Positions 1-35,783 of a stretch of 35,783 bases of DNA are shown in pieces. The DNA comes from an uncultured Thiohalocapsa sp. (GTDB lineage Bacteria > Pseudomonadota > Gammaproteobacteria > Chromatiales > Chromatiaceae). The position numbers and the translations under genes were made by a program. The notes beneath the pieces were generated by a model. It saw only the letters and a list, made by a program, of their open reading frames with translations. It was not told the DNA's origin and ran no database searches. The stretch is taken from NCBI RefSeq assembly GCF_913063425.1, contig NZ_CAJXYK010000054.1, forward strand, positions 1 through 35,783, given 5' to 3'. How positions within the stretch are numbered: position 1 is the first letter of the stretch; each line of letters opens with the position of its first letter.

Positions 1-7
1 AGGCGTG

Positions 8-33
8 GCCGGCTGGAAGCCGGCGCTCCCAGG
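8..33 (+). repeat. Hairpin repeat unit (GCCGGC variant)
   Basis: A 7-bp stem (GCCGGCT, loop GGA, AGCCGGC) is followed by GCTCCCAGG. It is the same unit as in the array at 12599-12818, and it lies directly behind the stop codon (35-37, minus strand) of the neighbouring truncated gene. Confidence 0.7.
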
Positions 34-34
34 C

Positions 35-439
35 TCAGGCCGCCGCCGCGTCCTGCTCGTCGGCCAGGCGCTTCAGGCCGTCTTCGCGTCGGCGGCGGTA
101 AGCCTGCACGCCCATGGCGCCGAGGCCGAGCAGGGTCAGCAGCGGGGTAGCGGGAGCGGGAGCGGCCGCGGGGATGGCGCTCGGGCAAGACACCGCGGCA
201 CCGGTACCCCGATCACCCGCGTTGATGGCACCGCCGGTGTCTTCATAGGCCCATTCGCAGACGCTGAGCACGACCCGCGTCGGGTCGGACGCCGTATCCA
301 GGCGGAGCTTTGCCCAGCCGACTGCAGAGCATTCGAATGCCGGACGCAGGCCCTCAAGGAACTTGGGGGATGCAAAGAAATCCGATGCGGCTGCCGCCCA
401 GCCTATTCCAGCCCAGCCCATTCCATTGGCCCGCTCCAT
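35..439 (-). pseudogene. Truncated secreted protein with C-terminal sorting-type anchor
   Basis: The frame ends with a Pro/Ala-rich linker, a hydrophobic stretch (TPLLTLLGLGAMG) and an Arg cluster (YRRRRED). This resembles the C-terminal tripartite anchors processed by exosortase/PEP-CTERM-like systems, although no clear PEP or VPxP motif is visible and a longer tail than usual follows the arginines. The preceding segment (around LSVCEWAYEDTGG) looks like ordinary globular protein. Going upstream, the frame runs straight into the hairpin array at 495-1000 with no signal peptide. The ATG at 439 is only the last available start. I infer that the 5' part was lost when the repeats expanded. The function is unknown. 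A second protein with this kind of anchor is encoded at 26561-27538. Confidence 0.4.
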
Positions 440-494
440 CGGCCGGACATCCCGCCGGGGCGCGTTGCGCGTCAGCCAGCCTTGGCGCGGTGTC

Positions 495-1000
495 GCCGAG
501 TAAAACTCGGCGCCCCCAGGGGGCCAGCCCGGGGCCGCCGAGCTCCCTTCGACCCCGGGGCCGCCGAGCTCCACTCGGCAATCCTGGGGCCGCCGAGCTC
601 CACTCGGCAATCCTGGAGCCGCCGAGTTTCACTCGGCAATCCCTGGGGCCGCCGAGCTCCACTCGGCAATCCCTGGAGCCGCCGAGTTTCACTCGGCAAT
701 CCTGGGGCCGCCGAGTTTCACTCGGCAAACCCTGGGGCCGCCGAGCTCCACTCGGCAATCCCTGGAGCCGCCGAGCTCCACTCGGCGATCCCTGGGGCCG
801 CCGAGCTCCACTCGGCAATCCTGGGGCCGCCGAGCTCCACTCGGCAATCCCTGGGGCCGCCGAGCTCCACTCGGCAATCCTGGGGCCGCCGAGTTTCACT
901 CGGCAAACCCTGGGGCCGCCGAGCTCCACTCGGCAATCCTGGGGCCGCCGAGTTTCACTCGGCAATCCCTGGGGCCGCCGAGCTCCACTCGGCGATCCCC
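495..1000. repeat. Hairpin repeat array A (about 15 full units)
   Basis: About 15 complete units repeat every 30-31 bp from roughly 556 to 1000. Read on the minus strand, each is GCCGAGT, a purine triloop (GGA or GAA), ACTCGGC or GCTCGGC, then GGCCCCAGG. A degenerate half unit lies at about 535-552. One unit in the opposite orientation (495-520, loop AAA) closes the left edge. There are no unique spacers between units. The array lies immediately 3' of the transposase gene at 1013-1576, as expected of REP elements mobilised by a RAYT. Confidence 0.9.
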
Positions 1001-1012
1001 CTCCGCTGCCGC

Positions 1013-1576
1013 TCAACCTCCACGCGCCGCACTGCCGAAGGGCCACTCCTCCGCCCGCGCCGCAAGCCGCGCCTTGACCGGGTTCTGCGCGATGTAGCGG
1101 CGCACGGCGGCGAGGTGCCTGTCGTCTCTGATGTAGCGGTCGAAGTACTCCCGGTCCCAAAACTCACCCTCCCGGTGGAGCAATGGGTTTGCCTCGCGGG
1201 CGGTGAAGGCCTTCCAGCTCTGGATGACCTTGGCCAGCGGATGATCCGGAACGGTCTCGATGAGCACGTGCACGTGATTCGGCATCACCACCCAGCTGAG
1301 CAGCCGATAGCGCGTGCCATCGAAATGCAGCAGCGCCGTCTCCACCAGGCGCGCGATGTCCGGGCGCCGCAGCCAGCAGGCGCCGCGACCGTTGTCCAGA
1401 TACTGCTCGATGCGCTTGCGCCGCGCCGCCTCGTCGCCGCGCGTCTGCGCGCGGATGCGCCCCAAAACCGCCGCCGGCAGCGAGTCCCCCAGCCGAAAGG
1501 TGATGAACTGCAACAGCCCCGGGCAATCCAGGTGCGGCAGATAGCCGCGGGAGTACCAGCCCTTCGGCTCAAGCAT
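1013..1576 (-). CDS. REP-associated tyrosine transposase (RAYT), Y1/HUH family
   Basis: This is a 187-residue single-strand DNA transposase of the IS200-like/RAYT group. Such enzymes nick and join hairpin-bearing REP sequences through a tyrosine-DNA link. The HUH metal-binding motif is visible at residues 101-103 (VMPNHVHVLIE). The catalytic helix region contains Tyr148 and Tyr161 (FDRYIRD and RRYIAQNPVKA, a signature of this family). The length fits a full Y1 domain, so it looks intact. The ATG at 1576 was chosen because GGAGGA lies 8-9 nt upstream; longer frames only read into repeat units. The gene sits exactly between hairpin arrays A and B, which are its probable substrates. The arrays also flank the restriction-modification gene downstream of array B. 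Confidence 0.87.
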   Translation of the reverse strand: MLEPKGWYSRGYLPHLDCPGLLQFITFRLGDSLPAAVLGRIRAQTRGDEAARRKRIEQYLDNGRGACWLRRPDIARLVETALLHFDGTRYRLLSWVVMPNHVHVLIETVPDHPLAKVIQSWKAFTAREANPLLHREGEFWDREYFDRYIRDDRHLAAVRRYIAQNPVKARLAARAEEWPFGSAARGG

Positions 1577-1650
1577 GGCATGCTCCTCCAAGCCCAATAA
1601 CCACCCAGCGGCAGACACCCGACCAACCGACGCCCCCGGGACGCCGCCGC

Positions 1651-2010
1651 CTCGGGCCGCCGAGCTCCACTCGGCAAACCCTGGGGCCGCCGAGCTCCAC
1701 TCGGCAAACCCCGGGGCCGCCGAGCTCCACTCGGCAAACCCCGGGGCCGCCGAGCTCCACTCGGCAAACCCTGGGGCCGCCAAGTTCCACTCGGCAAACC
1801 CTGGGGGCGCCGAGTTTCACTCGGCGATCCCTGGGGGCGCCGAGTTTCACTCGGCAATCCCTGGGGGCGCCGAGTTTCACTCGGCAATCCTGGGGGCGCC
1901 GAGTTTCACTCGGCGATCCTGGGGGCGCCGAGTTTCACTCGGCGATCCCTGGGGGCGCCGAGTTTCACTCGGCGATCCCTGGGGGCGCCGAGTTCCACTC
2001 GGCGATCCCG
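1651..2010. repeat. Hairpin repeat array B (12 units)
   Basis: Twelve units repeat every 29-30 bp in the same orientation as array A. They fall in two blocks: the first five carry GGGGCCGCC before the hairpin, the last seven GGGGGCGCC. One unit (near 1772-1800) has GCCAAG in place of GCCGAG, which weakens its stem. The array lies 75 bp upstream of the transposase start codon. Confidence 0.9.
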
Positions 2011-2084
2011 CCGCGAGACGGCAATGCCCCCCAGCCCAAACAGCGTTCACCGCCCCGGAAACGTGATTTTGCTCGCGTGCCGTC

Positions 2085-2331
2085 GCCGAGTAAAACTCGG
2101 CGTCCCCAGGGTGGGCGTGTGCCGTCGCCGAGTAAAACTCGGCGTCCCCAGGGTGGACCCGAGCCTGCCATGGATGCACCCAGTTTGTACACAGGGCAGA
2201 CGGGCTCGTGTGCCGGCGCCGAGTGGAACTCGGCGTCCCCAGGGGGTGGGCGTGTGCAGGCGCCGAGTGGAGCTGGGCGCCCCGGGGTGGGTGCGTGCTG
2301 TCGCCGAGTGGAGCTCGGCGCCCCCGGGGGG
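2085..2331. repeat. Hairpin repeat array C (5 spaced units, opposite orientation)
   Basis: Five units begin near 2085, 2123, 2217, 2260 and 2304. They read GCCGAGT-loop-ACTCGGC plus GCCCCCAGG or GTCCCCAGG on the plus strand, opposite to arrays A and B. Loops are AAA or GGA, and one unit has a damaged stem (CTGGGC). The last unit ends directly against the stop codon of the methyltransferase gene (2332-2334), so it could act as its transcription terminator. Confidence 0.85.
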
Positions 2332-5300
2332 TCAGGCGGCGTAGCGGCCGGGCTCGGGCTGCTGGACCTGGCCGAGGGCTTCCAGGGTCTCCAGCAGCTC
2401 GGCGACCTGGGTGGTGCGGGCGCGCTTGAACTGGCGGGCGATGTGCTCGGCGTCGGCGGGGGCGGGCTGGTCCGCGAGCACGGCGCGCACGGCCTGGAAC
2501 TGGGCGGGCAGGGTCTTGGGCCAGGGGGCCTTGGCGGCGGCGGCGGGCGCCGCGGCGGCGACGGCGACGTCGGCGGCGGCCTGCTCGGTGCCGGCGCCGG
2601 TGGGGTTCTGGAAGTCGGGCCGCAGCCACGCGACCCGTCCGCGGGCCTCTTCGGCGGCGCGCTCGCGGTTCAGCGCCACCAGGCGGGTGAGCAGGTCTTC
2701 CTCTGCCGCGGCCTGCTCGGCGGGCTTGTCCGGCCAGGGCGTGGTGCCGCCGGGGCGGCCCACCAGGGCCGGGGCGAGGTCGGCCCAGCCGTAGGCGGCG
2801 AGCACGGCGGCGTCCAGCTCGTCGTGGAGCTGGGCGAGCACGGACACCAGGCCCTGGTCGTGGACCTTGCGCTCTTTGGGCGTGAGCGGCGGCTCGCCCG
2901 GCACATGCGCGATGCGGCGCAGGCGCTCCAGGACGTTGTAGACGTTGGTCAGCGTCAGGTCGGGGTGGAGGGCCTGTTGGCGCTTGCGGTGGGTGTCGAT
3001 CTGCTCACCCAGCCGCGCGATGGTGGCGGCGGAGTCGGATGGGCTCTGGTCGCTGCCTCCCTCCGCCTGGGGATTCGATGCGGCAGCCGCGGGGGTGTCG
3101 GCGCCGACAGCCGCTGGATTGCGCCTGGCGCCCTCGCGGCGGAGCGGGAAGGGGAAGGTCTCAAAGCATTCGCTCTTCGGGTAGACTGGTCGATCTTCAA
3201 GTAAGCTCCCGGACCGGAGCGCCCAAATCACATGGACGCGACTAGAAAGAACGCCGAGATGCCACGCGCCCTCGATTGCAATGCTGACGAGCTTGTTATC
3301 AGGCAGGATGGAGTGGTCGAGGGAAACAAAAAAGCGGTGCTTGCTGGTCTCGACCGTAGCGATGTAGTGGCGTAGACCATCCATAGCCGGGCGCATATCG
3401 CTGCGGGGCTCACCAAAAATCCACCAGTTATCGCGGTAGGTGGCGCGTCGGTTCTGATCCCGCTCCGGCTTCACCCGCTCATACACCCACTGGTACACCT
3501 CTGGAAAGCGCCGCCGGACCTCGTCCGCATCCAGCCCGAACAGGTCGATGACCATGACACCCCGCGGGGTCGCTGTCAGATCACGCCCATTGCGGTATTC
3601 GCGGATATGGCGCTCCAGACCCGGAATGCGGCCGAGGCCGAGCTGCTTCGCCTGTTCGGGACTGACGATGAAGCCGGAGCCGATGAGCTGAACACCGCGC
3701 GAGCTGATGCCGCCGTTGGCCAAGAGGGGAGACGCTGAGGCGATATCCGCCCCAACGGTCAAATCCGAGAAGATCACCCCCTCGCGCTTCTTCAGCTCCA
3801 CGTCCAGCCCCTCGCCACCCACGGACCGCTCCGCGGTCACGGTGCGCAGCTCCCCGGGCTCGCTGCCCGGCTGGCCGACGGTCATCGCGATGCGCACGGC
3901 GGCGCCGTCCGCAGTGTCCACCCAGGGGTGATCTGCAATGGCAAAGGCGAGCGACAGCGGCTGCTTCTGCGCCATGTGATGGGCGATGACGCGCCGGTTG
4001 AAGGTCTGGCGCAGGCTGTTGGTGGTGATGAGGCCGAAGCGCTGGAGCTTGCCGGTGCGCACGAGCCCGGCGGCCTTGTGCCACCAGTGCATCACGTAGT
4101 CGGCGGACTCGGGGACCTGGGGGTAGGCGCCGCGCAGGGCCTCCACATAGCCGTCGCCGAGGGCGCGGCGCATGGTGCTGGCGCCGATGAAGGGCGGATT
4201 CCCCACCACGAAGTCGGCCTCCGGCCAGTCCGCCGGGCGCGGATTCACACAGCGCTCCACCGCCACCCGCGCGGCCTCGTCCGGCACGGGCTCGCCGGTG
4301 ACGGGGTGGGGCTTGGTGGTGCGGCCGTCCCAGCGGGTGACGGGGCGGCCGGCGGCGTCGGTCTCGAAGGCGATGTCGTCCCAGGCGAGCACCGCGTCGC
4401 GGCACTGGATGTTGTGGGCGTCCTTGAGCAGGGGCTCCCGGGGCGGGGTCTTGGCGTAGGTGCGGAAGTGCCATTGCAGGTAGCCGATCCAGAGCACGGT
4501 GTCGGCGATGCGGGCGGCGCGGGGGTTGGTCTCCAGGCCCAGCATCTGTTCCGGGCTGACGGTGCCGCCCTCCAGCTCCAGCCCCTGCTGGGTGTCGCCG
4601 AGGTCCGCGAGGGCCTCCAGCACCTCGCCCTCCAGGCGCTTCAGGTGCTCCAGGGTCACGTACAGGAAATTGCCGCTGCCGCAGGCCGAGTCCAGCACGC
4701 GCAGGGTGCAGAGGCGGTGGTGGAAGGCGCGCACCTGCTCGATGGCCTGGTGGCGCTTGCCGTCCTGGTCCAGGCGGTAGGCGCTGGCCTGCACATTGGC
4801 CCATTCGCTGCGCAGGGGCTCGATGACGGTGGGCAGCACCAGGCGCTCCACATAGGCGCGCGGGGTGTAGTGGGCGCCGAGCTTGTGGCGCTCCACGGGG
4901 TCCAGGGCGCGCTCCAGCAGGGTGCCGAAGATGGCGGGCTCCACCTCTTTCCAGTCGGCGCGGGCGGCGTCAATCAGCAGGTCGATCTGCTCGCGGGTGA
5001 GCGCCAGGGCCTGGGGCTCGGCGAAGAGGCCGCCGTTGAAGTGCGGGATGGGCGCGCGCAGCACGCCGGAGAAGGCGGAGCCGGTGTTCATGTCCGCCCA
5101 GAGCTGGCGCAGCAGGTGCGGCAGGTGGTCCGGGTCGTTGCGCATGTCCTGGAGCAGCTGGCTGAAGGCGCGCTCGGGCAGCAGGCCCACGTCCTCCGCG
5201 AACATGGTGAAGAGGCAGCGCATCAGAAAGCCGGCCACCTGCTCCGGGTGGTGGCCGGCCGCCGCGCCGGGGCCGCCCTCCAGGGACTTGGCGAGCCGGG

Positions 5301-5925
5301 CGAGCTTGGCGGAGACCTCGCGCGTGACCCGGGCGCTGCGCCGGGCCGGGTCCAGCGACAGCGGGTCCAGCCAGATGGCGCGCAGGCGCTCGCGGATCTC
5401 GGCGCGGCGCAGGTCTGTGAGGTAGATCCGGTGCGAGAGGGCGTCCGGATACGGAATGTAGTTGGCGGCGGAGCGGGTGAAGTCGGCATAGACGCCGATG
5501 TGGCGGCCGACGTCCATCACCAGCAGGAAGGGCGGGCGGCCTTCTTCCGCCGGCAGGGCGCGGGCGTAGTTGCTGCCCTGGGCGTGGGCCCTGAGCATGG
5601 CCGCGTCCCAGGCGGTGGACTGCACCGCCAGGCCGGACTGCTTGGCCTCCAGCAGGAAGCAGATGCGCTTGTAGCAGTCGATGCGCCCGGTGCTGGTGCT
5701 GCCGTCCGGGTGGTGGAAGGTGACGCGGCGCTCGAAGACGTAGGCGTTCTGCGTCTGGTCGGCCTGGGCCGGGTCCGGCGACGGCAGGCCGAGCAGCGCC
5801 GTCAGCTCGGTGACGAAGAGCTGGTAGTTGGCCAGCTCCGAGCCGTCCGCACGCTGCCAGCGGGCGATGAAGGCGTCGACGGCGGCTGGGCTCGGCTCCG
5901 CGGCGGCGGCGTCCTGTGGGGGCAT
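2332..5925 (-). CDS. Type IIL (MmeI-like) restriction-modification enzyme
   Basis: This 1197-residue protein fuses a nuclease, an adenine-type DNA methyltransferase and a target-recognition region in one chain. Asp83, then nine residues, then Glu93-Ala-Lys95 ([17 protein letters not shown]) match the D-X9-EXK nuclease motif of MmeI. A helical spacer includes GAHYTPR at 350-356. SAM-binding motif I is [11 protein letters not shown] (412-422) and catalytic motif IV is NPPF (576-579). The region from about 700 to 930 is the probable target-recognition domain. The C-terminal 250 residues are longer than in MmeI and end in a predicted winged-helix-like segment ([20 protein letters not shown]). All key motifs are intact. 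Hairpin arrays flank it on both sides (C and D), suggesting a defence island bounded by repeats. A methyltransferase-only role is the main alternative. Confidence 0.82.
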
Positions 5926-6057
5926 GGTCTGGGTGCAGGATCAGGGTTTTCCTGATCGTACACGAAGAACCGCAGGTGCGGGCAAGGCGGGCCGCGGGGG
6001 CTGCTGTTGGCCGCTGAGCCTGGTGATGCGTCTGTGTTGCAGGGGGGTGGTGGCGTC

Positions 6058-6211
6058 GCCGAGTGGAACTCGGCGGCCCCGGGGAGGGCGCCGAGTGAAA
6101 CTCGGCGGCCCCGGGGAGAGCGCCGAGTGGAGCTCGGCGGCCCCGGGGAGAGCGCCGAGTGGAGCTCGGCGGCCCCAGGGGGCGCCTGGGGGCGCCGAGT
6201 TTTACTCGGCG
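6058..6211. repeat. Hairpin repeat array D (5 units)
   Basis: Four units in plus orientation (GCCGAGTG..CTCGGC then GGCCCCGGG or GGCCCCAGG), spaced 29-32 bp, are followed by one inverted unit ending at about 6210 (GCCGAGTTTTACTCGGC). The array sits between the restriction-modification start codon and bchG, so it marks the border between the accessory block and the photosynthesis genes. Confidence 0.85.
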
Positions 6212-6390
6212 CATGGGCCGGGTTGACGTAAAGCGGTGTTGACGCGGGTCAGGCGAGTCGCAGGCTGCGGCCAACGGCCGGTGCCTTCGGGCTAGACTCC
6301 CGCTTCCGTTCGCGCGCCGCCGGCGCCGGGCAGCCCTGCCCCGCGCGCCGTGCCGAGCCGCCTGCGATCCACCGCATTCGAGCACCGCCC

Positions 6391-7314
6391 ATGACAGAGA
6401 CGGCCACCGAGCAAGCCCTCCCCGCCCGCCCCCAGCCGAAAGCCATGCTGGAGGTGCTGCACCCCATCACCTGGTTCCCGCCCATGTGGGCCTTCACCTG
6501 CGGCGTGGTGTCCTCGGGCGTGGACGTGCTGGCGCACTGGGGGCTGCTCGTCGCCGGCATCATCCTGACGGGGCCGCTGGTGTGCGCCACCAGCCAGGTG
6601 GTGAACGACTGGTACGACCGCGACGTGGACGCCATCAACGAGCCCAACCGGCCCATCCCGTCCGGGCGGCTGCCGGGCAACTGGGGCTACAAGATGGCGG
6701 TCGCCGGCACGGCGCTGTCCCTGGCGCTGGGCATGGCGCTGGGGCTGTGGGTGTTCCTGGCCACGGTGGTGGGGCTGGTCTTTGCGTGGATCTACTCCGC
6801 TCCGCCGCTGCGGCTCAAGAACAACGGCTGGTACGGCAACGCCGCCGTCGGCTTCTCCTACGAGACCCTGGCCTGGATCACCGGCGCCGCGGTGATGCTG
6901 GGCGGCGCCATGCCGGATGCGCGCATCCTGCTGCTTGCGTTCCTCTATGGGCTCGGCGCCCACGGCATCATGACGCTGAACGACTTCAAGGCCATCGAGG
7001 GCGACCGGCAGATGGGCATCCGCACCCTGCCGGTGCAGCTCGGCGTCAAGGCCGCCGCCTGGGTGGCCTGCGTGGTGATGATGACGCCGCAGTTCATCGT
7101 CGTCGGGCTGCTGTTCGCGTGGATTCAGCCGGTGCACGCCGCCGCCGTGGCCGGGCTGGTGATGGTGCAGGGGGTGCTGATGCTGCGCTTCCTGGAGGAC
7201 CCGGTGAAGCGCGCCACCTGGCTCAGCGGGCTCGGTGTGGCGGTGTATGTGAGCGGCATGATGGTCAGCGCCTTTGCGGTGCGGGCGGCGGTTGCGGGGC
7301 AGACACCTCTTTAA
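6391..7314 (+). CDS. bchG: Bacteriochlorophyll a synthase BchG
   Basis: BchG is an integral membrane prenyltransferase of the UbiA family. It esterifies bacteriochlorophyllide a with geranylgeranyl (or phytyl) diphosphate at the cytoplasmic membrane. The 307-residue protein has the usual family length. The first Asp-rich motif is NDWYDRDVD at 72-80, followed by the synthase signature AINEPNRPIPSGR. The second polar motif is NDFKAIEGD at 197-205. Eight or nine hydrophobic segments fill the rest. The ATG at 6391 leaves a short soluble N-terminus before the first membrane segment. bchP follows 119 bp downstream on the same strand, and the two enzymes act in sequence on the pigment tail. No TGT-N12-ACA palindrome was found upstream of this gene. 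Confidence 0.96.
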   Translation: MTETATEQALPARPQPKAMLEVLHPITWFPPMWAFTCGVVSSGVDVLAHWGLLVAGIILTGPLVCATSQVVNDWYDRDVDAINEPNRPIPSGRLPGNWGYKMAVAGTALSLALGMALGLWVFLATVVGLVFAWIYSAPPLRLKNNGWYGNAAVGFSYETLAWITGAAVMLGGAMPDARILLLAFLYGLGAHGIMTLNDFKAIEGDRQMGIRTLPVQLGVKAAAWVACVVMMTPQFIVVGLLFAWIQPVHAAAVAGLVMVQGVLMLRFLEDPVKRATWLSGLGVAVYVSGMMVSAFAVRAAVAGQTPL

Positions 7315-7325
7315 GAGAGGGCGGA

Positions 7326-7348
7326 GGGCTGAGGGGCGCTCTCAGCCC
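7326..7348 (+). terminator. Inverted repeat between bchG and bchP
   Basis: An 8-bp stem (GGGCTGAG / CTCAGCCC) with a 7-nt loop lies 12 bp after the bchG stop. There is no T-tract. It is followed by a low-complexity run of CAGCCC and AAGCCC motifs up to about 7385. It may attenuate transcription into bchP or simply be a dispersed repeat. Confidence 0.45.
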
Positions 7349-7433
7349 CCAGCCTTCAGCCCCCAGCCCCCAAGCCCTCAGCCCTTGATTTAAGGCGACG
7401 GTTACGCCCGAAGCGAACAAGCAGGTGACAGCC

Positions 7434-8699
7434 ATGACAGACTCAGACACCTTCGATGCCGTCGTCGTCGGCGGCGGCCCCGCCGGCGCCACGGCGGCCA
7501 CCGACCTGGCCCGGCGCGGGCGCCGGGTGCTGCTGCTGGACCGCCCGGGGCGCATCAAGCCCTGCGGCGGCGCCATCCCGCCCAAGGCCATCGAGGAGTT
7601 CGAGATCCCGGATGCCCAGCTGGTGGCCAAGATCCGCTCCGCGCGCATGGTGGCGCCGAGCGACCGGCACGTGGACATGCCCATCGACGGCGGCTTCGTC
7701 GGCATGGTGGACCGCGAGCCCTTCGACGAGTGGCTGCGCGAGCGCGCGGCGGCCGCGGGGGCCGAGCGGCGCAACGGCACCTTCACCAAGCTGACCCGCG
7801 ATGCCGACGGCACGGCGCTGGTCCACTACCGGCCCGCTGCGTCCCAGGACCGGGCGGAAGAGATCCAGCTCCGCGCCAGGGCCGTCATCGGTGCCGACGG
7901 CGCCATGTCCAGCGTCGCCAAGCAGTGCATCCCGGGCGCCAAGGAGCTGCCGCACGTGGCGGCCTATCACGAGATCGTCCGCTCCCCGGCGCCCACCGCC
8001 GGCAAGGGTCTGCACGACTTCGAGCCGAGCCGCTGCGATGTCTACTACCAGGGCAAGCTCTCCCCGGACTTCTACGCCTGGATCTTCCCGCACGGCGAGA
8101 CCACCAGCATCGGCGTCGGCACGGAGCTGAAGGGCTTCTCGCTGCACGACGCCGTCGACCGGCTGCGCAGGGAAACGGGCCTGGATCAGTGCGAGACGCT
8201 GCGCCGCGAGGGCGCGCCCATCCCGCTGCATCCGCTGCCCAAGTGGGACAACGGCCGCGACGTGGTGCTTGCCGGGGACGCCGCCGGCGTCGTCGCGCCC
8301 GCCTCGGGCGAGGGGATCTACTATGCGCTGGTGGGCGGGCGGCTCGCCGGCGACGCGGTGGAGGCGCTCTTGGTCACCGGCGACGCCAAGTCGCTGGCCA
8401 GCGCCCGCAAGCGCTTCATGCAGCAGCACGGGCGGGTGTTCTGGATCCTCGGGATCATGCAGAAGTTCTGGTACAAGAGCGACAAGCGCCGGGAGCGGTT
8501 CGTGTCGCTCTGCGACGACCCGGACATCCAGCACCTCACCTGGCAGGCCTACATGCACAAGAAGCTCGTCAAGGCCAAGCCGGCGGCGCATGTGCGCATC
8601 TTCTTCAAGGACATGGCGCACCTGCTGGGCGTGGTCTCGCCCTGGCGCAAGAAGGCCGCGGCGCCGGAGCGCGAGGGCGCCGGGCTGTCGTCCTCCTGA
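7434..8699 (+). CDS. bchP: Geranylgeranyl reductase BchP
   Basis: BchP is an FAD-dependent reductase that saturates three double bonds of the geranylgeranyl tail, giving phytylated bacteriochlorophyll a. The 421-residue protein opens with the FAD-binding motif AVVVGGGPAGATAA (about residues 9-22), followed by the family-typical KPCGGAIPPKA segment. The second FAD motif is VVLAGDAAGVVAPASGEGI in the C-terminal half. The ATG at 7434 is preferred over the GTG at 7425 because an AGGTG lies 6-7 nt upstream of it. It follows bchG on the same strand, and a strong hairpin at 8706-8729 closes the unit. Confidence 0.95.
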   Translation: MTDSDTFDAVVVGGGPAGATAATDLARRGRRVLLLDRPGRIKPCGGAIPPKAIEEFEIPDAQLVAKIRSARMVAPSDRHVDMPIDGGFVGMVDREPFDEWLRERAAAAGAERRNGTFTKLTRDADGTALVHYRPAASQDRAEEIQLRARAVIGADGAMSSVAKQCIPGAKELPHVAAYHEIVRSPAPTAGKGLHDFEPSRCDVYYQGKLSPDFYAWIFPHGETTSIGVGTELKGFSLHDAVDRLRRETGLDQCETLRREGAPIPLHPLPKWDNGRDVVLAGDAAGVVAPASGEGIYYALVGGRLAGDAVEALLVTGDAKSLASARKRFMQQHGRVFWILGIMQKFWYKSDKRRERFVSLCDDPDIQHLTWQAYMHKKLVKAKPAAHVRIFFKDMAHLLGVVSPWRKKAAAPEREGAGLSSS

Positions 8700-8705
8700 C
8701 ACCGA

Positions 8706-8729
8706 GCCCCCGCCCCGGTGGGCGGGGGC
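8706..8729. terminator. Bidirectional hairpin after bchP
   Basis: A perfect 10-bp GC stem (GCCCCCGCCC, loop CGGT, GGGCGGGGGC) lies between the convergent bchP and the small membrane protein gene. It has no T-tract. Confidence 0.7.
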
Positions 8730-8792
8730 CAGCGTGGAAACGGCCGCCTGCCCGCCCGGCAGCAGGCGTGCATGACCGCACGCGCCGCCGGC

Positions 8793-9002
8793 TCAGCCGT
8801 CTTTCTTGGTGGTGTCGATCTTGAGCGGCAGGTAGGCAAAGCAGGTCCGGCTCCAGCTGGTGAAGAGCAGGATCAGGGCCACGGCCACCAGCAGCATCTG
8901 CAGGCCCATACCGGGCACGAAAAAGCTCAGGATCATGATCACCGCGGCGGCGATGAGGCGGATGGTGCTGTCTTGCTTACCGACGTTCTTGGGCAAGGCC
9001 AT
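8793..9002 (-). CDS. DUF2892 / YgaP-type small inner-membrane protein
   Basis: A 69-residue protein starts MALPKNVGKQDSTIRL, the hallmark opening of the DUF2892 family (KNVGxxDRxIR), and has two hydrophobic segments covering about residues 15-50. The family's C-terminal Cys is present (SRTCFAYLPL). The molecular function is not established. The start ATG has CGGAG 9 nt upstream. It is transcribed against bchP, with a hairpin between them, and divergently from the pucC-like gene. Confidence 0.8.
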   Translation of the reverse strand: MALPKNVGKQDSTIRLIAAAVIMILSFFVPGMGLQMLLVAVALILLFTSWSRTCFAYLPLKIDTTKKDG

Positions 9003-9155
9003 GGGGTTGCTCCGTGGTGGATGACTGATGAAAAACAGCCGGGCCCATGGGCTCGGCTGGCTGTGATCTGTTGGACAGGCCCGAGCGCCCTTCGGTGCCC
9101 GAGGTGAAGCCGGCGGGCGAGTGTAGCAGAGCGCCGCGCGGGGCAGTGCGGCGGG

Positions 9156-9226
9156 CGTGGGAGCGGCCTGCGGCTGCGACCTGGGCGCGCGGGCGCAGCC
9201 GTCGCGGCGGGGACGCCGCTCCCACG
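9156..9226. repeat. REP-type inverted pair, GTGGGAGCGGC family
   Basis: Perfect 12-bp arms (CGTGGGAGCGGC at 9156-9167 and GCCGCTCCCACG at 9215-9226) enclose further inverted sequence (GGCTGCGAC / GCAGCCGTCGC). The GTGGGAGCGGC core is a common gammaproteobacterial intergenic REP motif. A second inverted pair lies at 12386-12424. Confidence 0.7.
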
Positions 9227-9269
9227 GGCGCCGGCCGTGGCAGCGCTGCGGATTCGCGTTTTCTCCGGG

Positions 9270-9295
9270 CGCCCGGATACCCTAGTATCCGGGCG
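9270..9295. repeat. 11-bp inverted repeat upstream of pucC-like gene
   Basis: Perfect arms CGCCCGGATAC (9270-9280) and GTATCCGGGCG (9285-9295) surround a 4-nt loop, about 180 bp upstream of the pucC-like start. It could be an operator, a leader hairpin or a REP unit. Confidence 0.55.
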
Positions 9296-9424
9296 GCGGC
9301 GGGGGCATCGCATCCGGCGCAGGCCAGGCCAGCGCCGCGCCGCTTGCCGGCACAGCCGGCCCGCGCAGGCGACAGACGCCGACGCACCCACGACCGGGCA
9401 GGCCGCCGCGCCAGCCGAAGCTTT

Positions 9425-9457
9425 CCAGAAGCACCCCAGAAGCACCCCAGAAGCACC
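9425..9457 (+). repeat. Three tandem 11-bp repeats in front of pucC-like gene
   Basis: Three perfect copies of CCAGAAGCACC lie side by side, ending 15 bp before the ATG at 9473. They occupy the 5' leader just upstream of the ribosome-binding region, so copy-number change could alter translation. Confidence 0.75.
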
Positions 9458-9472
9458 AAAGAGAGCCCCGAC

Positions 9473-10891
9473 ATGAAGAGCGTGATGAACTGGATCGTCC
9501 GCCTGCCCTTCGCGGACGCCGGCACCGAGCAACTGCCGCTGCCGAAGCTGCTCCGGCTGTCGCTGTTCCAGGTCTCCGTGGGCATGGCCATGGTGCTGCT
9601 CTACGGCACCCTGAACCGCGTCATGGTGGTGGAGCTCGGTGTGTCCGCCTGGCTGGTGTCGCTGATGGTGGCGCTGCCGCTGGTGGCGGCGCCCTTCCGC
9701 GCGCTCATCGGTCACCGCTCGGACTATCACCACTCCGCCTTCGGCTGGCGGCGGGTGCCCTACATCGCGCTGGGCAGCATGCTCCAGTACGCGGGCTTCG
9801 CCATCATGCCCTACAGCATCCTGATCCTGTCCGACGACACCAACCAGCTCATCATCGTCGGCCAGTTCTTCGCCGCCCTGTCCTTCCTGCTGGTGGGGGC
9901 GGGCCTGCACACGGTGCAGACCGCGGGCCTGGCGCTGGCCACGGACCTGGCGCCGCAGGAGAAGCGCCCGCGTGTGGTGGCCCTGCTCTACGCCACACTG
10001 CTGCTGGGTATGGGCGCCAGCGCGCTGCTCTTCGGCCATCTGCTGGAGGACTTCTCGCACAAGCGCCTGGTGGAGGTGGTGCACGCGGCGGCGCTGGCGA
10101 CGCTGGTGCTGAATTTGATCGCCGCCTGGAAGCAGGAGTCCATCGATCTCAAGCGCGCGGTGGCCCAGATCCCGCGGCCGCCGTTCAAGGAGACCTGGCA
10201 GGCGTTCATGCGGGGCGGGCGCTCGGCGGGGCTGCTCATCGCCGTGGGCCTCGGCACCGCCGGCTTCAGCATGCAGGAGATCCTGCTGGAGCCCTATGGT
10301 GCCCAGGTGCTCGGCCTCACGGTGAGCCAGACCACGACGCTCACGGCCATCCTCGCCGGCGGCACCTTCCTCGCCTTCGTGCTGGCGGGCTTCGTGCTGA
10401 GCCGCGGCGGCGATGCCTACCGGCTCGCGGCCTTCGGCACCCTGGTGGGCATCGGCGGCTTCCTGCTGGTCATCGCCGCAGCCACGGTGGAGTCGCCGCT
10501 GGTGTTCCGCATCGGCACGGGCTTCATCGGCTTCGGCAACGGGCTGCTCGGCGTCGGCACCCTCACCGCCGCCATGGGGCTCGCCGAGCGCGGCCATGCG
10601 GGCCTTGCGCTCGGTGCCTGGGGTGCGGTGCAGGCCACCTCCCAGGGCGTGGCCATTGCGCTGGGCGGGGCGCTCAGGGACGTCACCACCGGGCTCGCCG
10701 TGGGCGGCTCGCTGGGGCCGAATCTGACGGAGATCTCCGTCGGCTACCGCTTCGTCTACATCATCGAGGTGGTGCTGCTGATGGCCGCCTTCGTGGTGCT
10801 GATCCCGCTGGTGCTGAAGGCCCGCCGGGAGCGCGACAGCAAGGCCGCGCAGCCGGCGGAGGCGCAGTTCGGGTTGGATCAGATGCCGTAG
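9473..10891 (+). CDS. PucC-family light-harvesting complex assembly protein (BCD-type MFS)
   Basis: This 472-residue membrane protein belongs to the bacteriochlorophyll-delivery branch of the major facilitator superfamily (PucC, LhaA, Orf428). These proteins are needed for assembly of LH1 or LH2 antenna complexes. Visible features are about 12 hydrophobic segments and the family-typical ATDLAPQEKRPRVVALLY and GFGNGLLGVGTLTAAM segments. There is also a cytoplasmic loop rich in charged residues after the sixth segment. The ATG at 9473 is chosen because the protein then starts with the usual amphipathic LPKLLRLSLFQ region; longer frames read through repeats. Its position after bchG-bchP and before pucBA supports an antenna role. 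Sequence alone does not tell which paralogue (PucC, LhaA or Orf428) it is. Confidence 0.9.
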   Translation: MKSVMNWIVRLPFADAGTEQLPLPKLLRLSLFQVSVGMAMVLLYGTLNRVMVVELGVSAWLVSLMVALPLVAAPFRALIGHRSDYHHSAFGWRRVPYIALGSMLQYAGFAIMPYSILILSDDTNQLIIVGQFFAALSFLLVGAGLHTVQTAGLALATDLAPQEKRPRVVALLYATLLLGMGASALLFGHLLEDFSHKRLVEVVHAAALATLVLNLIAAWKQESIDLKRAVAQIPRPPFKETWQAFMRGGRSAGLLIAVGLGTAGFSMQEILLEPYGAQVLGLTVSQTTTLTAILAGGTFLAFVLAGFVLSRGGDAYRLAAFGTLVGIGGFLLVIAAATVESPLVFRIGTGFIGFGNGLLGVGTLTAAMGLAERGHAGLALGAWGAVQATSQGVAIALGGALRDVTTGLAVGGSLGPNLTEISVGYRFVYIIEVVLLMAAFVVLIPLVLKARRERDSKAAQPAEAQFGLDQMP

Positions 10892-11625
10892 CCCGCACGG
10901 CGGCCCCCGTTCAACCCGGGCCGGGCACCGGCGCAGCCCGGGTCCCTGCCCGCCACCACCCACCCGCGGCGCCCGCAGGCGCCGCATGCCCCACCCGCAT
11001 CCGCCTGCGGTGCGGGAATGCGTTTCGGTCTCGGCAAGCACATCGGACCCCGATCAACGTCCCGGCCGGTCGCTGGCGCGCCTTGCGTACTCAGGGCTTC
11101 GAGCCCTGTTGTCGTCAGGCCGGGCGGGCCGGAGGGCACAGTCCGGCGGCCGGCGTGCCCGCAACCTTGATCAAAGCCGGACATCGGCGGCGCGGCCGCG
11201 CCCCGGACCGCGGTACCCGCAACAGTCGCCAAACGTCGCCTGGCGGGTGCTGCCAGCCCGGCTGGCGTCGGGCCGGGGGCCTGGACCGGCGGGCGCACAC
11301 CCATGCGCCCGGCAGCCTGCGCAACACCGGAAGGACGGTCGGGATCAGCGCCCCTGCCCAAACGGCTTTTTGCCTCGCTGGCCCGGATGCCGCACGCCGT
11401 GCAACGGCGGACGGTGGGAGTAACGGAGAGGTCTGCGAGTGCGCAAAGTATCGGCCCGGTGCCGACGCGAGCGCTGCTCCCGGTGATATTGGGAGCGGCG
11501 CCCGGTCGGCACCGGGCCGTTGTGCGGCGCATCGGCTGTGATGCGCCGCCGGCGGCCTGGGGCTCAGGTCCGAAGGACCGCCCGCGGGCCGCGGCGGGGT
11601 CGGCTGGGGTCAGCCGTCGGCTGCC
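10892..11625. other. Intergenic region between pucC-like gene and pucA copy 1
   Basis: I see no convincing gene in this 730-bp stretch. Open frames exist on both strands but have no recognisable domains, and they look like by-products of high GC content. The only clear structure is the long inverted repeat at 11452-11519. The flanking genes are convergent. Confidence 0.6.
11452..11519. terminator. Long extended hairpin between convergent pucC-like and pucBA copy 1
   Basis: Perfect 15-bp arms (CGGCCCGGTGCCGAC at 11452-11466 and its complement at 11505-11519) enclose a second near-perfect stem (GCTGCTCCC / GGGAGCGGC) with a 9-nt loop GGTGATATT. It lies between two convergent transcription units, so it may serve as a bidirectional terminator. 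A REP-derived origin is also possible. Confidence 0.6.
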
Positions 11626-11871
11626 TTACTCGGCCGGGGCCGGCGCCGGAGCGGCGACTGCGGGCGGAGCCGCAACCTGCACGCTGTCCTTGAAGCCGTA
11701 GCCCGGCAGGGCCAGCGCATAGGTATGGATCATCCACATCTGGATGAAGAGGATGAAGAAGAAGGGGACCATCCAGGTCGCCGGGTTGATCACGGTCCAG
11801 ATCTTCCAGTCTTCTTCCGGATGATCAGGTTCGGCGATCTTGGGGTCGGCCATCAGATACGGGACTTTCAT
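11626..11871 (-). CDS. pucA: LH2 antenna alpha subunit, copy 1 (Phe at His+11)
   Basis: This 81-residue light-harvesting alpha polypeptide has a single membrane helix. It resembles the Phaeospirillum molischianum type of LH2 alpha chain. In that protein an Asp just before the Y-K-I-W segment ligates B800, and the His plus a Trp 11 residues later serve the B850 pigment. Here the equivalent Asp is residue 21 (EEDWKIWTVINP) and the bacteriochlorophyll-binding His is residue 49. Position His+11 (residue 60) is Phe (PGYGF), not Trp, so the hydrogen bond to the B850 acetyl group should be missing. The N-terminal extension of about 15 residues and the Ala/Pro-rich C-terminal tail are unusual. It lies 73 bp downstream of pucB copy 1 in the same transcript. 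Confidence 0.92.
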   Translation of the reverse strand: MKVPYLMADPKIAEPDHPEEDWKIWTVINPATWMVPFFFILFIQMWMIHTYALALPGYGFKDSVQVAAPPAVAAPAPAPAE

Positions 11872-11944
11872 CGAGAATCTCCTCGTTGCGAAACCTTAAG
11901 CGCTCAAGAGCGTTGAGCAAAGCCTGTTACAGGGACAGGTCGGC

Positions 11945-12088
11945 TCAGAACCAGGGCTGATAGACCCAGGTGACCACGTGGACGACGGTCGCGATCATGA
12001 CCCAGCTCCACACGCCATGCTTCCAGTGCTCATGGAATTCCTTCGCTTGCTCGTCGGTAAGGCCCGACAGATTCTTGGATTCGGCCAT
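11945..12088 (-). CDS. pucB: LH2 antenna beta subunit, copy 1
   Basis: This 47-residue beta polypeptide has the conserved LSGLTDEQAKEFHEHW N-terminus and a membrane helix with the bacteriochlorophyll-binding His37. It ends in WVYQPWF, with Trp46 at His+9 as in other beta chains. The ATG at 12088 is preceded by GGAGG 8 nt upstream. It is first in a two-gene operon with pucA copy 1. The predicted protein is identical to that of the second pucB at 17127-17270, although the two genes differ at several synonymous sites. Confidence 0.95.
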   Translation of the reverse strand: MAESKNLSGLTDEQAKEFHEHWKHGVWSWVMIATVVHVVTWVYQPWF

Positions 12089-12220
12089 CGAAATAACCTC
12101 CGGATGAGGGATTGGCTCAAGTGCCGCCCGGCGGTTCCGAACGGGACACTCCGATGTGTGGCTCGCGTCTGCACTCACTGAGGATGCCGGGCATCCCGGG
12201 TGCTGTCCGCGACCCACGAG

Positions 12221-12264
12221 TGTTAGTGTAACCTGACAGTTTTATGTGTCAAGGTCGATTTACA
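12221..12264 (-). promoter_or_regulatory. pucBA copy 1 promoter with tandem PpsR/CrtJ-type sites
   Basis: Two palindromes of the form TGT-N12-ACA occupy 12247-12264 (TGTCAAGGTCGATTTACA, plus strand) and 12221-12238 (TGTTAGTGTAACCTGACA), separated by exactly 8 bp. On the minus strand a sigma-70 promoter is embedded in them: TTGACA (complement of 12247-12252), 16-bp spacer, TACACT (complement of 12225-12230). One palindrome covers each element. This fits repression by PpsR/CrtJ in air. Confidence 0.82.
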
Positions 12265-12385
12265 GATTTTTTTCGCGGTTGGCGCCCGGTGCGCAGGAGG
12301 AGCTGAAGTCGGTGGGTGCCACGCGGGTGTCCGGCAGCGGCATTCCGGTGCCGACGACGACGCGCGAGCGCTGCGTCGCGGCCCG

Positions 12386-12424
12386 AGGCCGCTCCCACCG
12401 GGGCAGGCGATCAGCGTGGGAGCG
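12386..12424. repeat. Second REP-type inverted pair, GTGGGAGCGGC family
   Basis: GCCGCTCCCAC (12386-12396) and GTGGGAGCGGC (12414-12424) form perfect 11-bp arms. They are in outward orientation compared with the pair at 9156-9226. I see no gene between about 12265 and 12598. Confidence 0.65.
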
Positions 12425-12598
12425 GCATCCCTGCCGCGATGCCTCGGCGCATGCGGCCTGGTCGCGGCGTTGCCGGGTGCGCGCCTGTGGGTAGACCGGG
12501 AGCGATGACGGCATCGCTGGCTGCGGGTCCGGGTCGCGTGAGCGGGGTCGGCGCTGGCGGGCGGCCGCCGCGGGCATCGAGCCCGCGACGGGTGTGCG

Positions 12599-12818
12599 GC
12601 CGGCTGGAAGCCGGCGCCCCCAGGTGACTGGCGGCCGGTTGGAAGGTGGTGCCCCCAGGCAGCGGGGGGCCGGCTGGAAGGTGGCGCCCCCAGGCAGACG
12701 GCGGCCGGCTGGAAGGTGGCGCCCCCAGGCGGCCGGCGGCCGGCTGGAAGGTGGCGCCCTCAGGCAGGGGGCGGCCGGCTGGAGGCCGGCGCCCCCAGGC
12801 GGCCGGCTGGAAGCCGGC
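12599..12818 (+). repeat. Hairpin repeat array E (7 units, GCCGGC stem family)
   Basis: Seven units of GCCGGCT-GGA-AGCCGGC followed by GCCCCCAGG repeat about every 30-37 bp. Units 2 to 5 carry stem changes on the right arm (AGGTGGC), which leave one mismatch and a wobble. The tail is the same as in arrays A-D but the stem sequence differs. The array lies 28 bp beyond the stop codon of the crtU-like gene. Confidence 0.85.
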
Positions 12819-12846
12819 CACCACGGGGATGGGCGCAGGCAGGCGG

Positions 12847-14763
12847 TCAGAGGACCAGGGGGCCCTTGAGGTCAACGGCGGGGATGGGGTTCTCGCGCAG
12901 GCCCTCGGCGGCGAGGATGCGGTTGGCGGCGATGCGCCCGGTCATGGTGGCGGCCTCCATGAGGTTGGCCGGCACCTCCAGGCGCACGAAGTCGCCGGCG
13001 AGGAAGAGGTTGCTCACCGGGGTGTCGATGCCGGGGCGGCCCTGGTAGTCGCCCGGCGCCCAGCGCGGGAAGTTCTGCTGCATGGCGTAGACGTCGTAGA
13101 GCACCTTGGCGCCCTTGAGCTGCGGGATCAGCTCGTCCAGCTCCGCGCGCATGATGCGCTTGATCTCGGCCTCGTCGATGACGTTGTCGGGCTCCACGGC
13201 ATAGGCGTGCAGCTCCAGCACCGAGCCGCCGTGGCGCCGCGCCCAGTCCTCGTACTCCGGCTGCATCTGCGAGTAGATGGCGATGCTGTCGGTGTAGCGC
13301 CAGCCGCTTACGGTGTAGAAGGGCACGGCCATGGGCGGGCATTCGCGGTCCAGCCACAGGCGCCAGACGATGTAGGGGTCGGCGACGCCAAGGTCCGCAA
13401 CGCTCTGCACGAAGCCCTGTTCGGCGTCGTTCCGGGGCAGCTCGGAGCGGGCGACGATGCCCTTGAGCCCCGGCACGTCGCAGGCCAGCACGAAATAGTC
13501 CGCCGCAAGCTCCGGTGTCTGCTGCTCCGCCCGCGGCTGGAAGGTCACCTGATCGCTCGCGTCCGCCACGGCGTCCAGGGCCACCAGGGGCACCACGGTG
13601 GGGCCTTCGGTGGGACGGCCCTCGGCATCGTACTTGGCGCCGTGGCAGGGGCAGGCGAAGCCGCCGGTGGCCGCATCCAGCCCCACCGGGCAGCCCATGT
13701 GGGTGCAGCGCCCGGAGAGTGCCCGATAGCCGCCGTCGGCCTCGCGGCGGGCATAGTAGAGATTGGCGCCCTGCCGGAAGGGGGTCCAGTCCGTGCCGAT
13801 GTCCGCCGCGGGCACGCTGTGGGGGCCGTCCAGGATGTCCCCCGGGCGCTTCATGACGAGCTTCTGCACGCCGCCCGCGCCCGCCACCAGCCGGTCCGCC
13901 TCCACGCCGGTGATGACGCGCCCGCCAAGCTCGCTCAGCTGCTGGGTCATGGGCGTGACCACTGAGGTCATGGCATCGTCGATGGTCTGGTCGTAGCCCA
14001 TGCCGTCCGGGTTGCCGAGGAAGAAGAAGTGGAAGAACTTCATGCCCTCGGCGGCGGAGTATTGATCGAACTGGTTGAAGGAGGTATGCGCGAAGGGCTC
14101 GATGATGGTGTCCACCATGGGCTGGTTGACGCGCTGGCAGAAGGTCTTGAAGTCGATGTCGTCGAACTTCGCGAAGGTGCGCTCGGGGTCATAGCGCATC
14201 AGCTCGTAGAGCTTCCCGAAGGGGTTGTTGAAGTCCAGGATCGACACCGACTTGGCCTGATTCACCACCGCAAACAGGTTGAACGGAAACAGCGTGGTGG
14301 TGTTGGTGAAGCTCTCGGTGCCCTTGGCCGGGTCCTTGAAGATGACGGGGTAGTCCAGCACCGGCTTGAAGTTGCCGCGCAGGCCCATCTCGTCCAACAG
14401 GCCGTTCAGGTTGTAGTACTGGTTGAAGAAGCCGTGAAAGCCGTGCTCCATGGCCATGGTCTCGCCGTTGACATCGACGTTCCAGCCGGTGAGCCGCCCA
14501 CCCAGGTTGTCCGCGCGCTCCACCAGGGTGACCTCGAAGCCGCGCTTCAGCAGCTCATAGGCGGCGGCCATACCGGCGAGCCCGCCGCCCACCACCACCA
14601 CGCGCTTTTTCTCCGCCGGCGCCATGGGCAGGTCCGCGTTGTTCGCGGCGGCATAGGGCAGGACGGTGCGGCGGGGCTGGATGGCATAGAGGCCGGCGGC
14701 GCCGAAGGCGGTACCGGCCGCGGCGGCGAGGCCGACATTGCGGATGAAGCGACGACGTTGCAT
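12847..14763 (-). CDS. crtU: FAD/Rieske carotenoid oxidoreductase, probable ring desaturase/methyltransferase (CrtU/CruE type)
   Basis: This 638-residue protein has an amine-oxidase/phytoene-desaturase FAD fold (VVVVGGGLAGMAAAYEL at 55-71) with an inserted Rieske [2Fe-2S] domain. The cluster ligands are visible as C353-T-H355 and C371-P-C-H374, with an extra Cys358. CrtU/CruE enzymes convert a beta-ionone ring to an aromatic ring by desaturation with a methyl shift. I propose that role here because crtY is divergently transcribed 375 bp away. The N-terminus MQRRRFIRNVGLAAAAGTAFGAA... looks like a twin-arginine export signal (residues 1-27), which is unexpected. The ATG at 14763 has AGGAAG about 9 nt upstream. 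The family assignment rests on architecture and context. Another carotenoid or quinone oxidoreductase cannot be excluded. Confidence 0.68.
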   Translation of the reverse strand: MQRRRFIRNVGLAAAAGTAFGAAGLYAIQPRRTVLPYAAANNADLPMAPAEKKRVVVVGGGLAGMAAAYELLKRGFEVTLVERADNLGGRLTGWNVDVNGETMAMEHGFHGFFNQYYNLNGLLDEMGLRGNFKPVLDYPVIFKDPAKGTESFTNTTTLFPFNLFAVVNQAKSVSILDFNNPFGKLYELMRYDPERTFAKFDDIDFKTFCQRVNQPMVDTIIEPFAHTSFNQFDQYSAAEGMKFFHFFFLGNPDGMGYDQTIDDAMTSVVTPMTQQLSELGGRVITGVEADRLVAGAGGVQKLVMKRPGDILDGPHSVPAADIGTDWTPFRQGANLYYARREADGGYRALSGRCTHMGCPVGLDAATGGFACPCHGAKYDAEGRPTEGPTVVPLVALDAVADASDQVTFQPRAEQQTPELAADYFVLACDVPGLKGIVARSELPRNDAEQGFVQSVADLGVADPYIVWRLWLDRECPPMAVPFYTVSGWRYTDSIAIYSQMQPEYEDWARRHGGSVLELHAYAVEPDNVIDEAEIKRIMRAELDELIPQLKGAKVLYDVYAMQQNFPRWAPGDYQGRPGIDTPVSNLFLAGDFVRLEVPANLMEAATMTGRIAANRILAAEGLRENPIPAVDLKGPLVL

Positions 14764-15138
14764 GGGCTTGGACTTCCTGACGACGACGGACGGCGCTGAC
14801 GGGCAGCGCGCGGGGGACGGGAACCGGGCGATGCCGCCGGCATGCAGCGACGGCGCCCGCTGAACAGCCGGGAGTCTAGTGCGCGGCGCACGTCCCCCGC
14901 GCTGACCACCATCAACCTCCCCGGCCCGGTGCGGACGCGGCGCGACCGCCACGGCGCAGCCCTTGACCCGCCGCAAGCAACCGCATTGAAGGCGGCACCA
15001 GGGTCCCCGGGCCGACGCGGGTCCAGGCCATGTCCATGCTAGGCTTGCGGGGATCGACCGGTTGGTGTGCGCCCTGCTCCGCCGCCGGCGAGCCGGCCGA
15101 CCATCCCGCCCCCCGCAACCAGACAACGGAGCCTCAGC

Positions 15139-16347
15139 ATGGCCGATGCAACGCCCGACGCCTTCGACGCGGACTATCTGCTGGTGGGGGGCGGCCTGCA
15201 GAACGGGCTGATCCTGCTGGCACTGGCCGCGCGTAAGCCACAGGCCCGGGTGCTGCTGCTGGAGCAGGGGGAGGTCATCGGCGGCAACCACATCTGGTCC
15301 TTCCAGGCGCTGGACCTGCCGGACACCGCGCTGGACTGGGCGCGGCCCATCATCGAGTACGAGTGGCCGGGCTATCAGCTCTACTTCGACGACTCGGCGC
15401 GCTGGGTGCAGGGGGTCTATCGATCTCTGAGCTCCGAGCATCTGCACCGGCTGGTGCTGGACGCCGCCGCCGGCTCCGAGGGCATCGAGGTCCGGCTCGG
15501 CGCCGCGGTGGCCGATGTGGACGGCCACAGTGTGCAGCTCGCCGACGGAACACGGCTGCATGGCCGGGTGGTGGTGGACGCCCGCGGGCCGGAGGCGGCC
15601 CACCCCATGGGCCGCGGGCGCTTCAGCGGCGGCTATCAGAAGTTCGTCGGCCTGGAGTGCCGGCTCGCGGCGCTGACGGACCTCGCCGCGCCGATTCTGA
15701 TGGACAGCCGCTGTGCCCAGCGCGACGGCTTTCGGTTCCACTACGTCCTGCCCTTCGCGCCGGACCGGGTGCTCATCGAAGACACCTACTTCTCCAACAC
15801 CCCGGACTTGGACGTGGACGCCCTGAGCCGGGAGATTGTCGCCGAGGCGCCGCGGCTGGGGCTTCAGGTCGCCGAGGTGCTGCGCACCGAAGTCGGCGTG
15901 CTGCCCATGCCCGCATGGAGCCATTTCCGCGCAGCGGACGCGAGCCCCATCACCGGCGGCTATGCGGGGGGCTGGTTCAACCCCGGCACCGGCTATTCGC
16001 TCGCCGCGGCGGCACGGCTCGCGGAGCATCTGTCGGCGGTGCCCGTGGCGGACACCTTCGGCCACGAATGGCAGCGGCTCACCCGGCGCATGCGTATCCA
16101 GGCGCACTTCCTGGCCTTCCTGAACCTGCTGATGTTCGGCTTCTTCCATGGCGCCAAGCGCCGGCGGCTCATGGAGCGCTTCTACATGGTCTCGGACGCG
16201 GTGATCCACCGCTTCTTTGCCATGCGCAACAACCCCATCGACATGTGGCGGATCATGTACGTCGGCGCCCCCTGGACGCCCAAGGGCTGGGCGAAGCGGC
16301 CGGAGCAGCCGGCGGCGGCGCAGGTGGCCGCGTCATCGGCGGAGTGA
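15139..16347 (+). CDS. crtY: Lycopene beta-cyclase CrtY
   Basis: CrtY is a flavin-dependent, non-redox lycopene cyclase of the proteobacterial family that forms beta-ionone rings. The 402-residue protein begins with the dinucleotide-binding motif DYLLVGGGLQNGLI, followed by the family motif GGNHIWSFQALDLP. The conserved GVLPMPAW segment lies in the C-terminal half. The ATG at 15139 is supported by ACGGAG 7-8 nt upstream. It is divergent from the crtU-like gene, with 375 bp between starts. No TGT-N12-ACA site was found there, so these two genes may be regulated differently from the puc and crtD units. Most purple bacteria make only acyclic carotenoids, so crtY is diagnostic of ring-containing carotenoids such as okenone. 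Confidence 0.92.
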   Translation: MADATPDAFDADYLLVGGGLQNGLILLALAARKPQARVLLLEQGEVIGGNHIWSFQALDLPDTALDWARPIIEYEWPGYQLYFDDSARWVQGVYRSLSSEHLHRLVLDAAAGSEGIEVRLGAAVADVDGHSVQLADGTRLHGRVVVDARGPEAAHPMGRGRFSGGYQKFVGLECRLAALTDLAAPILMDSRCAQRDGFRFHYVLPFAPDRVLIEDTYFSNTPDLDVDALSREIVAEAPRLGLQVAEVLRTEVGVLPMPAWSHFRAADASPITGGYAGGWFNPGTGYSLAAAARLAEHLSAVPVADTFGHEWQRLTRRMRIQAHFLAFLNLLMFGFFHGAKRRRLMERFYMVSDAVIHRFFAMRNNPIDMWRIMYVGAPWTPKGWAKRPEQPAAAQVAASSAE

Positions 16348-16363
16348 CGGGCGCGCTTCGGGA

Positions 16364-16583
16364 GAAGAACCTCGGGCAAAGACGCCTGGGCGCAAAGACG
16401 CCGAGGCGCAAAGGGCGTCAAGCGGCTCAGTTGATCCAGGCAGCGCAACACCATCGCGCAACGCCTTCACCACGTGTGCGCGGATGCTGTTCCGTTCGCA
16501 TGCTTGTTCTCTTGATCTCTGCGCCTTTGCGTCTCTGCGCCTTTGCGTCTCTGCGCCTTTGCGTCTCTGCGCGAGGTCTCTTC
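16364..16583. mobile_element. MITE-like element with terminal inverted repeats
   Basis: The left end (16364-16417) carries repeated GGGCAAAGACGC and GCGCAAAGACGCC motifs. The right end (16516-16583) carries about three and a half copies of the 16-mer TCTCTGCGCCTTTGCG and then GCGCGAGGTCTCTTC. The extreme ends GAAGAACCTCG and CGAGGTCTCTTC are inverted relatives. There is no open frame inside. Related CTTTGCGTCTCTGCG motifs are dispersed in many bacterial genomes. Confidence 0.6.
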
Positions 16584-16672
16584 TGCCGCAGCTGCGACAG
16601 CCGCAGAACACAACCAGCCGCAGCCGTCACGATCAGCGCGGGTGATTGAATGCGCGGGTGGGGAATAGAGAC

Positions 16673-16692
16673 GCGGTGACGACCGTCACCGC
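16673..16692. terminator. Hairpin between convergent crtY and pucBA copy 2
   Basis: A perfect 8-bp stem (GCGGTGAC, loop GACC, GTCACCGC) lies between the two convergent units. The rest of 16584-16837 shows no gene. Confidence 0.45.
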
Positions 16693-16837
16693 AACATCCC
16701 TGTCGCCTGGCTCCTTGCGGCCTGCGGCGCGGCGCTGAGGCGCTCCAGCTGCCGCAGGCCCTGCCGGTCGCGTCGCTCTGGTGCCTGTCCGCGTTGCGCG
16801 GACGGGCCGAACGCGGCCGGTAGACGGCTCGGGGTCC

Positions 16838-17101
16838 TTACTGAACCTGAACCTGCGCGACCTTCTGCTCCGGCGCCGGCTGCACGACCGCGACGGGCTC
16901 TTTCACGCGCACGCTGTCCTTCCAGCCGTAGCCCGGCAGGGCCAGCGCGTACCAGTGGATGATCCACATCTGGATGAACAGGATACCGAAGAACGGCACC
17001 ATCCAGGTGGCGGGGTTGATCACGGTCCAGATCTTCCAGTCTTCTTCCGGATGATCGGGCTCGGCGACGGAGGGGTCAGCCATCAAATAGGGAACTTTCA
17101 T
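16838..17101 (-). CDS. pucA: LH2 antenna alpha subunit, copy 2 (Trp at His+11)
   Basis: This 87-residue paralogue of the alpha chain at 11626-11871 is nearly identical through residue 38. It has the same candidate B800 ligand Asp21 and B850 ligand His49. The segment after His49 differs: HWYALALPGYGW replaces HTYALALPGYGF, so position His+11 is Trp60, the residue that hydrogen-bonds the B850 acetyl group in the molischianum structure. Residue 39 is Gly instead of Phe. The C-terminal tail diverges and is rich in Val, Glu and Gln. The gene lies 25 bp downstream of pucB copy 2, closer than in copy 1. Confidence 0.93.
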   Translation of the reverse strand: MKVPYLMADPSVAEPDHPEEDWKIWTVINPATWMVPFFGILFIQMWIIHWYALALPGYGWKDSVRVKEPVAVVQPAPEQKVAQVQVQ

Positions 17102-17126
17102 CGAGTTTCTCCTCGTCGTTCAGAAA

Positions 17127-17270
17127 TCAGAACCAGGGCTGATAGACCCAAGTCACCACGTGGACCACGGTCGCGATCATGACCCAGCTCCACACGCCAT
17201 GCTTCCAGTGCTCATGGAATTCTTTTGCTTGCTCGTCGGTGAGGCCCGACAGGTTCTTGGATTCGGCCAT
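17127..17270 (-). CDS. pucB: LH2 antenna beta subunit, copy 2
   Basis: Translation gives 47 residues, MAESKNLSGLTDEQ... to WVYQPWF, identical to the beta chain of copy 1. His37 binds bacteriochlorophyll and Trp46 is at His+9. The start at 17270 has the same upstream context as copy 1 (GGAGG, then TTATTTCG before ATG). It forms an operon with pucA copy 2. Confidence 0.95.
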   Translation of the reverse strand: MAESKNLSGLTDEQAKEFHEHWKHGVWSWVMIATVVHVVTWVYQPWF

Positions 17271-17404
17271 CGAAATAACCTCCGAAACGGAACTTCACTA
17301 TCGGCACGGTTGCCGTGCCGCCAAGGCCCCGCCGGCGCTGTGGCCGCCCGCTGCCGGGAGCCTTGGGCTCCGGTGTTGGGCCGGCCGCGACGACGCGGCA
17401 CAGG

Positions 17405-17448
17405 TGTTAGTCTAACCTGACATCAGGATGTGTCAAGGTCGATTTACA
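17405..17448 (-). promoter_or_regulatory. pucBA copy 2 promoter with tandem PpsR/CrtJ-type sites
   Basis: The palindromes TGTCAAGGTCGATTTACA (17431-17448) and TGTTAGTCTAACCTGACA (17405-17422) are 8 bp apart. The first is identical to that of copy 1 and the second differs by one base. On the minus strand the promoter reads TTGACA (complement of 17431-17436), 16-bp spacer, TAGACT (complement of 17409-17414). The block was copied with the operon or is under strong constraint. Confidence 0.82.
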
Positions 17449-17597
17449 CAAAATCTCAAGTGAATTGTCGCGGTGTAGCCGGATGCTGACAGATCAGGAC
17501 TGTCGACCACCCACTGCTGAGCGGAGCGCGGCAGAGACGGGCTCACCGCAGTCATGCAAGGTCGCGGCACACCTCAGGCCAGTGAGCAGTTGCCATG

Positions 17598-17651
17598 GGC
17601 GGACTGAAGTCCGCCATCCCCAGGGTGCCGACTGAAGTCGGCGGCCCCGGG
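17598..17651 (+). repeat. Two hairpin units with ACT..AGT stems
   Basis: GGCGGACT-GA-AGTCCGCC (17598-17615) is followed by ATCCCCAGG, and GCCGACT-GA-AGTCGGC (17627-17642) by GGCCCCGGG. The layout matches arrays A-E but the stem sequences are different and fully paired. Apart from this and the GGGGCT run, I see no gene from 17449 to 17969. Confidence 0.7.
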
Positions 17652-17903
17652 ACGGCCTCGCGACGGCATGCGTGGGCTTGTCTGAATAAGAGGCCGATGG
17701 GCGACGCGGACAGGCTGCTGCGGCTGCTCGCGGTGCAGCCGACGCCCGGGGGATCGGGGCCGGCTGCGGCGGTCGCGCCCGGGCGGGGCGGGGCTGGGAG
17801 GCCGGGTTTGGGGGCAGGCCCGGCGGATGGGCTGCTGCCCAGCCGCCGGCCCAGCCGCCGGCCCAGACTGGGACCCAGACCGGGGCCCAGACTGGGACTC
17901 AGA

Positions 17904-17951
17904 CTGGGGCTGGGGCTGGGGCTGGGGCTGGGGCTGGGGCTGGGGCTGGGG
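17904..17951 (+). repeat. (CTGGGG)8 hexanucleotide repeat
   Basis: Eight perfect tandem copies of CTGGGG follow a degenerate GGGCCCAGACTGGGAC region. The repeat lies 18 bp downstream of the stop codon of the gene at 17970-18440. The plus strand has regularly spaced G-runs and could form G-quadruplexes; the length is likely to vary by slippage. Confidence 0.9.
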
Positions 17952-17969
17952 CTGCGGCGGACACCACCC

Positions 17970-18440
17970 TCACCAGGCGTTGAACCACCATTTGGCCAGG
18001 AAGATGATGCTGACGAAGATCAGCATCGCCGTGGCGCCGACCTTGCCGAAGAACAGGGCATTGCCGAACATGGCGCGCCAGACACCGGCGATGGCCTCGG
18101 CGCCGCCGTCGATCATGCCGGGGCTGTCGTCCGCGGACGTGCGTGCGGCGACGCTCGCGCCGGCCGAAGCACCGGCCGAAGCACCGGCCGGCGCCGGGTT
18201 GGAGGCGGGCTCCACCCGCGGCTCGGCGGCGATGAGCGCGTAGGGCGCGGTGCGGGTGACCTTGAAGAACTCGATCTCGGACTCGGCACCCGCCTTCTCG
18301 ATGACGACGAACTCCGTGTCCGCGTCCAGGTGCTTGTCCTCGGCGAACATCAGCGCGAACGCCTCCATGTCCTCGGCCTCACTGATGTACTCCCAGGTCT
18401 TGATCTTCTCAGGCCAGGTTCGTCTTGCTGCATAGCGCAT
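17970..18440 (-). CDS. Unrecognised photosynthesis-linked membrane protein
   Basis: This 156-residue protein matches no family I recognise. Residues 1-72 form a charged soluble domain (MRYAARRTWPEKIKTW..., rich in Glu and aromatic residues). Next comes a low-complexity linker with ASAGASAGAS repeats (about 77-105). A C-terminal membrane helix ends in IFLAKWWFNAW. The ATG at 18440 has GAGGAG 8 nt upstream. It is divergent from crtD-like gene 1, and the two tandem TGT-N12-ACA sites at 18582-18625 lie between them. It therefore probably belongs to the same regulon as the antenna and carotenoid genes. A role in the photosynthetic membrane or in carotenoid handling is inference only. Confidence 0.78.
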   Translation of the reverse strand: MRYAARRTWPEKIKTWEYISEAEDMEAFALMFAEDKHLDADTEFVVIEKAGAESEIEFFKVTRTAPYALIAAEPRVEPASNPAPAGASAGASAGASVAARTSADDSPGMIDGGAEAIAGVWRAMFGNALFFGKVGATAMLIFVSIIFLAKWWFNAW

Positions 18441-18581
18441 GGCTCGCTCCTCTTTCGCTGGAAACCTTGTCGCAGTGGGCGGCGACGTGGTGCCCGACAC
18501 ATCGCCCAAGGCCTCGGGGACCCGACTCGAACGGGGCGGATGCGGTGTTGGTTGCGCCCCGTCAGTGGGCACCCCGCCGGC

Positions 18582-18625
18582 TGTCGTGTAGTCTGGACAC
18601 GATCAGGTGTCTAGTAGGATAGACA
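18582..18625 (+). promoter_or_regulatory. crtD-like operon promoter with tandem PpsR/CrtJ-type sites
   Basis: TGTCGTGTAGTCTGGACA (18582-18599) and TGTCTAGTAGGATAGACA (18608-18625) are both TGT-N12-ACA palindromes, 8 bp apart as in the two puc promoters. A weak sigma-70 match (TGGACA, 15-bp spacer, TAGGAT) overlaps them on the plus strand. The site lies 37 bp upstream of crtD-like gene 1 and about 140 bp from the divergent membrane protein gene. Confidence 0.78.
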
Positions 18626-18662
18626 CTGGAGCAAAGGCTAACGCAACTAGGGTCAAGACGGC

Positions 18663-20180
18663 ATGCCCGGGCTCAATAAACGCGTCATCATCATCGGTGC
18701 CGGCATGGGGGGGCTCGCCGCCGCGCTGAAGCTCGCCCTGCGCGGCGTCGAGGTCACCGTGCTGGAGGGCGGCCACCGCCCCGGCGGCAAGCTGCGCGAG
18801 CAGCACAAGGGCGACAAGTCCTTCTACACCGGGCCTACGGTGCTCACCATGCCGTGGGTGTTCGAGGAGATCTTCGCCGAGGCCGGCACCAGCTTCCGCG
18901 AGCGGGTCAAGCTGCACTGCTCCGAGGTGCTGGCGCGCCACGCCTGGAGCCGGGACGAGCGCCTGGACCTGTACGGCGACCACGAGCGCTCCGCCGAGGC
19001 CATCGCCGAGTTCGCCGGCGCCGCGGAGGCGGACGGCTTCCGCCGCTTCGCCGCCCATGCCAAGCGCGTCTACGAGGCGCTGGACGGCCCCTTCATCCGC
19101 TCCTCGCAGCCGACGCCCATCACCATCTTCGGGCGCTTCGGCTGGAACGGCCTGAGCGAGCTGATGCGCATCAAGGCGGTGCTCACGCTCTGGCAGGCGC
19201 TCGGGCAGTACTTCAAGGACCCGCGCCTGAAGCAGCTCTTCGGCCGCTATGCCACTTATGTGGGCGCCTCGCCCTACCGGGCGCCGGCGACGCTGATGCT
19301 GGTGGCGGACGTGGAAAGCCGCGGCGTCTACGCCGTGGACGGCGGCATCCACCAGCTGCCGGAGGCGCTCGCCAAGCTGGCGGAGGAGAACGGCGCGAGC
19401 ATCCGCTATGGCGCAAGCGTGGCGGAGATCCTGGTGAAGAACGGCAAGGCCCGCGGCGTGCTGCTGGACGACGGCGAGCGGCTCGACGCCGACGCCGTCA
19501 TCTGCAACGCCGATGCGGCAGCCCTCGGCGCCGGCCTGTTCGGCGAGCAGGCGCGCCAGGCGGTGGCGCCGATTCCGGCGGCCAAGCGCTCCCACTCGGT
19601 GGTCACCTGGAACCTGGTGGCCCGCCCGCAGGGCTTCCCGATGCACTATCACAACGTCTTCTTCCCGCCGGACTACAAGGCGGAGTTCAAGGCTATCTTC
19701 GACGAGCTGCACCTGCCGCGGGACCCGACTGTCTACATCTGCGCGCAGGACCGCGGCGACCCGGACGCGCCGCCGCCGACCGAGCCCGAGCGCCTGCTGC
19801 TGGTGGTGAACGCCCCGGCCCGCGGCGACACGGAGACCATCCCGGAGGCCGACATCCGCCGCTGCGAGGCGAGCGTCATGCAGCTGCTCGGGCACTGCGG
19901 CCTCACCCTGGCCGACAGCGAGGAGATCGCCATCACCACGCCGACGCACTTCGAGCAGGCCTACCCCGCCTCGGGCGGTGCCGTGTTCGGGCGCGTCAAC
20001 CACGGCTGGTGGGGCTCCTTCGACCGCCCCGGCACGGTCACCAAGGTGCCCGGCCTCTACACCGCCGGCGGCAGCGCCCATCCCGGCCCCGGCATTCCCA
20101 TGGCCTCCCTCTCCGGGCGCCTGGCGGCAGACCGGGTGCTGGCAGACCTGGGGGCCGGCGACGGGCGCGGGGCAGCCTGA
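18663..20180 (+). CDS. CrtD-type carotenoid desaturase/ketolase paralogue 1 (CruO or CruS candidate)
   Basis: This 505-residue flavoprotein belongs to the CrtI/CrtD superfamily. The FAD motif VIIIGAGMGGLAAALKLAL is at 8-26. The substrate-channel segment YATYVGASPYRAPATL and the C-terminal signature GGSAHPGPGIPMASLSGRLA are both intact. CrtD enzymes introduce a 3,4-double bond into 1-hydroxy carotenoids. In the okenone producer Thiodictyon, however, two CrtD paralogues were shown to be the ketolases CruO and CruS. Since two paralogues precede crtC here, one of those functions is likely. Which paralogue is which cannot be decided by eye. It is the first gene of the unit controlled by the tandem palindromes. 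Confidence 0.85.
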   Translation: MPGLNKRVIIIGAGMGGLAAALKLALRGVEVTVLEGGHRPGGKLREQHKGDKSFYTGPTVLTMPWVFEEIFAEAGTSFRERVKLHCSEVLARHAWSRDERLDLYGDHERSAEAIAEFAGAAEADGFRRFAAHAKRVYEALDGPFIRSSQPTPITIFGRFGWNGLSELMRIKAVLTLWQALGQYFKDPRLKQLFGRYATYVGASPYRAPATLMLVADVESRGVYAVDGGIHQLPEALAKLAEENGASIRYGASVAEILVKNGKARGVLLDDGERLDADAVICNADAAALGAGLFGEQARQAVAPIPAAKRSHSVVTWNLVARPQGFPMHYHNVFFPPDYKAEFKAIFDELHLPRDPTVYICAQDRGDPDAPPPTEPERLLLVVNAPARGDTETIPEADIRRCEASVMQLLGHCGLTLADSEEIAITTPTHFEQAYPASGGAVFGRVNHGWWGSFDRPGTVTKVPGLYTAGGSAHPGPGIPMASLSGRLAADRVLADLGAGDGRGAA

Positions 20181-20347
20181 GCCTCCGCTCGGCCGTCCCC
20201 GCACCACTGCCGCTCTACCGCCGCGCCCCGCACCCATGCCCGAGCCCCAGCGCGCCCGTCCACCGGCGCCCCGCCCCACCCGCGCTGCCGCAGTCCGCGG
20301 CGGCGTGCGCGCCGGCACCTGCCTGCGCCGACACCCGGCACCTTGCC

Positions 20348-21832
20348 ATGGCTGAGCACCACGTCGTCATCATCGGTGCGGGCATGGGCGGCCTCGCCGC
20401 CGCCCTGCGCCTCGCCGCCCGCGGGCTGCGCGTCACCGTGCTGGAGCGCGCGCTCAAGCCCGGCGGCAAGATGCGCGAGGTGGCGGTGAACGGTGCCCTG
20501 GTGGACTCGGGGCCGACGGTGGTCACCATGCGCGAGGTCTTCGAGGACCTGTTCGACGCGGCGGGCACGAGCCTCGCCGACCACCTGACCCTGCGCCCGG
20601 CGGACATCCTCGCCCGCCACGCCTGGAGCGCCGGGGAGCGCCTGGACCTCTATGCCGACATCGAGCGCTCGGTGGAGGCCATCGGCGACTTCGCAGGCAG
20701 CCGGCAGGCGCAGCTGTTCCGGGACTTCTGCGCCCGGGCGGACGACATGTTCCGCACCCTGGAGCGCGCCTTCATCCACGAGCCGGCACCGACGCCGCTG
20801 TCTTTGGTGCTGGACTCGGGGCTGATTCCGGTGGCGCGCCTCAAGCCCTACTCCACCCTGTGGCAGGACCTGGGCCGCTTCTTCCCGGATGAGCGCCTGC
20901 GCCAGCTCTTCGGCCGCTACGCCACCTACGTCGGCTCCTCGCCCTTCCGCGCCCCGCCCACCCTCGGCATCGTCGCGCACGTGGAGCTGGGCGGGGTCTG
21001 GCTGGTGGAGGGCGGCATCCACCGGCTGCCCGCGGCCCTTGCCGCCCTGGCAGAGGCACACGGGGTGACCCTGCGCTACGGCAGCCCCGTGGCCGAGGTG
21101 CTGGTGCGCCACGGGCGTGCGGCGGGCGTACGCCTCGCCGACGGTGAGCAGATCGCCGCCGATGCCGTGCTCTGCAACGCCGACAGTGCCGCCCTCGCGG
21201 CGGGGCTTTTCGGGCGCAGGCCGCGGCGCGCGGTGCGCCGGCACGGTGTGAAGGCGCGCTCGCTGTCGGCGGTGACCTTCAGCGTCTGCGCGCCCACGTC
21301 CGGCTTCCCGCTGGTGCGGCACAATGTCTTCTTCAGCCGGGACTATCCCGGGGAGTTCGCGGCCATCTTCGAGCAGGGGCGCCTGCCGGACGAGCCGACG
21401 GTGTATGTCTGCGCCCAGGACCGCGGCGACGACGGCGGCGCGCCGGACGGCCCGGAGCGCCTGCTGTGCCTGGTGAACGCCCCGCCCCGCGGCGACATTC
21501 AACCCTTCGATGCCGGAGAAATCGAGCAATGCGAGGAGCACACCTTCAACCTCCTGGCCCGCTGCGGCCTGCAGGTGGACCTGGCGCCGGAGCGCCGGGT
21601 CATCACCACGCCCACGGAGTTCGAGCACCTGTTCCCGGCGACGGGGGGCGCCCTGTACGGGCGCACGTCCCATGGCTGGCAGGGGCCGTTCAGCCGCTCG
21701 GGGGCGCGCTCGAAGGTGCCGCGGCTGTATCTGGCGGGGGGCAGCGTGCATCCGGGCCCGGGGGTGCCGATGGCGGCGATCTCCGGGCGCCTGGCGGCGG
21801 AGGCGATGCTCGCGGACCTGAGCTCGACCTGA
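20348..21832 (+). CDS. CrtD-type carotenoid desaturase/ketolase paralogue 2 (CruO or CruS candidate)
   Basis: This 494-residue protein is co-linear with paralogue 1. Shared features include VVIIGAGMGGLAAALRLAA near the N-terminus, the FGRYATYVGSSPFRAP segment, YVCAQDRGDDGG and the C-terminal GGSVHPGPGVPMAAISGRLA. The two probably arose by tandem duplication and then diverged. A 167-bp spacer without a gene separates them. The stop codon overlaps the start of crtC (CTGA), so the two are probably translationally coupled. In the okenone pathway the acyclic end group must be hydrated, methylated and ketolated; this gene, its paralogue and crtC would cover the steps other than methylation. No crtF methyltransferase is in the window. 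Confidence 0.85.
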   Translation: MAEHHVVIIGAGMGGLAAALRLAARGLRVTVLERALKPGGKMREVAVNGALVDSGPTVVTMREVFEDLFDAAGTSLADHLTLRPADILARHAWSAGERLDLYADIERSVEAIGDFAGSRQAQLFRDFCARADDMFRTLERAFIHEPAPTPLSLVLDSGLIPVARLKPYSTLWQDLGRFFPDERLRQLFGRYATYVGSSPFRAPPTLGIVAHVELGGVWLVEGGIHRLPAALAALAEAHGVTLRYGSPVAEVLVRHGRAAGVRLADGEQIAADAVLCNADSAALAAGLFGRRPRRAVRRHGVKARSLSAVTFSVCAPTSGFPLVRHNVFFSRDYPGEFAAIFEQGRLPDEPTVYVCAQDRGDDGGAPDGPERLLCLVNAPPRGDIQPFDAGEIEQCEEHTFNLLARCGLQVDLAPERRVITTPTEFEHLFPATGGALYGRTSHGWQGPFSRSGARSKVPRLYLAGGSVHPGPGVPMAAISGRLAAEAMLADLSST

Positions 21833-22746
21833 GCGTCCCCTCCCGCGGCTATGCCTGGTGGTACGTCGACGCCCTGAGCGACGACGGCAAGCACGGGCTG
21901 ACCCTCATCGCCTTCATCGGCAGCGTCTTCTCGCCGTACTATTTCAAGGGCCGCAAGCGCGGCGCAGAAGACCCGCGGGACTATGTCTCGCTGAACGTCT
22001 GTCTGTACGGCGGGGAGCGGCGCTGGACCATGACCGAGCGCCGCGCCGGCTCACTGACGCAGAGCGCATCGACGCTGGGCATCGGCCCGAGCCGTCTGCA
22101 CTGGGACTGGGACCAGGGGCTCACCATCGCCATCGACGAGGTCGGCACCCCCATCCCGCAACGGGTGCGCGGGCGCGTGCATCTGAAGCCCCACTTCATC
22201 AACGAGCAGGTGTTCACGCTCGATGACGCCGGCCGCCACCGCTGGCGCCCGGTGGCGCCGAGCGCCCGGGTGGAGGTGGAGCTGCAAAAACCGGAGCTGC
22301 GCTGGAGCGGCCACGCCTATTTCGACCGCAACTGGGGCGACGAGCCCATCGAGGACGGCTTCGTCTATTGGGATTGGTCCCGAGGTGAGCTGGGCGAGCA
22401 GGAGAGCGCCATCCTCTACAACATGGACCGCCGCCACGGCGGGCAGAAGCAGCTGGCGCTGCGCTTCTCCCCGCAAGGGGTCGAGGCGTTCGAGCCGCCG
22501 CCGAATCATCGCCTGCCGCGCACCCCCATCTGGCAGGTGCCCCGCGGCAGCCAGGCGGACGCCGAGCGCCCGCCCAAGGTCGCCAAGACGCTTGAGGACA
22601 CGCCCTTCTACTCCCGCTCGGTCATCGACACCCATCTGCTCGGTCGCCCGCTGACCGCGGTGCACGAGAGCCTGTCGCTGAACCGCTTCCGCTCCCCCAT
22701 CGTGCAGCACATGCTGCCGTACCGGATGCCGCGGCGGCGCAGGTGA
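21829..22746 (+). CDS. crtC: Carotenoid 1,2-hydratase CrtC
   Basis: CrtC adds water across the C1-C2 bond of acyclic (psi) carotenoid ends. The 305-residue protein starts with the conserved GYAWWYVDALSDDGKHGL block, then IAFIGSVFSPYY. The later segment AYFDRNWGDEPIEDGFVYWDWSR is also typical. No ATG, GTG or TTG exists in frame between the deep overlap at 21466 and the conserved N-terminal block. The best start is CTG at 21829, which overlaps the stop codon of the preceding gene as CTGA. The homologues I know start only about 10-15 residues before GYAWWY, which agrees with this position. The exact start is inferred. Confidence 0.9.
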   Translation: MSVPSRGYAWWYVDALSDDGKHGLTLIAFIGSVFSPYYFKGRKRGAEDPRDYVSLNVCLYGGERRWTMTERRAGSLTQSASTLGIGPSRLHWDWDQGLTIAIDEVGTPIPQRVRGRVHLKPHFINEQVFTLDDAGRHRWRPVAPSARVEVELQKPELRWSGHAYFDRNWGDEPIEDGFVYWDWSRGELGEQESAILYNMDRRHGGQKQLALRFSPQGVEAFEPPPNHRLPRTPIWQVPRGSQADAERPPKVAKTLEDTPFYSRSVIDTHLLGRPLTAVHESLSLNRFRSPIVQHMLPYRMPRRRR

Positions 22747-22776
22747 CCGGCGCCCTGCCCCCGGGCACAGAGCACC

Positions 22777-23109
22777 GTGGCTGACATGCCGGGCGGCGTC
22801 GGGCCGCTGCTGGCGGCGGCCTTCCAGAGCGGCCTCATCGCCGACCTGATCGTGCTGCTGCTGCTGGCGGAGGCGGCGCTGCTCTGGTGGCTCAAGGCCA
22901 GGCGCGACGTCGGCCCGGGCCTGGGCGCGGTCTGGCCCACGCTGGTGTCCGGCGTGCTGCTGCTGCTCGCGATCCGCACCGCGCTCACCGGCGCCTATTG
23001 GGGGGTGACCGCGCTGCTGCTTGGGCTGGCGGGCCTCTCGCACCTGCTGGACCTGGCGCTGCGGGCACGCCGCGAGCGCTTGCGGGCAACGCCCACCCCG
23101 GAGATGTAA
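22777..23109 (+). CDS. Small membrane protein at end of carotenoid operon
   Basis: A 110-residue protein with three hydrophobic segments (about 10-35, 48-66 and 68-88) and a basic C-terminal tail (ALRARRERLR). I do not recognise the family. The GTG at 22777 is given as start; the ATG at 22786 is equally possible, and neither has a strong ribosome-binding site. It lies 30 bp after crtC on the same strand and before the hairpin at 23130-23153, so it is probably the last gene of the carotenoid unit. Confidence 0.6.
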   Translation: MADMPGGVGPLLAAAFQSGLIADLIVLLLLAEAALLWWLKARRDVGPGLGAVWPTLVSGVLLLLAIRTALTGAYWGVTALLLGLAGLSHLLDLALRARRERLRATPTPEM

Positions 23110-23127
23110 GCGGCGCAGCCGGCTGCC

Positions 23128-23187
23128 TCGCGACACCGCTCCCGCGGTGTCGCGCTTCTGCAGGCGCTCTGCGCCCCGTGGCAGCGC
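23128..23187. repeat. Dispersed two-hairpin element at convergent gene ends (copy 1)
   Basis: A perfect 10-bp stem (GCGACACCGC 23130-23139, loop TCCC, GCGGTGTCGC 23144-23153) is followed by a second inverted motif, GGCGCTCTGCGCC. A related sequence occurs at 32056-32116. It sits between the carotenoid unit and the convergent TPR gene, and may terminate both. Confidence 0.65.
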
Positions 23188-23188
23188 C

Positions 23189-26047
23189 TCAGCGCAACCG
23201 CTCCAGCAGCGCCAGCGCCGCCGCCTGTTGGGGAAACCGGCGGGGCGTGACCTCGCGCAGCAGCCGTCGCGCCGCGGCGCTGTCCCCGGTGGCCGCGAGC
23301 GCCTGCGCGTAGTGATAGCCGATGCTGGGGTCCGTCGGCCGTGCCGCGTGCGCGGCCTGAAGCAGCGCCACGGCCCGCGCCGTGGCGCCGGTGTCGAGCA
23401 GCAGCACCCCCAGGGTGTCCGCGACCGCCGGGTCGCCGGGCGCCGCGGCATGCGCCTGCTCGGCAAGCGCCAGCGCGCGATCAGGGTCGCCTGCGCGCAG
23501 CAGCCTGGCCAGGGCGCCGGCGGCGGCGGCGAGCAGTCGCGGGGGTTGCGCGGGGACTGCCAGCACCGCCTCGTAGGCGGCCGCGGCGGCGTCCGTGTCG
23601 CCCTCCTCGGCGAGCACCGCGGCCAGCCTGAGCCGCATGCCCGTGTCCTCCGGGTGGCTCGCGAGCCAATCCTCGGCGGCGCGCCGGGCCGCCGCGGCCT
23701 TGCCCAGCGCGCGGGCGTTGTCCACCAGCGCAATCTGCGCCGGGCGCAGCGACGGCACCAGGACGAGGGCCTCGCGCAGCAGCCCGTCCGCGCGCCCGCG
23801 GGCACCGTCGGCAATGGCCGCGCGCGCCTGCGCGAGCAGTACGGCGGCCCGCGCGGCCGTCTTGTTGTCCGCGCCCAGGCGCTTGAACAGGGCCTCGCGC
23901 GCGCCCGCGTCCGGCAGCCGCGCGGCCAGCGCGGTGAGGCCCCGGGGGATGCACGCCGACGCCGGGTCGCGGGCCAGGGCGTCGCGCAGCGATGCCTCGG
24001 CGGCCTCCGGCTGCCTCAGCGCGAGCTGCGCCCGCGCCGCCAGGCACAGGGGCCCGGCCCGTCCCCTGCGCTGGGCGGCGAGCTGCTCGAAGGCGGCCAG
24101 GGCCGCCGCGGGGTCATCGGCCGCCAGCGCGGCCCGGCCGGCCAGGGCCAGCAGGCCGGGCCGCGTCGCCTGCGCCCGCGGCGCCGCCGCCAGCACCTGG
24201 CGTGCCGCGGCCGGGCTCCCCGCCGCCAGCAGCCCGCGGGCGAGCCGCAGCCGCAGGCCGAGGGCGGCCGGGTCGGCGGCGAGCCCCTGGCGCAGGCGCT
24301 CGAGCGCAGCCTCTTCGCCGGCGCTGTGCCGGTCCAGTGCGGCGAGCGCGGCGACCAGGCGCGGCGCCCCGGCGTCGCCCGCCAGGGCCTGCTCCAGCGC
24401 CGCGCGGGCCGCCTGCGGGTTGCCGGCGGCGGCCTCGCCGCGCGCCAGCGCCAGTGCCGCGTCGGCGGCGCCCGGACCGCCGATGTCGAGGGCGCGCCGC
24501 AGCGCGTCGCGCGCCCGGTGCGCATCGCCGGCGAGCCCGGCGGCGACACCAAGGGCCTGCCAGGCCCGCGCGTCCTGCGGGGCCGCCTCGGCCAGCAGCT
24601 CCGCCTGCGCCAGGGCCTGCTCCGTGTCGCCGGCCGCGGCCAGCGCACGGATCAGCGCCAGGCGCGCCTCGCCGTCGTTGGGGGTCTGCCGCAGCAGCGC
24701 CGAGAGGCGGGCGATGGCGCCCGCCGTATCGCCCTTGGCGAGCAGCGCCTGCGCCTCGGGCAGCACCAGCGCCGGGGCGGCCGGTGCCGCATCCGCCAGC
24801 GCCGCGAGCAGCGCCGCGGCGGCATCGCGCTTACCCTGGGCCGCGAGCGCCTGCACCAGCGTGCGCCCCAGTTCGGCGCGGGCGGCCGGGGGCAGGGCGC
24901 CGCCGTCCACCAGTGGCGCGAGCAGGGCCTCGGCGGCGGCCGGGTCGCCGCGCTCCAGCTTCAGGCGCGCGAGCAGCAGCGCCGGTTGCGGCAGGCCCGG
25001 TGCCGCGGCGGTGACGCGGAGCAGGTACTCCTCGGCCTGCGCGGCCCGGCCCAGGGCGATCAGCGCGACGGCGGCGTAGTAGGCGGCGTCGTAGTCCTCG
25101 GGCCGGGCCGCGAGGTACGGCTCCAGTTGCCCGAGCGCCGTCGCCGCGTCGCCGCGGGCCAGCGCGAGGCGCCCGCGCGCATAGGCGAGCCCCTGGAAGC
25201 CCGGCCTGACCTCGGCCACCGCCTTCAGATCCGCTGCGGCGCCGTCCAGGTCGTTGGTGTCGAGCAGCAGCAGCGCGCGCTTGTAGCGGGCCAGCCAGGC
25301 GGTCGGGCCTCGCTCGATGGCGCTGTCGTAGGCCGCGGCGGCACCAGCCAGGTCGCCGGCGCGGTGGCGCAGGGCACCGAGCATCTCCCAGGCGGCGGCC
25401 AGGTCGGGGGCGTCTTTGGTGAGGGCCGCCAGCGCGTCTGCCGCGGCCGTCTCGTCGCCGTCCGCCAGCAGCCAGGCGGCGCGGGTGAGGCGCGCCGTGG
25501 GCGGGGCGGGGCTTGCGGCGAGCGCCCGGGCGAGGGCCTCCTCGGCCGCGTCGCGCCGGCCGAGCCCGCGCAGGGCCTCGGCGCGCAGCCGCGCCAGGTC
25601 GGCGGCGGCGAGGCCGGGGGCGTCGGCGGCGGCGTCCAGCTCGGCGAGCACCGCGTCGAAACGGCCCTGGCGCAGCAGCGCGTCGCCCAGCGGCACCAGC
25701 CAGTCCGCGGCCGGTGCGCCGGCCGCGGCGGCGCGGCGCAGGGCCTGCTCGGCGGCGGCGGGCTCCGCCAGTGCGAGTGCGATCTCGGCCTCCAGCAGCC
25801 GTGCCGCCGCGTCGCCGGGGTCCTGCGCCAACAACGCCTTGAGGCGTGCTTGGGCGGTGGCGAGGTCGCCGGCTCGCCAGGCGCCGTCGGCGGCGACCAA
25901 TGCCGCGGGCGGCCCGGCGCTCGCTGCGGTGTCGGGCTCGGCAGCCGCGGGGCCCAACAGCACCGCGGCGAGCAGCGGCAGGAGGCATGCGGTGCCTGCG
26001 GGGGCTTGTGGCCGGGCCGGGGAGCGGGGCGGGCGGCGCTGGAGCAT
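23189..26047 (-). CDS. Large exported TPR-repeat protein (PEP-CTERM-system PrsT-like)
   Basis: This 952-residue protein is built almost entirely of tetratricopeptide-like helical pairs (recurring A-LL-G-x-A-x-A-x-x-L patterns from about residue 45 to the end). The N-terminal 35 residues (MLQRRPPRSPARPQAPAG, then a hydrophobic stretch LLPLLAAVLLGPAAA) look like a signal peptide, so the protein is probably periplasmic or outer-membrane associated. The ATG at 26047 has AGGA 8 nt upstream; the longer frame to 26161 adds no recognisable sequence. Length, export and neighbourhood resemble the PrsT TPR proteins of PEP-CTERM/exopolysaccharide systems. It is divergent from the gene for a protein with a VPxP-type anchor. 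The composition is extremely rich in Ala and Leu. The PrsT assignment is tentative. Confidence 0.72.
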   Translation of the reverse strand: MLQRRPPRSPARPQAPAGTACLLPLLAAVLLGPAAAEPDTAASAGPPAALVAADGAWRAGDLATAQARLKALLAQDPGDAAARLLEAEIALALAEPAAAEQALRRAAAAGAPAADWLVPLGDALLRQGRFDAVLAELDAAADAPGLAAADLARLRAEALRGLGRRDAAEEALARALAASPAPPTARLTRAAWLLADGDETAAADALAALTKDAPDLAAAWEMLGALRHRAGDLAGAAAAYDSAIERGPTAWLARYKRALLLLDTNDLDGAAADLKAVAEVRPGFQGLAYARGRLALARGDAATALGQLEPYLAARPEDYDAAYYAAVALIALGRAAQAEEYLLRVTAAAPGLPQPALLLARLKLERGDPAAAEALLAPLVDGGALPPAARAELGRTLVQALAAQGKRDAAAALLAALADAAPAAPALVLPEAQALLAKGDTAGAIARLSALLRQTPNDGEARLALIRALAAAGDTEQALAQAELLAEAAPQDARAWQALGVAAGLAGDAHRARDALRRALDIGGPGAADAALALARGEAAAGNPQAARAALEQALAGDAGAPRLVAALAALDRHSAGEEAALERLRQGLAADPAALGLRLRLARGLLAAGSPAAARQVLAAAPRAQATRPGLLALAGRAALAADDPAAALAAFEQLAAQRRGRAGPLCLAARAQLALRQPEAAEASLRDALARDPASACIPRGLTALAARLPDAGAREALFKRLGADNKTAARAAVLLAQARAAIADGARGRADGLLREALVLVPSLRPAQIALVDNARALGKAAAARRAAEDWLASHPEDTGMRLRLAAVLAEEGDTDAAAAAYEAVLAVPAQPPRLLAAAAGALARLLRAGDPDRALALAEQAHAAAPGDPAVADTLGVLLLDTGATARAVALLQAAHAARPTDPSIGYHYAQALAATGDSAAARRLLREVTPRRFPQQAAALALLERLR

Positions 26048-26334
26048 GGGCAAGTCCTGTGTGTCTGGCGCAATGCGCAGGGGGTTGGCGCCGGTACAGC
26101 GTAAACCCGGCGCCGGGGCGGTTCCAGATGCAACGACCTGCGCCGCCATGGCGTCGGACAACGCCGGGTGTCAGGCTTCTTTTCAGTGCCGTCGGTTGGA
26201 CCCGCCGCTGCGCCGGGGCCTGGGTTGCAACCATAAGCCATTGATGAAAAAGCCCCTCAGCCTTCAGCGATTGCGCCGTTGCCGGGCGCATCCGATACCT
26301 GAGTGCCCCATCGTGGGAAATCGGCGCCGGATAT

Positions 26335-26354
26335 CTGTAAAGCCTGCTTTACAG
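26335..26354. promoter_or_regulatory. 20-bp palindrome, candidate upstream activator site
   Basis: CTGTAAAGC-CT-GCTTTACAG is a perfect 9-bp inverted repeat. It lies 73 bp upstream of the -24 element of the sigma-54 promoter, a usual distance for an NtrC-type activator such as PrsR. Its core also satisfies TGT-N12-ACA, so PpsR binding is an alternative. Confidence 0.55.
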
Positions 26355-26427
26355 GTGCGCACCTTCGGCGTGGGGGTACCGGTCAGCCGAGGACGCACGC
26401 ACCGGAATCCGCTAATTTTTTTTTGGG

Positions 26428-26443
26428 TGGCGCGGATTTTGCA
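26428..26443 (+). promoter_or_regulatory. Sigma-54 (RpoN) promoter
   Basis: TGGCGCGGATTTTGCA matches the consensus TGGCACG-N4-TTGCA with a single change, and the invariant GG and GC dinucleotides are correctly spaced. It lies about 118 bp upstream of the anchored-protein gene. PEP-CTERM proteins are known to be expressed from RpoN promoters with PrsK/PrsR in several bacteria. Confidence 0.65.
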
Positions 26444-26560
26444 TCCCGCCCGCCTCAAGGCTTTCCCCGAGCAGGCGACCGCGCCGGCGGCCGGAGACGC
26501 GCCGCGGGGCTTGCAGAACCATGGCACGCATGATCCGCAATCGACAAGAGGTTTTCCGCG

Positions 26561-27538
26561 ATGAGCCAATCCGCCTTCGACAAGCTCCGTATCGCCTCGC
26601 CCGCCCTGATGCTCGGTGCCGCCCTGGCCGGCGGCACCGCCCGCGGCGCGACGACGTCCACTGGATTTGACGTCACCACCGGTGGGGTCTCGTATTCCGA
26701 GTTTTCCAATAGTACCGTCGACCTCGCCACCGGCGCCGGTGACATCGGGTCCGGATACGGCATCAGCGACGCAACCTTAACCGGTCCCGACCAGGGCGAC
26801 GCCTTCGACGACTTCGGCGGCATCGCGGTCAACCGCACCCTCTTCAACCAGCCGAACGACCAGGTCGACCTGACCACTACCGCCGACGGTACCTTCGTCA
26901 GCACCCTGACGCCGCAGGACATCGGCGGCATCGCCACCAGCCTGGACTATTTCATGGACGCCTCCAGCCCGACCCTGCGGGTGCTGGCGACCTTCGGCAA
27001 CACCACCGGCGGCGCGCTGTCGGGCATCGAGGTGCTCTACGGCGGCAATCTGGGCTCCGGCGATACGCAGATCGAGGCCACCAGCAGCGGCGATGCGGTC
27101 TTCCAGCAGGCGGACCGCTGGCTCATCTCCAGCGACGGCGGCTCCAGTCCAGACCCGCTGCTGACCTTCGTGCGCTATGGCGAGGGCAGCGTGCAGGCGG
27201 CCTCGGGTACCTTGGCGGTGCCGGATGCTGGAGAAGACGACTTCACCGACCAATGGACCCTGGATCTGGCCGCCGGCGAGACCCAGAGCCTGATGTGGTT
27301 CGTGCAGTTCACCGAGTATCCAAACGTGAACGACGCCATCACCAACGCGGCGGTCTTCGCCGACCTGGACACCCTGGCGAGCGCCGGCCTGCTGGCCGCC
27401 GTGGGCGGCGGCAGCATCGACACCGGCAACATCGTCAATTGGGCGCCGGGTACACCGGTGCCGGTACCCGGCGTGCTGCCGCTGGTGGGCCTCGGGCTGT
27501 TCGGCCTCGCCGCGGTGCGCCGGCGCCGCCGCGGCTGA
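26561..27538 (+). CDS. Exported protein with PEP-CTERM-like (VPxP) sorting signal
   Basis: This 325-residue protein has an N-terminal signal peptide (MSQSAFDKLRIASPALMLGAALAGGTARG) and a Gly/Asp/Thr-rich extracellular body of predicted beta structure (about 32-290). It ends in a tripartite C-terminal signal: PVPVPG, hydrophobic segment VLPLVGLGLFGLAAV, then RRRRRG. Such tails are recognised by exosortase-type enzymes, which cleave and transfer the protein to the cell surface or matrix. The ATG at 26561 has AAGAGG 9 nt upstream. The gene is preceded by a sigma-54 promoter and a palindrome, and is divergent from the large TPR protein. No exosortase gene is in the window. The body matches no family I recognise. 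Confidence 0.8.
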   Translation: MSQSAFDKLRIASPALMLGAALAGGTARGATTSTGFDVTTGGVSYSEFSNSTVDLATGAGDIGSGYGISDATLTGPDQGDAFDDFGGIAVNRTLFNQPNDQVDLTTTADGTFVSTLTPQDIGGIATSLDYFMDASSPTLRVLATFGNTTGGALSGIEVLYGGNLGSGDTQIEATSSGDAVFQQADRWLISSDGGSSPDPLLTFVRYGEGSVQAASGTLAVPDAGEDDFTDQWTLDLAAGETQSLMWFVQFTEYPNVNDAITNAAVFADLDTLASAGLLAAVGGGSIDTGNIVNWAPGTPVPVPGVLPLVGLGLFGLAAVRRRRRG

Positions 27539-27733
27539 GCCCGGCGCAGCGCACAGGCCCCGGGCGGCCGGCTCGGGGCCTTCCCGCGCCCGACGGACGT
27601 CTGCCGGGCTGCCGGCGCCGCGCGGGCGCCGCGGGGCGGGGTTGCGGCTCTCTGTCTATCGGCGCTATCGTGCTGTCAACTCCCGCGGCGCAGCCCGTGT
27701 GTGGCGCGCCATTCGGTAAGCGAGGCACGAGCC

Positions 27734-27997
27734 ATGGCGCAGTTGATCGTTCGCAACCTCGAAGACGAGGTCAAGGTCCGCTTGACGCAGCGGGCCCGAG
27801 AGCATGGGCGGAGCACCGAAGAGGAGGTCCGGGAGATCCTGCGTGCCGCGGCCCTCGCCGAGCGCCCCGCCGCCGATACGGGCGCCCGCGGGCTGGGGTC
27901 GCGGATGGCCGGTCGCTTTGCCGGTCTCGGCCTGGACGCGGACATCGAGGAATGGCGCGGCGAGGAGGCCCGGCCCGCGGATCTGGGCGGCGCCTGA
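27734..27997 (+). CDS. FitA-type antitoxin (ribbon-helix-helix)
   Basis: This 87-residue protein has an N-terminal ribbon-helix-helix DNA-binding domain (MAQLIVRNLEDEVKVRLTQRA, then EHGRSTEEEVREILRAA), typical of FitA/VapB antitoxins. These bind the toxin with their C-terminal tail and repress their own operon. The tail (about 50-87) has the acidic and Arg-rich pattern of FitA (GLGSRMAGRFAGLGLD). The ATG at 27734 begins exactly at the conserved MAQLIVRN. The toxin gene follows after 6 bp. Confidence 0.88.
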   Translation: MAQLIVRNLEDEVKVRLTQRAREHGRSTEEEVREILRAAALAERPAADTGARGLGSRMAGRFAGLGLDADIEEWRGEEARPADLGGA

Positions 27998-28003
27998 GAC
28001 CCC

Positions 28004-28441
28004 ATGCTCGTACTCGACACCAATGTGCTGTCGGCCATGATGCGTGATCCGGCCGACCCCGCGGTCGTGCAGTGGCTGGACAGGCAGGCACCGGAGAGTG
28101 TTTGGACGACCGCGGTGACCGTTTTCGAGGTGCGCTTCGGCCTGGCACGACTGGCGCCGGGGCGGCGCCGAGCCCAACTCGAGCGTGCCTTTCAGGCACT
28201 GCTCGCAGACGATCTGGCCGGGCGCATTCTGCCGCTCGACGGCGCGGCGGCCGATCGAGCGGCCCAGCTTGCGGCGCTGCGCGCGGCGGCGGGCCGCCCC
28301 GTCGAGCTGCGCGATACGCTGCTCGCCGGCATCGTGCTCGCGCGCGGGTGCGCGCTGGCGACACGCAACGTCCGGCATTTCAACGACTTGGCAGAGCAGA
28401 ATCCGCGCGTGACCCTCCTGGACCCCTGGGCCGAGCACTAG
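28004..28441 (+). CDS. FitB-type PIN-domain toxin
   Basis: This 145-residue PIN-domain ribonuclease is probably a toxin that cleaves RNA when freed from its antitoxin. The expected acidic residues are present: Asp5 (MLVLDTNVLS), the Glu of FEVRFGL at about 45 and the Asp of RDTLLAGIVLA at about 103. The last motif reads TRNVRHFNDL, as in many FitB proteins. The length is normal and the gene looks intact. It is coupled to the antitoxin upstream. The next gene, a TPR-sulfotransferase, starts 7 bp downstream. Confidence 0.88.
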   Translation: MLVLDTNVLSAMMRDPADPAVVQWLDRQAPESVWTTAVTVFEVRFGLARLAPGRRRAQLERAFQALLADDLAGRILPLDGAAADRAAQLAALRAAAGRPVELRDTLLAGIVLARGCALATRNVRHFNDLAEQNPRVTLLDPWAEH

Positions 28442-28448
28442 GCCGCAC

Positions 28449-30707
28449 ATGCGCTCAAGCAACGACCCCCGCGCCCGACTGGAGCGGGGCTTCGCCCGGC
28501 TGCGCGCCGGCGACGCCGCGGCAGCCGCCGCCGCCGCGAACCGGTTGCTGGCGCGTGCCCCGAACCACCACGGCGCGCTGAACCTGGCCGGCCTCGCCGC
28601 GCTGCAGCAGGGCGACGCCGAGGCGGCCATAAGCCATTTGACGCGCGCCGAGGCCCTGGCGCCGAGCCAGCCCATCTATGCCGCGAACCTGGCCGCCGCG
28701 CTGCGGGCCGGTCATCGCCACGAGGACGCCGCCGCCGCCTGCGGGCGGGCGCTCGCGCTGCGCCCCGGCTACCGCGCCGCGCTGGTGACCCTGGGCGCGG
28801 CAAGGTTCGCGCTGGAGGACTATGCAGGCGCCCTCGCCGCCTATGAGCAGGCGCTGAAGGGCGCGGTGACCGATGCCGCCGCGGATGCCGAGACCGCCCT
28901 GCTGCATGCCTACCGGGCCGATGCGCTGCGCGAGTTGGGGCGTGTGCGCGCCGCCGTGGCCGCCTACGAGCAGGCGCTCGAGCTGGCGCCGGACCTGGCG
29001 CACGCGGTGGGCAACCTGGGCCTGACGCTGCTCGCGTTGGGCGAGCACGAGCGCGCGCGGACGCTGTGCGAGCGCGCCTGCGAGTTGGCCGGCACCGTCG
29101 GTGCCGACGCGGCCCGCGCCTGGATCAGTCTCGGCACGCTGCGCCGCCGCGAGGGCGAGCTGGAGCCGGCCATGGCGGCCTACTTCGAAGCGCATGAGCG
29201 AGACCCGCGGGATGCCGCGCTGAAGACCCTGATCGGCTCGGTCTGGGCCGAGGTCGCGGACCTGCAACAGGCGGTGCTGTGGTACGAGCAGGCACTGGCC
29301 CTGGAGCCCGAGCGCGTCGAGACCCAAGTCGCGCTGGCCGACACGCTGCGCGAGGCGGGCGATGTACCGGCGGCCATCGAGCGGCTGCGCGGCATCCTGA
29401 ACGAGCACCCGGGCCATGCGCCGGCGCTGCTCGCACTCGGCAGCGCCCTGTGGGAGGACGGCGACGCCGAGGGTGCCATCGGCGCCTGCCGCGAGGCGGT
29501 GGCCGCCCAGCCCGAGGACGCGAGCGCGCGGGCGCGCCTGGCCGGTATCCTCGCCTCCGCCAGCGACGTGGACGCGGCCAATGCCGCCAACCGCGAGGCC
29601 CTGGCGGTCAACCCCCACTGCGTGCCGGCGCTGTCCAACCTGGCGCAGAACCTGCGCGGCAAGCTGCCGGCGGAGGACGCCGAGCGGATGGAGGCCCTGC
29701 TGCAAGCCCGCTGGGTGACCCGCAGCGGCGGCGAGGGCGTGCGGGCGATGCTGCACTTCGGCCTTGCGCACTACTGCGACGGCGCCAAGGACCATGCCGG
29801 CGCCGCCCGCCATGCCGTCGCCGGCAATGTCGAGCACTGGGCATACAAGCGCAGCCGCGGCTGGTCCTATGACCCGGCGGAGTACGCCGCGCACATCGAC
29901 CGGCTTATGGTCACCTTCACGCCGGAATTCTTCGCCCGTACCCGTGGGCATGGCGACCCGAGCGGGGCACCGGTGTTCATCGTCGGCATGCCCCGCAGCG
30001 GCACCACGCTCACCGAGACCATCCTGGCCAGCCACCCGCGGGTGTTCGGCGCCGGCGAGCGCAGCTTCGCCGGCCGCGCCTTCGCCGCGCTGCCGCGGGT
30101 GTTGGGCCGCCCCGACACCGCGCCGCTGGACTGTCTGGACGGGCTGACGCCGCAGGCGACGCGCCAGCTCGCCGGCTGGCACCTGGAGCAGCTCTACACC
30201 CTGACCCGCAAGGCCGGACTCGCCGATGACGCGGTGCTGCGCATCGCCGACAAGATGCCGGACAACTATTCGCAGCTCGGCTGGATTGTGACGGCCTTCC
30301 CGAACGCGCGCATCATCCACTGCCGACGCGACGTGCGCGACGTGGCGGTCTCCTGCTGGATGACCCAGTTCAAGGAGATCCGCTGGGCGTTTGACTTGGA
30401 GCACCTGGCCGAGCGGATCATTCAGTACCGGCGGATCATGGACCACTGGCGCCGCGTGCTGCCGGTGCCGATGCTGGAGATCGACTACGAGGAGACGGTG
30501 GCGGACCAGGCCGGCCAGACCCGGCGGCTCCTGGACTTCATCGGCCTGGACTGGGACGACGCCTGCCTGCGCTTCCACGAGACCGAGCGGCTTGTGCGCA
30601 CCGCGAGCGTGACGCAGGTGCGCCAGCCGGTGTACACCCGCTCGGTGGCGCGCTGGCGGCGCTACGAGGACATGCTGGCGCCGCTGCTGGCACAGCTCGG
30701 CGACTGA
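28449..30707 (+). CDS. TPR-repeat sulfotransferase fusion
   Basis: This 752-residue protein has about 480 N-terminal residues of TPR repeats and a C-terminal sulfotransferase domain. The PAPS 5'-phosphosulfate loop is visible at about 506-520 (VFIVGMPRSGTTLTETIL) and the 3'-phosphate site around RRDVRDVAVSCW near 626-638. The domain is complete, ending in YTRSVARWRRYEDMLAPLL. Such fusions are common in bacteria and are thought to sulfate carbohydrates or peptides, but the substrate is unknown here. There is no signal peptide, so it is cytoplasmic. The start lies 7 bp after the FitB stop, so it may be co-transcribed with the toxin-antitoxin pair. A GC hairpin at 30712-30729 follows the stop. 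Confidence 0.9.
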   Translation: MRSSNDPRARLERGFARLRAGDAAAAAAAANRLLARAPNHHGALNLAGLAALQQGDAEAAISHLTRAEALAPSQPIYAANLAAALRAGHRHEDAAAACGRALALRPGYRAALVTLGAARFALEDYAGALAAYEQALKGAVTDAAADAETALLHAYRADALRELGRVRAAVAAYEQALELAPDLAHAVGNLGLTLLALGEHERARTLCERACELAGTVGADAARAWISLGTLRRREGELEPAMAAYFEAHERDPRDAALKTLIGSVWAEVADLQQAVLWYEQALALEPERVETQVALADTLREAGDVPAAIERLRGILNEHPGHAPALLALGSALWEDGDAEGAIGACREAVAAQPEDASARARLAGILASASDVDAANAANREALAVNPHCVPALSNLAQNLRGKLPAEDAERMEALLQARWVTRSGGEGVRAMLHFGLAHYCDGAKDHAGAARHAVAGNVEHWAYKRSRGWSYDPAEYAAHIDRLMVTFTPEFFARTRGHGDPSGAPVFIVGMPRSGTTLTETILASHPRVFGAGERSFAGRAFAALPRVLGRPDTAPLDCLDGLTPQATRQLAGWHLEQLYTLTRKAGLADDAVLRIADKMPDNYSQLGWIVTAFPNARIIHCRRDVRDVAVSCWMTQFKEIRWAFDLEHLAERIIQYRRIMDHWRRVLPVPMLEIDYEETVADQAGQTRRLLDFIGLDWDDACLRFHETERLVRTASVTQVRQPVYTRSVARWRRYEDMLAPLLAQLGD

Positions 30708-30711
30708 CCCG

Positions 30712-30729
30712 CGCGCCGCTGCCGGCGCG
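30712..30729. terminator. GC hairpin after the sulfotransferase gene
   Basis: Stem CGCGCCG / CGGCGCG (7 bp) with loop CTGC begins 5 bp after the stop codon. It has no T-tract. Confidence 0.5.
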
Positions 30730-30810
30730 GCGCAATGGCGGCGCCCCACCCATACGCCGCGTATCGACAAAATCGCCGAGGTACGAGAACTAACCCCGAC
30801 GCCAACACCG

Positions 30811-30869
30811 GCGTGCGCGATCAGTGTTGGAGTCGTCCACGGATGGCGGAACCGCTATCGCGTTCCGCC
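30811..30869 (+). repeat. 59-bp direct repeat, copy 1 (overlaps vapC 3' end)
   Basis: It matches 31685-31743 at 52 of 59 positions in the same orientation. Its right part is a hairpin (GGCGGAAC 30845-30852 / GTTCCGCC 30862-30869, perfect 8 bp). The vapC stop codon (30855-30857, minus strand) falls within the loop of this hairpin. Confidence 0.8.
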
Positions 30870-31289
30870 TTCCCCGGCCTGAAGCCGTCCAGGGCCCACC
30901 CAATTCTCGCAACGCAACCCCGCCACACGCTGGAATTCCTTGAGATGGTTCGTGACCAAGGTCAGCTTGGCCGACAGCGCATGGGCTGCGATCAGCGTAT
31001 CGAGGGCGCCGATCGGTGTTCCGGAACGCTCCAGCGCCGACCGGATGTCGCCATAGACCCAAATGGCATCGCTTCCGAGCGGCAGGATCTCAAGCGGGGC
31101 GAGGAACTTCTCCAGCGCCGTGCGATTGCGTGCCGAGCCGCTCTTGGCAACCCCGAACGCGAGCTCGGCGGCGGTGATTGACGAGACACCAACCTCTCCC
31201 AGCACCATCTGCCGGAATCGCTCGATGACGGCCGACGGTTTGCGGTTGATGATGTAGACGCAGATGTTGGTATCGAGCAGATACCTCAC
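30855..31289 (-). CDS. vapC: VapC-type PIN-domain toxin
   Basis: This 144-residue PIN ribonuclease of the VapC group typically cleaves tRNA or rRNA. The first acidic motif is VRYLLDTNICVYII, followed by SSITAAELAFGVAKS, GALDTLIAAHAL and LVTNHLKEFQRV; the conserved Asp/Glu residues are all present. The GTG start at 31289 overlaps the antitoxin stop as GTGA, so translation is coupled. Relatives usually end just after the motif seen here as GLRCENWV. This protein carries 13 further residues (GPGRLQAGEGGTR), the last of which are encoded by the 59-bp repeat. I infer that repeat insertion removed the original stop codon and supplied a new one. Activity is probably retained. Confidence 0.88.
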   Translation of the reverse strand: MRYLLDTNICVYIINRKPSAVIERFRQMVLGEVGVSSITAAELAFGVAKSGSARNRTALEKFLAPLEILPLGSDAIWVYGDIRSALERSGTPIGALDTLIAAHALSAKLTLVTNHLKEFQRVAGLRCENWVGPGRLQAGEGGTR

Positions 31290-31519
31290 TCGCCCGACGC
31301 TTCCCGATCCGCCTGCTCGGGCTGCGCGCGCTCCAGGACAAACCCCTCCTCGAACTCGCTCAAGCCGTCTTCGAGAACTTGCCAAGGGTTGTCGAGCGGC
31401 AACAGCAAGACCGCCGAGCCCAGGTGCTTGATGGCGACCTCATCGCCGTTGAATCGATAAGCCTTGGGAAGGCGCACGGCTTGGCTGCGCCCGGATCGAA
31501 AGAGCTTTGCAGTGTCCAC
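31286..31519 (-). CDS. vapB: VapB-type antitoxin (AbrB/SpoVT swapped-hairpin)
   Basis: A 77-residue protein whose N-terminus (VDTAKLFRSGRSQAVRLPKAYRF) is the classic AbrB-like VapB DNA-binding domain. The acidic C-terminal half (NPWQVLEDGLSEFEEGF) would occupy the toxin. The start is the GTG at 31519, since the conserved TAKLFxxGxSQAVRLP begins two codons later; upstream residues in frame are not conserved. It overlaps vapC by 4 bp. The inverted repeat at 31532-31560 just upstream is a good candidate operator for autorepression. Confidence 0.88.
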   Translation of the reverse strand: MDTAKLFRSGRSQAVRLPKAYRFNGDEVAIKHLGSAVLLLPLDNPWQVLEDGLSEFEEGFVLERAQPEQADREASGE

Positions 31520-31531
31520 GGTCGGGCCTCG

Positions 31532-31560
31532 GGTACCAGTGATGGATATCACATGGTACC
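31532..31560. promoter_or_regulatory. Candidate VapBC operator
   Basis: GGTACCA (31532-31538) and TGGTACC (31554-31560) are perfect inverted arms around an inner TGAT..ATCA symmetry. The element begins 13 bp upstream of the antitoxin start, where VapB-type repressors usually bind. Confidence 0.55.
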
Positions 31561-31684
31561 TATCGTGTGGGGCCGCCTCAACCCGTCTTTTCACCGGCGG
31601 TGCGGTAGCGTGGATGCCCGCTGGGGCGAGCCTCCATCCCGCGCCCATCGAAGCGTTTTCGTCAGCTCAACGGCTGCATCGACA

Positions 31685-31743
31685 GCGTGCGCGGTCAGCG
31701 TCGGAGTCATCCGCGGATGGCGGAACCGCTGTCGCGTTACGCC
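31685..31743 (+). repeat. 59-bp direct repeat, copy 2
   Basis: The same element as 30811-30869 with seven substitutions; the hairpin arms (GGCGGAAC / GTTACGCC) have one mismatch. The two copies bracket the vapBC module. Confidence 0.8.
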
Positions 31744-32055
31744 GTACGCGGGCTGGATGCATCACGGTGCTGGAGCGCCGTGACGATCGAGCTGGCCCCA
31801 GGAGCCCTGCCCGCCGCCGGGGATTGCCCGGGCCAGTCGTACCTCGATGCGAGCGCTACAATCGCGGACCATCCGCACGCACTTGCGGCGACAACAGCCG
31901 GCGATTCTGCGACCGCATGAGTGAGAGCTTCCAGAGCGCGCGCTTCGGCAAGCGCGTTTGGCTGACCATCGCGATGTCGCCAAGCCCGTGCCTGGGCTGC
32001 GCTGACCCGCCATCCAAGCCACGCGGCTGCGCCGGCTCAGCTCCAAGCTTGAGCG

Positions 32056-32116
32056 GCTCGCGACACCGCTGCCGCGGCGTCGCGTATCGCCGGGCGCTCC
32101 GCGCCCGTGGCGACGA
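32056..32116. repeat. Dispersed two-hairpin element (copy 2)
   Basis: CTCGCGACACCGC, loop TGCC, GCGGCGTCGCG and then GGGCGCTCCGCGCCC repeat the organisation seen at 23128-23187. One base pair of the first stem is lost. It lies 33 bp beyond the stop codon of the PD-(D/E)XK gene. Confidence 0.65.
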
Positions 32117-32148
32117 GCCGGCGCGGGGCACCGGCGCGCGGACACGGC

Positions 32149-33702
32149 TCAGCCGCCCAGCGTCTCCACGTCGAAGCCCACCACACGGCGCTGCTCGCGG
32201 CTGAATTCGACGCCGATGAGTTGGATCGGCTCGCCGCTGCCGCGGTGGCGGTCGGCGTAGCCCTTGGCCTTCAATTGCGCCAGCGCGCCCCCGTCCGGTG
32301 CCAGCTCGACCACTTTGAATTCGAACAGGTACACCTGGCCGTTGAAGCGCAGGGCCATGTCGAGCCGCCCGGCGTTGCTCGACTCCTCCGGGGTCAGATC
32401 AACTCCTAAGCTCGCGAAGTAGGCGTAGAAGACGCTGGCGTAGTAGCCCTCGTACCTCGCGATGGGGTTGTTGCGGTACCAGTCGTGGGGGATGCTCGCG
32501 AAGAACGCGGTGAACAGTTGCTGCATGCCGCTGAAGTCGTTGGCCTGCAGCAGCGCATAGAGCTGGCCGGTCTGGCGCGGGATCTCGGAATGGCCGCCGC
32601 CCAGGCGGTCGAGCAGCGCGGCGTTGAGCGCGGCGCGCACCTCCAGATTGGGATAGCGCAGGCGGTATTGGATGAAGGCGCCGGCGCGCTGCACGCGGTC
32701 GATGGTCAGATAGCCGGTCTGCCACAGCAGCGCCTCGGTGGTGATGCGCTCCACGTCGAAGGCGCCGAGCAGCTGCTCGGTGGTGAGCAGGTGCTCCAGG
32801 CGCGGCAGGTCGGTGTGGCGCTCGGTGAGCACGTCGACCAGGAAGGTCGGCGTGGCGGTCTCGAACCACCAGGGGCGAAACTCGCGCTCCTGGAACAACA
32901 ACAACAGATCGAATGGGTTATAGACGGCAGCGCCGGTCCAGTTGTAGCCGTTGTACCAGGTGCGGATCTGATCCCGGTCGAGCCCGGTCAGCTCCGGCGA
33001 AAAGACCTGGTCCAGATCGCCCTCGGTGTAGCCGCAGATCGCCGAATACTCCGCCGAGACGGTGATGTCGCGCAGGTTGTTGAGCCCCGAGAACAAGCTG
33101 ACCTTGCTGAACTTGCTCACCCCGGTCAGGAACGCAAAGCGGATGTGGGCATCGTTGTCCTTGATGACGGAATACAGGTTGCGCAGCCCGTCGCGGGCCT
33201 CGCGGGCGACGTCCGGCCGAGTCAGGTTGTCGAGGATCGGCTTGTCGTACTCGTCCACCAGCACGACGACACGCTCGCCGTGCTCGGCATGGGCGCGGGC
33301 GATGAGCTCGGCGAAGCAGCCCACCGGGTCGTCTGGGTCGCGACAGGGGAGCCCCAGGCGCTCGGCATTGTCGTGCAGCAGCGCCCGGATGCGCCGGTCC
33401 AGCTCGGCGCGGCTCTGCACGACGCCGCCGCCGAAGCTGAGCCGAATGACCGGAAAGCGCCGGCCCCAGTCCCAGCGAGCGTGTGCCTGAAGGCCCCGAA
33501 ACAGCTCTTCGGTGCCGCTGAAGAGCTCCGCCAGCGTGTCCAGGAACAGCGACTTGCCGAAACGCCGCGGGCGCGACAGGAAATAATGCGTGCCTTCTTC
33601 GACCAGGCGCAGCGCAAAGCCTGTCTTGTCGACGTAATAGCAGCCGTCCTCGCGGATCTTGCGGAAGGTCTGGATGCCGATGGGCAGGCGTTTGCGGGGC
33701 AT
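32149..33702 (-). CDS. AAA-ATPase-like / PD-(D/E)XK nuclease-like protein (DUF1703 type)
   Basis: This 517-residue protein has the typical opening of the 'AAA-ATPase-like' family (LPIGIQTFRKIREDGCYYVDKT). It has an atypical Walker A (RPRRFGKS, 44-51), a Walker B (VVVLVDEYDKP, 145-155) and the sensor-like segment FLTGVSKFSKVSLFSGLNNL. A PD-(D/E)XK nuclease-like domain lies at the C-terminus (GRLDMALRF, then YLFEFKVVE, about 456-477). The family is abundant and multi-copy in bacteria with large genomes. Its role is not established, though mobile-element or defence functions are often suggested. All motifs are intact. It stands alone, flanked by repeats on its 3' side and a gene-free stretch on its 5' side. 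Confidence 0.87.
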   Translation of the reverse strand: MPRKRLPIGIQTFRKIREDGCYYVDKTGFALRLVEEGTHYFLSRPRRFGKSLFLDTLAELFSGTEELFRGLQAHARWDWGRRFPVIRLSFGGGVVQSRAELDRRIRALLHDNAERLGLPCRDPDDPVGCFAELIARAHAEHGERVVVLVDEYDKPILDNLTRPDVAREARDGLRNLYSVIKDNDAHIRFAFLTGVSKFSKVSLFSGLNNLRDITVSAEYSAICGYTEGDLDQVFSPELTGLDRDQIRTWYNGYNWTGAAVYNPFDLLLLFQEREFRPWWFETATPTFLVDVLTERHTDLPRLEHLLTTEQLLGAFDVERITTEALLWQTGYLTIDRVQRAGAFIQYRLRYPNLEVRAALNAALLDRLGGGHSEIPRQTGQLYALLQANDFSGMQQLFTAFFASIPHDWYRNNPIARYEGYYASVFYAYFASLGVDLTPEESSNAGRLDMALRFNGQVYLFEFKVVELAPDGGALAQLKAKGYADRHRGSGEPIQLIGVEFSREQRRVVGFDVETLGG

Positions 33703-34194
33703 GGCGGCGGAACGGGGTGCGGCGGTGGCGCCCCCAGTCTAGCGCGCCTGCCGCAGCGTGGCGCCGGCAGCCCGCCGGCGATGCCGCGCCAGCCGACCTG
33801 CCGGACGGCTGCGGCAGCGGCTGCCCGCTCATCGGCACCCGTCCCGCCCGCCTCAACGTGCGACCGATGCCGACCGTGTCAACGCCCCATCCCGGGCAAG
33901 CAAGTCGAGCCCGAGCGGCTGCACTCGGCCGTGCCTGCGCGGCTGCCGGCGGCAGCGCAAAAAAATTCCTCTCGCAACCCTTTGCTCGGGCGATCGGTTT
34001 CCGCCGCGTACAACTTTCGTGCAATTTACCGCCCCGCGCCGGGGTGATAAAACCGCCGACGGCCGGGTGTCGGGAGCTTCAGAAAGCCGTCCGCCCTGGC
34101 CAATCCCGTTGAGTCCGGAGCAACAGCGGAGGCGGACGCCTTTACTCACGCTTGGCACGAGCGTCCACATCAACAAGGGCCACACCCACGCGCG
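33703..34194. other. Intergenic region upstream of the PD-(D/E)XK gene
   Basis: I see no supported gene here. An A-rich patch (CAAAAAAATTCC near 33958-33969) and a drop in GC around 33955-34030 stand out from the surroundings and may mark a promoter or an insertion scar. Nothing else is identifiable. Confidence 0.5.
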
Positions 34195-34195
34195 C

Positions 34196-34786
34196 GGAAC
34201 GGGGTCAGTTCTCGCGCGGAACGGGGTCAGTCTCGCGGAATGGGGTCAGCGCGGAACGGGGTCAGTTCTCGCGTTGTTGGAACGCGGAACGGGGTCAGTT
34301 CTCGTGCGGAACGGGGTCAGTTCTCGTGCGGAACGGGGTCAGCGTGCGGAACGGGGTCAGTTCTCGCGTTGTTGCATCGCGGGGAACGGGGTCAGTTCTC
34401 CTGCGGAACGGGGTCCGCAGCGGAACGGGGTCAGTTCTCGCGTTGTTGCATCGCGGGGAACGGGGTCAGTTCTCCGGGGGAACGCAGCGGGGGAACGGGG
34501 TCAGGGGGGAACGAGGGGAACGGGGTCAGTTCTCGGGAACGGGGTCAGTTCTCGCGTTGTTGCATAGCATCGGAAAGGCGGAACGGGGTCAGTTCTCGCG
34601 TTGTTGCATCGCGTCGCGGGACGGGGTCCGCGGGACCGCGAGGACACGGGGTCAGTTCTCGCGCGAGGACACGGGGTCAGCGCGAGGACACGGGGTCAGT
34701 TCTCGCGTTGTTGCATCGAGGCGGCGAGGACACGGGGTCGGCGAGGACAGGGGGTCAGTTCTCGCGTTGTTGCATCGAGGCGCGGA
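34196..34786 (-). repeat. Array of repeats copied from the 3' end of the adjacent transposase gene
   Basis: About 22 occurrences of GGGGTC(A)G lie here. Seven extend through GGTCAGTTCTCGCGTTGTTG; the others stop early, at GTTCTCGCG, GTTCTC or just after GGTCAG. The rightmost unit is part of the transposase gene: its complement encodes the last residues SMQQREN and the TGA stop. The unit near 34697-34730 matches the gene end for over 30 bp. Lengths and spacings are irregular and there are no unique spacers. Confidence 0.9.
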
Positions 34787-35603
34787 CGATCCGTCCGACC
34801 GTCGAGAGATGGATGCCGAAATGCGCGGCGATGGTTGCGTAGCTGTAGGCGCCGGTCGCGTAAGCTGTCGCAATGGCCGCGTTGCGGTCCGGTTGGGCCG
34901 CCGCGATGTCCGCCAACGTGGGCGGTGGTGGACGCCGCTGGATCTTGGGCACACTCAGACGGTCGCCTTGGATACTCGCCAACGCCTGCATCTTCTCCAC
35001 GAAGGTTTCGTCTCCGAGGTAAACCTGCTGGCGCAAGTTCTGCCAGACGTTGCGCCCGAGTCCTTCGAGAACGAATCTCTTGTAGCGTGCCTGTGCGCGC
35101 TCGCGATCTTCTGCGAACTGCCCCAACACGAAATCCGTCTCCAGCCACCCCGGGGGCGCGCTCTCCCCTGCCGTTACCCGATAACTGCTCCAGCACCACT
35201 GCTCCGGCGCCGTGACCATGCCGGCCCGGACGGGATTGAGCACCACGTAGCGGCTCAACTCCAGCAAATAACTGTCTTTGTCCACCAAAATCCCTTTGAA
35301 GCGCCCTTGAAACAGATGGCCCTGGCGCCCGTGACGTCGGTTCGACGACTGCGTGAACACGCCGTTGAGCTGGCGCATGCCTTTCGACAGATTGCCATCA
35401 ACCGTCTCCACGAGCAGGTGGTAATGGTTGGTCATGAGGCAGTAGGCGTGGCAGAGCCAGTTGTAACGCTCGACGACCTCCGCCAACGTGGCCAAAAACT
35501 GCTCCCGGTCGGCATCGTCCTCGTAGATCGGCTCGCGCCGGTCACCACGCGATGTCACGTGGTAGAGCGCTCCAGGAAATTCGATGCGTAGCGGTCTGGC
35601 CAT
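34755..35603 (-). CDS. REP-associated Y1/HUH transposase with C-terminal helix-turn-helix
   Basis: This 282-residue transposase starts with the family hallmark MARPLRIEFPGALYHVTSRG. The HUH motif is at 60-62 (CLMTNHYHLLVE). The tyrosine helix follows as SYLLELSRYVVLNPVRAGM (Tyr112, Tyr119). Residues about 232-275 form a helix-turn-helix (YSYATIAAHFGIHLSTVGRIVR). The final residues ASMQQREN and the stop codon coincide with one unit of the adjoining repeat array. The ATG at 35603 is the start of the intact gene. An in-frame upstream ATG at 35759 belongs to a partial duplication of the 5' end and would give a 334-residue chimera. It is unrelated in detail to the transposase at 1013-1576 and uses a different repeat. 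Confidence 0.88.
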   Translation of the reverse strand: MARPLRIEFPGALYHVTSRGDRREPIYEDDADREQFLATLAEVVERYNWLCHAYCLMTNHYHLLVETVDGNLSKGMRQLNGVFTQSSNRRHGRQGHLFQGRFKGILVDKDSYLLELSRYVVLNPVRAGMVTAPEQWCWSSYRVTAGESAPPGWLETDFVLGQFAEDRERAQARYKRFVLEGLGRNVWQNLRQQVYLGDETFVEKMQALASIQGDRLSVPKIQRRPPPPTLADIAAAQPDRNAAIATAYATGAYSYATIAAHFGIHLSTVGRIVRASMQQREN

Positions 35604-35627
35604 GTAAGAATCATAGCGCCGACGGTG
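35502..35627 (-). repeat. 5' duplication of transposase gene, inner copy
   Basis: This 126-bp segment covers codons 1-33 of the transposase and 24 bp upstream. It is repeated at 35658-35783 with two substitutions, exactly 156 bp (52 codons) apart, so the reading frame is preserved. Confidence 0.92.
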
Positions 35628-35657
35628 ACACGATGCGAGAACTGACCCCGTGCCCCC

Positions 35658-35783
35658 CTCCCGGTCGGCATCGTCCTCGTAGATCGGCTCGCGCCTGTCA
35701 CCACGTGATGTCACGTGGTAGAGCGCTCCAGGAAATTCGATGCGTAGCGGTCTGGCCATGTAAGAATCATAGCGCCGACGGTG
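35658..35783 (-). repeat. 5' duplication of transposase gene, outer copy (runs off the window)
   Basis: Second copy of 35502-35627, continuing to the window edge, so its full extent is unknown. Between the copies (35628-35657) lies GCGAGAACTGACCCCGT, one repeat unit in the orientation opposite to the array at 34196-34786. Further transposase sequence may continue outside the window. Confidence 0.9.

Follow-up and report, generated by a model that had tools for sequence, protein, structure and literature searches.

Directly downstream of a Y1 transposase gene, close to one end of a contig from an uncultured Thiohalocapsa sp., lies a dense array of short repeats that match the gene's own 3' end. 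How did the end of a coding sequence come to be copied many times over beside the gene that it terminates? A preliminary description of the contig (35,783 nucleotides, analysed in full and referred to here as the window) took the gene end itself to be a mobile unit, copied again and again from a fixed point. We suggest instead, with a probability that we would put at roughly 0.55, that the array has accumulated from partial copies of the right terminal inverted repeat (TIR) of a TIRtron, each of which includes a few neighbouring bases from outside the element, and that these copies would have originated through nicking and recopying by an HUH/Y1 enzyme.

The gene (Table 1) is a REP-associated tyrosine transposase (RAYT) of the TIRYT kind, and the array word is the TIR of its element. 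The protein matches PF01797 (1.3e-10) and scores 86.2 bits against the RAYT model NF047646, whose cut-off is 80; its C-terminal HTH-like region matches PF13384 (HTH_23) at 7e-05 and 23 bits, just under the Pfam cut-off of 24.6. Alignment identifies the HUH motif as NHYH, together with FQ and a Y motif YVVLNP; in the set that includes the relatives described below, NHYH occurs in 153 of 158 intact frames and YVVLNP or YIVLNP in 145 of 158. In the text of Quentin et al. (2018; PMC6006769), motifs of the type NH[YF]H, FQ and Y[IV]xLNP with an HTH C-terminus belong to TnpAY1 subclass 2.1, an assignment that we base on motifs rather than on that paper's own subclass profiles and with the HTH region just under its cut-off. 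By the same account the subclass is probably equivalent to the TIRYTs of Di Nocera et al. (2013; PMC3733652), whose inverted repeats, as described there, in some cases share GGGGWSAS. The window gene likewise lies between inverted TIRs, the segment 35623-35663 pairing with right-end units at 78-95%, and GGGGTCAG, which fits GGGGWSAS, is present at both of its ends. We dropped the idea of a GTAG-REP REPtron, which would carry a GTAG or GTGG foot on a dispersed hairpin; the shared word here is GGGGTCAG, and a 15-mer of the repeat occurs only at two arrays and the left TIR. A sequence search of the PDB at E 0.001 returned no match.

Table 1. Coordinates of the element and its repeats in the window.
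Feature	Position	Strand	Basis and remarks
Right-end array	34194..34782	+	22 GGGGTC cores; unit decomposition, word counts, TRF and repeat finder
Right TIR	34751..34777	-	GGGGTCAGTTCTCGCGTTGTTGCATCG on the plus strand; includes the final codons of the gene and its TGA stop
TIRYT-type Y1 transposase gene, 282 aa	34755..35603	-	PF01797, NCBIfam NF047646, alignment motifs
Left TIR	35624..35649	-	5' of the start codon, in opposite orientation to the right TIR; inverted repeats I1-I10 and 15-mer match at 35635-35649, minus strand
Partial second copy of the gene's first ~100 bases and leader	35658..35783	-	Direct repeat, 98% to 35502-35627; tblastn match 35646-35759, 89%

Alignment of the repeat units confirms the array beside the gene that had been described, with 22 GGGGTC cores on the plus strand between 34201 and 34751, complementary to the gene's 3' end. 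Within it the word GGGGTCAG occurs 19 times, GGGGTCAGTTCTC 14 times and GGGGTCAGTTCTCGCGTTGTTGCATCG five times; GGGGTCAGTTCTC is found 14 times in 34001-34800 and never on the plus strand of the remaining window. As had also been recognised, the gene's 3' end lies inside the repeat, GGGGTCAGTTCTCGCGTTGTTGCATCG being the complement of the gene's own end, CGATGCAACAACGCGAGAACTGACCCC. Each unit consists of an outside flank, mostly of the GCGGAAC or GCGAGGACAC type, joined to a variable stretch of the right TIR and the gene's 3' end. GGAAC stands directly before 15 of the 22 cores and GGACAC before four, and past the core the units run a variable distance into TTCTCGCGTTGTTGCATCG..., the complement of the gene's last codons, or end before it. 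The inner edges are graded from -1 to +25 relative to GGGGTCA^ (21 copies, the gene's own end excluded; the caret marks the edge), eight of the 21 falling within 2 nt of that point and none exactly on it. Unit decomposition therefore bears out the graded truncations, the common outer side, the variable inner side and the local build-up that had been proposed. It does not bear out copies that share only the GGGGTCAG side and begin just past the stop codon, since in 19 of the 22 the common part extends at least 5-6 nt farther outward.

The 15-mer GGGGTCAGTTCTCGC has 19 exact matches in the 5.9-Mb assembly of 117 contigs, and its reversed control has none. Nine of these matches lie in the right-end array, one beside the gene start and nine at the start of another contig, C103, so that within this assembly no dispersed copies of the 15-mer were found away from the array, the left TIR and the C103 start. 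At the gathering threshold Rfam yielded no match in the window.

At the other end of the element, the window contig (C54) carries one truncated copy of the left TIR. The left-TIR unit sits between the partial second copy of the gene's beginning and the gene's original start region, and we read that second copy as a long unit of a left-end array that is interrupted by the contig end. C103 opens with 15 cores oriented as the left TIR, 14 of which are preceded by GGGGCAC; their inner edges range from +1 to +29, four of the 15 lying within 2 nt of GGGGTCA^ and none exactly there. C103 probably adjoins the window contig, because a relative, G128, has both flanks (the window up to 33748 and C103 from 1481) collinear on one contig, about 625 bases apart, and because ACGGTG, in register with the gene leader, occurs at both contig ends. 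G128 has no match to the transposase protein at 1e-60; we considered it as an exact empty site and dropped the idea, since the two genomes differ in the sequence between the flanks. The shared word is the right TIR, and the left TIR, 5' of the start codon, is accompanied by truncated copies as well, most of them on C103, which tells against the gene end as the mobile unit.

Other repeats and genes were observed in the same window and genome. A second REP-associated tyrosine transposase (1013-1783, minus strand; 87.8 bits, NCBIfam) lies near the opposite contig end and is flanked on both sides by arrays (531-999 and 1650-2009) of 30-bp repeats with a GCCGAG...CTCGGC palindrome, which extend into the N-terminal part of its reading frame. 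On the minus strand at 2332-5925 is a 1197-aa restriction-modification enzyme with MmeI-type N-terminal, helicase-spacer, methyltransferase and target-recognition domains, which we take to be type IIL-like. An AAA-ATPase-like/PDDEXK_9 protein is encoded at 32149-33702 (minus strand), and its DNA has 10 more matches of over 600 bases in the genome at 73-80% identity. On contig C92 of this genome a TIRYT fragment (L191), matched over residues 167-275 only, is accompanied by TIR arrays at 85-400, 2240-2340 and 2790-2910, built from the fragment's own flanks. Two further loci, L169 (near 1450-1530) and L172 (near 1470-1550), hold TIRs with short flank-carrying arrays and no protein match near them; the sequence inspected there covered 400-600 bases.

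The origin of the flank within the repeats is best seen in genome G044, which has four copies of the element (L258, L259, L260 and L261) with coding sequences 97.6-98.2% identical. Near-identical paralogues at different sites attest to movement or copying, without indicating the route (the ssDNA-circle question of IS200/IS605). Aligned at their left ends, the four agree in 35-36 of the 36 bases that begin with GGGG and run inward, and in 3-12 of the 20 bases outside; this contrast puts the element's left boundary on the first G or immediately beside it. Two of the copies have clear left arrays, each made from its own flank: CAAAAC+GGGGTCA at L258 and (C)AAAAA(A)C+GGGGTCA at L259. L260 and L261 have one degenerate flank copy each on the left side. 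Because the repeats carry each site's own flank, their flank part must derive from the DNA into which the element inserted, and the arrays grow there once insertion has taken place. A fixed copying point just past the stop codon, as envisaged earlier, is difficult to reconcile with copies that carry outside flank, which on the left side in these relatives is that of the insertion site. The right ends of L259 and L261 share AATGCC just outside CCCC though they stand at different sites; local flank alone gives no explanation of this, and the common AATGCC may reflect chance, a target preference or a part of the element.

To these we added relatives from many genomes. There were 79 named loci, taken from the best 80 of 577 confirmed relatives, and further loci came from a family search (31 of 146 genomes at 1e-60), a class search (51 of 369 at 1e-80), 40 more stretches and paralogues from the window's own genome. 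The left end could be examined in 181 of the resulting 182 loci and the right end in 177. A TIR core, searched for as GGGTCAG[GT]TCT with at most two mismatches, was found at 157 left and 133 right ends; removal of repeated sequences left 266 ends, of which 263 had at least 60 nt outside. Conservation of the core among relatives was discarded as evidence, the core having been the search word. Across the 263 ends the base before the search word is G in 73% (1.0 bit), TIR positions +12 to +24 carry 0.1-0.9 bit, and the 12 outside positions carry at most 0.26 bit. There is a weak A-richness at -7 to -2 outside the TIR (A is 52% at -2), perhaps a target preference. Within one locus the left and right TIR interiors are 74% identical, compared with 41% for shuffled pairs (97 loci), and the interior covaries with the protein (Mantel r 0.42 and 0.39, 0 of 999 permutations; 97 loci). 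Covariation of the outside flank with the protein is not clear (r 0.03, 84 of 999 permutations).

The relatives also bear on why the array should match a coding sequence at all. Of 122 distinct right ends, 66 have the TGA stop within the TIR core (offset -4). In 54 others the GGGGTCAG core follows the stop, and 28 of these have the entire conserved stretch of about 25 nt on its far side; the most distant ones may not be true element ends. After the last well-aligned column the protein tail has a median of six residues in the stop-in-core group (54 proteins) and four in the rest (53). The overlap of TIR and gene end looks like compact packing and not a functional identity of enzyme and substrate, and we regard the array's match to the gene's 3' end as a by-product of a TIR that overlaps the stop codon. 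The preliminary description had proposed that the enzyme's C-terminus and the DNA substrate are one sequence; a necessary identity of the two is not supported, given the right ends whose core follows the stop. Of the two findings that the description itself named as speaking against it, copies that run past the stop codon into downstream DNA are present locally, even though dispersed copies of the 15-mer were not found, and gene 3' ends that do not match the repeats are present in those relatives.

A simple rule describes what happens at the ends of these elements. We counted an end as duplicated when, 6-129 nt farther out, there was a copy, 11 nt in total, that took in the GGGG together with 3 nt or more of flank. 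Such flank-plus-GGGG duplications occur at 75 of the 263 distinct TIR ends and at 91 of 13006 random anchors (Fisher 1.4e-85, a value that is too small because ends from the same genome were counted separately); 188 of the 263 ends lack one. The excess held in two successive sets (44 of 164 and 31 of 99; under a somewhat less strict earlier rule the count for set 1 was 45 of 164). By locus, at least one end is duplicated in 66 of 157 and both ends in nine. Of the 75 duplicated ends, 36 have their inner edge precisely at GGGGTCA^, as against seven of 101 control duplications; this junction of A and G in GGGGTCA^GGTCT is the most frequent inner edge. The outer edge varies across loci, the flank match being 4 to 11 nt in 68 of the 75. 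A family-wide fixed outer flank of 7 nt, hinted at by eye and by the GGGGCAC of C103, was dropped since flank length varies in this way; a one-nucleotide junction homology was dropped too, having appeared in 18 of 29 cases in set 1 but in two of 11 in set 2, and an inner-side control (1 of 164) was discarded, its anchor being by choice the gene-proximal copy. The 75 include neither end of the window gene: at the right end the closest copies carry a different base beside the core, and at the left end the neighbouring copies lie outside the contig or on the far side of the inserted gene fragment. Farther than 700 nt from the gene, TIR cores are duplicated in 14 of 124 cases, more rarely than beside it (p 1.5e-4, again too small because same-genome ends were counted separately), and some of these remote TIRs may belong to other transposase genes. 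At the same distance, five of 26 cores near a TIR are duplicated.

Taken at the level of sequence comparison, the relatives show an origin in place, specificity for the TIR, enrichment beside the gene and a preferred inner edge. The chemistry that could produce them is available in the wider enzyme class: HuH enzymes, as described in PMC8266576, leave a 5'P-Tyr and a 3'-OH able to prime synthesis or to attack, and the TnpAREP enzymes treated there cleave near REPs at CT, one of them at CA too. We posit that the HUH/Y1 enzyme would act on the TIR as single-stranded DNA, nicking it at GGGGTCA^GGTCT or close by and remaining on the 5' end, that synthesis from the free 3' end would copy the same short stretch again to a variable extent, and that the extended end would be rejoined to the protein-bound 5' end, yielding a tandem copy of flank and TIR. 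Repeated rounds of nicking and recopying at both ends would leave a common outer flank and graded inner edges. The window array, with its more spread edges, presumably arose by the same route. A wider and more tentative proposal is that TIRYTs are site-specific tandem-duplicating enzymes, which leave the element where it is, nick at GGGGTCA^, and then copy their own ends anew and rejoin them, the ladder of repeats being a record of past activity.

The main rival to recopying by the enzyme is ordinary replication slippage, in which a G-rich, partly self-complementary TIR stalls the polymerase and the transposase did no more than place the TIR. We consider it unlikely as an account of the whole, and possible especially for the growth of an array once two copies exist. 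It would agree with the arrays at TIR cores far from the gene (the 14 of 124 above), with a flank/TIR complementarity slightly above that of shuffled pairs (38 of 1000 shuffles as high) and with three right-end units that fold, as DNA, into short hairpins with GGGGTCA in the loop (-5.8, -6.9 and -3.1 kcal/mol). These energies are, however, unexceptional, with z between -0.9 and -1.6. Of two paralogue ends, one (z +1.5) folds worse than its shuffles, as does the left-end unit (z +0.5), and the other gives z -1.3. The hairpin was accordingly set aside as an organising feature: the right-end units fold weakly, two of three other ends are worse than shuffles and the complementarity is marginal. 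GGGTCA more than 700 nt from the gene and with no TIR within 130 nt is rarely duplicated (3 of 218, two of these being one array in L085), and slippage alone would not be expected to give a breakpoint at one and the same base in 36 of 75 ends with differing flanks.

Serial nested insertion of short TIR elements, MITE-like or REPIN-like, at the same spot, each truncated later, seems very improbable. The 124 distinct TIR cores more than 700 nt from the gene, some of them perhaps beside other transposase genes, and two TIRs with arrays in the window's genome where the protein search has no match would suit it, but such insertions would bring no local flank, and the repeats carry flank. Moreover, GGGTCA copies within 250 nt outside the ends in set 1 have predominantly the same orientation (99, against 14 opposite), and a target-site duplication of the element is absent (at least 3 nt in common in two of 106 pairs, with a shuffled mean of 2.16). 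Least probable of all is a mobile gene end, with one-ended transposition recurring from a fixed base immediately after the stop codon, for although the graded inner truncations, the common outer side and the stop codon within the core in 66 of 122 right ends speak for it, the copies include outside flank that differs between insertion sites in relatives, truncated copies lie on the gene's 5' side too, the 15-mer has no match away from the two arrays and the gene, and the core lies beyond the stop in 54 of the 122.

The proposed recopying of TIR ends in place has partial parallels in known systems. The text of Di Nocera et al. (2013; PMC3733652) describes TIRtrons as Y1 genes between inverted GGGGWSAS TIRs (GGGGTCAG here), states in a figure legend that TIRs can overlap the gene's 3' end ('3'ov'), and reports some TIR families in dimers or clusters; in that text, as distinct from the figures, we found no description of flank-carrying tandem units, of GGGGTCA^ as a preferred edge or of graded truncations. 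With TnpAY1 subclass 2.1 (2.1.2; PMC6006769) the window protein shares NHYH, FQ, a YxxLNP Y motif and an HTH_23-like C-terminus, whereas automatic and manual searches in that survey, as its text relates, found no REP-like sequences near the genes, and here there are TIR-derived arrays. The REPIN and REP tandem clusters in the text of Bertels and Rainey (2011; PMC3116915) resemble ours in being tandem, transposase-linked short elements with flanking DNA. Those, in contrast, are whole REPINs or regularly spaced REPs across the genome, and ours are units of about 10-160 nt, truncated inward, at element ends. E. coli-type TnpAREP/REPtrons and IS608 (IS200/IS605) provide, in their HUH/Y1 single-strand nickase chemistry, the model for the putative nicking step. 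They act on GTAG-tagged or subterminal hairpins, whereas here the word is GGGGTCAG, a hairpin is weak or absent in the six folded strands, and the cleavage is a proposed one. Among the titles and abstract openings listed in literature searches, with subscription journals mostly outside their scope, none describes the duplication rule, including those listed for the words CTGACCCCG and GGGGTCAG, and in the text portions consulted of PMC6006769, PMC3733652, PMC8266576 and PMC3116915 we found no report of an activity assay of a subclass 2.1 or TIRYT enzyme. As far as this literature extends, the flank-carrying duplication of TIRs is a new variation on the known TIRtron elements.

The reading that we favour predicts a nick at or near GGGGTCA^GGTCT together with in-place re-copying, and it makes the activity of TIRYTs testable. 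According to the text of Quentin et al. (2018; PMC6006769), subclass 2.1 is present in 14.9% of the strains surveyed there. If the proposed recopying is true, it would be an added route by which bacterial transposases make minisatellite-like arrays from any adjacent DNA.
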